Of a stretch of 64,000 nt of DNA, positions 1 to 64,000 are shown in pieces. The stretch is from Chloroflexota bacterium (lineage in GTDB: Bacteria; Chloroflexota; Anaerolineae; Anaerolineales; UBA4823), in NCBI GenBank assembly GCA_029265355.1, contig JAJUJL010000004.1:1-64000 (forward strand), in the 5' to 3' direction. Under the pieces are notes generated by a model that saw only the letters and a list, made by a program, of their open reading frames with translations, was not told the origin of the DNA and ran no database searches. Made by a program: the position numbers and the translations under genes. Position 1 is the stretch's first letter. Every line of letters begins with the position of its first letter.

Positions 1-601
1 AGCTGCCGTGCAGGCTGCCGGGCTGGTGGACACCCTCAAAGGTGAAGGCCCCTTCACTGTCTTCGCCCCCACCGATGAGGCTTTTGCCAAGCTGCCCGCC
101 GGCACCGTCGAAGACCTGCTCAAGCCCGAGAACCTCGAAACCCTCAAGAACATCCTGCTCTACCATGTCGTCTCAGGCAAGGTGATGGCCGCTGATGTGA
201 CTGCCCTGGAGAGCGCCGATACCGTCCTGGGCAAGCCGGTTACCGTCAAGGTGGACATGGGTAACGTGTACATCAACGATGCGCAGGTTGTGATCACCGA
301 CATCGAAACATCCAACGGTGTGATCCACGTCATCGACAGCGTCATTCTGCCCCCGGCAGAGCTTTCGGACATCGTTGACACCGCCGTAGCCGATGGTCGC
401 TTCACCACCCTGGTAGCTGCCGTGCAGGCTGCCGGGCTGGTGGACACCCTCAAAGGTGAAGGCCCCTTCACTGTCTTCGCCCCCACCGATGAGGCTTTTG
501 CCAAGTTGCCCGCCGGCACCGTCGAAGACCTGCTCAAGCCCGAGAACCTCGAAACCCTCAAGAACATCCTGCTCTACCATGTCGTCTCAGGCAAGGTGAT
601 G
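1..601 (+). repeat. Near-perfect 187-bp direct repeat inside the fasciclin gene
   Basis: Bases 1-187 and 415-601 are identical except for one synonymous change (C at 92, T at 506). The period is 414 bp, exactly 138 codons, so frame is kept. The following halves of the two domains differ at many synonymous sites. This suggests recent gene conversion or unequal crossing-over limited to the first part of the domain. Confidence 0.95.
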
Positions 602-784
602 TCTACCGATGTGGTCTCCCTGGATGGTCAGTCGGTCGATACGGCTCTTGAAGGCCAGCAGTTGACGATTGCGGTCAAGGAAGGCAGCGTGTTCTTGAAT
701 GAAACTGTCCAGGTTGTGATCACTGATATCGAGACATCCAATGGCGTAATCCATGTGATTGACGCGGTGCTTCTGCCTCAATAG
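2..784 (+). CDS. Fasciclin-repeat (FAS1) protein, 5'-truncated by window edge
   Basis: Two FAS1 domains are visible; the frame is open to the left edge, so the N-terminus (probably with a signal peptide and perhaps more repeats) is missing. Each domain has the H1-type stretch [17 protein letters not shown] and the H2-type stretch [17 protein letters not shown]1 domains mediate adhesion or matrix interactions and are normally secreted or surface-bound. The two copies are almost identical at DNA level over their first 187 bp but diverged afterwards. A strong hairpin terminator follows the stop codon. Family assignment is secure; the biological role is inferred. Confidence 0.93.
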
Positions 785-822
785 CTTCTTCTTCCCACAG
801 TTTCTCTTCTGATTTGTGACAC

Positions 823-849
823 AAGAGAGCCGGGAATACCGGCTCTCTT
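823..849 (+). terminator. Hairpin terminator after fasciclin gene
   Basis: A perfect 11-bp stem (823-833 with 839-849, arms AAGAGAGCCGG/CCGGCTCTCTT) closes a 5-nt loop. It is followed by a short pyrimidine-rich tail and lies 39 bp after the stop codon, consistent with intrinsic termination. Confidence 0.75.
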
Positions 850-1361
850 CATTTCCATCCAGACCACCCGGCGCTGCCTCCGCCACATTGGGGATACATT
901 TAGAAGGTACACCTCAGCGTGTTGCGTTTATGACCGCCAATTGCCAAATATTCACCTCTTTTTTTTCGAAATATTTATACTTTTTTGCTAAGATATGACA
1001 ATCAGGCATGCTCGAAATATCAGCGATTCGCAACCATAGCTTTCTTGAAGTGTTTAATAATTTGCAAACACCATCGATATGTGGATAAGCTGATCCGCAC
1101 AACGCTGTTTCAATATCGCAGAGAGTACATAGCTCCAAAACAGAAATGCCCGCGGTGACGATCGCTCACTCCCTGTACATTTTTTGACCATGAATGTGTT
1201 CATCTCAGCACAGATTGGTCATTTTTGTTTATTTCGGGCGGTGAACACCATCAGGGTAGGAGCGGAAGGAGGTGACGAGCAACCCACGTTTTCACCCACA
1301 AGCAGTGTGACCCGCTTTTGAGATATTTTTTCTTTGAAATCTTGACGAGGAGGTTACGGCT
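850..1361. other. Gene-free AT-rich region upstream of cstA
   Basis: No convincing ORF was seen here. The stretch is clearly more AT-rich than its neighbours, with T and A runs near 959-990. It holds one perfect DnaA-box-like nonamer (1080-1088, TGTGGATAA) and a nearly full anti-Shine-Dalgarno match, AAGGAGGTGA, around 1266-1276 with no start codon at a useful distance. It probably carries the cstA promoter and regulatory sites, but no clear -35/-10 pair could be assigned. Confidence 0.5.
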
Positions 1362-3143
1362 ATGGCTCTTTGGGTTCTTTTGATCACAATGGCAGTCGCT
1401 ATCGTAGGGTACCGCTACTATGCCACTCGCGTTGATCAGGATATTATCAAGGCTGACCCCAAGCGTGCTACCCCTGCCAAAATGTACAATGATGGTGTGG
1501 ATTTTATGCCCGCCAGCAGCAGTGTGCTCTTTGGCTACCAGTTCAAGTCCATTGCTGCCCTGGGTCCGATCGTTGGTCCCATCACTGCCGTGCAATGGGG
1601 CTGGCTACCCGCCGTACTCTGGCTGATCATCGGCGTCTTCTTTATCGGCTGGGTGCAGGACTATGCAGCCTCCATGCTCGCCATGCGCAGTGAGGGCATG
1701 ACCATGGGCGGCCTGGCCTACAAATTCATCTCGCCCCGCGCCCGCGGCATCCTGCTGGCCTTCCTGTACTTCTACCTGCTGCTGATCATGGGCGCTTTTG
1801 GCTCGATCGTTGCCGGACTGCTCGCCAGCCCCGCCATCCCCATCGGCTTCATCTTCCTTACCCTGGCGGGCGTGTTGGCCGGTCAAATGACCTACCGCTG
1901 GCGCGTCGATTTGCTGATCACCACCATTGTCACCGTGCTGCTGGCATTGGTCGGCATCTACCTGGGCACACTGCCCTGGGCGCAGAACATTGTCACCGCC
2001 ATCAACGGACTGGCCGGCGATGACAAAGGCGTGCTGTACAACACGCCTTATGGCCCGATGACCTGGGCGGTCTTCTTCTGGGGCATCGTCGCACTGCTCT
2101 TCTGCTACCTGGGTTCCGTGCTGCCCATCTGGCGTTTTGCGCAGCCAGTCAACTATGTCTCCTTCTGGTTTGTGATCCTGGGCCTGGTTGGCTCGATCAT
2201 CGGCGTTGCCATCGCCACCTTCACCGGCGCTACGGGGGTCGCCTTCGAAGTGCCCGCCTTTGTCACCTGGAACCAGCCGCACCTGGGGTGGCTATGGCCG
2301 ATCCTGTTTGTCACCATCTCTTGCGGCGCCATCTCGGGCTGGCACTCGCTGGTTTCCACCTCCGGAACCGCCCGCCAGCTTGAGAAAGAGACCGACGCCA
2401 AGCCGGTGGCGGCTGGCGCCATGTTCACCGAAGCGGTATTGGCGGTGATGGCAGTCGTATTCGCCGCTACCGCCCTCACCCGGGCTGATGGCACCGTGCT
2501 CTACGATGCCGCCGCCAACTACAAGCTGCAGGTCGCGGCTGGCGCCATCTGGGCTGGCGGCATGTCCCGCTTCCTGGGCGTCCTGGGTATTCCAGCAGCC
2601 CTGGGCGGCGCGATTGGCTCCATTTTCCTGGCAGTCATGGCGCTCACCGTTATGCAGCTCGTGCTGCGTTTCATGCGTGTCGCCTCCGCCGAGCTGATCG
2701 GCGACAAGATCACCGCCTTCAAGAACCCACATGTCGGCAGCATTGTTGCCCTTGGTTGGACCGTGCTGATCCTGTGGACCGCCTTCTGGCAGCGCATCTG
2801 GGTGCTCTTCGGCGGCGCCAACCAGCTCTTCGCTGGCCTGGCCTTGCTGCTGATCACCATCTGGTTGGTGCGCGAGGGCAAGCGCTACGCCTGGGCAATG
2901 TGGCCTGGAATTTTTATGTACGTGACCACCGTGGCTGCCTTGCTGGTGACCGCCTATAACTCGTTCTTCGGTCCCAGCGGCGCTTTTGCCGCCGAAGTGG
3001 GCGTGGCTTTCCGCATCGGCAACGGCATCGCCGGAGTCATCGGCCTGTTCCTGGCGCTGGCAGCTTTGATGTTGGCCTGGGACGGGGTGAAATCCTTCAA
3101 TCAAGCCCGTTCCAAGATGGCCGCTGCCCCGGCGGGAGATTGA
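1362..3143 (+). CDS. cstA: Carbon starvation protein CstA family transporter
   Basis: This 593-residue polytopic membrane protein carries the CstA signature FGYQFKSIAALGPIVGP at residues 57-73, with many hydrophobic helices along its length. Family members import peptides or pyruvate and are typically induced on carbon starvation. It is shorter than E. coli CstA (about 700 residues), like the many shorter family members. The ATG is preceded by the good ribosome binding site GAGGAGG. It stands alone: a terminator-like hairpin follows at 3202-3228. The substrate cannot be told from sequence. Confidence 0.95.
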   Translation: MALWVLLITMAVAIVGYRYYATRVDQDIIKADPKRATPAKMYNDGVDFMPASSSVLFGYQFKSIAALGPIVGPITAVQWGWLPAVLWLIIGVFFIGWVQDYAASMLAMRSEGMTMGGLAYKFISPRARGILLAFLYFYLLLIMGAFGSIVAGLLASPAIPIGFIFLTLAGVLAGQMTYRWRVDLLITTIVTVLLALVGIYLGTLPWAQNIVTAINGLAGDDKGVLYNTPYGPMTWAVFFWGIVALLFCYLGSVLPIWRFAQPVNYVSFWFVILGLVGSIIGVAIATFTGATGVAFEVPAFVTWNQPHLGWLWPILFVTISCGAISGWHSLVSTSGTARQLEKETDAKPVAAGAMFTEAVLAVMAVVFAATALTRADGTVLYDAAANYKLQVAAGAIWAGGMSRFLGVLGIPAALGGAIGSIFLAVMALTVMQLVLRFMRVASAELIGDKITAFKNPHVGSIVALGWTVLILWTAFWQRIWVLFGGANQLFAGLALLLITIWLVREGKRYAWAMWPGIFMYVTTVAALLVTAYNSFFGPSGAFAAEVGVAFRIGNGIAGVIGLFLALAALMLAWDGVKSFNQARSKMAAAPAGD

Positions 3144-3201
3144 TTAATCGCGATACGCTTTCGAGCGACACGCTCTGCTGCATGCTTTTGCTTTGGGGAA
3201 T

Positions 3202-3228
3202 GGGGAGGGCTTCAGGAAAGCCCTCCCC
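3202..3228 (+). terminator. Hairpin terminator after cstA
   Basis: An 11-bp perfect stem (GGGGAGGGCTT with AAGCCCTCCCC) closes a 5-nt loop. There is no clear T tract. It separates cstA from the thioredoxin/ArsA cluster. Confidence 0.6.
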
Positions 3229-3259
3229 TGCATAAAGCAGCCAGGGAGGAAGGGATTTA

Positions 3260-3646
3260 ATGAGTAACCAGGTCTTGCAGGTCGAAGTTGTCGCCCACGT
3301 GTTGGGCAGTATGAATCATTGCGCCCATTGCCAGGTATTCATCGACGGCGTCGGCGTGGGCGAGCAAATCCACCGCAGCGATCTCGAAGCCTATCCCGAG
3401 GATTGGATGCAAGAGTGGCAGCGCCTCTCAGACCTGGTCCTCTCCTTAGCTGAGCGCTACGCCGGGCGGCTGCAAATCAAGATCACCGATGCCCAATCTC
3501 CACAGGCGTTGTGGATGGCGCTGCGCCACGGTGTGCGCAAGTACCCCACCTTCCTGATCGCGGGTGAAAAATACTTCGGCTACGAGCAGAGCAAGCTGGA
3601 AGACATCATCAACAGGCACTTGGGCAGGCTGCCATCAAGCGGGTAA
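3260..3646 (+). CDS. Thioredoxin-fold protein with CxxC motif
   Basis: This 128-residue protein has a redox-type motif (HCAHC) near residue 20 and a cis-proline-like YPTF near residue 95, the two hallmarks of a thioredoxin fold. Between them lies a long insertion with a helical, acidic stretch. A thiol-disulfide or metal-handling role is inferred. The ribosome binding site (GGGAGGAAGGG) is strong. It is the first gene of a run leading into the two ArsA-like ATPases, so a functional link is likely. No exact family name could be recognised. Confidence 0.75.
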   Translation: MSNQVLQVEVVAHVLGSMNHCAHCQVFIDGVGVGEQIHRSDLEAYPEDWMQEWQRLSDLVLSLAERYAGRLQIKITDAQSPQALWMALRHGVRKYPTFLIAGEKYFGYEQSKLEDIINRHLGRLPSSG

Positions 3647-3664
3647 GCGCTCTGGGACTAACCA

Positions 3665-4030
3665 TTGCTAGAACTGCTGATTTATTCACCGCATGATTAC
3701 GACCAAGGCGCGCCGACCGGGTTTGCCTTAACGCGCCAATATCTTGACGCCTCGCGTGTCCAAGATCCTGTCTCCAGCGCCCAACATATCGGCAAAGATG
3801 TGCAACGCGTGGTATATTACCTGTGTCGCCGCTATCCTCAGCGCATCCGTGTTCACTGGGTCAATCCCTGGTCGCTGCCGGGGCTGTGGGCTTCCTTTCG
3901 CTTCCGGCTCAGGGGCTTTCCGTGTGTGGTGATCAACCGGCGCGAAGTCCTGGGCGGAGAGCAGCTTGCCCAGCTAGAACAGCGCGTGCTCGAGATATTG
4001 GGGCAGCCATCCCAGGCAGATGGCGAATGA
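3665..4030 (+). CDS. Thioredoxin-like protein lacking CxxC
   Basis: This 121-residue protein probably starts at TTG, because an in-frame stop ends just three bases upstream. The segment RGFPCVVINRREVLGG resembles the cis-proline strand-hairpin of thioredoxin folds and of the preceding gene, but no CxxC is present near the N-terminus. It sits 18 bp after the CxxC protein and 52 bp before the small conserved protein, so it appears to be part of the same transcription unit. It may be a degenerate partner of its neighbour. Function unknown. Confidence 0.62.
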   Translation: MLELLIYSPHDYDQGAPTGFALTRQYLDASRVQDPVSSAQHIGKDVQRVVYYLCRRYPQRIRVHWVNPWSLPGLWASFRFRLRGFPCVVINRREVLGGEQLAQLEQRVLEILGQPSQADGE

Positions 4031-4082
4031 ACAGTCAACTTGCTGGCGGGTCGTCATGCCAGCTCAGATAGAGGAGAGAGCC

Positions 4083-4361
4083 ATGACTGAAGAAGAAAAG
4101 AAGAGCTTTTTACAAAAAATGAAAGAAGGGGTGTCCGATTTTATCTACGGTATGGCGGCCCACGAGGCCACCCGCCAGGCGCTCAAAACCCGCGGTAGTA
4201 TGGAGCACCTCTTCATCCTGATTACCATGGGCGACCTGCTGGGTGTGCCAATCTTGCCGCCCTATTACTCGCTGCGCCTGCTGCCTTATGTGGTGCCCCA
4301 GATTTCCACCTGGAAGCGCCGCATGCTGCGAGAAAAAGACCTCGTGGACGCGCTGGCGTGA
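4083..4361 (+). CDS. Small conserved protein with PPYYSLRLLPY block (copy 1)
   Basis: This 92-residue protein starts at the ATG at 4083, preceded by GAGGAGAGAG; an upstream in-frame start at 4020 lacks a ribosome binding site. Residues from about 40 to the end closely match the product of 8049-8324: both have EHLF.LI..GDL.GVPILPP, then YYSLRLLPY.VP and RRMLREKDL. The central part is hydrophobic and may form a membrane hairpin. It lies 8 bp upstream of the first ArsA-like gene. Function unknown; it could be a membrane anchor, receptor or client for the ATPases. Confidence 0.8.
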   Translation: MTEEEKKSFLQKMKEGVSDFIYGMAAHEATRQALKTRGSMEHLFILITMGDLLGVPILPPYYSLRLLPYVVPQISTWKRRMLREKDLVDALA

Positions 4362-4369
4362 GGTGAGAT

Positions 4370-5356
4370 ATGTCGCTTGCCAGCGTTTTTCGCGATAATC
4401 CTAAGCGCCGCTACATCATGTTTGGCGGCAAAGGCGGCCTGGGCAAGACCACTTTTTCCGCCGCTACAGCCTACTGGCTGGCTCAGCAGGGGAAGCGAGT
4501 GTTGGTCTTCTCCGTTGACCCCCAGGCTTCACTCTCCGATATTTTCCAGCGCGACATCTTCGGCAAAGGCGCCGTCGAGATCATGCCCAACCTGTATGCC
4601 CAGGAAATCGACGCCGACCAGCATATCAAGGCATACCAGGATCAGATCCGCAAGAAGATCCTCGACATGTACGGCATGGAACAGATCCCCGATGAGATCG
4701 AGAGTTATATCCAGGCCGCTTCCGCCGAGCCCGCCATGGAAGAATCAGCCATCTTCGACCAGGTGGTAGACATCGTCGTCGCCGGCGAATACGACTATTA
4801 CATCTACGATCTGGTGCCGCTCGGTCATGCTCTCTACTACCTTTCCATGGCCAGCGTCTACGACCAATGGATCAGCAAGATCACCGCCCTGCGCGAAGAG
4901 ATGCGCGAGTATGAACAGATGGCGGCCCGCATCTCCCGCAAGAAAGAGACCGAAGAAGATCAGATCCTGCGCGAACTGCAGGATATCAAGTACCGCATCT
5001 CCACTTCCTCCAGCATCCTGACCGACAAAGAAAAGACCGCCTTCTTCTTCGTCATCGTGCCCGAGGAGATGATCCTGATCGATACTCAGAACGCCGCTCG
5101 CCTGTTTTCCAAATACGATGTACCAATCAGCGGTTACATCGTTAATCGCGTCATCCCACCCTACCTGATGCAGTCCGAGCACCTGCCCGATTACCTGCGC
5201 AATCGCTACGAAATGCAGCAGCAATACCTGGCCAAGATCGATAGCTTGTTCGGCGACGGTGTGCTGGCGCGCGTGCTGGAGATGGAACGCGACGTCGCCG
5301 GGCTACCCATGATCGAGCGCATGGCCAAGTCGATGTTCGGGGAGGAGAAGCTGTGA
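4370..5356 (+). CDS. ArsA/Get3-like ATPase, copy A
   Basis: This 328-residue ATPase has the deviant Walker A of the SIMIBI class, GGKGGLGKTT (residues 19-28), and an intact switch I with Asp50 (VDPQASLSD). The switch II region, normally DTAPTGH, reads DLVPLGH (147-153). The length fits a single-domain Get3-type protein, half the size of E. coli ArsA. There is no cysteine in the whole protein, so neither the ArsA arsenite site nor the Get3 CxxC zinc site exists. The stop overlaps the next gene by one base (TGATG). Probably half of a heterodimer with copy B; the client is unknown. Confidence 0.9.
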   Translation: MSLASVFRDNPKRRYIMFGGKGGLGKTTFSAATAYWLAQQGKRVLVFSVDPQASLSDIFQRDIFGKGAVEIMPNLYAQEIDADQHIKAYQDQIRKKILDMYGMEQIPDEIESYIQAASAEPAMEESAIFDQVVDIVVAGEYDYYIYDLVPLGHALYYLSMASVYDQWISKITALREEMREYEQMAARISRKKETEEDQILRELQDIKYRISTSSSILTDKEKTAFFFVIVPEEMILIDTQNAARLFSKYDVPISGYIVNRVIPPYLMQSEHLPDYLRNRYEMQQQYLAKIDSLFGDGVLARVLEMERDVAGLPMIERMAKSMFGEEKL

Positions 5357-6348
5357 TGAGCACAATCACCATCGAAAAATCCATGGCCCAGTTCGTCGAT
5401 GAGAACCCGGGGCTCAAATACATTTTCTTCGGTGGCAAAGGCGGCGTGGGCAAAACTGTCCTGGCTGGCGCGGCAGCCGTGGCTTTCGCCAAGCGCGGCA
5501 AACGCACCTTGCTAGCCTCCACTAACCCGGTGCACAGCCTGTCTGGCCTGCTAACGCAGAATGTCTTCGGCAAACCGGTCCCCGTGCAAGGCGTTCCCAA
5601 CCTGTGGGCTTTCGAGATCGACACCAAGGACACTATCGAGCGCTCCAAGAACGAGATTCGCGAGAAGATTTCCTGGTTTCTCAAGTTTGCCGAGATCAAA
5701 GGCAAAGCCGACGAGTTCATCGAATCTGCCACCATGAACCCGGCTTTCGAGGAATCGGCCATGTTCGAGAACATGATCGACATCATGTTCAAGGATGAGT
5801 ACGAGGTGTACGTCTTCGACACCGCTCCCACCGCCAACGCCCGCCGCCTGCTGGGCATGTCGTCGGTGTATTCCTTGTGGGTCAATAAAATGATGGAGAG
5901 CCGCAAAGAAGCCCAGGCAATGCGCATCCGGCTCTCGTACAGCAACAAGGCCAAGGAAGAAAAAGATCCGCTGATGGATTACCTGATCGATTTCCAAAAG
6001 CGCATGGGGCGCGCCAAGAACCTGCTCACCGACCCGGCCAAAACCTCCTTTTTCTTCGTCACCCTGCCGGAAGCGCTGCCCATCGCCGTGATCAAGCGTT
6101 TCATCAACTGGTTTCACGAGTTTGGCATACCGGTGGGCGGTGTGATCGTCAACATGCGCATCGACAAAGAGTCGGTCGACGCCAAGGCGGATGAGTTCGT
6201 GCGCAACCGGATTGCCATGCAAGATGGCTACATGAAGGAGATTGAGCAGCAGTTCGACAACCTGGTGCGCAGCGTGCTGCCGCTCTATGATACCGAAGTG
6301 CGCGGCGTTGCCATGCTGGAGCGTATGGCCGATATGCTCTTTGCCTAG
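5356..6348 (+). CDS. ArsA/Get3-like ATPase, copy B
   Basis: This 330-residue paralogue of the preceding ATPase starts at ATG 5356, overlapping its stop by one base, with GGAGGAG upstream. Walker A is GGKGGVGKTV (26-35). The switch I Asp of the family is replaced by Asn57 (TNPVHSLSG), the same change as the well-known hydrolysis-dead D57N Get3 mutant. Switch II is DTAPTAN (155-161), losing the usual Gly-His. It also has no cysteine. This looks like a nucleotide-binding but weakly hydrolysing partner of copy A. An arsenite-pump role is unlikely. Confidence 0.9.
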   Translation: MSTITIEKSMAQFVDENPGLKYIFFGGKGGVGKTVLAGAAAVAFAKRGKRTLLASTNPVHSLSGLLTQNVFGKPVPVQGVPNLWAFEIDTKDTIERSKNEIREKISWFLKFAEIKGKADEFIESATMNPAFEESAMFENMIDIMFKDEYEVYVFDTAPTANARRLLGMSSVYSLWVNKMMESRKEAQAMRIRLSYSNKAKEEKDPLMDYLIDFQKRMGRAKNLLTDPAKTSFFFVTLPEALPIAVIKRFINWFHEFGIPVGGVIVNMRIDKESVDAKADEFVRNRIAMQDGYMKEIEQQFDNLVRSVLPLYDTEVRGVAMLERMADMLFA

Positions 6349-6360
6349 TCGCAAAAAGGC

Positions 6361-6401
6361 AGGTTCTGGCAGATCCAGCTTGAATGGGCGTGCCAGAACC
6401 T
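6361..6401 (+). terminator. Inverted repeat after ArsA-like copy B
   Basis: AGGTTCTGGCA (6361-6371) pairs perfectly with TGCCAGAACCT (6391-6401) around a 19-nt loop, 12 bp after the stop codon. No T tract follows, so it may be a terminator or an mRNA-stabilising structure before the next gene. Confidence 0.5.
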
Positions 6402-6415
6402 GCTTCTGAGTAGCG

Positions 6416-6928
6416 GTGCTCTGCGGGCGTTTGGCGCGGGAGGCCAAAATCGAGACACTGGAAAAGCACGACATCTACGCCGGCAACAACATCTTCGGCG
6501 AAGCGCTCTTCCTGCGCCTGCCCCTGCCTCCGAGCTGGGAGCTGGCCCCTGGCGTGAGCCGCCCGGAAGTGTCCGCCACCCATGAACGCCGCAGCCGTTC
6601 CTGGGTGGTGAGCGGTAGCGCCTGGTTCGTCGTGCACCAACCGGAGCAAAAATGGGCGCTGGAGCTGGCGCTCCACTTGCGCCCGTGGCGCAAGTCCACC
6701 GCCCAGCTCGAAGGCGGCGAGATCAGCATCGCCGGGCACCCCGCCCGCCTGGCATGGCGCACCCGCCGGCGCGGCCTGCCATGGAACCGCCACGACGTCA
6801 CTTTCATGACTATCGATTTCGCCTGCCCGCTCTCGGAGCGACGCATCCAATTGGAATTCAGCGGTTGGTGTCCCGAGATTGGTTTTCAGGAAATGCTGCA
6901 AGCCATGCGCGAGCTTTCATGTCATTGA
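6416..6928 (+). CDS. Hypothetical protein in the ArsA-like cluster
   Basis: This 170-residue protein (GTG start; a TTG at 6431 is an alternative, neither with a clear ribosome binding site) has alternating hydrophobic and charged stretches that suggest a beta-rich soluble fold (for example SWVVSGSAWFVVH and RHDVTFMTIDFACPL). No signal peptide or membrane segment is seen and no family was recognised. It follows the ArsA-like pair after a hairpin and precedes a repeat array. It may belong to the same system, by position only. Confidence 0.6.
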   Translation: MLCGRLAREAKIETLEKHDIYAGNNIFGEALFLRLPLPPSWELAPGVSRPEVSATHERRSRSWVVSGSAWFVVHQPEQKWALELALHLRPWRKSTAQLEGGEISIAGHPARLAWRTRRRGLPWNRHDVTFMTIDFACPLSERRIQLEFSGWCPEIGFQEMLQAMRELSCH

Positions 6929-7010
6929 GCAAAGCCACCCCGCTTGGCGCGCGGCAGCGCACAACCCGCCCGCGCCGACTGCATCATGTCACGCCCGGGT
7001 TCGGCGCCTC

Positions 7011-7145
7011 GACCAACACCCGTAGGGATGGGTTTGTACCAGCAAGGCAGGCTGGATGGCCGAACCGCCCATCAGGCTTCTCAATCTGGACAACTCGGGC
7101 AAAAACCCATCCCACACCTGCAGAGGCCTCCCGAGGAGGGGAGGG
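7011..7145 (+). repeat. Palindromic repeat family A, tandem copy 1
   Basis: This 135-bp unit matches 7153-7287 with one mismatch (C at 7115, T at 7257). It begins near GTAGGGATGGGTTTGTACC and contains the complementary AAACCCATCCC, so each unit can fold into a hairpin. Related copies occur at 11254, 27117, 27239, 34836 and 34952. All lie outside genes, which fits a REP- or MITE-like element. Confidence 0.92.
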
Positions 7146-7152
7146 TAAGCCC

Positions 7153-7287
7153 GACCAACACCCGTAGGGATGGGTTTGTACCAGCAAGGCAGGCTGGATG
7201 GCCGAACCGCCCATCAGGCTTCTCAATCTGGACAACTCGGGCAAAAACCCATCCCATACCTGCAGAGGCCTCCCGAGGAGGGGAGGG
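7153..7287 (+). repeat. Palindromic repeat family A, tandem copy 2
   Basis: Second unit of the tandem pair, with a period of 142 bp. Together with flanking sequence the pair fills the gene-free stretch 6929-7332, where no other feature was seen. Confidence 0.92.
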
Positions 7288-7332
7288 AGGGCGGTTTGAA
7301 TTGAGCCTTTCAGGCTAAGCCCAGAATTCGAG

Positions 7333-8010
7333 TTATATATCCTGAAAGAGTTCTCTCAGCTCCTTAAAAAACTGCTCCGCTGGCTGGCTGCGCACATCTG
7401 GCAATTGGCTCTGCAAGATCAGATGCGGCTTGCCCTTCTGCAGCGAGAGGCGCCTGACCTGGCCTGGGTAGCGACCTAAAAACTCGCGCACCCCCTGCTG
7501 CAGCCGGGCAGAATGCACACCGCGCCAGGCCACATCCAGCCCGCCTTCAATCGCGGCGCGGGAATAGGGATTCTTCAGATCGCGCGTCAGCGCGCTCTCG
7601 AATTCTCGCTCGCCAGCCTTGCCGGCCTCGATCTCAGCCGCTGGCGCCCCGCGCAGGGTGGCTTTCAAGATTATCTGGTCGCGTTTGCCACGCAGCCGGT
7701 TGAAGATCCACAGCGGCAGGATCTCGCGCGATTCCAGCAGGTAAATGGCCTCGATGCGCTGGAAGGGTTTATCCGGGTTTTCCAGCACCAGCCTGCCGCC
7801 TGAGCCGGATGAACCAATCCAGGCCGCCTGGCTGATCTCACCGAGCTGCTTCAAACCAGTGCGCATCCAGGCATACACCCCCAATCCACGCTTCCGGTTG
7901 ATCACCGCGAACACGAAATACCAGGCTGCCAGGAAAATTGATAGAATAATGACAATCTGTTGTCCGGTATCCAAGATGGCCTCCAAGCTTTCAAGGATGG
8001 GGCAAACCAC
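7333..8010 (-). CDS. Hypothetical single-pass membrane protein
   Basis: This 225-residue protein (GTG start) has one hydrophobic helix at about residues 17-37 (IVIILSIFLAAWYFVFAV) and then a long basic, probably cytoplasmic, domain of mixed alpha/beta character. No recognised motif is present. It is divergent from, and only 38 bp away from, the small protein at 8049, and points back at the ArsA-like cluster. Function unknown. Confidence 0.65.
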   Translation of the reverse strand: MVCPILESLEAILDTGQQIVIILSIFLAAWYFVFAVINRKRGLGVYAWMRTGLKQLGEISQAAWIGSSGSGGRLVLENPDKPFQRIEAIYLLESREILPLWIFNRLRGKRDQIILKATLRGAPAAEIEAGKAGEREFESALTRDLKNPYSRAAIEGGLDVAWRGVHSARLQQGVREFLGRYPGQVRRLSLQKGKPHLILQSQLPDVRSQPAEQFFKELRELFQDI

Positions 8011-8048
8011 TCCAATCAGGTTTATTGTTCATACTCACTTGAGGTGCT

Positions 8049-8324
8049 ATGAGAAAAATCATCGCCAGGCTCAAGTCCTACTATGAATGGCTGCGCGGCT
8101 TCATGTACGGCATGATGGTCTACGATATGGTGCGCGGATTCCGCCGCCAGCGCGGCGACCTGGAGCACCTCTTCGTGCTGATTTCCTTTGGCGACCTGAT
8201 CGGCGTGCCCATCCTGCCGCCCTACTACTCCTTGCGCCTGCTGCCCTACATCGTGCCCATGATCAACCTGTGGCGGCGGCGCATGCTGCGCGAAAAAGAC
8301 CTGACCGATTTGGTTGCCGATTAG
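8049..8324 (+). CDS. Small conserved protein with PPYYSLRLLPY block (copy 2)
   Basis: This 91-residue paralogue of the 4083-4361 product shares the same order of motifs: LEHLFVLISFGDLIGVP, then ILPPYYSLRLLPYIVP and RRRMLREKDLTDL. The N-terminus differs, being more basic (MRKIIARLKSYYEWLRGF). The shared block is hydrophobic with a double proline and aromatic pair, perhaps a membrane-inserted hairpin. It lies 28 bp upstream of an SDR gene and may be co-transcribed with it. Function unknown. Confidence 0.78.
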   Translation: MRKIIARLKSYYEWLRGFMYGMMVYDMVRGFRRQRGDLEHLFVLISFGDLIGVPILPPYYSLRLLPYIVPMINLWRRRMLREKDLTDLVAD

Positions 8325-8352
8325 TATATCATTCACGCAAGGAGAAACTTTC

Positions 8353-9141
8353 ATGGACTTAGGACTGAAAAACCAGGTAGCCCTGGTCACCGCCGCCTCC
8401 AAAGGGCTGGGCAAAGCCGCCGCCCTGGCCTTTGCCCGCGAGGGCGCCAGAGTGGCCATCTGCGCCCGCAGCGAGCTGCTCGAACAAACCGCGGCCGAGA
8501 TCCGCCGCGAAACCGGCGCCGAAGTGCTGGCCGTGCGCGCCGACGTCACCCAACAGCAGGATGTTGACAAGCTGGTCAAAGCCACGCTGGAGACCTTCGG
8601 GCAGATCGACATCCTGATCATCAACGCTGGCGGACCGCCGCCGGGCGGCTTCTTGAACTTCAAACCGGAAGACTGGGAAAAAGCCTGCCAGCTCACCCTG
8701 ATGAGCGCTGTGCGTTTGTGCTACGCAGTTGTACCGCACATGCTGGAACGCGGCTCGGGCAGCATCGTCACCACTCAGTCGTACTCGGTCAAGCAGCCCA
8801 TCGACAACCTGATCCTGTCCAACTCGCTGCGCATGGCGGTGATTGGCTTGATGAAATCGCTGGCCAACGAGCTGGGACCGAGAGGCATCCGCGTCAACTC
8901 GATCAACCCCGCCTGGACATGGACCGAAAGAGTAGATCAATTGATGCACGACCGCGCCGCTCGCGCCGGCACCACCGCCGAGCAGGAGGCCTCCAAGATC
9001 ACCGTAGCCGTGCCGCTGGGGCGCATGGGTACGGTGGAGGAGTTCGGAAAGGCCATCGCCTGGCTGGCCTCGCCGGCGGCCTCTTTCGTCCACGGGCACG
9101 CCCTGATGTTCGATGGGGGAGCGACCAAGGCTTCGCTGTAA
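8353..9141 (+). CDS. SDR-family oxidoreductase with atypical active site
   Basis: This 262-residue Rossmann protein starts at ATG 8353 (AAGGAG upstream); an upstream in-frame start at 8314 lacks a site. The cofactor motif reads TAASKGLG and the NAG strand is NAGG. Where FabG-like enzymes have catalytic YxxxK, the aligned region is NLILSNSLRMAVIGL, so Tyr becomes Ser and Lys becomes Arg. A known FabG-like SDR subgroup (3-oxoacyl-ACP-reductase-like) lacks the canonical tetrad in this way. The reaction is therefore uncertain. A perfect 15-bp terminator hairpin follows. Confidence 0.88.
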   Translation: MDLGLKNQVALVTAASKGLGKAAALAFAREGARVAICARSELLEQTAAEIRRETGAEVLAVRADVTQQQDVDKLVKATLETFGQIDILIINAGGPPPGGFLNFKPEDWEKACQLTLMSAVRLCYAVVPHMLERGSGSIVTTQSYSVKQPIDNLILSNSLRMAVIGLMKSLANELGPRGIRVNSINPAWTWTERVDQLMHDRAARAGTTAEQEASKITVAVPLGRMGTVEEFGKAIAWLASPAASFVHGHALMFDGGATKASL

Positions 9142-9162
9142 GCGCGCCTTCGATGAGGCGTC

Positions 9163-9202
9163 TTGGGTGCTTTGGCAAGCTTCAGCCTGCCAAAGCACCC
9201 AA
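9163..9202 (+). terminator. Hairpin terminator after SDR gene
   Basis: A perfect 15-bp stem (9163-9177 with 9188-9202, arm TTGGGTGCTTTGGCA) closes a 10-nt loop. It lies between the SDR gene and the convergent PAP2-like gene and may serve both strands. Confidence 0.7.
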
Positions 9203-9278
9203 TGCCCTAATTACGGAATTCCCGGGTATTTAGGATCGAGACCAATATGTAAAACGCCAGGCGCTATTTTGTGCTCTA

Positions 9279-9941
9279 TCAATTGCACAGCAGATCGCCC
9301 CTTGGACAATACGGCGCAATCACCCACAGCACCACCAGCATGAACGCTGCGCCGATCAGCGCGCCGGCGATGGTTTGCCCCGGCGTGTGGCGCTTCAGCC
9401 GCACCCGCGCCCAGGCGACCAGCGGCACTGCCAGGAAGACCGGCGCCGCCCAGCGCCCGAACAGCGCGGTCAGAAACACCGCCAGGCTGGCAATCGCCGT
9501 GCCGTGCCCGCTGATTTTCCAGCGCGTGGTCACCGCCAGCAGCAACCCGGTCTGGAAGATGCCTGCCCCCGCAAACACGGTCAGTACGCGCGGCGCGTCC
9601 ATCTGACGCATCACAATCCAGGCTGCCAGCGAGCAAGCCATCATCAAAAGCATGGGAACGATGCGCTGGCTGCGTTCCTGCATGTGAAAATCGCTGATCT
9701 TTCCCCGCCGCACCTGCCACAGGATGTACACCATCGGGATGATCAGCGCTGTAAAGATATAGAAAGCCGACCAGCGCCAAACTTGCGCCGTATCGATGGC
9801 GGTCGCAGCCAGGAATACGCCGACCAGCACCAGCAGCGGCGGGCTGAAGAGGCCAGAAACCAGCCGCGCCAGCCGCCGTTCCCAATCTGCTCTTGAAACA
9901 GCTTCTTGCATCACTGCGCCGTAATCGGTGTTTATATCCAT
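9279..9941 (-). CDS. PAP2-superfamily membrane phosphatase-like protein
   Basis: This 220-residue polytopic membrane protein starts from the ATG at 9941; an upstream in-frame start at 9983 would add 14 residues. It has about five or six hydrophobic helices. The segments KISGHGTAIASL and RVRLKRHTPGQTIAG match PAP2 motifs 2 (SGH) and 3 (SRxxxxxHxxxD), but the last motif is imperfect (Ala for Ser, Gln-Thr for the usual Asp). Lipid phosphate hydrolysis at the membrane is likely; the substrate is unknown. It is monocistronic. Confidence 0.8.
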   Translation of the reverse strand: MDINTDYGAVMQEAVSRADWERRLARLVSGLFSPPLLVLVGVFLAATAIDTAQVWRWSAFYIFTALIIPMVYILWQVRRGKISDFHMQERSQRIVPMLLMMACSLAAWIVMRQMDAPRVLTVFAGAGIFQTGLLLAVTTRWKISGHGTAIASLAVFLTALFGRWAAPVFLAVPLVAWARVRLKRHTPGQTIAGALIGAAFMLVVLWVIAPYCPRGDLLCN

Positions 9942-10116
9942 GAGATATTCGCCTCGCACAATTACAGATTTACACAGTCTCATTCTAGCCGCCCGCCGTT
10001 AAGACGTCTTTATGACGCTGTTAATAGCCTGAAAATATCCGGTAAACATATCGTGAATATGCTGCTTTTGATCTACAATTGAGTCAATCAAGCGTCAGCC
10101 ATCCCCGCGAGGCAGC

Positions 10117-11235
10117 ATGCGCATCATCGAAGTCACATCACACGACAGGCAGCAGGTCGATCGTTTCATCCACTTCCCCTTCAGCCTGTACCGTGGCTGC
10201 CCACAGTGGGTGCCGCCGCTGCTCTCTGAAGCACGCTCGCTGCTCGACCCCCGCAAGCACCCCTTCTACCAGCACTCTCGGGCAGCGTTCTTCCTGGTCG
10301 AAAGCGAAGGGCAAACGCTCGGTCGCCTGGCCGTCATGGAGAACCGCAACCACAACGCCTTCCGCCAGGCCAGGATCGCCTTCTTCGGCTTCTTCGAAGT
10401 CATCGAAGACCGCCAGGCTTCCGCTGCCCTCTTCGAGGCCGCTTTCGCCTGGGCGCGCCAGAGCGGCCTGAACCGTATCATCGGGCCGCGCGGCCTGATC
10501 GGCACCGACGGCGGCGGCATCCTGGTGGAGGGCTTCCAGCACCGCCCGGCGCTTGGCATGCCCTACAACTACCCCTATTACGACAGTCTCATCCGAGAGG
10601 CGGGTTTCGAAAAGGACACCGACCACCTCTCCGGATACCTGCCCGGCGAGCATGCCCTGCCGGAACGGCTGGTGCGCATTGCGGAGCGGGTCAGGCAGCG
10701 CCGCGGCTACACCGTCAAATCTTTCACCAGTAAGCAAGAGATGAGGCAGTGGGCGCCGCGCGTGGTCGCCGTGCACCGCGAGGCATTTGCCAACACGCAC
10801 ACCTTCTACCCACCCACCCAGGCAGAGATGGACAGCATCATCAACACCCTCATCGACATCGCCGACCCGCGCCTGATCAAGCTGCTCTTGAAAGGCGACC
10901 AGGTGATCGGCTTCCTCTTTGCCTATCCCGATATCTCAGGCGGGCTCCAGAAAGCCAGCGGCCGGCTGTGGCCCTGGGGCTGGTACCACCTGCTCACGGA
11001 GCGACGCCGCCCGGATTGGGTGAATGTCAACGGCGTCGGGCTGCACCCCGATCATCAGGGATTGGGCGGCAACACCGTGCTTTACGTCGAGCTGCGCAAA
11101 AGCCTGAGCGAGATGGGCTTCAAACACATCGAAGTCGTGCAGGTGAACGAAACTAACTTCACCAGCCGCAGCGACATGGAGGCCATCGGTGTGCATTGGT
11201 ACAAACGCCACCGCAGCTATAAGCGAGATTTGTAG
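10117..11235 (+). CDS. GNAT-like N-acetyltransferase-related protein
   Basis: This 372-residue protein resembles the YghO-like family: a non-canonical N-terminal acyltransferase half and a C-terminal GNAT core. The stretch VNGVGLHPDHQGLGGNTVLY matches the acetyl-CoA binding motif V-x-P-x-x-Q-G-x-G. It is cytosolic, with no signal or membrane segment. It starts at ATG 10117 with a weak CGAGG site. It is followed after about 20 bp by a palindromic repeat. The acceptor substrate is unknown. Confidence 0.82.
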   Translation: MRIIEVTSHDRQQVDRFIHFPFSLYRGCPQWVPPLLSEARSLLDPRKHPFYQHSRAAFFLVESEGQTLGRLAVMENRNHNAFRQARIAFFGFFEVIEDRQASAALFEAAFAWARQSGLNRIIGPRGLIGTDGGGILVEGFQHRPALGMPYNYPYYDSLIREAGFEKDTDHLSGYLPGEHALPERLVRIAERVRQRRGYTVKSFTSKQEMRQWAPRVVAVHREAFANTHTFYPPTQAEMDSIINTLIDIADPRLIKLLLKGDQVIGFLFAYPDISGGLQKASGRLWPWGWYHLLTERRRPDWVNVNGVGLHPDHQGLGGNTVLYVELRKSLSEMGFKHIEVVQVNETNFTSRSDMEAIGVHWYKRHRSYKRDL

Positions 11236-11253
11236 ACCCGTAGCATAGGGACG

Positions 11254-11346
11254 TGGGGCGGGTTTTGGCTCTGGTTGATCTGGTGGAAGGGCCTGAGAGA
11301 TGCATGCTTTGGCGAAGGCATCTGGCTGGTACGAACCCGCCCTTAC
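11254..11346 (-). repeat. Palindromic repeat family A, dispersed copy
   Basis: The inverted ends GGGGCGGGTTTT and GAACCCGCCCTTAC flank about 65 bp. On the minus strand the element begins GTAAGGGCGGGTTCGTACC, matching the left end of the 7011 repeat. It lies between the GNAT-like gene and the MFS gene. Confidence 0.75.
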
Positions 11347-11382
11347 AAGTTAGAATGGCACGTCAAACAAGGAGAAGGGAAC

Positions 11383-12759
11383 ATGGCAGCTGCTACAGAA
11401 GGGAAGCTTTCTCGTACCATCAAGCTGGCCTACGGCGCGGGCGATTTCGGCTTCGCCCTCACCGATACCACCATCGGCGTGCTCTTCGCCATCTTCCTCA
11501 CCGACGTGGTCGGGCTCACACCGGGACAGGCGGCCATTGCCATCTTCCTGGGGCGCAGTTGGGATTACATCAACGATCCCATCTTCGGCCACCTGACCGA
11601 TCGCACCCGCTCCCGCTGGGGCAGGCGCCGCCCCTACTTGCTGTTCGGCTTCATCCCCTTCGGGCTGTTCTTTGCCGCGCTGTGGTGGCGACCGCCGTTG
11701 GAAAACGCCCCCGCCCTGGTGACCTATTACGCTCTGGCTTACCTGCTCTTCGAAGCCTCTGCCACGCTGGTCTACATGCCTTACTTCGCCCTCACCCCTG
11801 AGCTGACTCCCGACTACGACGAGCGCACCACCCTGACCAGCTACCGCATGTTCTTCTCCATCCTGGGCGGGCTGATTGCCTTCACCGTGCCGCTGGCAGT
11901 CATCGGCAGCATGCGCCCGGAGAACGCCGGCAGGGTATCCTGGATCGGACTGGCTTTCGGCGCCGCCAGCGCCCTACCCCTGCTGCTGACTTTCTTCGGC
12001 ACGCGTGAGCGCCGCGAGTACCAGGAGCTCTCCCAGCCCAAACTGCTCGAATCGCTCAAAGCCGCCGCTCGCAACCGCCCCTTCGTCTTCGCCGCCGGCA
12101 TTTTCTTATTCACCTGGACGGCCATCGAGATCATCCAGGCCATGCTGCTCTACTTCCTCAAGTACCGCATGAACCTGGAAGCCGAATCCGACCTGGTAGC
12201 CGGGACGGTTTTCATCGCCGCCCTGCTGACTTTGCCAGCCTGGGAGCGCGCCTCCCACCATTGGGACAAGCGCTCCACCTATATCGCGGGCATGCTCTTT
12301 CTCTCCTCGGTGATGATGATCATGATCATCATCGACCCATCCTGGGGTTTACCGCTGGTCTTCACCCTGGCAGCGTTGGCGGGCATCGGCGTCGGAGCGG
12401 TGCACGTGTTACCCTGGTCGATCATCCCCGACGCCATCGAGTGGGATGAGCTGGAGACCGGGCAGCGCCACGAGGGCATGTTTTACAGCCTGGTGACGCT
12501 CTTTCGCAAGATCTCCTCCTCCATCGCCCTGCCGCTGGTGCTGCTCGGCCTGGAGTGGAGCGGCTTCGTCTCGAACGCCCCGCAGCAAACGCCCGCCGCG
12601 ATCAACACCATCCGCTTTTTGATGGGACCGCTGCCCTCGGTGCTGCTTTTGGGAGGCATCGCCTTTGCCCTGTTCTACCCGCTCAGCCGCGAGCGCCATG
12701 CCCAGGTGCGCGCCGAGCTGGCTGCGCGCAGCGCAGCCAGCCAGTCACCGTTGGGTTAA
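11383..12759 (+). CDS. MFS sugar:cation symporter (GPH family-like)
   Basis: This 458-residue, 12-helix transporter starts at ATG 11383 with AAGGAGAAGGG upstream. The segment GRSWDYINDPIFGHLTDRT with the following basic RSRWGRRRPYLLFG is the typical helix 2-3 loop of the glycoside-pentoside-hexuronide (MelB-like) family. Members import sugars with Na+ or H+. No sugar-use genes lie next to it, so the substrate cannot be predicted. An expanded basic C-terminus is absent. Confidence 0.9.
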   Translation: MAAATEGKLSRTIKLAYGAGDFGFALTDTTIGVLFAIFLTDVVGLTPGQAAIAIFLGRSWDYINDPIFGHLTDRTRSRWGRRRPYLLFGFIPFGLFFAALWWRPPLENAPALVTYYALAYLLFEASATLVYMPYFALTPELTPDYDERTTLTSYRMFFSILGGLIAFTVPLAVIGSMRPENAGRVSWIGLAFGAASALPLLLTFFGTRERREYQELSQPKLLESLKAAARNRPFVFAAGIFLFTWTAIEIIQAMLLYFLKYRMNLEAESDLVAGTVFIAALLTLPAWERASHHWDKRSTYIAGMLFLSSVMMIMIIIDPSWGLPLVFTLAALAGIGVGAVHVLPWSIIPDAIEWDELETGQRHEGMFYSLVTLFRKISSSIALPLVLLGLEWSGFVSNAPQQTPAAINTIRFLMGPLPSVLLLGGIAFALFYPLSRERHAQVRAELAARSAASQSPLG

Positions 12760-12791
12760 TGATCCTTTACAAACAATTAAGATAGGAGTCA

Positions 12792-12820
12792 TTGACAAAT
12801 CACCGCAATGCAATCATAAT
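12792..12820 (+). promoter_or_regulatory. Sigma-70-type promoter for the RNase H-like gene
   Basis: A consensus -35 (TTGACA, 12792-12797) and a good -10 (CATAAT, 12815-12820) are separated by exactly 17 bp. The predicted start near 12827 gives a leader of about 200 nt before the ATG at 13029. Confidence 0.75.
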
Positions 12821-12827
12821 CAATTTA

Positions 12828-13028
12828 GCATGTTTGTCTCGTCGGAGCATGACCCGCGTCGCATTTGTCGATACCTGGCGCAGCCGGGTGAGCCCGCTGG
12901 CGCCCTCTCGCAGAGCACACACCCACCCTTGAGGCTGCGCAAGCGGAGCGCCGGGGACCTGTCACGCTCGCAATCACACGGCGGTGAGACCTTCTCTCAC
13001 CGCCGCTGTATTTAAGGAGAGCGCCTGA
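12828..13028 (+). other. Long structured 5' leader, possible cis-regulatory RNA
   Basis: The 200-nt region between a strong promoter and the ATG has several GC-rich inverted repeats. The last is a perfect 11-bp hairpin (12979-12989 with 12995-13005) placed 8 bp before the AAGGAG site. It matches no riboswitch that I recognise. It may be an attenuator, a stability element or the 5' part of a small RNA. Confidence 0.4.
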
Positions 13029-13628
13029 ATGTACAGCTTACGTTTCGATGGTCTCTTTCGTTCCATCCCCGATGAGACCAAAGCCGGTTTCATGTGCATC
13101 GGTTGGGTGATCCTGAAGGACGATCTGCTCATCGCCCAGGGGCACGGCGTCTATGCCCGCGGGCGGGATGCCTCCTCCAACGTCGCCGAATACCTGGCGC
13201 TCATAGAAGGCCTGGATGCCATGCTCGACCTCGGCATCCAGGAAGAATCGATCCGCGTTTACGGCGACGCCAAGAGCGTCATCGATCAGATGCGCGGCCT
13301 GTCATCGGTCAACTCCGAGCACATCTGGCCCTTGTTCATGCAGGCGCGGCGCCTCTCCAGCCGTTTTCCCCGCCTGCGCTGGATCTGGACGCCGCGCAAG
13401 AATAACAAAGCCGCCGACTGGCTCACTCGCCGGGCGATGAAGCAAATCCGCTTCGATGATGACATGTACCAGGACGCCCTGCGCCTGCTTACCACGCGCA
13501 ACGGCCGGGTGCGCAAAACGCGCAAGCTGCTGCCGCTGATCGACCTGAGAATTTACCAACCAGATTGCCCTTTTAAGAGGGACGACGGCAGCTTCAACCC
13601 CCTGCCGCATTTGCAAATCGTGAATTAA
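13029..13628 (+). CDS. RNase H-like domain protein
   Basis: This 199-residue protein has the RNase H fold signature of the RVT_3/RnhA-like group: Asp7 (RFDG), Glu54 (NVAEYLALIEGL), Asp80 (YGDAKSVID) and Asp130 (KNNKAADWLTRRAM), the four expected metal ligands. It probably cleaves RNA in RNA-DNA hybrids. The C-terminal 65 residues are an extra basic tail not found in the minimal enzyme. AAGGAGA lies 10 bp before the ATG. The promoter and unusually long leader upstream suggest post-transcriptional control. Confidence 0.85.
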   Translation: MYSLRFDGLFRSIPDETKAGFMCIGWVILKDDLLIAQGHGVYARGRDASSNVAEYLALIEGLDAMLDLGIQEESIRVYGDAKSVIDQMRGLSSVNSEHIWPLFMQARRLSSRFPRLRWIWTPRKNNKAADWLTRRAMKQIRFDDDMYQDALRLLTTRNGRVRKTRKLLPLIDLRIYQPDCPFKRDDGSFNPLPHLQIVN

Positions 13629-13644
13629 AACATTCGCGCTGACT

Positions 13645-14556
13645 TTAACTCTCACATCCCACCCCATCTCGATCCCGGTCAAAGTTATGCGGGTCGGGTG
13701 GGAGCACGTGGAAGCGGCGGTGGGGGATATCCGAACAATCCAGGTCGGGCGGCGGCGGTGGGATGCACACCGAGGGATAAGCCGGGTGGCAGTTGCCGCT
13801 CAGACCCTGTTGCTCTCCCGTTGGCATCGCCGCTTGCCCACTTCGCCCAGTCGCAGGCAGTAGCCACAACCCCACCGCCCGCGACTGAGCATCCGCCATC
13901 GCTGCTGCGAAAGCATCCTGGCATGCCACATCCGGTGGGTAAGGGGAGGCGTACGCGAAACCAGCGCGCACGATTTCCTCGTTGACAAAACGGTCGCCGG
14001 CAATCACATAGCGCAGGAGACGATCATACGGATCGGTCGGAGAAACGTCCTGGATCAACACGACGGGTTTGCCTGCCATCAGGCTGGCGGCTGCCTGGCT
14101 GGCTTCCTGAAAGAAGGGCTGCTCTCTTTCCGGGGCGTCTATGCCAATCAGGCGCACGCTGTACACCTGGCCATCCTGCAAGCGCACCTTGATGGTATCG
14201 CCATCCACAATCTCAACTACCTCACCCTGCTCTCGCAGGGTGCCAGTTGGAATACACTCAAATGCTGCCTCGGGCGGCAGCGTCACAGTGGGAGCGAGCG
14301 TGCGGGTTGACCTGGGTGTCTGTGTGGGAGTGATAGCGGCGGTCGCCGTGCTCGACGGCAGCCCAGCCGGCGTAACGGCGGCGGTGGCAGCGATAACCGG
14401 CGCCAACGTGGGTTTGGGCGCGGAAAACGACGCTGGCAGCGAGGCGCGCATTGCGCCCCACCTCCAGGCGAGCAGGACCAGGAAAGACAAGCCGACCAGC
14501 AGCGCTTTCGGCAACCAACCAAATAAATGCTCTGGCGCAGACGGTTTACGAGGCAT
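13645..14556 (-). CDS. Membrane-anchored thermonuclease (SNase) with excalibur domain
   Basis: This 303-residue protein has an N-terminal membrane anchor (about residues 15-32), a Pro/Thr-rich linker (41-95) and a staphylococcal-nuclease domain (108-232). Catalytic residues are visible: Arg135 and Asp140-Glu143 in VRLIGIDAPERE and Arg182 in YDRLLRY. The C-terminal excalibur calcium-binding motif DRDRDGVGCE is at 293-302. It acts outside the cytoplasm on nucleic acids, perhaps for nutrition or DNA turnover. It starts at ATG 14556 with GGAAGGGG upstream and is convergent with the RNase H-like gene. Confidence 0.93.
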   Translation of the reverse strand: MPRKPSAPEHLFGWLPKALLVGLSFLVLLAWRWGAMRASLPASFSAPKPTLAPVIAATAAVTPAGLPSSTATAAITPTQTPRSTRTLAPTVTLPPEAAFECIPTGTLREQGEVVEIVDGDTIKVRLQDGQVYSVRLIGIDAPEREQPFFQEASQAAASLMAGKPVVLIQDVSPTDPYDRLLRYVIAGDRFVNEEIVRAGFAYASPYPPDVACQDAFAAAMADAQSRAVGLWLLPATGRSGQAAMPTGEQQGLSGNCHPAYPSVCIPPPPPDLDCSDIPHRRFHVLPPDPHNFDRDRDGVGCES

Positions 14557-14736
14557 CGTATCCCCTTCCAGGAGATAACAGCCCCTGGCAGCCTAGCCCA
14601 TTCGCCCAAATCTGCAGAGGGGCGCAATAAAATTATACTCGTGATGCGCCTGCCCATCGAAACAGGATCGGCGCACCTGGCGGCTGGAGGCAACCACGGA
14701 GACAGACTGCACGACGCCAGCTCAACAGTAAAGCAG

Positions 14737-14745
14737 TGCTATAAT
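14737..14745 (+). promoter_or_regulatory. Extended -10 promoter for the Tm-1-like gene
   Basis: TGCTATAAT is a perfect extended -10 element. No good -35 is visible at 17 bp, as is common for extended -10 promoters. The predicted start near 14752 gives a leader of about 40 nt. Confidence 0.55.
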
Positions 14746-14793
14746 TTAATCACCCACAAAACAGCACCGCGAATTGAAAACAGGAGGTTCACT

Positions 14794-16002
14794 ATGCCCA
14801 AACCGGTTGTCATCGTCGGCGCCCTGGATACCAAGGGCGAGGAATTTGCGTTCGTGCGCGATCTGATCGCAGCGCGCGGGCTCGAGACAATACTGGTCGA
14901 CTTCGGCGTGCTGGCCGACCCCAGCGTGCGCCCTGATATCGACTCCAGCGCCGTGGCGCGCGCCGGCGGTAGCAGCATCGAGCAACTGCGCGCCGGCAAA
15001 GATAAGGCCCTTGCCATGGAAACCATGGCCTCTGGACTTGCGAAAGTGGTTCGCGAGCTGTACGATACGGGCCGCTTGGGCGGCATCCTGGGTATGGCCG
15101 GCAGTGGGGGCACTTCCATCGCCACGCGCGCCATGCGCGCCTTGCCTGTCGGCGTGCCCAAGGTGATGGCCTCCACCGTGGCCGGCGGAGATGTTTCGGC
15201 TTATGTTGGCACTTCGGACATCACCATGCTCCCCACCGTGGTGGATGTGGCAGGCTTCAACTCTTTCAGCCGCCAGGTATACGCCAATGCCGCCGGCGCC
15301 ATCGCCGGCATGGTCAGCCAGGAGTTGCCGCCCGCCGAGAGCAAACCATTGATTACCGCCAGCATGTTTGGCAACACCACCCCTTGCGTCAGCCGGGCGC
15401 AGAAAGCGCTGGAGGGCGAGGGCTACGAAGTTCTGGTATTTCACGCCACCGGCAACGGGGGCAGGACGATGGAGTCGCTCATCGAGGCCGGCTTTATCAC
15501 AGCCAGCCTGGACCTGACCACCACGGAACTGGCAGACCACGTCTGCGGCGGCGTGATGAGCGCCGGGCCAGAGCGCATGCTGGCGGCTGCCCGCCGCGGC
15601 ATCCCCGCCGTTCTCGCCCCAGGCTGTGTCGATATGGTGAACTTCTGGGGCATCGAGACCGTGCCCGAAAAATACCAGGGGCGCAACCTCTACAAGTGGA
15701 ATCCGAACGTCACCTTGATGCGCACCACACCGGAAGAGAACGTTCAAATTGGAAAGATGATCGCTGCGGCCGCCAATGCAGCCACGGCGCCGGTGGCGAT
15801 CCTGCTGCCGCTCAAGGGCGTCTCACAGCTCGATTCCCCTGGCGGGCCGTACTGGGATCCCGAAGCCGATGCGGCCTGCTACAACGCGATCAAGGCCAAT
15901 GTCAAGCCCGGCATTCCGGTGATCGAGATGGATTGCAACATCAATGACCCCGAGTTCGCCGATAAGGCGGTTGAACTGCTGCTGGGCATGCTGCGAAAAT
16001 AA
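14794..16002 (+). CDS. Tm-1-like / UPF0261 protein
   Basis: This 402-residue protein matches the UPF0261 (Tm-1-like ATP-binding) family: VVIVGALDTKGEEFAFVRD at the N-terminus, GMAGSGGTSIATRAM, and TASMFGNTTPCVSRA in the middle. In tomato the same domain forms the N-terminal half of the Tm-1 virus-resistance protein, fused to a TIM-barrel half. Here the TIM-barrel partner is the next gene. It starts at ATG 14794 with CAGGAGG; earlier in-frame starts (from 14527) overlap the SNase gene and lack a site. The bacterial reaction is not established. Confidence 0.9.
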   Translation: MPKPVVIVGALDTKGEEFAFVRDLIAARGLETILVDFGVLADPSVRPDIDSSAVARAGGSSIEQLRAGKDKALAMETMASGLAKVVRELYDTGRLGGILGMAGSGGTSIATRAMRALPVGVPKVMASTVAGGDVSAYVGTSDITMLPTVVDVAGFNSFSRQVYANAAGAIAGMVSQELPPAESKPLITASMFGNTTPCVSRAQKALEGEGYEVLVFHATGNGGRTMESLIEAGFITASLDLTTTELADHVCGGVMSAGPERMLAAARRGIPAVLAPGCVDMVNFWGIETVPEKYQGRNLYKWNPNVTLMRTTPEENVQIGKMIAAAANAATAPVAILLPLKGVSQLDSPGGPYWDPEADAACYNAIKANVKPGIPVIEMDCNINDPEFADKAVELLLGMLRK

Positions 16003-16008
16003 AACTTA

Positions 16009-16039
16009 CGCCGCATGCCCGTGCCTGGGGCATGCGGCG
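16009..16039 (+). terminator. Hairpin between the Tm-1-like and PEP-hydrolase-like genes
   Basis: A perfect 12-bp stem (CGCCGCATGCCC with GGGCATGCGGCG) closes a 7-nt loop and has no T tract. It lies inside the two-gene operon, so it may tune relative expression or protect the upstream mRNA. Confidence 0.5.
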
Positions 16040-16086
16040 AGTATTCACAAGAAAACTTCATCAAACTATAAGTAAGGAGACTGACC

Positions 16087-16920
16087 ATGGCTTTCATCAC
16101 ACGTGAAGAAGCGCTGAAGCGACTGCGGGCGCAGGTCGCTGCAGGAAAACCGATCGTCGGTTGCGGCGCCGGCACCGGTATCTCGGCCAAGTGCGCCGAA
16201 GCGGGTGGAGCGGATCTGCTGATCATCTACAACTCTGGACGCTACCGCATGGCAGGCCGCGGCTCTCTAGCCGGTCTACTGTCTTACGGCGACGCCAATG
16301 CCATCGTGGTGGAGATGGCCGCCGAAGTGCTGCCGGTGGTGAAGAACACGCCGGTGCTGGCTGGCGTCAACGGCACCGATCCCTTCCGGCTGATGCCGGT
16401 TTTCTTGAAACAGCTCAAGGAAATGGGTTTCACCGGTGTGCAGAATTTTCCCACCGTGGGATTGATCGACGGCAATTTCCGCGCCAACCTGGAAGCCACC
16501 GGCATGGGTTACGACAAAGAAATCGAGGCCATTGCCCTGGCGCACAAGCTGGATCTGCTGACCACGCCCTACGTCTTCGATACCGACCAGGCGCGTGAGA
16601 TGGCCAAGGCCGGCGCAGATATGCTGGTTGCCCATGTCGGGCTGACCACCGGGGGTACCATCGGCGCCGGGGTGGCGATGACGATGGATGAAGCGATCGA
16701 GCGCGTGCTGGAAATTGCCGCGGCTGGCCGCAGTGTGAACCCCGATATCCTGACCATCTGCCACGGCGGGCCGTTCGACGAGCCGGAGTCAGTATCCCAG
16801 GCGATGGCGCGCATGCCGGGAATCGTCGGTTTCTTTGGCGCTACCAGCATCGAACGCCTGCCCACTGAACGCGCCATCACTGCGCAGGTGAAAAACTTCA
16901 AGAGCATGAAGCTGGCGTAG
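16087..16920 (+). CDS. Phosphoenolpyruvate hydrolase-family TIM-barrel protein
   Basis: This 277-residue TIM-barrel protein has an N-terminal strand [20 protein letters not shown], the central [10 protein letters not shown] and the C-terminal [13 protein letters not shown], typical of the PEP-hydrolase-like family. This domain is the natural partner of UPF0261 and is fused to it in plants and fungi. TAAGGAGA lies 7 bp before the ATG. The substrate is uncertain: the family name derives from a PEP-mutase-like fold and activity has rarely been tested. Confidence 0.88.
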
Positions 16921-16967
16921 GTTCTCCGCCAGGACAATTGGCGGTGAGGGCGCTGACTGCCCCATCT

Positions 16968-17357
16968 TCAGGGAGACTGCTGAGGGTCGGGCGCCCTCAC
17001 CGCCACCACCACCGCCACGGCGTGCTCCTGGGTGTGGCTCAGGCTCACCGACCAACTCTGCCAGCCTTGCTCTGCGGCTAAACGCGCCGCCGAGCCGTGC
17101 AGTTGCAGGCGCGGCTGGCGCTTCTTTCCCAGCACAATCTCCACATCCAGCCAGCCCACCTCGCCGATACCGCAGCCCAGCGCCTTGGCAGCCGCTTCTT
17201 TCGCGGCAAAACGCGCTGCCAGCGAGGAAACCTTGCCGCCAGCTTGCTCCAGCTCGGTGGCTGTAAACACGCGCTGCAGAAAGCGCTCCCCGTGGCGGGC
17301 GAGCGTCTGTTCCACGCGCGCCACTTCGATCAGGTCGATGCCGCTGACCACCTGCAC
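16968..17357 (-). CDS. acpS: Holo-[acyl-carrier-protein] synthase
   Basis: This 129-residue enzyme transfers 4'-phosphopantetheine from CoA to acyl carrier protein. Both family motifs are present: GIDLIEVARVE (residues 6-16, Mg2+-binding Asp8) and RFAAKEAAAKALGCGIG (residues 49-65). Its length is normal for AcpS. It follows the second M16 gene by 3 bp and is probably the last gene of a three-gene minus-strand operon. The C-terminus is convergent with the PEP-hydrolase-like gene. Confidence 0.95.
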   Translation of the reverse strand: MQVVSGIDLIEVARVEQTLARHGERFLQRVFTATELEQAGGKVSSLAARFAAKEAAAKALGCGIGEVGWLDVEIVLGKKRQPRLQLHGSAARLAAEQGWQSWSVSLSHTQEHAVAVVVAVRAPDPQQSP

Positions 17358-17360
17358 GGC

Positions 17361-18659
17361 TCAGGGCCCCGCGATCGCAATTCCCAGTCGCTCTGGATGC
17401 AGGTAGCGCTGCGCCGCCCGGAGCACATCTTCCCGGGTGACGGCGTTGACCAGATCTTCATAGCGCTGGTAGTAATCCAGCCCGAGCTTGTAGCGCTCCA
17501 GGCGCACCAACGCGCCGGCGACGCCCCCGTTCGATTCCAGCGAGAGCGGCAGGCTGCCGATGAAATTGGCTTTCACATCGGCCAGCTCTTCTTCCTCCAC
17601 CGGCGACTCTACGAAACGGCGCACTTCCTGGCGGATCAGCTCGATGGCGCGCTCGACATTGCCCGGCGCCACCCCAGCCGCAATCTGCCACGGGCCTGGC
17701 CCCACACCGGCGTTCAGGCTGCTGAAAGCATAGTAAGCCAGGCCGGCTTTCTCGCGCACCGCTTCGCCGATGCGCCCCATCATGCCGAACTGCCCCAGGA
17801 TACTATTGCCGATCGCCGCGGCGGTATAATCCGGCGCCATGCGCTCCGGCCCCACAGCGCCCAGCAGCACGTCGGCTTGCGATTTTCCGTTGACTGTCAC
17901 TCGCTCCTGGCGTAGGCTGGTCAAGATTGGCGCTGGCGGGAGGGCGATCGGCGCCGGCTGTTGCGGGTTGCGCCATTCCCCCAGGCTGCGCGCCGCCAGG
18001 TCCACCGCCTGCCCCGCTTCTACCGCTCCCACCACTACCAGCAGCATGCCCCGCGGGCCGTAGTGCCGGCGGTGAAATTCGCGCAGGTCCTGTAGGGTGA
18101 TCGCCTGCACCGTCTCCGGGTAGCCATCCTCTGGACGACTGTAGGGGTGTCCCGGGTACAAGATTTGGTCGAAGAGCAGCGAGGCCATCTCCGCGGTGTC
18201 CTGGGCGCGGATAGCAAGCTCGGTGAGGATCTGCACCCGCAGGCGCTCCACCTGCTCTTCCGGGAAAGCCGGCTGGGTCAGCGTCTCCGCCAGCAGATCG
18301 AAGAGCAGCGGCAGGTCTTCTGCCAGGCAGCGCCCGCCGAAGCCGGTGGTGTGCACACCGCCGTTGAAGCCCAGGCTGGCGCCAACAGATTCCAGCGTGT
18401 CATAGATTTGCTGAAAATTGCGCCGCTGGGTGCCGCGCATCAGCGCGGAGGCGACAAAATCCGCCAGCCCCAGGCGATCATCCGGCTCGAACAGGCTGCC
18501 TGCTTCGAGATAGCCATTGATCACCACCGAGGGGCTGTTATCGTTGCGTCGCACCAACATCACGATGCCGTTGGGCAACTCCACACGGGTGATATCCTCC
18601 GGCCCAGGCAGCGAATGGCGGCTGGGCGAAAAGCCCAAAGCGTTGCGAGACGCGCTCAT
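17361..18659 (-). CDS. M16-family peptidase-like protein, non-catalytic subunit
   Basis: This 432-residue M16 protein lacks the zinc motif: where the partner has HWVEH this one reads GLADFVASALM. The C-terminal half keeps the substrate-side motif REKAGLAYYAFSS, as in non-catalytic subunits of bacterial M16B heterodimers. It starts at ATG 18659, overlapping the stop of the catalytic gene by 4 bp (ATGA). A longer in-frame ORF reaches 18806 but lies inside the upstream gene. It probably forms an obligate heterodimer with the 18656-19960 product. Confidence 0.9.
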   Translation of the reverse strand: MSASRNALGFSPSRHSLPGPEDITRVELPNGIVMLVRRNDNSPSVVINGYLEAGSLFEPDDRLGLADFVASALMRGTQRRNFQQIYDTLESVGASLGFNGGVHTTGFGGRCLAEDLPLLFDLLAETLTQPAFPEEQVERLRVQILTELAIRAQDTAEMASLLFDQILYPGHPYSRPEDGYPETVQAITLQDLREFHRRHYGPRGMLLVVVGAVEAGQAVDLAARSLGEWRNPQQPAPIALPPAPILTSLRQERVTVNGKSQADVLLGAVGPERMAPDYTAAAIGNSILGQFGMMGRIGEAVREKAGLAYYAFSSLNAGVGPGPWQIAAGVAPGNVERAIELIRQEVRRFVESPVEEEELADVKANFIGSLPLSLESNGGVAGALVRLERYKLGLDYYQRYEDLVNAVTREDVLRAAQRYLHPERLGIAIAGP

Positions 18660-19960
18660 GCTTCCACCTCCTCCGCCTGCTGCTTTGAGCCAACTGGCAG
18701 GTAAATCCCCACCACCCGGTTCTGCCGGCGCAGATATTTGCGCGCCGTCTCCATCACCTGCTCGGGTGTAACCGCCGCCAGCCTGTCCAGGTAATTCAAG
18801 AACCAATCATAGCTGGCAAACATCTCGGCAAAGCCCAACCAGAACGCCTGGTTGGTGATGCTCTCGCTGCCATAAGCAAACAGCGCTTTGGCTTGCTTGA
18901 GCGCCCGCGCCAGGTCTTGCTCTGGCAGCGGTGCAGCGCAGATGGCCTCCACCTGTTCATCAAGGGCTGCCAGTGTCTCTTCGGGCGTGCGCTGTGGATG
19001 CAGCACCAGGTTGATCGTGTACAGGAACGGATCAATAGTGGCCTGCAAACCGCCGCTGACTGCCACAGCAAATTCCTTTTCCACCAGCGCCTGGTACAGC
19101 CGCGAAGTCTTGTTCGAGATGCCGCCGCCAAACAGGTTCAGGCTGCTTGCTCCGCTCAGCAAGCTATCCATCACCGTGAAGGGGAAGAAATCTGCTTCGC
19201 TCGCCGACGGCGCCCGGTAGGAGACCATCATATAAGTGGTGTCGCCCGGCCCTTCCACCGTCACCCGCCGCTCGCCGCGCGCCGGCGGCTCCGGGCGCGG
19301 CTGCCAATCCAATGATGGACCAGGCGGTACCGCTCCATACAGCTCTTCGATGCGCGCCAGCATTTGTTGGCTGTCGAAATCGCCAGCTACCGCCAGCACG
19401 GCGTTGTTGGGCGTGTAATAGCGCCGGTAGTGATTGTACAGGTCATCCCGCGTCATGCGCTCCAGATCGGCCATATCGCCGATCACCTCGTGATGATACG
19501 GGTGCACGCGAAATGCCGCCGCCTGCACCTCCTCGCTCAACAAGAAGGTGGGCTCATTCTCGTTGCCCTGCCGCTCTGAGATGATCACCGTGCGCTCGGA
19601 AGCCACCTCCTGCGGATCGAACAGGGCGTTCGCCATACGGTCGGCTTCCAACCTCAGCGCCAGGTCGATCTTATCCGCTGGCATGGTTTCGAAAAACGTA
19701 GTCCAATCCAGGTAGGTCAGCGCGTTCCAATAGCCTCCATCGCGCGATACCGCCCGATCCAGCACGCTGGGGGGAAAATTCGGTGTGCCCTTGAACAGCA
19801 TGTGCTCCACCCAGTGCGAGGCTCCGGTGAGGCCTGCCACTTCGTTGCGCGAGCCCACCCGATACCACACCCAGTGGCTGACAATCGGCGCTGTGTGTAT
19901 CTCTTTTAACAACACCATCAATCCGTTGGCAAGCGTTGTCTTTTCTACAGGTTTTGTCAT
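18656..19960 (-). CDS. M16-family zinc peptidase, catalytic subunit
   Basis: This 434-residue peptidase has the inverted zinc motif HWVEH (His49, Glu52, His53) and the distal ligand Glu129 in VIISER, as expected for pitrilysin-like M16B enzymes. No signal peptide is apparent, so it is probably cytoplasmic, degrading small peptides. It is translationally coupled to the non-catalytic partner. The start ATG lies about 80 bp downstream of a very strong terminator belonging to the next operon. Confidence 0.94.
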   Translation of the reverse strand: MTKPVEKTTLANGLMVLLKEIHTAPIVSHWVWYRVGSRNEVAGLTGASHWVEHMLFKGTPNFPPSVLDRAVSRDGGYWNALTYLDWTTFFETMPADKIDLALRLEADRMANALFDPQEVASERTVIISERQGNENEPTFLLSEEVQAAAFRVHPYHHEVIGDMADLERMTRDDLYNHYRRYYTPNNAVLAVAGDFDSQQMLARIEELYGAVPPGPSLDWQPRPEPPARGERRVTVEGPGDTTYMMVSYRAPSASEADFFPFTVMDSLLSGASSLNLFGGGISNKTSRLYQALVEKEFAVAVSGGLQATIDPFLYTINLVLHPQRTPEETLAALDEQVEAICAAPLPEQDLARALKQAKALFAYGSESITNQAFWLGFAEMFASYDWFLNYLDRLAAVTPEQVMETARKYLRRQNRVVGIYLPVGSKQQAEEVEA

Positions 19961-20041
19961 CTGGCGATGAGTTCCTTTACCGTTTGAATTTCGTTACCCA
20001 CACACACATTTACCGGCCTGGAGTATACCATTCCAGACAAA

Positions 20042-20087
20042 AAAGGGGTGCATGCGCGCGGTTTTTGCCGCGCGCATGCACCCCTTT
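20042..20087 (-). terminator. Strong intrinsic terminator
   Basis: A perfect 20-bp stem (20042-20061 with 20068-20087) closes a 6-nt loop. On the minus strand it runs into a T tract, terminating the 20107-20814 gene. This is the strongest hairpin seen in the window. Confidence 0.92.
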
Positions 20088-20106
20088 AGCACCCTTTATC
20101 CCTCTT

Positions 20107-20814
20107 TTACTCCCCTTTGGTCACCCAGGCGCACAGCCAGGTGGGTTTTGGCTCGCACAGCGGCGTCTCCTGCCAGGAATTGGGCAGCGGCGCCAGCAAT
20201 TCTCGGTACGGATTGAGCACATCTTGCAGGCCCTTGAACGGAGCGTGCAGCTCGGTCTCGCGCAGCGGAATCTCCACCGGCACTTCCAGTTCCACCGGCA
20301 CCTGAAGCGTCACCGGCAAAGTCTGGCTGACCGGTACCACCATGTCCAGGCGGATATCGAGCTGGGTGCCCTCGCGCAGCACAATGTCCAGGTTGACTGG
20401 CGAGCCGTTGAGCCAGATGCGCGCATTCTGCACCAGCGTGCGCCTGGTCAGCACCACCGCCGTATCCTGCTTGAGCGGCAGGTCGAAGACCACCGGAATC
20501 TCGTCTTGCACCGTGATCGTATCCTGCACTTTCACCGTCGCACGGATGGTCGCATCATCCATGCGCACGAAATTCTGGTACAGCCCGCCGATGAGCTGGT
20601 CGGAGAGCACGCTTTTCAGGCTGAACAATTGAGAACCCAGGATCAGCAACACGCTGATCAGGATCACATTGACTACCATCGAGATCACGCTGGCTGTAGT
20701 CCAGAAAGCCGGGCCAAAGCGACCCTGCCAAAGCCAGGGTTTACCCTCCAGCGCCTGGCTCAAGCGTTTCTGCGGCGACATGTTTTTTCCTTTTTCAACC
20801 GTAAAATCTTCCAT
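20107..20814 (-). CDS. Hypothetical single-pass membrane protein
   Basis: This 235-residue protein starts at ATG 20814 with AAGGAGG upstream; earlier in-frame starts (to 20919) lack a site. A short charged N-terminus is followed by one long hydrophobic helix (around residues 40-62, SVISMVVNVILISVLLILG). A repetitive beta-strand-rich exterior follows (IPVVFDLPL, VPVELEVPVEIPL). No family was recognised. It may be an anchored extracytoplasmic protein. Its mRNA ends at the 20-bp terminator. Confidence 0.72.
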   Translation of the reverse strand: MEDFTVEKGKNMSPQKRLSQALEGKPWLWQGRFGPAFWTTASVISMVVNVILISVLLILGSQLFSLKSVLSDQLIGGLYQNFVRMDDATIRATVKVQDTITVQDEIPVVFDLPLKQDTAVVLTRRTLVQNARIWLNGSPVNLDIVLREGTQLDIRLDMVVPVSQTLPVTLQVPVELEVPVEIPLRETELHAPFKGLQDVLNPYRELLAPLPNSWQETPLCEPKPTWLCAWVTKGE

Positions 20815-20919
20815 CCTCAACCTCCTTGTCGGGGGCAAATGCCGCTCCTTCAGTCGAATATAGCACAGATGGGCTGCGTTTTCACCCGGCCTGTCTATAC
20901 ACTTTTGACAGGTTTTCAC

Positions 20920-20948
20920 TTGTGCATTCCTGCACCTGCCTATATAAT
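20920..20948 (+). promoter_or_regulatory. Probable promoter for the flavin oxidoreductase
   Basis: A perfect -10 (TATAAT, 20943-20948) lies 17 bp downstream of a partial -35 (TTGTGC, 20920-20925). The predicted start near 20955 gives a leader of about 60 nt before the TTG at 21017. Confidence 0.5.
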
Positions 20949-21016
20949 TTTATTGAACCCTCGCCCCAGAAGGGAAAGAGCGCCAAACAGCTTTCAGCAG
21001 GGAAGGAGCACGCAAC

Positions 21017-22372
21017 TTGAGCACACCCAACGAACCCAAATATCTGGTCGCGGTCATCGGCGCAGGCCCCGCCGGCCTGTTCGCCGCCCGGCAGCTTGCC
21101 CTGGAGGGCGTCCACGTGGTCGTTCTCAACCGCGACATCAAGCCCGGAGGCCTGGCAGAATACGGCATCTATCCAGAAAAATATAAGATGAAAGCCGGCC
21201 TGCGCAAGCAATTTCGCCAGATACTGGAGCAGCCCAACCTGGATTACTATGGCAACGTGCTGGTGGGACAGCATGGAGACTTGACCCTGGACGACCTGCG
21301 CCAGATGGGCTTTCAGGCGCTGATGGTCGCGGCCGGCGCGCAGGGTACCAAGTGGCTGGGACTGCCCGGCGAGGACCTGCCCTGCGGCGTTTATCACGCC
21401 AAAGACCTGGTCTATCACTACAACAAACTCCCCCCCTACAGTCAAAAAGAATTTCACATTGGCAAGCGCGTGGCATTGATCGGCGTCGGCAATGTCATGC
21501 TGGACATCGCCCGCTATGTCATCCGCACCCTGAAAGTGGATGATGTGGTGGCCGTCGCCCGCCGCGGCCCGGCTGAAGTCAAATTCGATAAAAAAGAAAT
21601 GGAATACGTCATCGCCAACCTGGACGTTGCCGCTCTGGACGAAGAGCTGGAACGCGTCCGCCCGATCATGGAAGCCATTGGGCAAGATGTGCAGGCGGCG
21701 CGCGAGTACATCCTCGCCGCCCAAACCAAGGCATTGCCGGCCGTCTCACAATCCACCTTCCGCTTCGATTTCCTCGCCTCCCCCACCCGCATCCTGGGAG
21801 ACGAGCACGGCAATGTCACCGGCCTGGAAGTGGAAGAAACCACGCTTATTCCGCACAATGGCGATACCAAGGCGCGCGGCACCGGTGTGCATCGCGTCCT
21901 GGATGTCGATACGGTTATCTTCTGCATTGGCGATCGCGTGGATGAGAACTTCGGCCTGCCAGTCAAGTGGAATGAGTTTGTCAAGAACCCTTCCCCCGCT
22001 TACCCGGTGGACGGTCTCTCCTACGAAGCTTTTGACCCGCAGACCAATCAACCCATCACGGGGGTGTTCGTGGCTGGCTGGTCACGCGAAGCCTCCAGTG
22101 GATTGGTGGGCGTGGCGCGCAAAGACGGCGAGCGCGGCGCCAAAGCCGTGCTGCAATACCTGGAAAACCTGGCGCCCTCCGCAGACCCAGCCGCCCACCT
22201 GAAGGTGCTGCAGGAGCGGCTGCAAGCCCTGGACAAACCAATCATCAACAAGCAAGCCGTCGCCCGCCTTTTCGAAGCCGAAGAGAACGAAGCCGCTCGT
22301 CTCGGCTTGGAAGAATTCAAATTTGGCTCTAACGAGGAAATGCTCGCCGCGATCGGCAACCTGGTGGCGTGA
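21017..22372 (+). CDS. FAD/NAD(P)-dependent oxidoreductase (FprA/GltD-like)
   Basis: This 451-residue flavoprotein has the FAD Rossmann motif VIGAGPAGLFAARQLA near residue 14 and the NAD(P) motif ALIGVGNVMLDIARYV near residue 153. The C-terminal GVFVAGW...GLVGVARKDG is typical of adrenodoxin-reductase/glutamate-synthase-small-subunit-like enzymes. It probably moves electrons between NAD(P)H and ferredoxin or a partner subunit. It starts at TTG with GGAAGGAG 8 bp upstream. The last 60 residues are an extra helical tail. It is monocistronic with a 17-bp terminator. Confidence 0.88.
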   Translation: MSTPNEPKYLVAVIGAGPAGLFAARQLALEGVHVVVLNRDIKPGGLAEYGIYPEKYKMKAGLRKQFRQILEQPNLDYYGNVLVGQHGDLTLDDLRQMGFQALMVAAGAQGTKWLGLPGEDLPCGVYHAKDLVYHYNKLPPYSQKEFHIGKRVALIGVGNVMLDIARYVIRTLKVDDVVAVARRGPAEVKFDKKEMEYVIANLDVAALDEELERVRPIMEAIGQDVQAAREYILAAQTKALPAVSQSTFRFDFLASPTRILGDEHGNVTGLEVEETTLIPHNGDTKARGTGVHRVLDVDTVIFCIGDRVDENFGLPVKWNEFVKNPSPAYPVDGLSYEAFDPQTNQPITGVFVAGWSREASSGLVGVARKDGERGAKAVLQYLENLAPSADPAAHLKVLQERLQALDKPIINKQAVARLFEAEENEAARLGLEEFKFGSNEEMLAAIGNLVA

Positions 22373-22377
22373 ACTAA

Positions 22378-22440
22378 AGACCCCAAAGGTTTACACTTCG
22401 CCTGATGCGCCTGAACCAGGCCAGTAAACCTTTGGGGTCT
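22378..22440. terminator. Bidirectional terminator
   Basis: A perfect 17-bp stem (22378-22394 with 22424-22440, arm AGACCCCAAAGGTTTAC) surrounds a 29-nt loop. It overlaps the stop codon of the convergent membrane-protein gene and probably ends transcription from both sides. Confidence 0.75.
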
Positions 22441-22906
22441 AAGAGGGCCTGCCCCGCTGCATGCTGCGCGGATAGGGAATCTGCAGCAGGAAGCCCACCG
22501 CAATCACTGCTTCACCGATAATCACACCGATCGCCTGCCACGGTCCGAAGTACGGTATCTGCGGCAGCGGCTGGTTGCCAAAGCCGAAAATGTCCGCCAT
22601 ACCGGAAGCCACGGCGATCACGTAGCCAGTGCTCACTAGGCGCAGGCCGATATCAGCCAGGATGCTCTTCTCGACGCCGTTCCACAGCGCGTCCAGGCTG
22701 AGATATCCGCCCAGGCAGATCAGCGCCAGCCCAACCAGAAAGACCGCAATCTGCAGGAAGCCGGTCACCGGGCTGCGATCCAGCGCGAACAAGCCCGGGT
22801 CGGCGCCGACCAAATAGATCAGCATCCCCACCAATGTGAAAATCAACCCCAGGCGTATCTTATAGCGCCGGGCAGTGCGACTTTTGCGCGTTGGGTGGTC
22901 GCTCAT
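22439..22906 (-). CDS. Four-helix membrane protein of unknown function
   Basis: This 155-residue integral membrane protein has a basic cytoplasmic N-terminus and four hydrophobic helices (approximately 17-35, 47-68, 84-103 and 124-142). No family is recognised. The start overlaps the stop of the M19 dipeptidase gene by 4 bp, so it is translationally coupled and last in the five-gene minus-strand operon. Confidence 0.75.
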   Translation of the reverse strand: MSDHPTRKSRTARRYKIRLGLIFTLVGMLIYLVGADPGLFALDRSPVTGFLQIAVFLVGLALICLGGYLSLDALWNGVEKSILADIGLRLVSTGYVIAVASGMADIFGFGNQPLPQIPYFGPWQAIGVIIGEAVIAVGFLLQIPYPRSMQRGRPS

Positions 22907-24030
22907 TCAGGCAAAGTCTCCTGCAGCAGGCGCAGCCAGTTTTGGCCCATCACGGCGGCAACATCGGGCTCGGAATAGCCGCGCTGCGCCAGCAATCCCG
23001 CCAGGCGTGCCAGGTCGGCAATGGTATCGATCTCGTGGGGCGTGGACTGCCAGCCAAAGCCGCCATCGAAATCACTGCCCAACCCGGCGTGGCGCGCATC
23101 TCCTGCCGCCTGGCAGATATAGTCGATGTGCGCCGCAACCCGGTCGAGGCTCACCGACTGGCGCGGGTCGCCGCTGCGCCAACCGCTATCCAGAAACGCA
23201 TTATACGGCACAATCCCGATCACCGCATCCCGCTCGATCAAACCCCGGATAAGACGGTCGCTCAGGTGGCGATTACCCTCCTTGCGCAGCAGCTTGCTCA
23301 CATTGGCATGCGAGGCGATGACGCGCCCTCCGAAGGCATCTAAAGCCTGCAGCGCGGCCTGCTCGTCCATGTGGCTGAGGTCCAAGACCAACCCGGCTTC
23401 GGCCATACCATCCAGAAGGGCGTAGCCTTCCTTCGTCAATGGGCCGGGTTCACCCGTCCCGCCGCAAAAGCGCGTCCCCGCCCAAGCGGGTCCCACGATG
23501 CGCACACCCCATTCTCGCCATTCGGCCAGTTCATCTGGCGAACGCACCCCCTCCGCGCCTTCCATCAAAACCACCAACCCCACCGGGTGACCATGCGGGT
23601 CGGGTGGCGCTTCTCCCGCCTGGGCAGCGAGCGGCGTGTAATCCAGGTCTTGTCGCTGCCAGTGATCCAGCGCCTGCTGCAGATCGGGACGTTTGAGAAG
23701 CAGGCGAAATTTATCGGGGTGCTTCTCCACCAGGCGATGGTAGGCGTCGAGCTGCGCCCGGTACAGGCGGTGCGCCTGGGAGACATCGCTGTACACCAGG
23801 ACATCCCATTCCCCTTCACGGCGGCGGCGCGGAGCGGCGAACAGCGTCGCAAAGACCACCGCTACCCGCCCGACCTGGTAATCGGGCCAGCCCAGCAGCG
23901 TGTCGCCGTTGTACAGAGGCGCAGCGCCCCCGGCTTCCAGGCGGCGCGTCTCGGCGGCAGAGCGGGTGTAATCCCGCCCGAATGTCAGCATGTTCCAGGC
24001 CAGGTCCTGGTGGGCGTCAACCAGCAGCAT
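22903..24030 (-). CDS. Membrane dipeptidase (peptidase family M19)
   Basis: This 375-residue TIM-barrel zinc enzyme resembles renal dipeptidase. Visible ligands and motifs are His7-x-Asp9 (DAHQD), the bridging Glu in LMEGAEG, DLSHM, the second metal histidines in VIASHAN, and GSDFDG near the C-terminus. No signal peptide is present, so it probably acts in the cytoplasm on dipeptides, including D-amino-acid peptides. It overlaps mutY by 14 bp upstream and the membrane protein by 4 bp downstream. Confidence 0.93.
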   Translation of the reverse strand: MLLVDAHQDLAWNMLTFGRDYTRSAAETRRLEAGGAAPLYNGDTLLGWPDYQVGRVAVVFATLFAAPRRRREGEWDVLVYSDVSQAHRLYRAQLDAYHRLVEKHPDKFRLLLKRPDLQQALDHWQRQDLDYTPLAAQAGEAPPDPHGHPVGLVVLMEGAEGVRSPDELAEWREWGVRIVGPAWAGTRFCGGTGEPGPLTKEGYALLDGMAEAGLVLDLSHMDEQAALQALDAFGGRVIASHANVSKLLRKEGNRHLSDRLIRGLIERDAVIGIVPYNAFLDSGWRSGDPRQSVSLDRVAAHIDYICQAAGDARHAGLGSDFDGGFGWQSTPHEIDTIADLARLAGLLAQRGYSEPDVAAVMGQNWLRLLQETLPE

Positions 24031-25138
24031 GGCTACGACCCTCGCTCAGTGAATGAATTTCTTGCTCCAGGCGGCGGGCGATGAGCCGGTCGATCTTCCC
24101 CATGGGGAAATTCGCCAGCTCGGACACTTGCGCCCAGCGCAAGTCGTGCGCCTGAAGCGGCCGCGGCTCGGCGCCGTTCGCCAGGCGACAAGCAAAGGCG
24201 TGCAGCGTGACCCTGAAGTGTGTGTAGGCGTGGCGGTAGACGCCCAGCGAAGCGCCCACTGAGACCTCTACCCCCAGCTCCTCGCAAATTTCGCGCCGCA
24301 GGCAGGCAGCCAGGTCTTCGCCTGGCTGCAACTTGCCGCCTGGGAATTCCCACAACCCACCCAACAAACCTTGCAGCGGGCGCTGCGCCAGCAGCACCTG
24401 CTCGCCGCCCTGCAGCGGATCGCCGCGCCGGATGACCGCCGCGGTGACAAGGTAATGCGGCGTCTGCGGGCGCGCCGTCCGCGCCGGACGCTGCTCCTGC
24501 ACGCCCAGGCGGCGCGCCTGGCACAGCTCTGCCAGGGGGCAACGCTCGCACTGCGGACGGCGCGGCGTGCAGATCTCGGCTCCCAGGTCCATCATCGCCT
24601 GGTTGTAATCGCCCGCCCGACCGGCAGGCAAGTGTTCCTCTGCCAATTGCCAGAGGCGGCGCTCGCCGTAAGGCGAGCGGGCCGGCTCTTCCACGTTGAA
24701 AACCCGCGCCAGCACACGGCGGATGTTGCCATCCAGGACCGGCGCATCCAAGCCAAAAGCGATCGAGGCGATCGCCCCCGCCGTGTAAGCCCCAATGCCC
24801 GGCAACTTGCGCAGCGCTGACGGGTCGGAAGGCAGCCTCCCGCCGTGCTGCTCCACCACCACTTGCGCCGCACGCTGCAGGTTGCGCGCCCGGCTGTAAT
24901 AGCCCAGCCCCTCCCAGGCATTCAGCGCCGCCTGGAGCGGCGCTTCAGCCAGCGCTTCGACGGTCGGGAAACGCGCCATCCAGCGCTGGTAGTAGGGAAT
25001 CACCGTTTCCACCTGCGTCTGCTGCAGCATGATTTCGGAAACCCACACCGCGTACGGATCGCGGCTGCCGCGCCAGGGGAGCTGGCGGGCATGTTCGGCG
25101 TACCAGGATAACAGTTTCTCAGCAATGGGTGAAGTCAT
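24017..25138 (-). CDS. mutY: A/G-specific adenine DNA glycosylase MutY
   Basis: This 373-residue repair enzyme removes adenine mispaired with 8-oxoguanine. Catalytic Glu35 (SEIMLQQTQV) and Asp136 (VLDGNIRRVLAR), the helix-hairpin-helix LPGIGAYTAGAI, and the [4Fe-4S] loop C-x6-C-x2-C-x5-C (CTPRRPQCERCPLAELC) are all present. The C-terminal NUDIX-like recognition domain includes WEFPGGKLQPGEDLAACLRRE. It is full length and overlaps the dipeptidase gene. Confidence 0.97.
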   Translation of the reverse strand: MTSPIAEKLLSWYAEHARQLPWRGSRDPYAVWVSEIMLQQTQVETVIPYYQRWMARFPTVEALAEAPLQAALNAWEGLGYYSRARNLQRAAQVVVEQHGGRLPSDPSALRKLPGIGAYTAGAIASIAFGLDAPVLDGNIRRVLARVFNVEEPARSPYGERRLWQLAEEHLPAGRAGDYNQAMMDLGAEICTPRRPQCERCPLAELCQARRLGVQEQRPARTARPQTPHYLVTAAVIRRGDPLQGGEQVLLAQRPLQGLLGGLWEFPGGKLQPGEDLAACLRREICEELGVEVSVGASLGVYRHAYTHFRVTLHAFACRLANGAEPRPLQAHDLRWAQVSELANFPMGKIDRLIARRLEQEIHSLSEGRSHAAG

Positions 25139-25196
25139 CGGGCATTGAGCACGAACAGGGCGCGCTTGCGCCCTGTATCAACAAACCAGCCGCCGA

Positions 25197-25499
25197 TTAG
25201 ATCTGGAAACCAGAGCGCGCCGGAACAACCTTGTACTTGAAATCCTCGACATAGTCCAAGAGCTGTTTCACCAGCCCATCCCACTCCTGCGAGGCCAGTA
25301 TGCTTTGCAACCTGGCTATGCTGGCGACCTGCGCCGAGGCCATGATCTGCGGCTGGTCGCCATACATCGTGAACCAGGCATCCGAAGGCTCCAGGCCCAG
25401 CTTCTGGATGCCGGGCAGCCAATCGCGCACCACAAACTCGAAATATTCCTGCTCGCGTCCCGGCAGGATATCCCATGTCATCAGCAACTTAACCGCCAT
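25197..25499 (-). CDS. Small dimeric alpha/beta-barrel-like protein
   Basis: This 100-residue protein has the general pattern of a ferredoxin-like dimeric alpha/beta barrel: a first strand KLLMTWDILPGREQEYFEFV, helices around WLPGIQKLG and SILASQEWDGLVKQLLDYV, and hydrophobic strands between. No catalytic residue is assigned. It lies 13 bp after the metallo-hydrolase gene and 58 bp before mutY, in the same operon. Function unknown. Confidence 0.75.
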   Translation of the reverse strand: MAVKLLMTWDILPGREQEYFEFVVRDWLPGIQKLGLEPSDAWFTMYGDQPQIMASAQVASIARLQSILASQEWDGLVKQLLDYVEDFKYKVVPARSGFQI

Positions 25500-25512
25500 G
25501 ATGTCTCGTTCC

Positions 25513-26160
25513 TCACGACCGCATGTAGTTCAGTACAACGACCCGCGTTTCTTCGGGCAGGGAGCTGCGCGTCACTTTGAGCGAATCAATCGTCGGCACA
25601 TCGCCCAGGCCCATTTCTTTCAAGAACTTACTCAACGGCCCCAGCTTGAGCTGCGAGGCCGGGGTGGCGTAGTGCATGGGAATGACGATGCCCGGCTCGA
25701 GCAGGCTGACCACTTCCGCGGCCTTGGCGGCGTTCAGTCCTCCACCGCCGCCCACTGGCACCAGGGCCACGTTCACCTCGCCCAGCGCCTCCACCTCGGT
25801 CTGGCTGGGCACCCGGCGCAGGTCGCCCAAATGCGCCACGGTCACACCATCGTAATCGAAAACATACAAGGTATTGCGCGGCTCGTCCGGATCGCGCTTG
25901 CCATGACCGTTGGTCTGCACAGCGGTAATGAACACGCCGCCGATTTCGTATTCCCCCGGCCCGGTGATGGTGTGGGTGCGCCCCTTCACCGCCGAAACGA
26001 AATTGTGCCCGGGAGCATCGTGGCTCACCGTAACGATATCTGCCTTCAGCTTGAGCGCTTCATAGCCCACCACGTTGTGATCATAGGGATCGGTCACAAT
26101 CGACGCCATACCGCGCTCGCTCAACCGAAAGCAGGAATGTCCATACCAGATAATTTCCAT
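25513..26160 (-). CDS. Metallo-beta-lactamase-fold hydrolase (UPF0173/UlaG-like)
   Basis: This 215-residue protein has the family start MEIIWYGHSCFRL and the later metal-ligand regions VTVSHDAPGHN, VAHLGD and PMHYATP. The second motif reads SHDAPGHN rather than the canonical HxHxDH, as in other simplified UlaG-like proteins. It probably hydrolyses a small ester or phosphate; the substrate is unknown. It is the first gene of the minus-strand operon that includes mutY. Confidence 0.88.
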   Translation of the reverse strand: MEIIWYGHSCFRLSERGMASIVTDPYDHNVVGYEALKLKADIVTVSHDAPGHNFVSAVKGRTHTITGPGEYEIGGVFITAVQTNGHGKRDPDEPRNTLYVFDYDGVTVAHLGDLRRVPSQTEVEALGEVNVALVPVGGGGGLNAAKAAEVVSLLEPGIVIPMHYATPASQLKLGPLSKFLKEMGLGDVPTIDSLKVTRSSLPEETRVVVLNYMRS

Positions 26161-26214
26161 CCATCCTCCTGATCAAGTCCGATTATACTTCATTGCATGC
26201 CAGATCACAGCCGC

Positions 26215-26302
26215 GTGTCGCTGCGAGCCGCCGCCTTCTGGCGGCGTGGCAGCCCCCTTGCCCGCCGGGAGATTGCTTCACCCGGCGCCGGGTTCGCAAT
26301 GA
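26215..26302. repeat. Repeat family B (ATTGC-GAAGCAATC palindrome)
   Basis: This intergenic element has TCGCTGCGAGC at one end and GAGATTGCTTC with TCGCAATGAC at the other, plus an inner hairpin (GCCGCC...GGCGGC). It belongs to the same class as 32329-32382 and 34181-34323. Such GTCATTGCGAG/GAAGCAATC elements are widespread extragenic palindromes in bacteria. Confidence 0.65.
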
Positions 26303-26305
26303 CCC

Positions 26306-27070
26306 ATGAGCGCCATTAACCTCCAACCCACCATCACCCCCGGAGCCGCCGTTGAGCCGGGCGAGCCCGGCCTGTGGCGGTTGAGCGTGCCTGCGGGCCC
26401 GTCCGGCGTTTACCGCCTGGCGCAGCTCGATGATTATACCCGCCTGCCGCGGCGCGCCTTTCCCTGGAGACCGCCGCTCAGCCTGCGCCTGCGAGCGCGC
26501 GCCTCGGGCGAAAACCTTCCCGGCACCTGGGGCTTCGGGCTGTGGAACGATCCTTTCAGCCTGTCGCTCGGCCTGGGCGGCGGCGTGCGCAAGCTGCCCG
26601 CCCTGCCCAACGCGGCCTGGTTCTTCTTTGCTTCTCCGCAGAACTACCTCTCGCTGCGCGACGACCTGCCCGCCAGCGGCGCCCTGGCAGCCGCCTTCCG
26701 ATCACCCAACCTGCCGTCGATCGCGCTCTCGCCCGCTGCGCTGCTCTTGCCGCTGCTGGCGCTCCGCCCGCTGGCGCGCCTCTTTCGCCGCCTGGGGCGC
26801 AGCCTCGTGCGCCAGGACGCCGCCCGCCTCGAGCTGGATGCGACAGCGTGGCACACCTACCAGATCCAATGGCAGCCTCACACACTGCGCTTCCATGTCG
26901 ATGAACACTGTGTCCTGGAGACCGGCTGCTCCCCCAGCGCCCCGCTCGGCCTCGTCCTGTGGATCGACAACCAGTACGCCGCCTTCACCCCCCAGGGGCG
27001 CTTGCAATACGGCGCGCTGAGCAATGAGCAAGAAGCGTGGATAGAGGTCAAGGATGTCGAGCTGGGTTAG
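26306..27070 (+). CDS. Hypothetical protein with concanavalin-like C-terminal region
   Basis: This 254-residue GC-rich protein has no signal peptide. The C-terminal WHTYQIQWQPHTLRFHVDEHCV and GLVLWIDNQYAAF resemble the beta-sandwich pattern of GH16/LamG-type jelly rolls (light-receptor and sugar-binding folds). No catalytic ExDxE motif is present. A hydrophobic segment of about 20 residues is seen around residue 145. Function unknown. Confidence 0.65.
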   Translation: MSAINLQPTITPGAAVEPGEPGLWRLSVPAGPSGVYRLAQLDDYTRLPRRAFPWRPPLSLRLRARASGENLPGTWGFGLWNDPFSLSLGLGGGVRKLPALPNAAWFFFASPQNYLSLRDDLPASGALAAAFRSPNLPSIALSPAALLLPLLALRPLARLFRRLGRSLVRQDAARLELDATAWHTYQIQWQPHTLRFHVDEHCVLETGCSPSAPLGLVLWIDNQYAAFTPQGRLQYGALSNEQEAWIEVKDVELG

Positions 27071-27116
27071 CCCGCCAGGACAGATACCTTGAGGGGAATG
27101 AGGCCGCGCTGGGACT

Positions 27117-27208
27117 GTAGGGGCGGGTTTGTGCCAGCAAGTAATCAGTGAGTTGGCGCAAGATGTTCAGGCTCTTCAATGCAGTCATCTCTAACCAAAA
27201 CCCGCCCG
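27117..27208 (+). repeat. Palindromic repeat family A, dispersed copy
   Basis: The left end GTAGGGGCGGGTTTGTGCC and the right end AAAACCCGCCC form an inverted pair about 90 bp apart, as in the 7011 unit. Confidence 0.75.
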
Positions 27209-27238
27209 TCCTGCCAGGTGGCAGGCATCATGGCAAGA

Positions 27239-27330
27239 GGGGGTGGGTTTTGGCGCCCGAAGGCAGGGAGGCAAGGGCCGAGAAGATGCGCCACAGCGGG
27301 AGCGCCTTGCCAGTACAAACCCACCCCTAC
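27239..27330 (-). repeat. Palindromic repeat family A, dispersed copy
   Basis: GGGGGTGGGTTTT at the left pairs with AAACCCACCCCTAC at the right. On the minus strand it starts GTAGGGGTGGGTTTGTACT, the family A left end, so it is in the opposite orientation to 27117-27208. Confidence 0.75.
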
Positions 27331-27473
27331 CGATTCACACTAGGCCTGCCGCAGTGAATGGGTTTTGGCGTCTGAAGGCAAAAAGGCCAGGGCTGAGAGC
27401 GGGAGCATCGCATGCGTAGGCCGCCAATCCGGTAGATCGGCAAGCGACGCGAAGATATTCGCGTATTCGTCTC

Positions 27474-28943
27474 TCATTCGGGGACGGCTTCTGTCGCCTG
27501 CAGCCGCACGAACACCGTGCTGCCCCTCTCGACATCGCTTTCCATGCAGATCGTTCCCCCCATCGCTTCCACCAGCGCCCTGGCAATCGACAATCCCAAC
27601 CCAAAGCCCGCCTCGCCTTGCGCCTGATCGCCGCGGTAGAAGCGATCGAAAATGTGCTCCAACGCGGCAGGCGGCAGGCCCGGGCCGCTATCCTGCACGC
27701 GCAGCTCCACCCAGCCAGCATGAGCTTCTTCCACAACCACGTCCACCGCGCCATGCGTGTACTTCAGAGCATTGTCCAGCAGAATCCACAGCACCTGCTT
27801 GAGCGCGTCGCGGTCGCCGAGCACCGCCACATCCTGCGGGAGGCGCGCCGTGAGCTCGCGCTGCGGCGCCAGCCGGCGCGCCTGGCGGCAAGCCTCCGCT
27901 GCCAGGGTCGGCAGCGCCACCGCCTCGCGGCGCAGGCTCTGACCAGCGTCGGCGCGCGCCAGCACCAGCAAACCGTTCACCAGGCGGATCAAGCGTTCGC
28001 TCTCCTCGACGGCGTCGGCCAGGATATCCGCCTGTTCCTCCGCCGGCAGCGGGGGATCGCGACGCAGCAGCGCCAGGTTGCCGCGCACTGTCGTCAATGG
28101 CGTGCGCAGCTCATGCGAGACATCCGCCACGAAATCGCGCTGCTGCTTCAATGCCACGTTCACCTGCTGGTAAGCCTCCTGCAAGCGCTCCAGCATCGAA
28201 TTGAAGGTCGTCGCCAGTTGCCCCACCTCGTCGTTTGGCCCCTGGTAATCCACGCGGCGGGTGAAATCGCTCTCCCGGCCGATAGCCTGGGCGGTTTGCG
28301 TGATGCGCTCGATCGGGCGCAGCGTCAGCCCGGAGAGCGCCCAGCCAGCGCCAAACGCCGCCAGCGTGGTGATCACGCCGGCGATGATCAGCGTGGTGCC
28401 CAGCCCGGCCAGCGAGCGGTCGCGCTCCGCCAGGGGGCGGGCTACCTGGACAATGCCGACCAGCGCGCCATCCGAAACCACCGGCCGGCTGTAGATCAAC
28501 AGGCGCCCTTCCTCCCCAGGTCCGATCTCCCACCAATCCCGCAGCGCCTGCAGCGCCTGCAAGCCCTCGGCGCTCAGCGGCAGGGCATCCTGCTGCACAC
28601 CGAACGGGCTGGCGACCAGCGCGCCCTGCGCGCTCAACACGCGCACGATCTCGCGCTCGCGCAGTTGCTGGAAAGCCGGCTCCGGCGAGAAAACCTCGAA
28701 AGTCACCGGCGGGGGAGCGTCTTCGCGTTGCAGCGGCAGGACTTGCCGTTCCTCGCGCGGCGGGTGGGTGAAGCGGAAGAGCACCGCCGCGCCGAGGCCT
28801 TCTCCGGTGCGCAGCAGGTCGCTCTTCAAAGCGTTCAGCGTGTAGCGCGCCTGGATGATGTACAAAGCGCCGCCGAAGAGCAGCAGGGTGAGCGCCAGGA
28901 TGGCGCTGTACATCACGGTCAGTCGTAAACGGATCGACATCAT
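27474..28943 (-). CDS. Sensor histidine kinase with HAMP domain
   Basis: This 489-residue kinase has two membrane helices (about 8-30 and 180-205) flanking an extracytoplasmic sensor domain. A HAMP domain (205-255), HisKA with DVSHELRTPL (phosphorylated His), and HATPase with LLDNALKYT, DSGPGLPP and GFGLGLSI follow. It autophosphorylates and passes phosphate to the regulator encoded immediately upstream; the genes overlap by 4 bp (ATGA). The signal is unknown. It is OmpR/EnvZ-type and full length. Confidence 0.96.
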   Translation of the reverse strand: MMSIRLRLTVMYSAILALTLLLFGGALYIIQARYTLNALKSDLLRTGEGLGAAVLFRFTHPPREERQVLPLQREDAPPPVTFEVFSPEPAFQQLREREIVRVLSAQGALVASPFGVQQDALPLSAEGLQALQALRDWWEIGPGEEGRLLIYSRPVVSDGALVGIVQVARPLAERDRSLAGLGTTLIIAGVITTLAAFGAGWALSGLTLRPIERITQTAQAIGRESDFTRRVDYQGPNDEVGQLATTFNSMLERLQEAYQQVNVALKQQRDFVADVSHELRTPLTTVRGNLALLRRDPPLPAEEQADILADAVEESERLIRLVNGLLVLARADAGQSLRREAVALPTLAAEACRQARRLAPQRELTARLPQDVAVLGDRDALKQVLWILLDNALKYTHGAVDVVVEEAHAGWVELRVQDSGPGLPPAALEHIFDRFYRGDQAQGEAGFGLGLSIARALVEAMGGTICMESDVERGSTVFVRLQATEAVPE

Positions 28944-29632
28944 TCCTCTCTCAGCACGTAGCCCACGCCGCGCACGGTGTGGATCAGGCGCGGCCCTCCG
29001 CCGGCTTCCAGCTTCTTGCGCAGGTAGCCCACGTACACTTCCAGCACGTTATCATCACCACCAAAATCGTAGCCCCACACCTGGTTCAAAATCTGCCCCC
29101 GCTCCAACACCTGGCGTGGGTGCATCAAGAAATAGCGCAGCAGCTCGAACTCGGTCAACGTCAGCGAGAGGGGCGTCTCTCCCAGGCGCACCTCGTGCAG
29201 CGCCGGGTCCAGGTGGATATTGGCAAACGACAGCGGCTGGCGCTCCGGGCGCCTCTCCAGGCGGCGCTGCAGAGCGTGCAAGCGCGCCAACAGCTCGGAG
29301 GGAGCGAACGGCTTCACCAGGTAATCATCCGCCCCGCTCTCCAGTCCCTCCACGCGGTTCTCCAGCGCATCGCGCGCCGTCAGCATCAGCACAAAGGCCT
29401 GGTTGTTGGCGGCGCGCAGATGCTGCACCACTGCCAGCCCATCCATCTTGGGCATCATCCAATCCAGGATGATGATCTCAGGGCGGCGGGCGTTGACCTG
29501 CACCAGCGCTTCCTGGCCATCGGCGGCGGTGATCACCTGCCAGCCCTCATAGGTCAGCGTGCGCTGCAGCATCTTGAGCAGCTTCTGGTCGTCATCGACA
29601 ATCAAGACCGTGGTCATCGCAGCGCCATCCAA
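28940..29632 (-). CDS. OmpR-family response regulator
   Basis: This 230-residue regulator has a receiver domain with acidic pocket DDD near residue 13, phospho-acceptor Asp in ILDWMMPKMDG, conserved Thr in MLTARD and Lys in YLVKPF. A winged-helix DNA-binding domain (about 130-230) has LTLTEFELLRYFL and HTVRGVGYVL. It is translationally coupled to the kinase. An internal ATG at 29617 (MTTVLIV) is an equally good start; neither has a clear ribosome binding site. Target genes unknown. Confidence 0.96.
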   Translation of the reverse strand: MDGAAMTTVLIVDDDQKLLKMLQRTLTYEGWQVITAADGQEALVQVNARRPEIIILDWMMPKMDGLAVVQHLRAANNQAFVLMLTARDALENRVEGLESGADDYLVKPFAPSELLARLHALQRRLERRPERQPLSFANIHLDPALHEVRLGETPLSLTLTEFELLRYFLMHPRQVLERGQILNQVWGYDFGGDDNVLEVYVGYLRKKLEAGGGPRLIHTVRGVGYVLREE

Positions 29633-29939
29633 CTGCGCTTATCATACACCCCCTGGCTGTGAATTGGCTGAGAAATTTTGGCCTCACCCCACCCCCTCTC
29701 CCTGCGGGAGAGGGAAGCGTGGGTAAAAATACCCAAAATTCACCGCGAAGGAGCAAAGAAAAGTTTGAAACACAAAAGGACACGAAGGGAAAAAGAAGAA
29801 CACCAAGCGGTCAAATTTAAAAACCTTTGTGAGCTTTGCGCCTGTTTGGTGAACTTTGCGTTTCAGCTCTTCACCGATGGCGGCGGCGACTTCGGCGGTG
29901 TCGCTGGCCATGGTGGCATAGGTTACGAGGATTTTTTCA
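29633..29939. repeat. Gene-free stretch with two intergenic palindromes (families C and D)
   Basis: A CCCTCTCCC-TGC-GGGAGAGGG hairpin lies at 29694-29714. A large imperfect inverted repeat at 29741-29860 is built from CGAAGG/CACGAAGG and its complement CCTTTGTG/CTTTGCG. Both are of the common extragenic type. No gene is seen. Confidence 0.6.
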
Positions 29940-30431
29940 TTAATTCACGTTCATGAAGCCGAAGGTGCGCCACAGCACGCGCATCATGGCGTGACCGAAA
30001 TCCGGTTTCAAAAACTGGTTCGGGCAGCTCCCCGGGATGACGGCGATGCCGTGCTCCTTGCACATCTGCACCGCCTCCTGCGAGACGCTGGTCATGCCCG
30101 CCGCCAGCCCCGGCTTTGTGCCCATCATGCAGTGCATCCAGACGTGCCGGATGCCCAGGTCGACGCACTGCTGGACGATCTGCCCGGTCACTTCTGGCCT
30201 GGCGAGGATGAAAACCGCATCCGGCCTGTCGGGGATGGCGCCCAGGTCGGGATAGCACGGGTCGCCCTCGAAGCTGGAGAGGCGCGGGTTGACCGCGCTG
30301 ACCTGGTAGCCGGCTTCTTTGAACTTGCGGTAGGCCAGGTTGCAGCCAGTCTCGCGCTTGTCGGAGACGCCAACCACGGCGATCTTTTTCTGGGCGAGGA
30401 AGTCCTGGACGAGGGTGTCGATTTTAGCCAT
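29940..30431 (-). CDS. CoA-binding domain protein (YccU-like)
   Basis: This 163-residue single-domain Rossmann protein has the CoA-binding strand-turn IAVVGVSDKRETGCNLAYRKFKEAGY and the later FILARPEVTGQIVQQCVDLGIRHVWMH. It matches stand-alone CoA-binding proteins related to the N-terminus of succinyl-CoA synthetase alpha. It starts at ATG 30431; a longer in-frame ORF to 30488 runs into repeat C. Physiological role unknown, probably cytosolic regulation or CoA-ester sensing. Confidence 0.88.
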   Translation of the reverse strand: MAKIDTLVQDFLAQKKIAVVGVSDKRETGCNLAYRKFKEAGYQVSAVNPRLSSFEGDPCYPDLGAIPDRPDAVFILARPEVTGQIVQQCVDLGIRHVWMHCMMGTKPGLAAGMTSVSQEAVQMCKEHGIAVIPGSCPNQFLKPDFGHAMMRVLWRTFGFMNVN

Positions 30432-30452
30432 GAGAGGTCCTTTCGAATACGA

Positions 30453-30488
30453 ATGAACCGCGAAGGCTCGAAGGGAGCGAAGGTTCAT
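30453..30488. repeat. Intergenic palindrome of family C
   Basis: ATGAACC and GGTTCAT close an inner CGAAGG/GCGAAGG stretch directly upstream of the CoA-binding gene. It resembles the larger palindrome at 29741-29860. Confidence 0.55.
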
Positions 30489-30704
30489 ACGGTTTATTCA
30501 GGCTCCGCGTCGGACGAGGCGCGCCGATGAGAGTAGGTGCTCAAGTAAACTCAACAGGGATGTCAACATCACTACCTCGCCGCGCGCCATCGTGAACGAC
30601 TTAACCGAACAAAACCTAGGAAGACACCAAGTAGCTCTCGGGTAACTCATCCGGTTTTTACCGCAGAAAGTCGATTGCCTGGTTACGCGCCGTGATTTCT
30701 TATG

Positions 30705-31016
30705 CTATCTATTTCTTCTGGACTGTTTATATGCTCTATATTGTGGAGTCAGATGAGTTGAAGGAGCTACGCGCTGCGGGGATAGCTCGAGAATGTTATC
30801 ACGTACTAGGTCACGATACTCTTCACTAACTACTTCATCTTCCGAGATGATCAGACGAAGGTCTTCCGGAAATTCTCCTTTTTTCAAGAAAACATCAGCG
30901 ATGAATTTTTCAACCAAATCCTGCTGCTTTTTTGTTAAGCGAACAGTGGCAATACCATCTTTTGTCGCTGGCTTGACATTTCTTTTCCGTAAATATGATT
31001 TCCTTTTATCGACCAT
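30705..31016 (-). CDS. Small hypothetical protein in low-GC patch
   Basis: This 103-residue basic and acidic protein (VDKRKSYLRKRN at the N-terminus, LTKKQQDLVEKFIADVFLKK in the middle) has no recognised family. GGAGG lies 11 bp before the ATG. The base composition is clearly lower in GC than most of the window, and it sits next to a decayed insertion sequence, which suggests horizontal acquisition. The helical middle could be a DNA- or partner-binding region. Function unknown. Confidence 0.6.
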   Translation of the reverse strand: MVDKRKSYLRKRNVKPATKDGIATVRLTKKQQDLVEKFIADVFLKKGEFPEDLRLIISEDEVVSEEYRDLVRDNILELSPQRVAPSTHLTPQYRAYKQSRRNR

Positions 31017-31257
31017 TGTTTTACTTTCCTCCTGACTATGTGGCTACACCATCTTCAAAACATTGTCCATATCTGGCGGTGATTCGTAACTTAAATCTCC
31101 CATATTGAGGGGCGTTACTCCGATCTCCTCGCTGGCTGCGCCGCGCCAGCTCACCAACCTCTCAAAAACCTTCATACACTATCCATTTTTCAGTTTTTTC
31201 CTCACTTGTCAACTGACAAATCCGTCCTTCGGACAACACCCATTTAACAGGTCTAGG

Positions 31258-32293
31258 AGTTACGAAGGTGAGAGGGAGCATGCTAATCTTGGGGGATGAA
31301 CCCGCCTAAATGCGACGAAATCGATTACATCAACTTTCAGATTGCAGCCCAACGAGTATTTAGCAGCGTTGAAGCCTCGCAAACTCATCCGTCGGAGGAG
31401 CAAGCTCCTGCGCATGACGCCTACACGCGCCTGTTGAAGCGCTTGCCGCCGGACAGTCAGGAGCTTTGGTAAGAAGTTCAGGGGTTGGTGAACCCGAGTA
31501 AGGGTGTGCTGGTGATCGACGACAGCACTCTGGACAAACCGTATGCGTCGCAGATGGCTTTGGTCAGCCGACACGGGTCTGGTAAGCATCATGCGGTTGT
31601 GCAGGGCATCAACTTGATTTCGCTGATTTGGACGGATCGGGAATGTCGGCTGCCATATGATTTCCGACTGTACAACAAGGTCAAGGACGGCTTGAGCAAG
31701 AATGACCACTTCCAGCACATGATTGAGCAGGTCAGACAACGCGGCTTTGAGCCAGAAGTGGTGGTGTTTGACAGTTGGTACAGTGGTCTGCCCAATCTCA
31801 AGCTGCTGCGCAGCCTGGGATGGCATTGGCTGACCCAACTTACGAGCAATCGGGAAGTCAGTCTGGATCGCAGCGGCAATCGTGCGATCAGCGAGATATT
31901 TATCCCAACTCAGGGTTGCTTGGTGCATCTCAAAGGCTATGGCTGGGTCAAGGTGTTTCGGAAGGTCGGCACAAACGGCGACGCGGAATATTGGGCTACC
32001 AGCCGCCTGGATATGACCATCGAACAAGCTGCTTTTCATGCCCTGGATGCCTGGCAGATTGAGGTCTACCATCGGGGCATCAAACAGTTCACCGGTGTTG
32101 AAAGCGGCCAATACCGCCTCGAAGTCTCGCAACGTAACCATATCGGTTTGGCAATCCGGGCATTTGTGCGACTGAAAGTTCATCGGCTTCGGACGGGTAT
32201 CTCCTGGTTTGATGCCCAGATGGGCATTATTCGTTCCGCTATACGTCTGTATTTGGCTCATACAACGATTACTCTTGGTTCAACTGCGTAAGT
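31258..32293 (+). mobile_element. Insertion sequence remnant with imperfect terminal inverted repeats
   Basis: AGTTACGAAGGTGA (31258-31271) is an imperfect inverted copy of TCAACTGCGTAAGT (32280-32293), with about 11 of 14 positions matching. They bracket a single transposase frame. The gene's stop codon lies inside the right repeat. No convincing target-site duplication was found. The transposase is interrupted, so the element is probably immobile. Confidence 0.75.
31296..32291 (+). pseudogene. DDE transposase with in-frame stop (IS4/IS701-like)
   Basis: Translating from ATG 31296 gives a continuous frame of about 331 residues broken by one TAA at 31470-31472 (after residue 58; a CAA-to-TAA change would explain it). 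The rest has the DDE pattern: VLVIDDSTLDKPYA (Asp), VVVFDSWYS (Asp) and VYHRGIKQFTG (Glu). The last ORF could restart at GTG 31485 but would lack the N-terminal part. The element looks inactivated. Confidence 0.85.
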
Positions 32294-32328
32294 CCTAAGG
32301 TCATTAATATGCGAGCCCCATATGGGCG

Positions 32329-32382
32329 TGGCAATCTCCGAAATTACCACAGAGATCGCTTCGCTATCGCTCGCGATGACAG
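32329..32382. repeat. Repeat family B, second copy
   Basis: GCAATCTCCG and the later GAGATCGCTTCGCTATCGCTCGCGATGAC form an imperfect GCAATCTC/GAGATCGC palindrome similar to the 26215 and 34181 elements. Confidence 0.55.
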
Positions 32383-32391
32383 CCTTATAAA

Positions 32392-32420
32392 AAACCGCCA
32401 AACTCCAGGGCTGGCGGTTT
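32392..32420. terminator. Hairpin between the IS remnant and the MFP gene
   Basis: AAACCGCCA (32392-32400) pairs with TGGCGGTTT (32412-32420) around an 11-nt loop, with A- and T-rich flanks, consistent with a bidirectional terminator. Confidence 0.55.
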
Positions 32421-32545
32421 CCATCTCTCTCAGCATCCTCACAGCATTTTCTTGGCCTGCTCACAGCCTGGTTTCATACAATCCCACCAGACAAATGGCG
32501 CGGGCATTCCTCCCGCCACAAACAAACCCACCTGGAGGTGACAAA

Positions 32546-34165
32546 ATGAAGAAAAAAGGTTGGCTGGCGGCCGCATGGGTCATCATCCTGCTGACTAGCG
32601 GCGGACTCGGCTACCGCGCCTGGGCCGCCAACCGCGCCAGCAGCGCTGAAAGCGTGCAAACCACCACGATCACCGTCGGCTCGCTGGCCGCGACGCTCGG
32701 CGCCTCGGGCAATACCCGTTCCGGGCAAAGCGCCACCATCGCCTGGGAGACCTCTGGCAAAGTCGCCCAGGTCAGCCTCAAACCCGGCGACCAGGTGCAG
32801 GAAGACCAGCTCCTGGCTAAGCTGGACAGCAGCAGCCTGTCCACCGAGATGATCAAGGCCCGCCAAGACCTGATCGACGCCCAACAGGCTTTGGAAGACC
32901 TGCTCAACTCCCGCTCGCAGCAGGCCCAGGCTTTACAGGCGCTGGAAGACGCCCAAAACACGGTGGACAGCCTCAAACGCCAGGCTGCAGAAGAGACCTC
33001 CCAGGCGCAGCTCGCCCTGGCGCAGGCCCAGGATGCCCTGGAAGAGGCGCAGAAGAAGCGCGCCAAAATGAATTACCCGCATTCCACCGATCCACTGGTC
33101 ATCGAAAAAGCCCAGACCGATTACGAGCTGGCCAGGCAGGCATACAAGGAAGCGCTGCAGGCCTACCAGCTCGTCGACCACAAACGCCTGACCAATCCAG
33201 AGCGCGTCCAGGCCCTCGATCGCCTGGTGGCCGCCGAAGCCAACATGAAGACCAGGCTGGCGACCTACAACTGGTACCTGTTGGGCTACACCGCAACCGA
33301 GATCGCCCAGGCCGACGCCGAGCTGGCGGTGGCGCAGGCCAACCTGGAGATCGCCCAGGCTAACTACGACAGCCTGAAAAACGGCATCAGCGAGGCGCAA
33401 CTGGCCCTGGCGGAGGCCGCATTGGCCGACGCGCAGCGCGAGTGGGAACGCGTCAAAGACGGCCCCAACCAGGCCGATATCGACGCCGCACAGGCCGCTG
33501 TGGATGCCGCCCAGGCTGCGCTCGATAAAGTTCAGCTTCGGGCGCCGTTCAGCGGCACCATCACCGAAGTGAACATCAAAACCGGCGACCTGGTCAGCAC
33601 CGGCGACGCGGCTTTCCGCATCGATGACCTGTCTGCCATTTACATCGACCTGCAGATCTCCGAAGTCGACCTGGCCAGCCTCACCGTCGGCCAAACCGCC
33701 CAGGTCGAGTTCGACGCCATCGCCGATAAAACCTACACCGGCGAGGTGACCGAGATCGGCATGATCGGCGCCAATTCCCAGGGCGTGGTCAACTACCCGG
33801 TCACCGTGCGCATCACCGACGCCGACAGCAACATCCTGCCCGGCATGACCGCCTCGGTCACCATCATCACCGCCCAGGTGGATACCGCCTTGCTCGTCCC
33901 GAACAGGGCCATCCGCACAATCTCGGGCCAAAAGTACGTCACCGTGCTGTTCGAAGGCCAGCAGATCAGCGTGCCCGTCGAAGTCGGCCTGGTGGGCGAT
34001 ACGCACAGCCAGGTCATCAGCAACCAGTTGCGTGAAGGCGACGCGGTGGTGATCAACGGCTCCACCTCGACCTCCACGGCAAACAGCCAGGCAGGCGCGG
34101 GCTTCCAGCGCGACATCATCGTCGGCGGAGAGTTCATCGGCCCTCCACCCGGCAGCATGCCGTAG
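32546..34165 (+). CDS. Membrane fusion protein of a MacAB-like exporter (HlyD family)
   Basis: This 539-residue adaptor starts at ATG 32546 with GGAGGTG upstream; a longer in-frame ORF starts at 32309. A signal-anchor helix (5-27) is followed by a lipoyl-type half (SGKVAQVSLKPGDQV), a very long coiled coil (about 100-345, rich in Ala, Gln and Glu), the second lipoyl half with LRAPFSGTITEVNIKTGDLV, and a beta-barrel. It links an ABC permease to the outside. It heads the operon with DUF5666, ATPase and permease. The substrate is unknown. Confidence 0.93.
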   Translation: MKKKGWLAAAWVIILLTSGGLGYRAWAANRASSAESVQTTTITVGSLAATLGASGNTRSGQSATIAWETSGKVAQVSLKPGDQVQEDQLLAKLDSSSLSTEMIKARQDLIDAQQALEDLLNSRSQQAQALQALEDAQNTVDSLKRQAAEETSQAQLALAQAQDALEEAQKKRAKMNYPHSTDPLVIEKAQTDYELARQAYKEALQAYQLVDHKRLTNPERVQALDRLVAAEANMKTRLATYNWYLLGYTATEIAQADAELAVAQANLEIAQANYDSLKNGISEAQLALAEAALADAQREWERVKDGPNQADIDAAQAAVDAAQAALDKVQLRAPFSGTITEVNIKTGDLVSTGDAAFRIDDLSAIYIDLQISEVDLASLTVGQTAQVEFDAIADKTYTGEVTEIGMIGANSQGVVNYPVTVRITDADSNILPGMTASVTIITAQVDTALLVPNRAIRTISGQKYVTVLFEGQQISVPVEVGLVGDTHSQVISNQLREGDAVVINGSTSTSTANSQAGAGFQRDIIVGGEFIGPPPGSMP

Positions 34166-34180
34166 CGAACCAGACTGACT

Positions 34181-34323
34181 CGTCATTGCGAGATGTTTCC
34201 ATGACGCTGGAAGCGTCATCCGGACTGGGAATGACAGATATGTCATGAGTAGCAGAGCGAAGCATGACCCGTCACTGCAAGCGAAGCGAAGCAGTCTCCC
34301 TGCCAGCTAGGGGATTGCTTCCC
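34181..34323. repeat. Repeat family B, longest copy
   Basis: CGTCATTGCGAG at the left and GTCACTGCAAGCGAAGCGAAGC then GGGGATTGCTTCCC at the right are the typical ends of GTCATTGCGAG/GAAGCAATC elements. An inner ATGACGCTGGAAGCGTCAT hairpin is also present. It fills the gap between the adaptor and the DUF5666 gene. Confidence 0.65.
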
Positions 34324-34355
34324 GATAGAAAAATGCCTGACACTGAGAGGTGCTC

Positions 34356-34847
34356 ATGAAAACTACCTTGATCGTTATCGCAATCGTATCAGCCATTGGT
34401 TTGGCCGCCGCGGGCGGTTTTTGGAGTGGGATGCAGTACCAGTCGTCGCTGGCGGATCGAGCCCAGGCCAACTTCGAGAGCGCCCGCGGCCCGCTGAGCA
34501 GAATGCCTGGCGGACAGAGGCCGGAAGGGCAGTTCCAGGGCGGCGGCGCGCCGGCTGGCCTCATTACCCGCGCCGGGACGGCCGGCAGCGTGAAGGCCCT
34601 GGAAGGCAATACCCTCACCCTGAGCACCGCCCAGGACGTGACCACCGTCAAGCTCTCTAAGGATACGGTGATCCAGAAGACAGTCACCGGGAGCCTGGAG
34701 GACCTGCAGACCGGGGTGCGGGTGATGGTCGCCGGCGAACGCAATGACGATGGATCGATCGACGCCGCCCAGATCACCATCCTGCCCGGCGATGCTCTCC
34801 TGCCGGTGGTACCGGGGCAGGGAAACGCCCCCGCACCCAACCCGTAG
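34356..34847 (+). CDS. DUF5666-like membrane-anchored protein
   Basis: This 163-residue protein has an N-terminal helix (about 3-24, TLIVIAIVSAIGLAAAGGFW), a Gly/Pro-rich linker and one compact beta domain (GSVKALEGNTLTLST to IDAAQITILPGD) typical of DUF5666. It starts at ATG 34356 with GAGAGG; a GTG at 34350 is an alternative. The position between the adaptor and the ATPase suggests an accessory role in the exporter. Confidence 0.8.
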   Translation: MKTTLIVIAIVSAIGLAAAGGFWSGMQYQSSLADRAQANFESARGPLSRMPGGQRPEGQFQGGGAPAGLITRAGTAGSVKALEGNTLTLSTAQDVTTVKLSKDTVIQKTVTGSLEDLQTGVRVMVAGERNDDGSIDAAQITILPGDALLPVVPGQGNAPAPNP

Positions 34848-34950
34848 GGGCGGGTTTGCACCAGCCAGGCGCCGCCCCCCGGAGTGCACCGCGCCCAGGC
34901 CTCTCGCCTCGCTCCGGTGCAGCCCAAACCCGCCCGGCCGCCCACACCCG
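34836..34950 (+). repeat. Palindromic repeat family A, tandem pair copy 1
   Basis: The unit starts CCCAACCCGTAGGGGCGGGTTTG and contains the complementary CAAACCCGCCC near its end. It is repeated at 34952-35065 with few differences. The first 12 bp overlap the stop region of the DUF5666 gene. Confidence 0.88.
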
Positions 34951-34951
34951 G

Positions 34952-35065
34952 CCCAACCCGTAAGGGCGGGTGTGCACCAGCCAGGCGCCGCCCCCGGAGC
35001 GCACCGCGCCCAGGCCTCTCGCCTCGCTCCGGTGCAGCCCAAACCCGCCCGGCCGCCCACACCCA
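34952..35065 (+). repeat. Palindromic repeat family A, tandem pair copy 2
   Basis: Second unit; it differs from the first by a few substitutions and one missing C. It ends 33 bp before the ATPase gene, so the array lies inside the exporter operon. Confidence 0.88.
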
Positions 35066-35098
35066 GCCAGGTCAAGATAACAAAAAGGAAATCAAACC

Positions 35099-35809
35099 AT
35101 GATCGATGTTCGCGACATCACCAAAATCTACCGCCTGGGCAGCGTCGAAGTGCCCGCCCTGCGCGGCGTATCCTTCAACATCGCGCGCGGCGAAGTCGTC
35201 GCCATCATGGGCCAGTCCGGCTCTGGCAAAAGCACCCTGATGAATATCATCGGCTGCCTGGACCTGCCCACCTCCGGCGAATACTACCTGGACGGGCAGA
35301 ACGTCGCCGCCCTGGAAGAGGACCAGCTCGCCGAGGTGCGCAACCGCAAGATCGGCTTCGTGTTCCAGCAATTCAACCTGCTGCCGCGCCTCAGCGTGCA
35401 ACGCAACGCCGAGCTGCCCCTCGCCTACGACGGCAACCTCTCTCAAAGAGAGATCACCCGCCGTTCCAGCGAGATCCTCCGGGCAGTTGGGCTGGGCGAG
35501 CGCATGCACCACCGCCCCACCGAGCTTTCCGGCGGGCAGCAGCAGCGCGTCGCCATCGCCCGCGCCCTGATCAACCAGCCCGACCTGATCCTGGCGGATG
35601 AACCCACCGGCAACCTCGACTCCCACACCGGCGCTGAGATCATGAACCTGCTGCTTGGACTCAACCGCGATCAGGGCTTGACCCTGGTCATCGTCACGCA
35701 CGACCCCCATATCGCCGCCCAAACCCAACGCATCATCCGCCTGAAGGATGGGTTGATCGAAGGTGATGAGGCGGCGCCACAAACCACAACCCAGGCGGTG
35801 TCCGTATGA
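35099..35809 (+). CDS. ABC transporter ATP-binding protein (MacB/LolD-like)
   Basis: This 236-residue ATPase has Walker A GQSGSGKS, the Q-loop FVFQQFNLL, signature LSGGQQQR, Walker [13 protein letters not shown] and a switch His in VTHDPH. It is of the MacB/FtsE group that energises extracytoplasmic work rather than translocation through the membrane. Its stop overlaps the permease start by 4 bp (ATGA). Confidence 0.95.
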
Positions 35810-37050
35810 AACTCTATCGTTTGCTGATCGAAGCCCTCGAATCGCTCAACGCCAACAAGCTGCGCTCCATACTGACCGTGCTGGGCATCGTCATTGGCGT
35901 GGCGGCAGTCATCGCCATGCTGGGCATCGGGCGCGGCGCCCAGGCCTCCATCACCTCGCGCATCGAAAGCATGGGTACCAACCTGGTGTATGTCACGCCC
36001 GGCGCCACCTCCCAGGGCGGCGTGCAGTCCGCGGCGGGCTCCGCCGGCACCCTCACCCTGGATGACGCCGACGCCCTTGCCGAGCTGCCCAACGTCAGCG
36101 CCGTCGCCTCCGTCACCAACAGCTTCGTGCAGGTGGTCTACTCCTCTAACAACACCCGCACCCGCTTGATGGGCGTCACCCCCGGATACCAGGAAGTTGG
36201 CTCGCTGACCCTCGAAGATGGTGAATTCATCAGCGAAGCAGCGCAAAACGCCCGCTCCCTGGTGGTGGTGCTGGGCAACCAGGTGGCTCAAGACCTGTTC
36301 GGCAGCACCGCCGGCGTGGTGGGGCAGAAGGTGCGCCTGAACGGACAGCCTTACAAGGTCATCGGTGTGCTGGCTGCCAAAGGCGGCACCGGTTTCATGA
36401 ACCAGGATGACCAGGTCTTCATTCCGCTCTCCACGGCGCTCTACCGGCTGGTGGGCGGCGCTCGTTTCCGCGGCTCCAGCGTCATCAGCCAGATCACGAT
36501 CAAGGCCTCGGACGCCAAAACCGTCGACCAGGTGGTTCAAGAGGCCACGCGGTTGATGCGCGAGCGCCACGAAACCGTGGAAGGCGCCGATGACTTCACC
36601 ATCACCACCCAGCAGGATACGCTGGACGCGGCCACCCAGGTCTCGGACACGCTGACCGTCTTCCTGGGCGGCATCGCCGGCATTTCCCTGCTGGTCGGCG
36701 GCATCGGCATCATGAACATCATGCTCACCACCGTCACCGAGCGCACCCATGAGATTGGTCTGCGCAAAGCGGTCGGCGCCAAGCGGCAGGATATCCTGCT
36801 GCAGTTCCTGGTCGAATCGATGGTGCTCAGCCTATTGGGCGGGCTGATCGGGGTGGCGCTCGGCTGGGGCGCCTCGCAAATGATGGGCCAGGTGCAGATC
36901 CTGGGCAGCAGCGCCATCACACCCGTGGTGGGTGTGGACAGCATCCTGCTGGCGACGTTCTTCTCGATGGCAGTGGGCTTGTTCTTTGGGATTTACCCGG
37001 CAACGCGGGCGGCGCGTCTGCAACCGGTGGAAGCACTCAGGTATGAGTAA
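35806..37050 (+). CDS. ABC transporter permease (MacB/FtsX-like)
   Basis: This 414-residue permease has the MacB topology: one N-terminal helix (about 18-42), a large extracytoplasmic domain (about 45-280) and three C-terminal helices. Motifs include SILTVLGIVIGVAAVI at the N-terminus and GIGIMNIMLTTVTERTHEIGLRKAVGAKR near the end. With the ATPase and adaptor it forms a MacAB-like system without an outer-membrane component, consistent with a one-membrane cell. It ends at a bidirectional terminator. Confidence 0.95.
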   Translation: MKLYRLLIEALESLNANKLRSILTVLGIVIGVAAVIAMLGIGRGAQASITSRIESMGTNLVYVTPGATSQGGVQSAAGSAGTLTLDDADALAELPNVSAVASVTNSFVQVVYSSNNTRTRLMGVTPGYQEVGSLTLEDGEFISEAAQNARSLVVVLGNQVAQDLFGSTAGVVGQKVRLNGQPYKVIGVLAAKGGTGFMNQDDQVFIPLSTALYRLVGGARFRGSSVISQITIKASDAKTVDQVVQEATRLMRERHETVEGADDFTITTQQDTLDAATQVSDTLTVFLGGIAGISLLVGGIGIMNIMLTTVTERTHEIGLRKAVGAKRQDILLQFLVESMVLSLLGGLIGVALGWGASQMMGQVQILGSSAITPVVGVDSILLATFFSMAVGLFFGIYPATRAARLQPVEALRYE

Positions 37051-37055
37051 TTAAA

Positions 37056-37094
37056 AGCAGAGAAGCAGGATAAACAGCATCCCGCTTCTCTGCT
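37056..37094. terminator. Bidirectional terminator between the exporter and the lipoprotein
   Basis: A 16-bp stem (37056-37071 with 37079-37094) has one mismatch and a 7-nt loop. The arms are AGCAGAGAAGC and GCTTCTCTGCT. It separates the convergent permease and lipoprotein genes. Confidence 0.8.
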
Positions 37095-37097
37095 CGT

Positions 37098-39323
37098 TCA
37101 TTTCGTCTGCGCTGGCTTGGGTGGAACCGGAAAATCAAAATGCGGGTACACGTACAGCCCGCTCACCGTACCGCTGCAACTGTAGCCAACGAATTCAAAA
37201 GTGGGCGGCAGGTCCACGCTGGAGGTGCCCTTTACCGTCAATACATCCCACCACAATGGAATGTTCGGATTTGGACTCAGGCTGAAGCTTACGTTTACAA
37301 CCACCTGCCCAAAGACTGGATTCCCTTTGGCGTCATTCACCTCCTTCACCACATCGTTCGACTCGAAACTGGCCTTAAGCACCCCCTTCTCGATCGCCCC
37401 GCTGCCGCTGGCACCAATGGTATGCTCTGAGACGTACCCAATCCAATTCGGGTCATCCACTGCGCTGTTGTAGCCGATGGTCACCTTATCTTTATTGATC
37501 CTCATCCGGTATGGCGCTGTGCCCCAATCGGACTCTTGTGCGCATTTCTGGTCGCTCTGCGCATCGAATTCCACATCAATGGTGTAGGCAGATTCCTCGC
37601 TTTCTGTGATCTTAATCTGGAACTCCATACCTTCCGTGCTCGTCGGGTTGATTAGTAGAAAATAGGCTGCATCGCCGGGAGCCAATGGCATAGTCGCCGT
37701 TAATTTCGGATACATCCGGTAATACGCCGGTGGAGAGCGCTGGTCCCCAGGAGAATAGAATACGTACACCAGGCCTTCGTTCTCATTCAGCCACTCCAAT
37801 TTATAGAATCGGGCTGTATTCGTCTTGATGCCGTAAAATCCTGAGGCGTGCGCCAGCACCTCTGCATTGATCTCCGCTTCTTTATCGATCACTGCCCGGT
37901 CGTTGGTCGGATCCTCCCACACCGAATTGGGCACCGGCAGCCCGCTGCTCGAATTGAAGATCATGTACTGTGCAAACTCCCGGTACATCTCCCCCCAGGT
38001 TTGCCCCAACCGCTCTTGCAGCATTTTTTCCAACTGCGCCATCACACTGTCGCCGTCGATCGAAGCCCGCCACAATTCGAAAAAGCTCGGGTAGATAAAA
38101 TCCTGGTTCAGCAAAAAGTCCACCAGGAACGCGTTGGCATAGGCGTGCTTACCGCCCTCCTGCATATCCTGCTGCAGGTAATCCAGCCGGATGGGCTTTC
38201 CCATTTTATTCGTCCGGCTCCATTTTGAATTTTCCCAGGCAACCTTATCGGCGGCGTAATCCGCCGTGGCTTCCATCCACCACGCCTGGCTCAAATAATC
38301 CCCACTCGAAAGCTCCCGGGACTGCACCAGGTGAAAAAGCTCGTGGGCTGCTGCATGCCGCATCGCATCCATATCATGCCAATCGTCGGTGGGTAGCAGG
38401 ATCAGCCCTGTCAGCGTGTCGTACTGTGGGTCATCGCTCCAGTTGGGCAGCGGCGCCACGACCACCGAAATCTTCTCAGCTGGCAGGTTGAAACCTGCTG
38501 CTGCGTAAGCCGTGTAAGCCTGCTCCAGCGCATCCGCCTCGGCGCGGATATAATCCGGGTGCTGCCCCACAATGCAATACGAGTAGGACCCGGAATCCAT
38601 ATTGCCGGTCTGCTTGATCACTTCATCGTAACTGTACCAGATCGTAAAGTGCGGCGTAGGGCAGCCAACAATGTATTTAACAAAGTAAAATAACCCCAAT
38701 AGAGAAAGATGATCGGTCTGGAAGGAGACTGTCTGCGCGCCTTCATCCACCGTCACCGGCAGCATCATCCAGCGCCCGGTTGCTTCATCCCACAACGCCC
38801 CCGTGATCTGGTTTTCAACCGGAAACTCCGGGTTAAGCCGGGATGCATCATAGCGCGCCGTTAGTGTCAGCGGCTGCGCCAATTCGTGATGCTCGCCCAG
38901 GGTCACCTGGTACAACGCCAGGGCTTCAAAACCTTCGAAGGGCGCTGCATTGGAAACTTTTGCGACCGCCAGCGGTGGCAGCTCGCCATCCACCACGCCG
39001 GCTGGCACCGTGATCTGCACCCCTTCCGCTGCCCGGATTACATTCTCGACACCGGCCGCCAGCGAAGACTCCACTACCGGCTCTAGCTGCGGCAGCCAGA
39101 CAGGCTGAGACGCTGGCTCCACCGCTGGCGTACCGCCGGTCAGAAGCGCATCTTGCTCCCCCGACACCATAGCTTCATCTACCACATCCACCGGCGCGGC
39201 CGGTTCTCCACCAGGCGCAGCCGTTTCTCCCGCGAGGGGTGCGCCCTGCTCAGACGCGATCAGGGCTGCTTTACAACCACATGACGCCAGAGCAACCATT
39301 AAAATCAGAAAAAAAAATGACAT
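37098..39323 (-). CDS. HExxH zinc-metallopeptidase-like lipoprotein
   Basis: This 741-residue protein has a lipobox LASC (Cys15), an acidic Ala/Pro-rich linker, then a gluzincin-like core: HAAAHELFHLVQ (HExxH) and the downstream WWMEATADYAAD. The C-terminus is beta-rich. It is probably an exported, membrane-anchored protease. The start is doubtful: ATG 39323 has no ribosome binding site, while ATG 39336 has GGGAGGG 5 bp upstream but is out of frame. Dropping one base from the 9-base homopolymer 39309-39317 joins them and gives the normal signal start MRRLNVIFFLILMVAL. Confidence 0.85.
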   Translation of the reverse strand: MSFFFLILMVALASCGCKAALIASEQGAPLAGETAAPGGEPAAPVDVVDEAMVSGEQDALLTGGTPAVEPASQPVWLPQLEPVVESSLAAGVENVIRAAEGVQITVPAGVVDGELPPLAVAKVSNAAPFEGFEALALYQVTLGEHHELAQPLTLTARYDASRLNPEFPVENQITGALWDEATGRWMMLPVTVDEGAQTVSFQTDHLSLLGLFYFVKYIVGCPTPHFTIWYSYDEVIKQTGNMDSGSYSYCIVGQHPDYIRAEADALEQAYTAYAAAGFNLPAEKISVVVAPLPNWSDDPQYDTLTGLILLPTDDWHDMDAMRHAAAHELFHLVQSRELSSGDYLSQAWWMEATADYAADKVAWENSKWSRTNKMGKPIRLDYLQQDMQEGGKHAYANAFLVDFLLNQDFIYPSFFELWRASIDGDSVMAQLEKMLQERLGQTWGEMYREFAQYMIFNSSSGLPVPNSVWEDPTNDRAVIDKEAEINAEVLAHASGFYGIKTNTARFYKLEWLNENEGLVYVFYSPGDQRSPPAYYRMYPKLTATMPLAPGDAAYFLLINPTSTEGMEFQIKITESEESAYTIDVEFDAQSDQKCAQESDWGTAPYRMRINKDKVTIGYNSAVDDPNWIGYVSEHTIGASGSGAIEKGVLKASFESNDVVKEVNDAKGNPVFGQVVVNVSFSLSPNPNIPLWWDVLTVKGTSSVDLPPTFEFVGYSCSGTVSGLYVYPHFDFPVPPKPAQTK

Positions 39324-39551
39324 TTAACCGTCGCATACAATCCCTCCCGAAAAACGTCATCCTGGACTCCGAACTTAAAGTTTTAGCCTTGTGTGGAATA
39401 AATCACAGCCCTCAATAGTATATGACAATCACCTTGTTTTAGAATTTACGGTTCTGTAATGTCCCTCCCTTCAGCTCTGGGAGATGCAGCCGCCTGAAAA
39501 GCGGAGGCCAGGAGCCGATTCTCAGTTCAATCCGTGATCAAAACCCAGGTG

Positions 39552-40100
39552 TTAGCCCTCCAACTCCCCAATCAATACCCCCAGCGCCCGGTCGGCCTCC
39601 GCGAACTCCTCCGCCCTCCCCGGTTCAAAATTTCTTGCCAGGCTCTCCTGCCATTCTCTAATCGCAGACAACAAAAACTCCCGCTTCCCCTCCAGCTCAT
39701 CCGGAAAAATCCGCCCCGCAAGCCCTCCTCCTCGCGCCTCACCCACCGCCACCGGCGACTCGCTGCACTTTACCAACGCTTCTTGCGCCGCTGCCTGCAC
39801 ATCCAGGGCTGCGTCCCCTGCCAACCGCCTGAGCGCATCCAATCCCTCCTGCGGCAGATTACCCATCTCCCCCAGGTGATAAGCCGCCGCCTTCCGCACA
39901 CTCACATTCGTATCCGTCGCCAACCGCGCCAATTCCGGAATCGCCTCCTCCCCCACCAATGTGCACAGACTTGAAATCGCCGCCACCCGGATAAAAGGAT
40001 TCGAATCAGCCCGGCAGATCCCCCGGATCGCGTTCAAAGCCGCCATCAGCGCCAACCGGCGGATTCGTCCGTTGGAATCCCTCAGCATCGGGCGCAGCAA
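39552..40100 (-). CDS. HEAT-repeat protein, C-terminal part (frameshifted from 40082-40933)
   Basis: This frame continues the HEAT-repeat pattern of the upstream ORF (LRRLALMAALNAI and AAISSLCTLVGEEAI) and has a 14-residue acidic tail. The only start in frame is TTG at 40100, with no ribosome binding site. The joined protein would read VVTRYAG then LLRPMLRDSNGRIRR without gap. This is best read as the second half of one gene broken by a 1-bp frameshift. Confidence 0.8.
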   Translation of the reverse strand: MLRPMLRDSNGRIRRLALMAALNAIRGICRADSNPFIRVAAISSLCTLVGEEAIPELARLATDTNVSVRKAAAYHLGEMGNLPQEGLDALRRLAGDAALDVQAAAQEALVKCSESPVAVGEARGGGLAGRIFPDELEGKREFLLSAIREWQESLARNFEPGRAEEFAEADRALGVLIGELEG

Positions 40101-40933
40101 AGCGGCGCCCCAGCATAGCGAGTAACCACCATCAGCCGGATCAGGCTCTCTCGAATGCTCTCGCCCGGATCCGCCAGCATGTGCGCCAGCAGCGGCACCG
40201 CCTCCACCGCGTTCATTTCGATCAAAGCCTGCACCGCCCGGCTACGCATGCCCACTTGATTCTGAGCCAGTTCGATCAGCAGGGGGATCGCTTGCCTCAC
40301 TTTCAGCACGCCCAGTGCATAGATCAGGTTCCCCAGCAGCGCGCCTATCACTAAGGCTCCTGGTTGCGCCAGTTCTTGCAGCAGCGCCAGCAGCCGCTCG
40401 CTGGCCTGGCTGTAGCGCAGCACCCCCATTGCCCGGGCAGCTTCGGATTGTAGCTGCGGATGCTCGCTCTCCAGGAAACCCACCAATTGCTCCGCAATTT
40501 CCGGGGGTCCGAGCCTTGCCAGAGCCCGTATCGCTGCGCTCGCCAACTGGGCGTTTCCATCTTTCAAAAATGGCAGGATCTGCTCCCGCGCCTGCTCCAC
40601 GCCCAACTTTCCCAGCGAACTGATCGCCGCAGCGCACACCTTATCGCTCGTATCGTCGATGGCAGCCAACAGGCTCTCAATCACATCCGTGCCAAGATTC
40701 TCAATCTTCAGATGGCCCAACCCATATGCTGCTTCAACTCGCACCATCGCCGCCGGATCATTCAAAGCCTTCAGCAGCACCTGCGTGCCAGCCTGCAGTT
40801 CCCCCAGCCGCTTGATCGCCTTCCCCTTCACCGCTGGATTTTTCGAGCGCGCCGCGCTCAGGTTTCGATCGATCTCCTGCTCTCGTTCGACCAGTTTCTC
40901 ATTCGCAGCTTCTACCGCATCATCCTCGCCCAC
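40082..40933 (-). CDS. HEAT-repeat protein, N-terminal part
   Basis: This 283-residue frame starts at GTG 40933 with AGGAGG 10 bp upstream; an in-frame ATG at 40966 has none. Seven or more HEAT-like repeats are seen (for example VRVEAAYGLGHL, CAAAISSLGKLG and SRAVQALIEMNAVEAVPLL). HEAT repeats form solenoids for protein binding. It stops soon after 40100, where the next frame takes over. One extra G in the GGGG run near 40112 would restore a single protein of about 460 residues. Confidence 0.82.
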   Translation of the reverse strand: MGEDDAVEAANEKLVEREQEIDRNLSAARSKNPAVKGKAIKRLGELQAGTQVLLKALNDPAAMVRVEAAYGLGHLKIENLGTDVIESLLAAIDDTSDKVCAAAISSLGKLGVEQAREQILPFLKDGNAQLASAAIRALARLGPPEIAEQLVGFLESEHPQLQSEAARAMGVLRYSQASERLLALLQELAQPGALVIGALLGNLIYALGVLKVRQAIPLLIELAQNQVGMRSRAVQALIEMNAVEAVPLLAHMLADPGESIRESLIRLMVVTRYAGAPLCCARC

Positions 40934-41066
40934 CGTAAATCTTCCTCCTCGCTCGAAAAAAAACAACCCAGCCTCACATCCAGGCTGGGCGCTTGTCGGG
41001 TAATCCCAAACACCAAAGCATCCCCAAACCGCTGAGGCAAAAATTACAAACCCATCAATCTTTACC

Positions 41067-42464
41067 TCACCCCTCAGCGCGCTCGTGCAGCCCCGGATAA
41101 AACACTCGCTTCAACCCTGCCTCCACCAGCTTCTCCATCAGCATCCCGGCCGGCTTGCTCTCCCCGTGCACCAGGTACACCGCCTTCGCCGTGCCGCGCA
41201 CTCCCCGTGCATACTCCACCAGCAAATCCTGCCCGGCGTGCGCCGAGAGCCCGCCGATGGTTGCCACCTCGCAGCGCCGCTCGTACACCTCTCCGAAAAT
41301 CTTGACCCGCTCCTCCCGGTCTGCCAGCCGGCGTCCCAGCGTGTGCGGCGCCTGCCATGAGACGATCAAAACCGTGTTGCGCGGGTTTTCGATGTTGTTC
41401 TTCAAATGGTGCAGAATGCGCCCCGTCTCTGCCATGCCCGAAGCCGAGATGATGATCATCGGCTCCTGCCGCTCGTTCAGTGCCTTCGAATCCTCCACCG
41501 AGCGCACATAGCGCAGCAAGTCAAAGCCCAGCGCCGAGCGCCTGCCGTTGTCCTCCATGAACTGCCGCGTCTCCTGATCGAATATTTCCGGGTGATGAGA
41601 GAAGATCTCCGACACGTTGACCGCCAGCGGGCTATCCACATAGACCGGGATACGCGGCAGCTCGCCGGCGGTGATCATGCGGTTCAGGGAGTAGACCAGC
41701 TCCTGCGTGCGACCGACCGCGAAGGCTGGTACGATGACCTTGCCGCCGCGCTGCCACGTCCGCGAGACGACCTGGCGCAGCTCTTCATAGGCCGCCTCCG
41801 GATCGCGATGCGGCTTATCGCCATAAGTGCACTCCATGATCAACAGATCAGCTTCCGTTGGCAGTACCGGATCACGCAACAGCGGCAGTCGGCGCCGCCC
41901 GATATCGCCGGAATACCACACCTTCACCGTCTTTCCCCTCTCTTCGATCTCCAGCGAGACCGCCGCCGAGCCCAGGATGTGTCCCGCCTCCACCAGCCGC
42001 GCCCGCACACCCGGAATCGGCTCGAACACCTCCTCGTAACCCTTATCGCGGTAGTACTGCGCCACCCGCGCTGCATCCTCGGCGGTGTACAACGGCTCTG
42101 CCGGGGGCTCGCCGCGCCGGTCGCGCTTCTTGTTCAGATACATCACGTCTTGCTCCTGGATGTGCGCCGAATCCAGCAGCATCAGGTTCGACAGGTGCGC
42201 CGTCGCGTCGGTGGCGTAGATTGGCCCGCGGTAGCCGCGCTTCACCAGGTTCGGCAGGTTCCCAATATGATCGATGTGGGCGTGCGAAATGATCACCGCG
42301 TCCAGCTTGCGCACATCGAACGGAAAATTGCGGTTGCGGTCGTAGGACTCCTGGCGCCTGCCCTGGTATAAACCGCAATCCAGCAGCAGTCGCTTGCCGT
42401 TTACCTCGATCAGATGCTGCGACCCCGTTACCGTTTGCGCCGCGCCGTGAAATGTAATCCGCAT
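41067..42464 (-). CDS. Beta-CASP metallo-beta-lactamase RNase
   Basis: This 465-residue protein is of the CPSF73/Int11-like beta-CASP class: metallo-beta-lactamase motif HAHIDH, later GHILGSAA, and the beta-CASP elements DSPLAVNVSEIF, SASGMAETGR and TIGGLSAHAGQ. It is likely a cytoplasmic endo- or exo-RNase. GGGAGGAATC directly precedes the ATG. No partner gene is adjacent. Confidence 0.93.
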   Translation of the reverse strand: MRITFHGAAQTVTGSQHLIEVNGKRLLLDCGLYQGRRQESYDRNRNFPFDVRKLDAVIISHAHIDHIGNLPNLVKRGYRGPIYATDATAHLSNLMLLDSAHIQEQDVMYLNKKRDRRGEPPAEPLYTAEDAARVAQYYRDKGYEEVFEPIPGVRARLVEAGHILGSAAVSLEIEERGKTVKVWYSGDIGRRRLPLLRDPVLPTEADLLIMECTYGDKPHRDPEAAYEELRQVVSRTWQRGGKVIVPAFAVGRTQELVYSLNRMITAGELPRIPVYVDSPLAVNVSEIFSHHPEIFDQETRQFMEDNGRRSALGFDLLRYVRSVEDSKALNERQEPMIIISASGMAETGRILHHLKNNIENPRNTVLIVSWQAPHTLGRRLADREERVKIFGEVYERRCEVATIGGLSAHAGQDLLVEYARGVRGTAKAVYLVHGESKPAGMLMEKLVEAGLKRVFYPGLHERAEG

Positions 42465-42569
42465 GATTCCTCCCAGGTATCAAGGTTTCTCACGAATCTT
42501 CGGACAGGCTCTAGATCTTCGTGATCCTGGCCTTCCCCCTGCAAGTCTCTTATGTTTCGCTTCTCTGTT

Positions 42570-43706
42570 CTACCCTGCCTGCAACGCCCTCAGCATCTCA
42601 TGCGCGAAGTGCTCGAACCGCCAGGGTGAATCATGCAGCGCCTTGCGCATGCCATCCAGGTCTTGCGGCGCCTGGCCTGCCACCGTGTACATCAGGTCTC
42701 GCGGCAGCACCACATCCGACGGCACCCCCATCTTCTGCGCCGTCGTCTTGCGCCACTCCCGCAACGCATCCAGGCGCAGTAGATAACCATCATCTGGTCG
42801 CTCATTTTGCGGCGGGTGGATCGGAGCGCTCTTCAGCCCGCGCTGCACCGCCAGTAGCAGCCCGCGCCCGTGGTGCGCCACCTGCCGTTCAGTCATTCCC
42901 GTCAACTTGCGCAGCTCCCACTCATCCTGCGGGCAGGCCTGGGCGATCTCCAGGAGCGTTTTGTCACCCAGCACTTTGAATAATGGCCGATCCAAAGCTC
43001 TTGCCACCTCATCCCGATAGCGACACAGCGCTTGCAGCACGGCCGCTTTCTGCGGCGTCAAATCCTGCGCGCCGTTGATCCGCCAGGGGTCGTCTCCGCG
43101 ATTTTCGCCATTTTGCCGATTATTGAGCTGCGGCATGCGCCGAAAATCCTCTTGCGCCAGTTCCCACAAGCCGCGCTGTTTCAACTGCGCTGCCAGGCGG
43201 TCCCGCAGTGGGATCAGGTAATGCGTGTCCAGCCGGGCATAGTTCAGCAGGTGTTCAGGCAGCGGGCGCTGCCCCCAATTGGCGCGCTGGTAGCGTTTAT
43301 CCAGCGTCACCCCAAACTCCTCCTCCAGCAGCGAGCCCAGCCCCACGGCCTCCCTTCCCGCCATCCTGGCAGACAGCATCGTATCGAACAGATTCTCGAA
43401 CTCGAAACCAAAATCCCGCTTCAGGCAAATCAGGTCGTACTCCGCAGCGTGGAAGACCTTCTCGATGCGCGGCTGGGCAAAAACCTCCGCTAAGGGTGAA
43501 AGATCATCCAGAGCCAGCGGGTCCACCAGGTAATCGGCTTTTGTATCCGAGAACTGAATCAGGCACACCCGTTCGCGGTAAGCGTACAGGCTGTTAGATT
43601 CGGTATCCACGGCCACGGTGGGCTGAGTCAACAGCTCCCGGGCCAGGTTCTTGAGCGCACTTTGACGCACAATCAGGACAGGTGAAGAAAGTGTAAGGGT
43701 GGGCAT
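42570..43706 (-). CDS. rnd: Ribonuclease D-like protein with HRDC domain
   Basis: This 378-residue protein has a DEDD 3'-5' exonuclease domain (VAVDTESNSLY for Asp-Glu, HAAEYDLICL, and LNYARLDTHYLIPL for the last Asp with Tyr) followed by HRDC helical domains (residues 205-285 and a further part). RNase D matures tRNA 3' ends. The start at ATG 43706 avoids a 7-residue extension to 43727. Confidence 0.92.
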   Translation of the reverse strand: MPTLTLSSPVLIVRQSALKNLARELLTQPTVAVDTESNSLYAYRERVCLIQFSDTKADYLVDPLALDDLSPLAEVFAQPRIEKVFHAAEYDLICLKRDFGFEFENLFDTMLSARMAGREAVGLGSLLEEEFGVTLDKRYQRANWGQRPLPEHLLNYARLDTHYLIPLRDRLAAQLKQRGLWELAQEDFRRMPQLNNRQNGENRGDDPWRINGAQDLTPQKAAVLQALCRYRDEVARALDRPLFKVLGDKTLLEIAQACPQDEWELRKLTGMTERQVAHHGRGLLLAVQRGLKSAPIHPPQNERPDDGYLLRLDALREWRKTTAQKMGVPSDVVLPRDLMYTVAGQAPQDLDGMRKALHDSPWRFEHFAHEMLRALQAG

Positions 43707-43823
43707 ACAAGCTACATTATAGCCCATCTCCCCCTTGCCGGGCTTTCATTGCAGGATATCTCTTAGCGAGCGAGAGGCTATGCGCAGCCTGTCACCTGCC
43801 AGGCTCAGGGTTTGAGGGCAATC

Positions 43824-44840
43824 TCAGGCATAAACTTGCTTAATCGCCCGCAGCGCCCGCAGCGTCACCCACTGGTTGGGCTGCTTCTTCTGTCCGAATT
43901 CCGCCCAGGTCTTACCAGCGTAATCGTATTCCAACGCCCAACGGCCCTGCCTGTCCTGCTTGGCGAGCACCATTTTCAAGGCGTTCGCCAGGCGTGGGTC
44001 CTTACCATAGCCCAGCGAAGCCAGCGCTTCCACAATTTGCAAAATATCGGTGACGTAAAAAACCGGGAAGCCGAATTTCCACCAATTGCCGCTGGGCTTC
44101 TCCGCCCAACCCGCCGGGTAAGCCGCGGTGGCCGGGTCCACACCCAGCAGGAAGTCCACACCCTGTTGAATGGCAGCCTCGATCTGCGGCGTGCGCTTTT
44201 CGATCGGCAGCCTGCCGAAGGCCAGCATCACCTTGACCGCGCCCCAGGCGCAGGGCAGTTTGTTGTTGGCGCCACAAGCGAAATTCGGCCCGCACTTACC
44301 CGCGTAGTAACGCCGCGGTGTGCCTTTCGATCCAAGTGGGGCGATCCCATCGCCAGTGACTGTGCGCGCCATCCAGTCGAAAGCCTCATCCAGGCGCGGG
44401 TGGCGATAATCCAGGTCGAGCAGCGCTGTGAGCAGATTGCCCTGCAGGCAGTCGGCTGTTGCGCCTGGCGCGCCGCTGGCGCTGAAGCCGCCCACCTCGC
44501 TCAAGCTGTGCGTCACCAGGTAGTTGCAGGCTGCCGCAATACGCTCATCATCCAGCAGGCACGCGCCCAGTTGAGCCAGGGCGATCAGCGACCAGACCGT
44601 CGAACGGTACTTGGGATCGTATCCCGGCCCAGGCTCTTCCCAGTAGCCCTCTGGCTGCATTCGCGCCAGGATCACGCCGATCGGCCCATCCTGGTAGGCT
44701 GCCTGGCGGGCGCGCTCAGCCGATGCAGTTGCCATCTCATCCTCGAGCAAGAATTTATAGGTCAGGTAAGCTGCGCCGGGCGGCTCGTCCTGCAACAACC
44801 AGGGCAACGGGTCGGCATGAATCAAATCCTTCCAGTGCAC
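43824..44840 (-). CDS. Terpene-cyclase/prenyltransferase-fold protein
   Basis: This 338-residue protein has (alpha/alpha)6-barrel-like repeats seen in squalene-cyclase/prenyltransferase families, such as YRSTVWSLIALAQLG and ATAYPAGWAEKPSGN...YVTDILQIVEAL. The catalytic DxDD of cyclases is absent. GTG 44840 has a very strong GGGAGGAGG site; an ATG at 44870 overlaps the VIT1-like stop by one base. It is co-transcribed after the VIT1-like gene. The enzymatic role is unknown. Confidence 0.8.
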   Translation of the reverse strand: MHWKDLIHADPLPWLLQDEPPGAAYLTYKFLLEDEMATASAERARQAAYQDGPIGVILARMQPEGYWEEPGPGYDPKYRSTVWSLIALAQLGACLLDDERIAAACNYLVTHSLSEVGGFSASGAPGATADCLQGNLLTALLDLDYRHPRLDEAFDWMARTVTGDGIAPLGSKGTPRRYYAGKCGPNFACGANNKLPCAWGAVKVMLAFGRLPIEKRTPQIEAAIQQGVDFLLGVDPATAAYPAGWAEKPSGNWWKFGFPVFYVTDILQIVEALASLGYGKDPRLANALKMVLAKQDRQGRWALEYDYAGKTWAEFGQKKQPNQWVTLRALRAIKQVYA

Positions 44841-44869
44841 GACGCAGCCTCCTCCCAGCGCCTCAGTCA

Positions 44870-45628
44870 TCAAGGCATCGGCGGCACCTTGAAGATCGCT
44901 CCGACCGCATACCCCACCAGGGCGCTGACTGTTCCAATGATGGCCATTTCCAACCCGGAGCGACCCGGGTGCCCCACCGTGACGCGCGCCTTGTAGAAGC
45001 CCACCGCAAACAGCACCAGCGCCGAGATCAAGATCGAAACTGGTATCCCCCAGGCAACAGGCAGGATGCCAAACGGCAACAACGGTATCAGCGAGCCGAT
45101 GATTGCCGCCACACCGACGACAAGCGCCGAGCGCAGCGCAGCGGTGCGGTCGGTGGGCATCAACTGGTGTTCTTCCGCCATCATCACCGCCACCCACACA
45201 TCTTCGTTGGCAGTGATCGTATCAACAATCTTATCCAGGAGCTCGCCTTCGAAGCCCTTGCCGGCGTAAATCTCGCGGATTTCGTCGCGCTCCAGGACCG
45301 GCACGTCCTGGATATGGCGATATTCGCGTTCGCGCTCGCTCTCGTAGAAATCGGCCTCCGCCAGGGTGGAAGTATAGGCCACCGCACCCATGGAGACTGA
45401 CTCAGCAAAGGTGGCCGCCAGCCCCGCCACCAGCACGATGCGCGTATCGCTGGTCGCCGCTGCCACGCCCAAAATCACCCCCAGCACATTCACCAGGCCG
45501 TCCTGCCCACCCAGGATCACATCGGCCAGGGCAGAGGCCTTGCGGTGTGGATCGTGATGGGTGTGATGAAGCAGTTCATCGATCAGCGGGTTGCGACGCG
45601 CTGGTTTAGCGCTTCTGTATTGCAGCAT
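44870..45628 (-). CDS. VIT1/CCC1-family iron/manganese transporter
   Basis: This 252-residue membrane protein has the VIT1/CCC1 features: GGQDGLVNVLGVILGVAAA in the first helix pair, FAESVSMGAVAY near helix 2, a cytoplasmic helical metal-binding insert and three C-terminal helices. Members move Fe2+ or Mn2+, usually for storage or efflux. It overlaps the next gene by one base at 44870 if that gene uses its ATG. It is preceded by a CDF transporter after 24 bp. Confidence 0.92.
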   Translation of the reverse strand: MLQYRSAKPARRNPLIDELLHHTHHDPHRKASALADVILGGQDGLVNVLGVILGVAAATSDTRIVLVAGLAATFAESVSMGAVAYTSTLAEADFYESEREREYRHIQDVPVLERDEIREIYAGKGFEGELLDKIVDTITANEDVWVAVMMAEEHQLMPTDRTAALRSALVVGVAAIIGSLIPLLPFGILPVAWGIPVSILISALVLFAVGFYKARVTVGHPGRSGLEMAIIGTVSALVGYAVGAIFKVPPMP

Positions 45629-45652
45629 AAATCCTCCCGATCTTAATCAATA

Positions 45653-47101
45653 TCAGGGCTGGCGCGGCTCGCTCTCAGGCGGCTCCAGGTGGACGAACAC
45701 ATCCACCACTCCTGGCAGCCGCAATCCAAGCTCGTGTTCTAAAAGCGAAGATAAATGATGCGCTTCAGCCACGGGCATATCGCCAGCCACGTGCGCCTCC
45801 AGCGCCACATGGTAACGCTCAGCGTCTGCTGGGCTGCGGCGCACAATGATATTATGAGCATAGTCCAGTTTATCGATTTGCGCAACCACCTGCTCGATCA
45901 CCTGGCGCACCTGCGCTTCTAAATGTTCCGGGACGCGCTGGGCCTCCTCAACGCTCAGCGAGGCCATCTCGATATGCGTGTGCACTGCATCCAGTTCAGG
46001 CGCCCGCTGGCGCATCTCACGCTCCAGTCGGTCAACCAAAGTGTGCGCCTCCCCAAGCGTCAGCCGCGGATCCACCCCAACGTGCATCTCCAGGTACAGG
46101 CTGCCTTCGAGCTGGTGGGCCCAACACTCATGAATGGTCAATCCCAGCTCAGCGGCAGCCTGGCGCAGGGTAGCAAAGAGATCAGCCTGCTCCATACCGG
46201 GTTGGCGCTGCGCCTCCAGGTGCACGGTGACATCGTTGATCTCATCCAGCGCCAGCAATTGGCGGCGCACCTCGCTGGCGATGGTGTCAGCCTGCTGCAC
46301 CGTCTTCTCCGGTGAAATTCGCACATGCAAGTCTACCGCGGCGCTGCCCTGTGCGCCGCGCGAACGCACACGGTGAAACGACTCGACGCCAGACACACGC
46401 GAGACGATCTCGGCAATGCGACGCGGGTCTACCACCGCCCGGTCCACCAGCACCGGCAAGGTTTCACGCAGGATATCGATGCCGATTCGGGCGATCACCA
46501 GCGCCACCAACGCCGCAAGTATGGCGTCGGCCTGAGAGTAACCCAGGCTGACCAATCCCAGGCCAACCAGCACCGAGAGCGAAACCAGGATGCTGGCCCG
46601 GGTGTGCAGGGCGTCTGCTACCAGGATCTCGCTGTTCAAGCGCCGGCCCTGGCGCAACTCATACCAGCTCGTGCCTGCCTGCACCGCCATAGAGGCCAGC
46701 AGGCTTGCCAGCACCCAGGCATTCAGGTGCAGTTCTGCCGGGCGACCCAGGCGATCCCAGGCGGCTTGCAAAAGCTGCCAGCAGGTCAAGAAGAGCAGGA
46801 ACGAGATGCTGAGAGCAGCCACCGTCTCAAACTTGCGGTGTCCGTAAGGATGCTCTGCATCGGGCGGTTTGGCAGCGGCGAACAGGCCCGCCAGACCAAC
46901 CACGTTGGAGAGGCCGTCAAACAGGCTGTCCAGGCCATCGGCGACCACGCTCAATGCGCCGGTGAGCAGCCCAGCAGCCAGCTTGAACGCGGTCGCCAGG
47001 AAGTTGAGCAACATGGTTACCACCAACACGCGCTGGATTTGCCCCAGGTCGCGCCGGTCGGTGGCGAAATAGCCGTCATCTTGCCAATCATAGGAAGGCA
47101 T
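45653..47101 (-). CDS. CDF cation efflux protein with three tail domains
   Basis: This 482-residue protein is much longer than typical CDF transporters (about 300). Six helices are followed by three successive cytoplasmic domains of about 75 residues each, all of ferredoxin-like cation-efflux dimerisation type (VESFHRVRSRG, LTIHECWAHQL and LDYAHNIIVRRS). Zinc-site Asp and His are in GLDSLFDG and ADALHTR. It exports Zn2+, Fe2+ or Mn2+ by proton antiport. It starts at ATG 47101; a TTG at 47131 is less likely. Confidence 0.92.
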   Translation of the reverse strand: MPSYDWQDDGYFATDRRDLGQIQRVLVVTMLLNFLATAFKLAAGLLTGALSVVADGLDSLFDGLSNVVGLAGLFAAAKPPDAEHPYGHRKFETVAALSISFLLFLTCWQLLQAAWDRLGRPAELHLNAWVLASLLASMAVQAGTSWYELRQGRRLNSEILVADALHTRASILVSLSVLVGLGLVSLGYSQADAILAALVALVIARIGIDILRETLPVLVDRAVVDPRRIAEIVSRVSGVESFHRVRSRGAQGSAAVDLHVRISPEKTVQQADTIASEVRRQLLALDEINDVTVHLEAQRQPGMEQADLFATLRQAAAELGLTIHECWAHQLEGSLYLEMHVGVDPRLTLGEAHTLVDRLEREMRQRAPELDAVHTHIEMASLSVEEAQRVPEHLEAQVRQVIEQVVAQIDKLDYAHNIIVRRSPADAERYHVALEAHVAGDMPVAEAHHLSSLLEHELGLRLPGVVDVFVHLEPPESEPRQP

Positions 47102-47172
47102 CAGCGGGGAATGATACCAGAAATGTGACAAAATCTGCTGGTCTTTCCAGGCGATCCAACCAGCCGATTGTT

Positions 47173-48609
47173 TTACATGGCGCTGAGCACCGCTTCCGCC
47201 GCAAGTTCAGCCGAGCGAATGCAGTCTGGTATGCCGATGCCGCGGTAACCGTTGCCCGCCAGGGCAAGAGCAGGCCAGGGTTGGAGAGCCGCGTCGATGC
47301 GCTGCAAGCGCGCTGGGTGTCCCAGGTTATATTGCGGCATGGCGTCTTTCCACAAAAAGGTGCGCCACAGAACAGGCTCGGCAGTCAGATCGAGAGTTTC
47401 AGCCAGCTCGCGGCGCGCCAACTGCAACAGCCCGGCCTCGTCCCAGGGGATCTCCGCCTGCTGCCCGGCGCGGCCGATGAACACCCGCAGCAGGGCATAT
47501 CCCTGGGGGGCGCGGTGTGGGAATTTAGTTGAGGTCCAGGTGCAGGCCAACGCCTGTCGCCCTTCACGCCGCGGGATCACGTAACCGTACCCATCCAGCG
47601 GGCGCTTCAGGTCTTCCTGGCGATAAGCCAGGGAAACAGTAGCGGTGGAGACATACTCGATGGCCTTGAGCTCGGCTGCAAGGGTGGGGTCCAGCTCGGC
47701 CAGCAGAGCGCCGGAGGCAAAAGCCGGAGCCGCCAGCACCAACCCATCCACCAGCTCACGCTCGCCATTTTCCAGAATCAAAGCATAGCCAGAGCCGGCT
47801 GGCTGCACGCTCATTGCCGCCGCGCCGCTGCGCAGCTCCACCCCTCCAGCCTGCAGGCGCTCGACCAGCGCTTCGACGATTTCTGCCAGGCCAGTGGTGG
47901 GGGTCAAGAAAGCGCTGCGCGAGCCCGGCGCGCTGCTTGCCTGGCCCTGGCGCGCCAGCTTACGGCGAGTCGCCAGCGCCCCGCGCACCAGCCCGCCATG
48001 CTGCAACTCCAGGTCGCGCAAATAGGGAAAGGTGGCCTGCAGGCTGAGGTGATCGCCATCTCCAGCATAGATGCCGCTCATCAGCGGCTCGATCAGGCGC
48101 TCGTACACATCCCGTCCCAGCCGGCGAGTGACAAAAGCTCCCAGGCTTTCATCGCCATTGAGCGGCTGCGGCGGAATAAAGAAATCGGCGCCCATGCGCA
48201 GCTTGGCAGGCCAGGAGAGCAGCCCAGTTGCCAACATGGGTTTGATCTGGGTGGGAATCATCATTGTCAGGCCATCGGGCAGCGGCTGCAGCCGCCCCCC
48301 CTGCAGCACATAGGTGCTGCGCTGCTGTGGGTTGGTGCCGTGCAGGCGTTCGCCCAGGCCCAGCTCTTTGCACAGCGCCACCCCCCAGGGTTTGGTCGCC
48401 AGGAAAGTGTCTGGCCCTCCCTCGATCACGAAGGCATCATGCATCCCTTCCAGGCGCACACGCTGGGTGGCAATTTTGCCGCCCCAGGCGCGCTCGCGCT
48501 CCAGCACGCTGATCGACAGCGCCTGGCCGCGCTGTTGAGCTCTCTTGAGCAACGCGTACGCTGCCGATAAGCCGGTGATCCCGCCGCCAACTACGATCAC
48601 GCGCTTCAT
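47173..48609 (-). CDS. hemY: Protoporphyrinogen/coproporphyrinogen oxidase
   Basis: This 478-residue FAD enzyme has the dinucleotide motif VIVVGGGITGLSAAYAL at the N-terminus and the C-terminal GNGYRGIGIPDCIRSAE. With HemH and ChdC in the same operon it most likely oxidises coproporphyrinogen III to coproporphyrin III (CgoX role). AAAGGA precedes the ATG 48609; a longer in-frame ORF overlaps hemE. Last gene of the heme operon. Confidence 0.93.
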   Translation of the reverse strand: MKRVIVVGGGITGLSAAYALLKRAQQRGQALSISVLERERAWGGKIATQRVRLEGMHDAFVIEGGPDTFLATKPWGVALCKELGLGERLHGTNPQQRSTYVLQGGRLQPLPDGLTMMIPTQIKPMLATGLLSWPAKLRMGADFFIPPQPLNGDESLGAFVTRRLGRDVYERLIEPLMSGIYAGDGDHLSLQATFPYLRDLELQHGGLVRGALATRRKLARQGQASSAPGSRSAFLTPTTGLAEIVEALVERLQAGGVELRSGAAAMSVQPAGSGYALILENGERELVDGLVLAAPAFASGALLAELDPTLAAELKAIEYVSTATVSLAYRQEDLKRPLDGYGYVIPRREGRQALACTWTSTKFPHRAPQGYALLRVFIGRAGQQAEIPWDEAGLLQLARRELAETLDLTAEPVLWRTFLWKDAMPQYNLGHPARLQRIDAALQPWPALALAGNGYRGIGIPDCIRSAELAAEAVLSAM

Positions 48610-48640
48610 TTTGCCGTCCTTTTGTGAACCAGAATGTACC

Positions 48641-49684
48641 TCATTGTGCCGTGATCTCGTGAACCATCTCCACCACCGCCTTGACATGCTCCACCGGCGT
48701 GTGCGGCAGGATGCCGTGTCCCAGGTTGAAGATGTGACCCGGTAACCCACCCGCCCGTTCCAGCACATCCTGCACCTGCTGTCGCAGCACTGGCAGCGGA
48801 GCAAACAAAGCCACCGGGTCCAGGTTGCCCTGCACCGCCACATCGTCGCCCAAGAGGCGTCGGCCCTGGTCGAGCGGCAGGCGCCAATCCAGGCCGATCA
48901 CGTCTCCGCCGGCTTGCTTCATCAGCTCCAGCAGAGTGGCAGTGCCAGTGCCAAAGTGGATGACCGGTGTTCCGGTGACCTGGATGGCTTTCAGAATGCG
49001 TTGCGAATAGGGCAGCACATAACAGGCGTAATCCTGCGGGCTGAGCGCGCCCACCCAGGAGTCGAAAAGCTGCACCGCCTGCGCTCCGGCGCGCACCTGC
49101 GCCAGCAGATAGCCGGTCAGAGCCTGCGCCAGTTTATCCATCAACGCATGCCAGGTCTGCGGTTGAGCGTGCATCAGCAGCTTGGTGTGAATATAGTTGC
49201 GCGACGCGCCGCCTTCAATCACGTAGGAAGCCAGGGTGAACGGAGCGCCGGCAAAACCAATCAAGGGAACAGGCTTGCCGCTCAATTCGCGGCGCACCAG
49301 ACGGATAGCTTCCAGCACGTGCCCCAGGTCGCTCTCGGCCTCCAGCTCGCGCAGGCTAGCCACATCCTCAGGTGTGCGCACTGGGTTGTGGATCAGCGGG
49401 CCTTCGCCCTGGGCGAATTCCAGCTTGAGTCCCATGGGCACGATCGGCAGCAAAATATCCGCAAAAAGGATGGCAGCATCCACACCCAGGGCATGCACCG
49501 GTTGCAACGTCACTTCCGCCGCCAGCTCAGGTCGCTCGACGATTTCGAGCAGCGAGTGGTGAGCGCGGATGCGCCGATATTCGGGCATGTAGCGCCCCGC
49601 CTGGCGCATAAACCACACCGGTGTGGCGTCAACCGGCTGGCGGCGGCAGGCGCGCAGAAAGCGGGCATCGAGTTCAGAGCTCAT
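48641..49684 (-). CDS. hemE: Uroporphyrinogen decarboxylase
   Basis: This 347-residue enzyme removes four carboxyls from uroporphyrinogen III. Motifs are the N-terminal PVWFMRQAGRYMPEYR (substrate Arg pair), GFAGAPFTLASY and HFGTGTA with FNLGHGILPHTP near the C-terminus. Its length is normal. It starts 5 bp after the radical SAM stop, on the minus strand. Confidence 0.97.
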   Translation of the reverse strand: MSSELDARFLRACRRQPVDATPVWFMRQAGRYMPEYRRIRAHHSLLEIVERPELAAEVTLQPVHALGVDAAILFADILLPIVPMGLKLEFAQGEGPLIHNPVRTPEDVASLRELEAESDLGHVLEAIRLVRRELSGKPVPLIGFAGAPFTLASYVIEGGASRNYIHTKLLMHAQPQTWHALMDKLAQALTGYLLAQVRAGAQAVQLFDSWVGALSPQDYACYVLPYSQRILKAIQVTGTPVIHFGTGTATLLELMKQAGGDVIGLDWRLPLDQGRRLLGDDVAVQGNLDPVALFAPLPVLRQQVQDVLERAGGLPGHIFNLGHGILPHTPVEHVKAVVEMVHEITAQ

Positions 49685-49688
49685 GGAT

Positions 49689-50852
49689 TTACCCTCGAAT
49701 GGGAGGTTCGTAAGCGCAAGCCGGGTCGGTTTCCAGGTAGTCGCCGGTCACACCGTAGGCGCGGCCGCGCTGCCCGCCGCATACCTCGCGGAATTCGCAC
49801 CAGCCACACTTGCCTTTGAGCCTGGCTGGATCGCGCAGGTCACGAAAAAGAGAGTGGTTGCGGTAAGTTTGGACCACATCCACCTGGCGCACATTGCCGG
49901 CGCTCACCGGCAGGAATCCCGATGGCATGATCTCGCCAGTGTGAGAGATGAAGAGAAAACCGTTGCCATCATTGACGCCTTTGGTGGGGCGGTGCAGCCC
50001 ATCAGCGTATTGGAAGCCCGCCCCCTGGAAGGTGACCGGCAGATCCCGACCCTGCTCAGCCTTGCGTCGTTGGATCGCCACGCGGCGGTACATCGGCGCA
50101 GCGGTGGCTTTGATATCGAAAGGCGCCTGCTGCGACAGGTCATACAGCCAGTTGAACACTTGCTCGTGCTCCTCGGGCGAGATCATCCACAGCGCCTGGG
50201 CGCGGCCGGTGGGCACCAGGAAGAACACCGACCACTGCACCGCCCCAACTTCCTGAATGAATGGCACCATTTCCGGCAGCAGGTGCAGGTTGTGGCGCGA
50301 GACGGTGGTGTTAACTTGGGCGCTGATCCCAACCTGCTGGGCGTTGCGCAGGATGCGCATGGTGCGTTCCCAGGAACCAGGCACCTGGCGGAACGAATCG
50401 TGCACTTCGGCGCTGGGCGCGTCCAGGCTGAGCGCAATGCGGCGGATGCCTGCCTGGCGAGCAAACTCCAGCCGCTCCACCGTGGGCAGGGCGGTGGCAG
50501 TGGGCGTCAGCGAGCAGCGCAGGTTTTTGCTGGTGGCATGAGCGATCAAATCGAACAGATCGCGGCGCATCATCGGGTCGCCGCCGGTGAAAATCAGGAT
50601 CGGGCTGCCAAAATCCGCCAGGCGGTCAATCAGGCGCAGCGCATCGGCTGTGCTCAACTCGTGTGGGTCGCGCTGGTGCTGGGCATCGGCGCGACAATGC
50701 ACACAGGCGTAGGCGCACGCGCGGGTCACTTCCCAGGCGATGGTGAACGGCGCCAGGTTGAAATCGGCTACTTGCATGCGCTGGTCATGGTAGTGGCGCT
50801 CGGCAGCCGCAGCGTTGCTCAGGGGTTTAGAGGGCAGGGATGGTCGGTTCAA
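49689..50852 (-). CDS. Radical SAM/SPASM protein in heme operon
   Basis: This 387-residue protein has the radical SAM motif C-x3-C-x2-C (Cys46, Cys50, Cys53 in RACAYACVHC) and a SPASM-like C-terminus with CGWCEFREVCGG and a final DPACAY. It resembles radical SAM proteins often placed in heme gene clusters, including AhbD-like heme decarboxylases, but I cannot assign the reaction. It starts at TTG with AAGGAG 10 bp upstream. Its place between hemB and hemE suggests a tetrapyrrole role. Confidence 0.85.
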   Translation of the reverse strand: MNRPSLPSKPLSNAAAAERHYHDQRMQVADFNLAPFTIAWEVTRACAYACVHCRADAQHQRDPHELSTADALRLIDRLADFGSPILIFTGGDPMMRRDLFDLIAHATSKNLRCSLTPTATALPTVERLEFARQAGIRRIALSLDAPSAEVHDSFRQVPGSWERTMRILRNAQQVGISAQVNTTVSRHNLHLLPEMVPFIQEVGAVQWSVFFLVPTGRAQALWMISPEEHEQVFNWLYDLSQQAPFDIKATAAPMYRRVAIQRRKAEQGRDLPVTFQGAGFQYADGLHRPTKGVNDGNGFLFISHTGEIMPSGFLPVSAGNVRQVDVVQTYRNHSLFRDLRDPARLKGKCGWCEFREVCGGQRGRAYGVTGDYLETDPACAYEPPIRG

Positions 50853-50881
50853 AGGTGTGAATCTCCTTGGGATACCAGTAA

Positions 50882-51919
50882 TTACCCCTCAGCCAGCCAG
50901 GCAGCGGCATCCAGGGCATGGTAAGTCAGGATCAGATCAGCGCCAGCGCGCTTGATGGCGGTCAGCGCTTCCAGCACTGCGCCGCGCTCATCCAGCCAGC
51001 CATTTTGGGCGGCAGCTTTGAGCATGGCATACTCCCCGCTCACGTTATACGCCGCCAGCGGCAGCTCTGGAAATGCCTGGCGCAGCTCGGCAATGACATC
51101 CAGGTAAGGGAGGGCGGGCTTGACCATGAGCATATCGGCGCCTTCGCCGATATCCAGGGCAGCCTCGCGCAGCGCTTCCCGGCGGTTGGCTGGATCCATT
51201 TGGTGGGATTTTCGGTCGCCAAACTTGGGGGGCGACTCTGCTGCATCGCGAAACGGGCCATAAAACGACGAGGCGTATTTGACAGCATAGGAAAGGATGG
51301 GGATGTGCTCGAAGCGAGCAGCATCCAACGCCTGGCGGATCGCCCCCACCATGCCGTCCATCATCCCGCTGGGGGCAACGATGTCGGCGCCTGCGGCAGC
51401 GTGCGAGACCGCCACCCGGCCCAATATGTTCAGCGTGGTGTCGTTGAGCACATAACCTTCCGGCAGGTGCGGCTCTGGCAACACATCGCCGACATTGAGC
51501 AAGCCGCAGTGCCCGTGATCGGTGTACTCGCACAGGCACACATCGGTGATCACTACCATCTCGGGGACTGCTGCCTTGATCGCCAGTATGGCGCGCTGCA
51601 CCACGCCATTGGCGTCGAAGTTTTCGCGACCAACGGCGTCTTTCTCCTCTGGGATGCCAAACAGGATCACCGCCGGCACGCCGGCGCGCAACACCTTCTC
51701 TGCCAGGGCAGGCAGGTGCTCCACCGTCCATTGGTTAACGCCCGGCATCGAACGAATCGGGCGCGGCTCGCCCTTGCCGCTGCGCACGAAAAGCGGGTAG
51801 ATAAAATCTCCCGGGTTTAGTTCTGTCTCGCGCAGCATGCGGCGCAGGGCAGGGGTTCGCCGCAAACGGCGTGGCCGGCTGACCGGGAAAGCTGGGAAAT
51901 TCGGCTTCACATTTTCCAT
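50882..51919 (-). CDS. hemB: Delta-aminolevulinic acid dehydratase
   Basis: This 345-residue enzyme condenses two aminolevulinates to porphobilinogen. The zinc site Cys128, Cys130, Cys138 lies in [14 protein letters not shown], and the Schiff-base lysines are Lys214 (YAVKYASSF) and Lys267 ([10 protein letters not shown]). The ATG overlaps the hemD stop by one base (TAATG). Confidence 0.97.
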
Positions 51920-52737
51920 TAACTCGCTCCAACTCCAGGGTCTTGATCATCGAGGCGCCCAGGTGCAAGCGTTTGCCCCGCCGGGTAATCTTGCAGCGCG
52001 TGCAACAAGCCCTGGGTGGTGTATTCTTCCGCCACCACATCTACAGGCAAGCCCTCCTCCCGGGCAGCCTGGGCAGTAATTGGCCCGATGCACGCCATCA
52101 CCGGCGCTCCCGGCAGCCGCGCCGGATCGATTCCGACCTGGCGCAGGGCGGCGGCAAAGTTATGCACGGTGGATGAACTGGTAAAGGTGACCACATCCAC
52201 GCCCTCCAGCAGGGCTTGCAGCGCGCCGGCCTCGGGTTGCACCGCCAGCGTGCGGTAAACCGGTATCTCGACCGCCTCGCCGCCCGCCTGGCGGATGGCT
52301 TGCGCCAGCGCCGGGCGCGCAATTTCGGCGCGCAGCAGCAAGACGCGCCGCCCTTGCAGCGGCTCCAGGCCTGGCGCGATCGCCTCGGCGATAAACTCGC
52401 CGGGCACAAACGCCGGCTCCACACCCCTGCGGCGCAACGCTTCGGCAGTCTTTGGGCCAATAGCAGCCACCAGCAGGCTGGGCGGCAGGCCTGGCAAGCC
52501 CAAATCCTGCAATCGCCGCCACACCATTCGGACGCCGTTGACGCTGGTCAGCACCAGCCAGTCGTATTCCGCCAGGTTGCGCAGCGCCTGGTCCAGCTCG
52601 CCAGTGTCTTCCATGGGAGCAATGGCAATCGCCGGGAAGAGCATGGGCAGCGCGCCAGCGGCCTGCAGCGCGGCGGCAAAAGCCTCTGCCTGGCCGCGCG
52701 GCCGAGTGATCAACACTTTTTTTCCACTCAATTTCAT
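51919..52737 (-). CDS. hemD: Uroporphyrinogen-III synthase
   Basis: This 272-residue two-domain protein cyclises hydroxymethylbilane with ring-D inversion. Typical landmarks are the N-terminal [23 protein letters not shown], the mid [12 protein letters not shown] and [14 protein letters not shown]. The enzyme family has low conservation, but the position between hemC and hemB supports the call. One-base overlap with hemB and 12 bp gap to hemC. Confidence 0.93.
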
Positions 52738-52749
52738 AGCCTGCGTCGC

Positions 52750-53676
52750 CTATCCGGGCTGCCCGATCTCAGCCAGCAGACTGGCCGCGCCCATGGCCAG
52801 CGCCTGCGTGGCAGCTTCTCGCCCCACGATGATTGGATCTTTGCCCTGCGCCTGGCAGCGGATCACCCGGCGCCCATCCAGAGCAGCCACTAATCCCTGC
52901 AAGCTGATCCCACGTTCTGTGGCGACAGCGTGGGCTGCCACCGGCACAGAGCAGCCGCCCCCCAAAGCGCTCAGAAAGGCGCGCTCGGCGCGGGTCGCCA
53001 GGCGCGTGGGAGCATGCTCGATGGCCGCCAGCCGTTCGAGCGTTAACAGATCATTCTGACGGCACTGCACCGCCAAAGCCCCCTGGCCTGGGGCGGGCAG
53101 CATCACTTCCAGCGGCAGCCATTGGCTGACATAGTTTTCCAATCCCAGGCGTACCAGCCCGGCGCCCGCCAGCACGGCGGCCTCCACAATCCCCTCCTGC
53201 ACTTTGCGCAGGCGAGTGTCCACGTTGCCACGCAGCGCTTCAATGCGCAGATCGGGCCGATAAGCGAGGAGCTGCGCAGCCCGGCGCAAGCTGGATGTGC
53301 CCAGGCGCGCCCCGTGTGGCAGCGTGTCGAGGGTAAAACCGCGCGCTGAAACCAGGGCGTCACGCGCCTCTGCCCGCTCAGGCACTGCCCCAATCACCAG
53401 ATCGGGAGCGTCCTCCACCGGCAGGTCCTTGAGCGAGTGAACCGCAGCCTGCACCCTGCCCGAACGGATCTCGGCCTCCAGCTCCTGGGTAAACAAGCCT
53501 TTGCCGCCAATCTCGGGCAAAGGGCGGTCCACAATGCGATCGCCGCGGGTGGTGATCACCAGCTCGTGAAAGGTCAGCGCGGGCCAGGCCTGCTGCAAAG
53601 AGCGCATGACCGCCTGGGTTTGCCAGCGCGCCAGGGCCGATGGGCGAGTAGCGAAGATCATACGTTGGCTTTCCAT
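52750..53676 (-). CDS. hemC: Porphobilinogen deaminase
   Basis: This 308-residue enzyme polymerises four porphobilinogen units. The dipyrromethane cofactor Cys242 is in GGGCSVPV. Other conserved regions are RPSALARWQ, GGKGLFTQELE and APGQGALAVQC. Seven bases separate it from hemA. Confidence 0.97.
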   Translation of the reverse strand: MESQRMIFATRPSALARWQTQAVMRSLQQAWPALTFHELVITTRGDRIVDRPLPEIGGKGLFTQELEAEIRSGRVQAAVHSLKDLPVEDAPDLVIGAVPERAEARDALVSARGFTLDTLPHGARLGTSSLRRAAQLLAYRPDLRIEALRGNVDTRLRKVQEGIVEAAVLAGAGLVRLGLENYVSQWLPLEVMLPAPGQGALAVQCRQNDLLTLERLAAIEHAPTRLATRAERAFLSALGGGCSVPVAAHAVATERGISLQGLVAALDGRRVIRCQAQGKDPIIVGREAATQALAMGAASLLAEIGQPG

Positions 53677-53683
53677 AACTTAA

Positions 53684-55006
53684 TCATACTCCGGAATATT
53701 CGCCACGGTTAGTCTCCGCAGGTTTGTGCTCATCCAGGTCGAACAGCGCCCGGGCCGCGGAAGAATATTCCACCGATTGGGTGCTGCCGGCGCTGGCGCG
53801 CAAGCGGGTGATGGGGGTGTGCAGCAGTTTCTTGACCAGCGCTTGGGTCAGCGCTTCCAATCGTTGGCGTTCGAACTCGCTCAGGTTTGGCATGCGCCGC
53901 AGGGTCTTTTCCAGTTCAGACTGGCGGATCAGCTCCGCTTGCTGACGCATGGCAGAGATGATCGGATAGATCTCCAGGGCTGACAGGTAGGCCTGGTATT
54001 CTTTGATCTCTTGCTCCAAAATTTGCTCCACCACGGGCACCTGGGCAGCGCGCTGCGCCAGGGAGTCCTCTAGCTGCTCGCTCAGGCTGTCAATATCGTA
54101 CAGGTGAACGCCTGGCAAATTTCTGGCTTGCTCATCCACGTCGCGCGGCACAGCAATGTCGATGATCACCAGCGGGCGATCCGGGCGCTGGCGCATGGCC
54201 AGCGCCAACATATCGGCATGCACCAGGACATGCGGCGCGCCGGTCGAGGCGATCAGGATGTCGGCTTGCTGCAGCGCCTGGGGCAGCATTTCGAAGGAGC
54301 CCGCCCGCGCCTGCCAGCGCTGCGCCAGGTTTTCCGCCCGCGCCGCTGTGCGATTGATGACCATTAGACGCGATACCCCGCGCTTGCGCAGCGCCTCTAC
54401 CGCCAGTTCCGCCATCTCACCAGCTCCCAGCACCAAAACCAGGGCAGTGTCCAGGTTCGGCACAGCTTTCTCTGCCAGCCGGGCAGCCAGCGAAGAGATC
54501 GAAGCCGGGTTCTGGCTGATGGCTGACTCGCTGCGAGCGCGTTTTCCAGCATGCAAAGCACTCTGAAACAGGCGTGAGAGCACAGGCCCCACAGCAGACT
54601 GGCTGCGCGCCAGCTCAAAGGCCTGCGTCACTTGCCCCAGGATCTGCGGTTCGCCCAATACCAGGGAGTCCAAACCGGCGGCCACCCGAAAGAGATGGCG
54701 CACAGCCTGTTCATCCTGATATCGGTACAGGTGGGGCGTGAAAAGCGCCGGGTCGACGTGTTGCACTTCGGCAAAAAAATTCTCCAACGCCGTGAAATCC
54801 GGCGTGGACGAGAGGGCATACATCTCGACCCGGTTGCAGGTCGATAGAATCACCATCTCGGAAACGGCTTGCGGTTGGGCGCCATGACCACAGCCCAGGC
54901 GCGCCAGCGCTGCCTTGACGCCAGCCTGGTCAAAGGCTAACTGCTCGCGCAGGCTCACATCCGCAGTCTGGTGGTTGAGGCCAAGACAAAGGATATGCAT
55001 GCTCAC
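53684..55006 (-). CDS. hemA: Glutamyl-tRNA reductase
   Basis: This 440-residue enzyme starts C5-pathway heme synthesis by reducing glutamyl-tRNA to glutamate-1-semialdehyde. Catalytic Cys57 is in STCNRVEMY, and the N-terminal GLNHQTADVSLREQLAF and the NADPH domain VLGAGEMAELAVEAL are clear. The GTG at 55006 overlaps the hemH stop by 4 bp; an ATG 6 bp later is also possible. The partner hemL is not in the window. Confidence 0.96.
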   Translation of the reverse strand: MSMHILCLGLNHQTADVSLREQLAFDQAGVKAALARLGCGHGAQPQAVSEMVILSTCNRVEMYALSSTPDFTALENFFAEVQHVDPALFTPHLYRYQDEQAVRHLFRVAAGLDSLVLGEPQILGQVTQAFELARSQSAVGPVLSRLFQSALHAGKRARSESAISQNPASISSLAARLAEKAVPNLDTALVLVLGAGEMAELAVEALRKRGVSRLMVINRTAARAENLAQRWQARAGSFEMLPQALQQADILIASTGAPHVLVHADMLALAMRQRPDRPLVIIDIAVPRDVDEQARNLPGVHLYDIDSLSEQLEDSLAQRAAQVPVVEQILEQEIKEYQAYLSALEIYPIISAMRQQAELIRQSELEKTLRRMPNLSEFERQRLEALTQALVKKLLHTPITRLRASAGSTQSVEYSSAARALFDLDEHKPAETNRGEYSGV

Positions 55007-55956
55007 GCCTCCGCATACAGGGTAGGCAGCCGACTGACTACCAAGTCGGCCAAGGCCTGGATAAATTTCTCCCCATCATTCAACGAGGGGATCCGCTCCA
55101 GCCGCATACCATGCCGGGCTGCCAGGGCGCGCGCGGCGATATCCAGATCGTAGAGAATTTCAACGTGGTCGCACACAAAACCCACTGGCGCGATCAAGAC
55201 CTGGGTCTCGCCAGCCCTGGCCAATTCCACGATGACATCCTCGATAGCTGGCCCCAGCCATGCCTCCGCGCTCTGGCCGGCGCTCTGGAAACAGAACCGC
55301 CAACGATCATCTGGCAATCCCAGGCGGCGAGCGACCAGCGCTGCGGTCTGCATCAACTGCTCCGCATAGGGGTCGCCCAGAGCCAGGATGCGCTGAGGCA
55401 GGCTGTGAGCAGAAAAGACGATATACGGGTCGCCGCCTGGAAAGAGGTTGCGTCCCGCCAGCACATTGTCCGCCAGGGCTTCGATCAACAGCGGTTGGTC
55501 GTGCCAGGCTTCAACTTCACGAAACTCGATCGGCGTTTCCAGCTCAACCAGGGCTTCCTCCAGGCGCGCAAAATACGCTCCCGTGCTCAATCGTGAGCTG
55601 TGCGGCGCCATCACCATTGCGATCGCCTGGCGAATGCCATCGTGCGCCATGCACGCTACCGCCTCGCGGATGCGCGGCTCCCAGTGGCGCATGCCCACGT
55701 AGGTCTTGAATTCAATGCCATGCCCAGAAAAATCTTGATTAAGCTTGCTCTGCAGGGCAGCCGCCTGCTGCTTGGTCAAATCCAGCAAAGGTGAGCGCCC
55801 ACCGATCTCGATATATCGCTGGCGGATTTCTTCGACCAGTTCTGGCGGGGTTGCCCGCCCGCCGCGAATATCCAACAGATACTCCCCCAAGTCATCCACA
55901 TTTTCCGGGCTGCCGTACGCCATTAACAAAACACCGATCCGCCGAGTATCTGACAT
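55003..55956 (-). CDS. hemH: Ferrochelatase (coproporphyrin ferrochelatase type)
   Basis: This 317-residue enzyme inserts Fe2+. Active-site His184 (FSAHSLP), CFQSAGQSAEAWLGP and the metal-site Glu region GFVCDHVEILYD are visible. The neighbouring chdC implies that its substrate is coproporphyrin III (CpfC activity). It starts at ATG 55956 with AAGGAG 12 bp upstream; an in-frame ORF extends to 56178 without a site. Confidence 0.96.
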   Translation of the reverse strand: MSDTRRIGVLLMAYGSPENVDDLGEYLLDIRGGRATPPELVEEIRQRYIEIGGRSPLLDLTKQQAAALQSKLNQDFSGHGIEFKTYVGMRHWEPRIREAVACMAHDGIRQAIAMVMAPHSSRLSTGAYFARLEEALVELETPIEFREVEAWHDQPLLIEALADNVLAGRNLFPGGDPYIVFSAHSLPQRILALGDPYAEQLMQTAALVARRLGLPDDRWRFCFQSAGQSAEAWLGPAIEDVIVELARAGETQVLIAPVGFVCDHVEILYDLDIAARALAARHGMRLERIPSLNDGEKFIQALADLVVSRLPTLYAEA

Positions 55957-56026
55957 TTGTCGATTTCGCTCCTTAGAAAGGGTCTCCGAGATGCCTGGCC
56001 TCATTGCTTGAGGAGCCTGGTCTGAG

Positions 56027-56713
56027 TTACCAGGCCCACAGGGAGAGAATTTCTTCTTCAGGGTGGTGCATAACGGTGTAAAGAGGCGTGTCCCTGAGGG
56101 TATAGCGCCGCGCCTCGCTGCCGCGCAGTTCCTGCACCAGCTCAGAGAAAAGCGACAGGTCTTCCGTTTCGTACACAACGATAAACTCTTGGTCCTGCAA
56201 TCCGCTGGAATATAGCAACAATTGTTCGATCTGGGGATACTGCTTGCCGATGCGAATGTGCTCGTTCATCATCCCCTGGCGAGCTTCACGGCTCATCAGG
56301 TACCATTCGGTGGTCTTGACGAAGGGATAGATCACCAGGTAGGGTTTGCGATGCGGGGCGAATGGGTCGATCTCCTGGCTGGAACGGGTTTTGGTGTATT
56401 GCGAAGGTCGAGTTAACCCCCAATACACCTGCCGAGGAACAACGAAGCTGCGCAGCGAGTTGCCTGCCCGGGCAAAAGAGGCAAAAAAGCGGCCAGGGGT
56501 GGTTGGATCGTTGGCCTCAAGGCTGGTCCACAGCATGAAATCTGCACCAACCTGGGCGGGGTAAACCTGGTACAGTTCAACCTGGCTCACCTGGCGCAGA
56601 GCATTCAACCAATCGCGGATGAGCTGGCGCCGTTTGCCAGATTCGAGTTGAAAAAAAGGAATCTCGAAGGAAAAAAAAGCAAAATGACTCAACAGGCGAG
56701 ATACCTGCTCCAC
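56027..56713 (-). CDS. chdC: Coproheme decarboxylase ChdC (HemQ)
   Basis: This 228-residue chlorite-dismutase-like protein has the ChdC-type YPFVKTTEWYLM (Tyr129, Lys133) and the heme-side His152 in EHIRIGKQYP, followed by QDQEFIVVYETEDLSLF. It converts coproheme to heme b using peroxide. It starts at GTG 56713 with GGAG 9 bp upstream and is the first gene of the heme operon. Confidence 0.93.
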   Translation of the reverse strand: MEQVSRLLSHFAFFSFEIPFFQLESGKRRQLIRDWLNALRQVSQVELYQVYPAQVGADFMLWTSLEANDPTTPGRFFASFARAGNSLRSFVVPRQVYWGLTRPSQYTKTRSSQEIDPFAPHRKPYLVIYPFVKTTEWYLMSREARQGMMNEHIRIGKQYPQIEQLLLYSSGLQDQEFIVVYETEDLSLFSELVQELRGSEARRYTLRDTPLYTVMHHPEEEILSLWAW

Positions 56714-56808
56714 GGGCTGCCTCTCCAGGATGCAGTTTAGCTGTCGTTGAAGCGCTGACCACGCCCGGCAGCTTGATCCTGTGCTTAGTGTACCGAAAGC
56801 AGCAAAAT

Positions 56809-56824
56809 AAACCTACGCAGGTTT
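56809..56824 (-). terminator. Weak terminator after plsC
   Basis: AAACCT-GCGT-AGGTTT, read on the minus strand, is followed by ATTTTG. It lies 42 bp past the plsC stop and may separate plsC from the heme operon, though with only 6 bp it would be leaky. Confidence 0.4.
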
Positions 56825-56865
56825 TTTATAGTTTCGATGAGCAGTTTATGAGAATATGGCGCAAA

Positions 56866-57546
56866 TTACGCGCTTTGAGCAGACTCTTGGAGCAGGGAGC
56901 GCAGGCGTGGATGCTCAGCGTAAACGCCGCGATAATCCGAAGGCAAAAGGGCGGCGATGCGGCACATGATCTCGTCGGTGTATTCCCTAAGCTGCTTCTC
57001 ACGTTCACGGTTGTTCAATGGCGGCAGTGAAAAAGGCTTGCCAATGCGCACAACCAGCCGCGGGCGCTGCAGGCGCCGTAGTTGAGCAACGACCAGGTCA
57101 TCTTCGGTTCCCGTAACGGCTACAGGAATCACGGGCACTCCTGATCGGGCTGCCAGGTAACCTGCTCCAGACCAGCCCTGGAGCAAGGCGCGAGTCCGGC
57201 TGCGCGTCCCTTCCGGAGCGATGACCATAGCGCCGCCATTCTTTAATTGGCTTAACACCCTGCGCAGCGCGCTGAAGTCAGCGTTGAAGCGATCGATAAA
57301 CGTGGCATCCAGGATTTTTGCCAGCCAGCGCAGTAGCGGATATTTCCGATATTTTTCTGCTACCAGCATCACGACATCGTCACGTTTTAAGAGATAATAA
57401 ACCAGTACGCCATCCAGCCGGCCCAGATGATTGGACGCGGCAATAAACGCCCCCTCTTTGGGCACGTTTTCCAGTCCTATCACTTCCACTCGTGTGAAAA
57501 AACGTACGCAGAGGTTGATGAGAGCGCGCACCAGGCGATACAGCAT
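56866..57546 (-). CDS. plsC: 1-acyl-sn-glycerol-3-phosphate acyltransferase-like protein
   Basis: This 226-residue acyltransferase has the HX4D motif NHLGRLD, the substrate motif PEGTRSRT and VPVIPVAVTGTEDD. It acylates lysophosphatidate at the membrane to form phosphatidate. A membrane-proximal hydrophobic N-terminus (LYRLVRALINLCVRFF) is present. It is expressed from a promoter divergent from dnaN. Confidence 0.92.
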   Translation of the reverse strand: MLYRLVRALINLCVRFFTRVEVIGLENVPKEGAFIAASNHLGRLDGVLVYYLLKRDDVVMLVAEKYRKYPLLRWLAKILDATFIDRFNADFSALRRVLSQLKNGGAMVIAPEGTRSRTRALLQGWSGAGYLAARSGVPVIPVAVTGTEDDLVVAQLRRLQRPRLVVRIGKPFSLPPLNNREREKQLREYTDEIMCRIAALLPSDYRGVYAEHPRLRSLLQESAQSA

Positions 57547-57605
57547 ATTGGCTTTCCAGGGAGAGGGATACCTTGTGCTTTTTCAAAGCATGGCAGGCTG
57601 CATAA

Positions 57606-57634
57606 AGTATACCATCGCGGTTTTTTCTTGGCAA
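57606..57634 (-). promoter_or_regulatory. plsC promoter, -35 overlapping the dnaN -35
   Basis: TTGCCA (complement of 57629-57634) and TATACT (complement of 57606-57611) are separated by 17 bp. The -35 shares five bases with the dnaN -35 on the other strand. The predicted start is near 57599. Confidence 0.75.
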
Positions 57635-57656
57635 AACTGGGGGGACGTTGTATACT
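57628..57656 (+). promoter_or_regulatory. dnaN promoter
   Basis: TTGGCA (57628-57633) and TATACT (57651-57656) are separated by exactly 17 bp. The predicted start near 57663 gives a leader of about 34 nt before the dnaN ATG. Confidence 0.8.
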
Positions 57657-57696
57657 CTATCGAGCGAAAATACTCATGATTGGGAGGGTGCGCCTG

Positions 57697-58830
57697 ATGA
57701 AAATATCCGTGCTACAAGAAAACCTCGCTCATGGCCTGAGCATTGTTTCTCGCGCAGTATCTTCACGCAGTACATTGCCTGTACTGGCAAATGTCTTGAT
57801 TGCGACGGATGAGGGCCGGCTGCGCCTGTCAGCCACGAACCTGGAACTGGGCATCACCTGTTGGATCGGCGCCAAGATCCAAGAAGAAGGATCGACCACA
57901 GTTCCGGCGCGCACGTTCACCGAGCTGGTCTCTACACTGACCGATAAACAGGTGGACATGAACCTGAATGTGCGCACCCAGACCTTGAACGTACGCTGCG
58001 GCGCTTCCAACACCGATCTGAAATGTATCGACGCTCAGGAATTTCCTCCCATGCCTGTGCCCGATCTTTCAGATGGCATCCAAATCAACGTTGCCGACTT
58101 GAAAGAAATGATCCAGCAAGTGGCCTTCGCCGCTTCCACAGATGACGCCCGCCCCATCTTGACCGGTGTGCAGGTGAGTTTGAACGGCAACCGCATCACC
58201 CTTTCCGCCGCCGATGGCTTTCGCCTGTCAGTGCGCCATGCCGAGCTATCCAGCGCGGTACCCAACCCGGTCAGCGCTGTCATCCCGGCGCGCGCCCTGG
58301 TGGAACTCTCTCGCATTGCCACCGATGGCGAGCAGGTGGTGACGATGATCTTGCCGCCGGGAAGGAGCCAGGTGATCTTCCGCACACGCGATACCGAGTT
58401 GGTTTCACAGCTCATCGACGGTGTTTTCCCCGACCTGGTGCAGTTGATCCCCAAGTCGTATCGCACGCGCGCTTTGCTCTCCACTGCGTCTTTCTTGAAA
58501 GCCTGCAAACAGGCTGAGATCTTTGCTCGGGAAGGCTCGCGCATCGCCCGCCTGAACGTGCAGGCTGGCGGAGAAATGCAACCCGGCACAGTCGAGATCA
58601 CCGGGCAATCCGAAGAAACCGGCCACAACCAAACGGTGATCGATGCCAGCGTGGAAGGCAGCTCGCAAATGATCGCCTTCAATGTGCGATTCCTGCGCGA
58701 GGCATTGGATGTGATCAAGACACCCAACGTGGCTCTGGAAACCAATTCGGATACCAGCCCAGGCGTCTTGCGCCCGGTGGGCGAGGAAAGCTTTGTGCAC
58801 GTCATCATGCCGATGCACGTGAGCAATTAG
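57697..58830 (+). CDS. dnaN: DNA polymerase III beta subunit (sliding clamp)
   Basis: This 377-residue clamp has three repeated domains; MKISVLQENLAHGLSIVSRAV opens domain 1 and VHVIMPMHVSN ends with the usual P-M-R-like tail (PMHVSN, slightly altered). SSRSTLPVLANVLI and DARPILTGVQ are conserved regions. It starts at ATG 57697 with GGGAGGG; the in-frame ORF to 57427 is antisense to plsC. It is not next to dnaA or an origin cluster. The next gene follows after 9 bp. Confidence 0.95.
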   Translation: MKISVLQENLAHGLSIVSRAVSSRSTLPVLANVLIATDEGRLRLSATNLELGITCWIGAKIQEEGSTTVPARTFTELVSTLTDKQVDMNLNVRTQTLNVRCGASNTDLKCIDAQEFPPMPVPDLSDGIQINVADLKEMIQQVAFAASTDDARPILTGVQVSLNGNRITLSAADGFRLSVRHAELSSAVPNPVSAVIPARALVELSRIATDGEQVVTMILPPGRSQVIFRTRDTELVSQLIDGVFPDLVQLIPKSYRTRALLSTASFLKACKQAEIFAREGSRIARLNVQAGGEMQPGTVEITGQSEETGHNQTVIDASVEGSSQMIAFNVRFLREALDVIKTPNVALETNSDTSPGVLRPVGEESFVHVIMPMHVSN

Positions 58831-58839
58831 CTCGATGGT

Positions 58840-61167
58840 ATGACCCTGCCTCCACCCTCTACCGATCGCACGCTCAACATCTACCTGTCCCTGGCACAAT
58901 ATCCCATCCTGAGCAGCAAAATTCGCGCCCGCATGCGGCGCGAATTATTTCAAAGGGGGGTGATCAGCCAGCAAGCCTTCGAATCGGAGGTGCGCGACAA
59001 GGCCATCCGCTCACAAGCGCTGGAAGGTTTGCACAACCCGTTTGCCGAGGAGCCGGCGGATGTGTGGGAAACGCGCCTGTCGCGCGTGCGCGATCACCTC
59101 ACCGATTTCTATTTTGCCTATAACCTGCCCTACGACCTGTTCGAACAAATCGTGCGCGAGGTGCTCAGCGAACGCGGCAGCGAAGAGCGGGAGACGCTGG
59201 TATCGTTCAATCCTGAGCTCGCGCCGCAAAGTATGCTTTTCGAGCACGGGCTGGCGCTGGAGAACCTCCCCCCAGAAGAGCGCCAACATGCCGAAGCGCG
59301 CTTGCGTGAGATCAAAGTGGTGCTCATTCGCACCCTGATCAGCGACCAGCTCGCTTACGTCAACATCGCCAAAGACTGGTTTACGATCAGCGACCTGTAT
59401 AAAATCCGCGAGCGCAAGATTGGACAAGGAAAAATCGGCGGCAAAGCCGCTGGTATGCTGCTGGCAGCTCGCATCCTGGTGGAAGCTGGCGACGATGAGA
59501 TACGCGCTTGCCTGCGCATCCCCGAATCGTTCTTCATCGGCGCTGACATCACCTACGCCTTCATGAGCATGAATAATTTGATGTCGTGGGCGGACCAAAA
59601 ATACAAGACCGAAGAACAAATTCGCGCCGAGTATCCGCTTCTGCAGCAAGAATTCTTGAAAGGCGAGCTGCCCGCCGATGTGGTCTCCCAACTGCGCGTC
59701 ATGCTGGACTTCATCGGCAAGCAACCGCTCATCGTGCGTTCATCCAGCCTGCTGGAAGACAACTTCGGCACCTCCTTTGCCGGAAAATACGAAAGCCATT
59801 TTTGCCCGAACCAGGGCTCTGTGGAGGAAAACCTGCATGCCCTGACCCAAGCCATTATGCGCATCTATGCCAGCATCCTCAACCCAGACGCCCTGCTCTA
59901 CCGGCGGGCTAAAGGTCTGCAGGATTATGACGAGCGCATGGCCATCTTGATTCAGGTCGTGCAAGGCGAGCGCTACGAGCGTTACTTCCTGCCCCACGCG
60001 GCGGGAGTCGCTTTCAGCCGCAACTTGTATCGTTGGTCGCCTCAGATCCGCCGGGAAGATGGCTTTTTGCGCCTGGTATGGGGTCTGGGGACACGCGCTG
60101 TTGAGCGGGTCGGCAATGATTACCCCCGCCTGGTCGCCCTCAGCCACCCCTTGCTGCACCCTGCCGCATCCTCAAAGGAAATTCGGCGTTACTCACAGCA
60201 GTATGTGGATCTGATCGACTTACAAGAGAACCGCTTCGCCACCCTGCCAATCGAGGCGGTGCTGACCGCGCGCTACCCGGTGCTGCGCTATCTGGCGCAG
60301 GTTGATCAAGGTGGTTACCTTGCTCCGCTGCGCACGGTGCTCATGGATCGCGACCACAATCCGTTAGTACTGACTTTCGATGGCTTGCTGCGCCGCACCC
60401 CCCTGGCGGCGCGCATGCGCAAGATGCTGCAGCTCCTGGAAAAACATTACCGCTCTCCAGTGGACACCGAATTTACAGCACATATCCCGGACCCATCTGC
60501 GGTGCAGCCTGAGATCGAAATCTCATTGCTCCAATGCCGCCCACAAAGCCACCTGAGAGAGGTGGACGCCCGCCTGCCCCAGCCACTGAGCGAGGAGAAT
60601 ATCATTTTCTCTACCCGACGTATGGCGCCGCGCGGCCGCCTGGAGCACATTGATTACGTCATGTTCATTTCACCCGAAGGCTATTTTGCCCTGCCCACGC
60701 CCGCCGCTCGCGCCAACCTCATCCAGGCAATCAGTAAATTGAACAAAGCGCTGGAGGGCAGGGCATTCATCTCCGTGGGACCTGGACGGTGGGGCACATC
60801 CAATCCAGACCTTGGCATCCATATCGGCTATGGCGATGTGTACAATACCCGGGCTTTGATCGAACTGGCCGGTAAAGGAATCGGCGAAGCGCCAGAAGCC
60901 TCCTTTGGCACACACTTCTTTCAAGACCTGGTCGAATCTCAAATTTATCCGCTGGCAATCTACCTGGATGACCCAGACGTGGTGCTCAAGCGAAGTTTTT
61001 TCTACGATACCCCCAACCACGCAGCAGAATTTCTGACAGGGGATCCTCCCATCCCCGAATGCCTGCGATTGATCAAAGTGGATGATTTCCGACCAGGTCA
61101 CCACCTGGAAATTGTCATGGATGATGAAGAAGCTGGTCGCACCGTCGCCTTCCTGGCTGCAAACTGA
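58840..61167 (+). CDS. PEP/pyruvate-binding (PPDK N-domain) protein
   Basis: This 775-residue protein has a central PPDK/PEP-synthase ATP-grasp domain: GGKAAGMLLAARIL (like the glycine-rich start), FIGKQPLIVRSSSLLEDNFGTSFAGKYES and later LQCRPQSH. The phosphohistidine swivel domain and the PEP-binding TIM barrel of true PEP synthases are missing. The N-terminal 190 residues and C-terminal 190 residues (GPGRWGTSNPDLGIH) are specific to this group. It may phosphorylate or sense a small molecule. Operon with dnaN. Confidence 0.88.
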   Translation: MTLPPPSTDRTLNIYLSLAQYPILSSKIRARMRRELFQRGVISQQAFESEVRDKAIRSQALEGLHNPFAEEPADVWETRLSRVRDHLTDFYFAYNLPYDLFEQIVREVLSERGSEERETLVSFNPELAPQSMLFEHGLALENLPPEERQHAEARLREIKVVLIRTLISDQLAYVNIAKDWFTISDLYKIRERKIGQGKIGGKAAGMLLAARILVEAGDDEIRACLRIPESFFIGADITYAFMSMNNLMSWADQKYKTEEQIRAEYPLLQQEFLKGELPADVVSQLRVMLDFIGKQPLIVRSSSLLEDNFGTSFAGKYESHFCPNQGSVEENLHALTQAIMRIYASILNPDALLYRRAKGLQDYDERMAILIQVVQGERYERYFLPHAAGVAFSRNLYRWSPQIRREDGFLRLVWGLGTRAVERVGNDYPRLVALSHPLLHPAASSKEIRRYSQQYVDLIDLQENRFATLPIEAVLTARYPVLRYLAQVDQGGYLAPLRTVLMDRDHNPLVLTFDGLLRRTPLAARMRKMLQLLEKHYRSPVDTEFTAHIPDPSAVQPEIEISLLQCRPQSHLREVDARLPQPLSEENIIFSTRRMAPRGRLEHIDYVMFISPEGYFALPTPAARANLIQAISKLNKALEGRAFISVGPGRWGTSNPDLGIHIGYGDVYNTRALIELAGKGIGEAPEASFGTHFFQDLVESQIYPLAIYLDDPDVVLKRSFFYDTPNHAAEFLTGDPPIPECLRLIKVDDFRPGHHLEIVMDDEEAGRTVAFLAAN

Positions 61168-61206
61168 GCTTTGTCTCTGCCAATATCCTATGCTTTGGGA
61201 ATCAAC

Positions 61207-61875
61207 ATGAAAAAATTTGTCGCTGTCGCTGGAAACATCGGTGTCGGGAAATCCACGCTGGTCGGATTGTTGTGCGCAAGGCTTGGCTGGCAGCCATTTT
61301 ATGAACCAGTCAGCGAGAATCCCTACCTGGAAGATTTCTATGCCGATATGCGCGCCTGGGCGTTTCACTCGCAGATTTTCTTTCTCACCAACCGGCTGCG
61401 CGCTCACCGCCAGCTCCTGGATCATCCCACCTCGGTCATCCAGGACCGCACCGTGTACGAGGATGCTGAAATCTTTGCCCGCAACCTGCACCTCCAGGGA
61501 CTCATCTCTAATCGGGATTTCAACGCTTATTGGGATCTCTACCAGGTGCTGACCGATTTCTTGCCCCCGCCCGACCTGGTGGTTTACCTGCGCGCCTCCG
61601 TGCCCACATTGCTGGCGCGCATCCACCGGCGCGGCCGAGACTATGAGCGCCAAATCAGCCCGCAATACCTGGAGCAGATCAATGGCCTGTACGAATCCTG
61701 GATCAGCCACTTCAGCCTATGCCCCAGCCTGATCGTGCCCGCCGACGATCTAGATTACGTAGCCCATTCAGGACATTTGGAGCTGGTAGTGCGCAAAATT
61801 CAAGAAAAATTGACCGGAAAAGAAGAAGTGGTATTCGATCCCGATGAAGTAAACGGCAGCCTTATTCCGAAATGA
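61207..61875 (+). CDS. Deoxynucleoside kinase
   Basis: This 222-residue kinase of the dNK/dCK-like family has a P-loop GNIGVGKST, the ERS-like region QDRTVYEDAEIFA and a lid-like RIHRRGRDYE. It phosphorylates deoxynucleosides for salvage. It starts at ATG 61207; a TTG 36 bp earlier (61171) is possible but the site is poorer. It overlaps the convergent DUF697 gene by 14 bp. Confidence 0.92.
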   Translation: MKKFVAVAGNIGVGKSTLVGLLCARLGWQPFYEPVSENPYLEDFYADMRAWAFHSQIFFLTNRLRAHRQLLDHPTSVIQDRTVYEDAEIFARNLHLQGLISNRDFNAYWDLYQVLTDFLPPPDLVVYLRASVPTLLARIHRRGRDYERQISPQYLEQINGLYESWISHFSLCPSLIVPADDLDYVAHSGHLELVVRKIQEKLTGKEEVVFDPDEVNGSLIPK

Positions 61876-63100
61876 GCGCCTCGAGGGCAGCTCCGCAGTA
61901 CTGGCAGAAACGGGCATCCTGGGCGCTCGTCTTACCACACTGCGGGCAGACGCGCGGGATGGCTGGCGTTAGCTCCTTCGGAGCGGCTCCGCCTGGCTCG
62001 ACGCGCGGCAGTTCCGCTTCCAGTTGAGGCGCAGGCTGTTTGGGTTTGCGCCAGGGCAAACCCGGAAGTTTCAACCTGGGCAAGGCAAACTTGCGCCTGG
62101 GCCGCGGCAATTTTGCGATCAAACTCTGGGCGAGCTCGCGTCCCCGTTGAAAGGCCTGTGTGGATAACTGACGCATTTGTTCCCGGTTGACGTGTCTTCC
62201 CGTCAAGTACCATTGCAGCACAGCATGCCCCACCACATACGTGCCAGAATAGGCCACCGCCGCCTTGGGAACAATCCCCCAGGCGGGCACTAATCCCACC
62301 AGCATGCGCGCCAACTGACGCCAGAAGAATCCGCTGCCCAGGACACCGCCAAACTCCGTCACATAATCCTGCCAGCGGGTAGACATACCCAACGCCAGGC
62401 CCAGTTTGTATACCAGAAAAGCCTGTGACTTGGTCAAGACCACCATGTCCGCCACATTCAAGGGGATGTCTAAAACCGGCACAACCTCTGCCAACCCGGT
62501 GCTGATCGCATAAGCGGCGTTCGAGAAACAGGTATCCTGCACCAACTCACGCGCAACCGCCGAGCGAAAGAGCGGGTATTTGCGTGCCAGGGCCAACAGG
62601 TTACCTGGCAGCAGGCTCATCACGGCTGGCACGAAGGTGGCGCGCAGGAATTCGGCTGCTTGAGGAGAACCATGCACCACCCGCCGATGACGCCAGCTCT
62701 GCCAGCCAGGGGTAATAGGCAGCCCTGCTTCTCCAATGCTTTCTGAAGGCGGCGAGGGTTGCACCACCACCAGCAGGTTGCGATCCTGGTCGGTCCACAG
62801 GCGCGCCAACTCCCGCTCCGCTGCCAGGTTTTCTGATGTCGGCGTAGTCAGCAAGATAATCAAATCCACCGCGCCCAGTTCACGGGCTTGCTCCAGGTTA
62901 AGCAGCATCAGCGGCGATTCGACCCGCACCTGGGGTCGCTCAGGATCCACGCGCATCGCCTCTGCCAGGGTGAGTAAGCCAGAGCGATCATTGCTCACCA
63001 GGCTGATGTGCAATGGTTGCAACGCCTCTTCCTGCAGCGGGCGCAGATCAAACTCTTTGACGTTCGTCCAAATGGTGCCGAGGTCTTTCAAACCTGCCAT
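61862..63100 (-). CDS. DUF697 protein with C-terminal zinc ribbon
   Basis: This 412-residue protein has a GTPase-like N-terminal half without a P-loop, then a DUF697-type hydrophobic segment (about 205-300, with VPVLDIPLNVADMVVLTK and GTYVVGHAVLQWYL). A basic Pro-rich linker and a zinc ribbon (CPQCGKTSAQDARFCQYCG) follow. It probably sits at the membrane. Function unknown. It is convergent with the deoxynucleoside kinase. Confidence 0.85.
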   Translation of the reverse strand: MAGLKDLGTIWTNVKEFDLRPLQEEALQPLHISLVSNDRSGLLTLAEAMRVDPERPQVRVESPLMLLNLEQARELGAVDLIILLTTPTSENLAAERELARLWTDQDRNLLVVVQPSPPSESIGEAGLPITPGWQSWRHRRVVHGSPQAAEFLRATFVPAVMSLLPGNLLALARKYPLFRSAVARELVQDTCFSNAAYAISTGLAEVVPVLDIPLNVADMVVLTKSQAFLVYKLGLALGMSTRWQDYVTEFGGVLGSGFFWRQLARMLVGLVPAWGIVPKAAVAYSGTYVVGHAVLQWYLTGRHVNREQMRQLSTQAFQRGRELAQSLIAKLPRPRRKFALPRLKLPGLPWRKPKQPAPQLEAELPRVEPGGAAPKELTPAIPRVCPQCGKTSAQDARFCQYCGAALEALISE

Positions 63101-63119
63101 ACTGACTTATTGTACCGCG

Positions 63120-64000
63120 TCAGCCCTTTGCCATGTGATAGGATCGCTTGCTGCGGAACAAGGCCTGGTCTGCCGCGGTGATCAGCCCGCTGGCGGAGAT
63201 TGCCTGCTCAGGGTAGGTTGCCATGCCAAAACTGATGGAGGCTGCACCCTCCGGCAGGTCCATGATCTCTTGTGAACAAGCATCAGCCGCCTCGCGCAGG
63301 CGCTGGGCAATCCGCTGCGCTTCATCGGGTGTAGTTTCCGGGAGAATGACAACGAATTCATCACCACCGTAACGAGCGACGAAATCGGTGTCGCGTAGCA
63401 TGCGGCGAAAGCAATTGGCTATGCCTTGCAGCGCCTGGTCGCCAACCGGGTGCCCCAACTGATCATTGATGCTCTTGAAATCGTTCAAGTCGATCATAAT
63501 CACGGTGAAGATGTGCTGATAGCGGCTGGAGCGACGCAACTCTTCTTCGAGGCGCTGATCCAGGGCGCGGCGATTGGGCAGTCCGGTCAGTGAGTCGATA
63601 TAGGCCTGGGAGGCCAATGCTTGAAATTGGCGAGCGGTATCCAGTGCGCGCCCTGCCTGGTGCGCCAGGATGTGCATTGATTCAAGCGTTTCCACGGGCG
63701 TGGCTTCGATCGAGGACAGGTTGACAAGCAGCGCCCCCGCCGTCTGCCCAGGCATGCGGCAAGGGAAACCGAGCACACCGCTGGCATGCCCGTTCAGCGA
63801 GCGGTCTTTGCGCTTAAGCAGCGTCTGTTGCTTAGCGACCTGGTAGGCAAACACATCTGGAGGAGAGTCGGCGCCCGGAACAGGGCGGCTGGCATCTGCC
63901 CATCGTGCAGCCTTCAATACCAGGCGCTCCCCTTCCCAGAAAAACAGGCGTGCATACTGCGCAGTTGGGACAAGCTCGAATACGCTATTCAGCACAATCT
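63120..64000 (-). CDS. GAF-GGDEF diguanylate cyclase-like protein, 5'-truncated by window edge
   Basis: A GAF-like N-terminal part (about 1-120) leads to a GGDEF domain with DSLTGLPNRRAL, DLNDFKSINDQLGHPVGDQAL and the active site RYGGDEFVVILP. The motif is intact, so synthesis of c-di-GMP is likely. No stop lies between the GTG at 63995 and the window end, so the true start may be beyond 64000. It is the last gene on this strand, 19 bp downstream of the DUF697 gene start. Confidence 0.9.
   Translation of the reverse strand, partial: IVLNSVFELVPTAQYARLFFWEGERLVLKAARWADASRPVPGADSPPDVFAYQVAKQQTLLKRKDRSLNGHASGVLGFPCRMPGQTAGALLVNLSSIEATPVETLESMHILAHQAGRALDTARQFQALASQAYIDSLTGLPNRRALDQRLEEELRRSSRYQHIFTVIMIDLNDFKSINDQLGHPVGDQALQGIANCFRRMLRDTDFVARYGGDEFVVILPETTPDEAQRIAQRLREAADACSQEIMDLPEGAASISFGMATYPEQAISASGLITAADQALFRSKRSYHMAKG

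Follow-up and report, generated by a model that had tools for sequence, protein, structure and literature searches.

A CstA-family transporter cluster with paired, cysteine-free ArsA/Get3-type ATPases in a Chloroflexota genome

Introduction

A Chloroflexota genome (GCA_029265355.1) carries, within the 64,000-nucleotide window analyzed here (contig JAJUJL010000004.1, positions 1 to 64,000), a compact block of genes encoding thioredoxin-like proteins, paralogous small proteins and two ArsA/Get3-type ATPases. What process might these genes jointly serve? The initial annotation saw in them an undescribed system for handling, targeting or assembling membrane proteins, possibly linked to redox. Rechecking of the ORFs recovered all eight of its genes at or near the positions it gave; its choice of parts was too narrow, as the CstA-family transporter encoded directly upstream had been overlooked. 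Judged from sequence and gene context, the block is best read as supplying the accessory half of a system for nutrient uptake that would be centered on this CstA (carbon-starvation, pyruvate-type) transporter.

Results

Gene content and recurrence of the cluster

The cluster comprises nine genes:

cstA, 1362..3143, + strand: CstA-family transporter, 593 aa (Pfam CstA, E 5.7e-110), 116 bp upstream of P1
P1, 3260..3646, + strand: thioredoxin-like protein with a CxxC motif (HCAHC), 128 aa, assigned by structural model, Foldseek and profile search
P2, 3665..4030, + strand: CxxC-less paralogue of P1, 121 aa, TTG start (hhalign probability 98.8 to the P1 family)
S1, 4083..4361, + strand: CstX-like small protein without cysteine, 92 aa, upstream of A1 in 116/117 loci with room
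A1, 4370..5356, + strand: single-domain ArsA/Get3-type ATPase, 328 aa (TIGR00345 above cut-off; switch I S[VT]DPQAS, switch II DLVPLGHA)
A2, 5356..6348, + strand: single-domain ArsA/Get3-type ATPase, 330 aa (TIGR00345 above cut-off; switch I S[TL]NPVHS, switch II DTAPTANA)
U, 6416..6928, + strand: protein of unknown function, 170 aa, with 24 family members and orthologues usually behind A2
M, 7333..8010, - strand: 225-aa protein with a single membrane helix at the N terminus plus a cytosolic domain (one strong hydrophobic segment; family alignment)
S2, 8049..8324, + strand: second CstX-like small protein, 91 aa

The same gene order, with CstA first, then one or two copies of the small protein and finally ATPase 1 and ATPase 2, recurs across Chloroflexota and in no fewer than seven further bacterial lineages. 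Adjacency was counted over loci with room, and M presence and S copy number over 119 loci. On this basis cstA adjoins the cassette in 96 of 107 related loci, and A2 lies directly downstream of A1 in all 106. The junctions in the window are as tight as originally noted, with 8 bp between S1 and A1 and a one-base overlap between A1 and A2 (TGATG). M is present at 58/119 loci, mostly on the opposite strand, and its likeness to archaeal CstY is limited to size and layout; U gave no Pfam or NCBIfam match.

Among 251 Chloroflexota genomes, 32 encode both CstA and the ATPase pair, three CstA only, two the pair only and 214 neither (Fisher 1e-34); for S and the pair, the corresponding counts are 32 with both, one with S only and two with the pair only. 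The small protein is thus found in 32 of the 34 pair-bearing Chloroflexota genomes and, in a second genome set, in all 13 that bear the ATPases, so the ATPases are not scattered without it. This association, far beyond chance, upholds the proposal that the genes form one system. Where clusters are broken up (genomes G015, G265 and G249), all parts are still present in the genome, and none of the plasmid records searched for S encode it. Of 61 close relatives, 17 carry CstA and five of these lack the pair, and CstA of E. coli works without an ATPase of this kind; CstA therefore does not generally depend on the pair for its activity.

Clusters of cstA, cstX and arsA that lack arsenic genes were described in 2010 as ArsA clusters 14-18, with matching trees for CstA, CstX and the ArsA homologue (Castillo & Saier, PMC2963123), and the system cannot be called undescribed. 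Like them, the locus combines CstA, small proteins close to 90 aa long that have no more than one membrane segment (92 and 91 aa, encoded with cstA) and single-domain ArsA homologues of about 330 aa (328 and 330 aa), and it has no arsenic genes and none of the three arsenic cysteines. In the 2010 set, paralogous CstX proteins and adjacent ATPase pairs occur in a few organisms; Castillo & Saier suggest homodimers and say no more about SXD than that N can replace its D, whereas here there are always two ATPases, belonging to old clades and carrying opposite active-site changes. Unlike that study, the present analysis adds the thioredoxin-like, M and U genes and covers a far wider set of genomes. 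What appears to be new is the age and obligate nature of the pair, the asymmetry of its active sites and the CxxC thioredoxin-like genes that accompany about half of the clusters.

The ATPase pair

Pfam ArsA_ATPase matches both proteins (E 1e-71 and 2e-67), which taken alone would suit an efflux ATPase for arsenite or another metalloid. Such a role is extremely improbable: A1 and A2 contain no cysteine, as the initial annotation stated (nor do S1 and S2), and the same is true of 101/117 A1 relatives and 85/111 A2 relatives, while ArsB, ArsD and ArsR are absent from a cluster whose constant partner is CstA. The ArsA of arsenical operons belongs to the same ATPase superfamily and also has two P-loop units acting together, but these form one 600-aa chain of two domains with As(III)-binding cysteines, encoded in an ars operon, whereas A1 and A2 are separate, single-domain, cysteine-free chains encoded in a CstA operon. 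The earlier statement on arsenic genes holds for the block and fails for the genome, which carries a separate, true ArsR-ArsD-ArsA set (ArsA, 618 aa) on contig C26. Arsenic resistance was rejected on the lack of cysteines, the lack of ars genes in the cluster and this ars operon elsewhere, in line with the initial annotation, and the membrane protein concerned is probably CstA.

A1 and A2 are an ancient, obligate pair, each forming one clade (support 99/97 and 100/95, respectively) in a tree that spans Chloroflexota, Methylomirabilota, Planctomycetota, Pseudomonadota, Thermodesulfobacteriota, Myxococcota and Spirochaetota. Their active sites have changed in opposite ways. The switch I Asp is kept in 117/117 A1 relatives, and Asn occupies the position of this catalytic residue in 111/111 A2 relatives, fixed across several phyla; the canonical switch II is lost in A1 and mostly kept in A2. 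In yeast Get3 the catalytic residue is D57, and the D57N variant is hydrolysis-dead and traps ATP (PMC12506534); the Asn of A2 falls at this same position. With Asp in A1 and Asn in A2, the two composite sites of a putative A1-A2 dimer would therefore not be equivalent, and the changes to switch II of A1 are extensive enough that such a dimer might hydrolyze very little ATP.

These changes bear on whether the pair could be a sensor that does not hydrolyze ATP, reading the ATP/ADP ratio (and the thiol state through P1) and opening or shutting CstA under starvation but supplying it with no energy. In essentially all relatives the degeneration of the two half-sites is complementary, and a CxxC-bearing P1 is frequent, as such a sensor would predict. 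A1 nevertheless retains Walker A together with its switch I Asp, which would be costly if hydrolysis were irrelevant. We regard a pure sensor as quite unlikely, noting that it overlaps with an accessory role in transport and that sequence cannot separate the two.

The closest solved structures to A1 and A2 are the archaeal Get3-type proteins 3ug6 and 3zq6 (E 2e-59), and the family model TIGR00345 covers GET3/ArsA/TRC40. Possibly, then, the pair is a Get3-like biogenesis factor that captures hydrophobic segments of CstX or CstA after translation and delivers them to the membrane, the thioredoxin-like proteins guarding this cargo from oxidation; the borderline membrane segment of S would suit such a client. 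A1 and A2 share the fold family of Get3/TRC40, but its zinc CxxC is missing, with no cysteine at the aligned site in either protein, although loss of this motif alone is tolerated in some Get3 proteins (PMC10248533). Where Get3 has its hydrophobic helix, A1 and A2 align with a shorter stretch that is 30-31% charged, compared with 17% in the only two archaeal Get3 references used. A chaperone tied to one polytopic permease, an expected SRP user, would also be unusual, and a non-systematic look at the cluster revealed no Get1/Get2-like insertase. We thus consider the targeting or assembly machine of the initial annotation rather unlikely.

Mycobacterium tuberculosis BagA/BagB (Rv3679/Rv3680; PMC10597346) share the fold family and are likewise two adjacent, non-identical ATPases; the partner here is CstA. 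Orthology was rejected, as the match to the BagA structure is weak (6bs3, E 8e-6) and scores against the NCBIfam BagA and BagB models (A1, 48.6 and 38.5 bits; A2, 45.0 and 34.3 bits) fall far short of the cut-offs, which are 400 and 521.

The small proteins

S1 more likely starts at the ATG at 4083, behind AGAGGAGAG, than at 4020. S1 and S2 are 59% identical, in agreement with their description as a paralogous pair, and at least two S copies occur at 83/119 loci. Their hydrophobic maxima (1.59 for S1 and 1.74 for S2) indicate borderline membrane segments, and the structural model is helical and broken at PPYY, with low confidence (pTM 0.32). By size, membrane segment and gene context, S fits the CstX of Castillo & Saier. 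A third small-protein copy, encoded behind an AIM24 protein at C31:190944, has no PPYY motif; it was taken as a distant paralogue and set aside.

Two other families were considered for S. NCBIfam NF041419 (cory-CC-star) gave weak matches in 25/25 S family members, all below cut-off (34 and 33 bits for the window proteins against a curated 80), which points to weak homology only; no protein in the 251 genomes exceeds this cut-off, and the C-terminal CC is absent from every S protein listed. The second is the YbdD family. To take up pyruvate, E. coli CstA depends on a small partner protein, YbdD (PMC5847655), and the pyruvate importers CstA-YbdD and BtsT-YjiX of E. coli resemble the present system in joining a CstA-family permease to a small partner. 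They differ in having no ATPases, and S does not belong to the YbdD family: PF04328 does not match S and is absent from all 61 relatives.

The thioredoxin-like proteins

P1 contains a CxxC motif and P2 has none, both as initially annotated. The P1 model (pLDDT 86) shows the elements in thioredoxin order, including a proline before the third strand; its best Foldseek matches are thioredoxins (probability 1.00, E 1.7e-3, TM about 0.5), and its profile matches thioredoxin in the PDB. C16, C19 and P91 are conserved in the P1 family, with CxxC in 56 of 78 members. Iterated P1 and P2 profiles converge on the same 78 ORFs, and P2 is confined to the lineage of this window. The suggested redox link is partly sustained, in that thioredoxin-like genes truly recur, but they do so at only about half of the clusters.

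Discussion

Together, the anatomy of the proteins and their gene context suggest that A1, A2 and S form an accessory ATPase module of CstA, whether energizing or gating it, a reading we hold to be moderately probable. In this proposal CstA would act as the permease, and S, in its two paralogues, would be a membrane-proximal helical, CstX-like adaptor. A1 and A2 would assemble into a single, obligate Get3/ArsA-fold heterodimer, in which the A2 site is expected to bind ATP and stay closed and the A1 site may turn over slowly or sense nucleotide. With CstX as its docking point, the dimer could sit on the cytosolic side of CstA and drive or gate transport according to ATP. The CxxC of P1 may tune a cysteine-bearing partner, which we place outside the dimer because A1, A2 and S are cysteine-free. 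More tentatively, and with appreciable doubt, the asymmetric heterodimer, with one subunit frozen at the catalytic Asp, could be a dedicated ATP-driven (and thiol-tuned) subunit of a secondary-type carrier; CstA in these bacteria would then be a hybrid that couples the uptake of pyruvate-like substrates to ATP.

To our knowledge, ArsA energizing ArsB is the only precedent for an intracellular ATPase acting on a carrier. A pair that powers or gates CstA would make a second such case. It would also account for the frequency of single-domain ArsA homologues that are unrelated to arsenic in their hosts, and it advises caution in annotating such genes as arsenical pump ATPases or Get3.

Gene content of the cassette

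All eight reading frames of the block described in the initial annotation were present in the window where it had placed them, and the tight junctions it noted were confirmed by an 8-bp gap between S1 and A1 and a one-base overlap of A1 and A2. The genes of the block are real; the block as drawn was too short, since the neighborhoods of relatives extend upstream into cstA. The features are:

1362–3143: cstA, upstream of the annotated block (Pfam CstA, E 5.7e-110)
3260–3646: P1, CxxC thioredoxin-like protein
3665 onward (TTG start codon): P2, related protein without CxxC
4083 onward (probable, corrected start): S1, CstX-like small protein
4370–5356: A1, single-domain ArsA/Get3-type ATPase
5356–6348: A2, single-domain ArsA/Get3-type ATPase
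downstream of A2: U, 170-aa protein
minus strand: M, 225-aa protein with one N-terminal membrane helix
second copy of the small protein: S2 (S1 and S2 jointly, S)

Both A1 and A2 match Pfam ArsA_ATPase and pass the GET3/ArsA/TRC40 subfamily model. No Pfam match was obtained for S1, P2, U, or M, and only a chance-level one for S2. S1 and S2 match the NCBIfam family 'cory-CC-star' weakly, far under the cut-off, and lack the C-terminal CC; the structure model of S is weak (pTM 0.32). Directly behind an AIM24-family gene lies a third small-protein gene (L010:4909–5232, contig C31:190944), whose product is diverged (37% to S2) and lacks the PPYY motif; similar diverged S copies occur away from A1–A2 in G042, G048, and G054.

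Two fasciclin domains occupy the left edge of the window (8–784), where the ORF start is an artefact of the cut. Between U and M (7010–7287) lie two 136-nt direct copies, 99% identical at a spacing of 142, with inverted arms GGGATGGGTTTGTACC / GGCAAAAACCCATCCC; their single further match in the genome is weak (70%), and they are accordingly read as a local duplication and not as an abundant element. A short-chain dehydrogenase gene (8353–9141) follows the cassette here and in several relatives, and may be a cluster member or a mere neighbor.

Conservation of the cassette

Cassette genomes usually show the order CstA–[P1]–S–S–A1–A2, P1 sometimes preceding CstA; frequent neighbors are U, a further S, a short-chain dehydrogenase gene, and M, which is mostly encoded on the opposite strand. 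We pooled 119 A1 loci from all collections, some of which overlap, so that some loci represent one genome reached through two collections. Where room allowed, A2 lay next to A1 on the same strand at 106/106 loci and CstA lay near A1 at 96/107, neither by construction, while S lay upstream of A1 at 116/117, partly by construction at loci found through S. Two or more S copies were present at 83/119 loci, and M was near A1 at 58.

Two co-occurrence tests were anchored on the ATPase rather than the small protein. Among 61 close relatives, 13 carry an adjacent A1–A2 pair, and all 13 also encode S, while a strong S was found in 0/48 of the pair-less genomes (Fisher 1.5e-13); CstA was present in 12/13 pair-bearing versus 5/48 other relatives (Fisher 4e-8). 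Among 251 evenly drawn Chloroflexota genomes, A2 was found in 34, S in 33, and CstA in 35, with A2 and S together in 32, A2 and CstA in 32, and all three in 30. The ATPases are thus not scattered without the small protein, a pattern that the initial annotation had named as refuting its reading. Several exceptions lie at a contig end (G194) or in incomplete genomes (G062 and G289, 73% and 89% completeness). The cluster is split over two places of one chromosome in G015, and CstA lies apart from the pair in G265 and G249; retention of all parts despite such splitting favors a functional tie over linkage alone. Scanning a single genome from each species gave 418 S-encoding stretches; the best 80, which were fetched, include Chloroflexota, Methylomirabilota, Thermodesulfobacteriota, Myxococcota, Betaproteobacteria, Planctomycetota, Spirochaetota, and Desantisbacteria.

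An unequal ATPase pair

In a tree of 33 A1 and 33 A2 sequences, each ATPase forms a single clade (support 99/97 and 100/95, respectively), and sub-clades of one half reappear in the other; a single old duplication has hence been passed on as a unit, by inheritance and by transfer. A1 has Walker A GKGGLGKT, switch I S[VT]DPQAS (117/117), and switch II DLVPLGHA, as against the canonical DTAPTGHT; A2 has GKGGVGKT, S[TL]NPVHS (111/111), and DTAPTANA. In alignment, the Asp of A1 and Asn of A2 fall on the Asp of STDPAHS in archaeal Get3, a switch I position that we take to be D57 in yeast Get3. Hydrolysis by the yeast protein requires D57, and the D57N mutant keeps ATP bound but uncleaved (PMC12506534). 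A2 is therefore predicted to bind ATP without cleaving it in its own site, and A1, with its altered switch II, is predicted to be the only candidate for ATP turnover. In a diverged branch (L106, L112, L120, and L124, from G142, G207, G260, and G291), A1 and A2 are 44–52% identical to those of the window, A1 switch II reads DMPPFGHG, A1 is preceded by a single core S, and a pair of distant P1- and S-like genes lies downstream.

Most A1 (101/117) and A2 (85/111) sequences are cysteine-free, and neither ATPase has the Get3 zinc CxxC at the aligned site. The main rival reading, Get3-like delivery by A1 and A2, is the less likely one: the missing zinc site, the lack of a clearly hydrophobic insert, and the dedicated partnership with one polytopic carrier speak against it, suggestively though not decisively.

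Thioredoxin-like proteins

Profile and structure model together identify P1 as a thioredoxin-like protein. A PDB search with its profile gave thioredoxins (best E 3e-4), and its model (pLDDT 86) has the elements in thioredoxin order; Foldseek returned thioredoxins at probability 1.00, albeit at an E of about 2e-3 and a TM of about 0.5. P2 is a P1 paralogue without CxxC. The CxxC is conserved in 56/78 P1-family members, and P1 would act on a cysteine outside the A1–A2 dimer. P1 lies near A1 at 61 of the 119 loci; its absence from half of the clusters marks it as accessory rather than a core part.

Relation to described clusters and proposed role

Castillo & Saier (2010, PMC2963123) found CstA accompanied by an ArsA homologue in 26 cases, by CstX (a protein of about 90 aa with one membrane segment) in 24, and in some archaea by a further protein, CstY (about 210 aa, likewise with one membrane segment). 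Their clusters lacked ars genes and gave matching trees; adjacent ATPase pairs occurred in two organisms, homodimers were suggested, and the D of the SXD motif could be N, without being tied to a partner. They proposed that the ArsA homologues energize CstA, with CstX as linker (PMC2963123). Our cassette agrees in all tested features, S and M resembling CstX and CstY by description only. Among the papers searched, no further one connects CstX with CstA or ArsA. A true arsenic set, comprising an ArsR-like protein, ArsD, and a 618-aa two-domain ArsA, is encoded elsewhere in the same genome (L011:4814–7493, contig C26).

The system is of a known kind, not the candidate undescribed one of the initial annotation; the additions are obligate asymmetric ATPase pairing, a doubled small protein as the rule, and the thioredoxin-like genes.

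In E. coli, pyruvate is taken up by CstA-family proteins, and uptake by CstA depends on the small protein YbdD (PMC5847655). Searches of the 61 relatives, CstA-bearing ones included, gave no YbdD family member. From comparative evidence throughout, and following the proposal of Castillo & Saier, we infer that S most likely replaces a YbdD-like partner and links the A1–A2 dimer to CstA, and that this dimer drives or gates CstA uptake.
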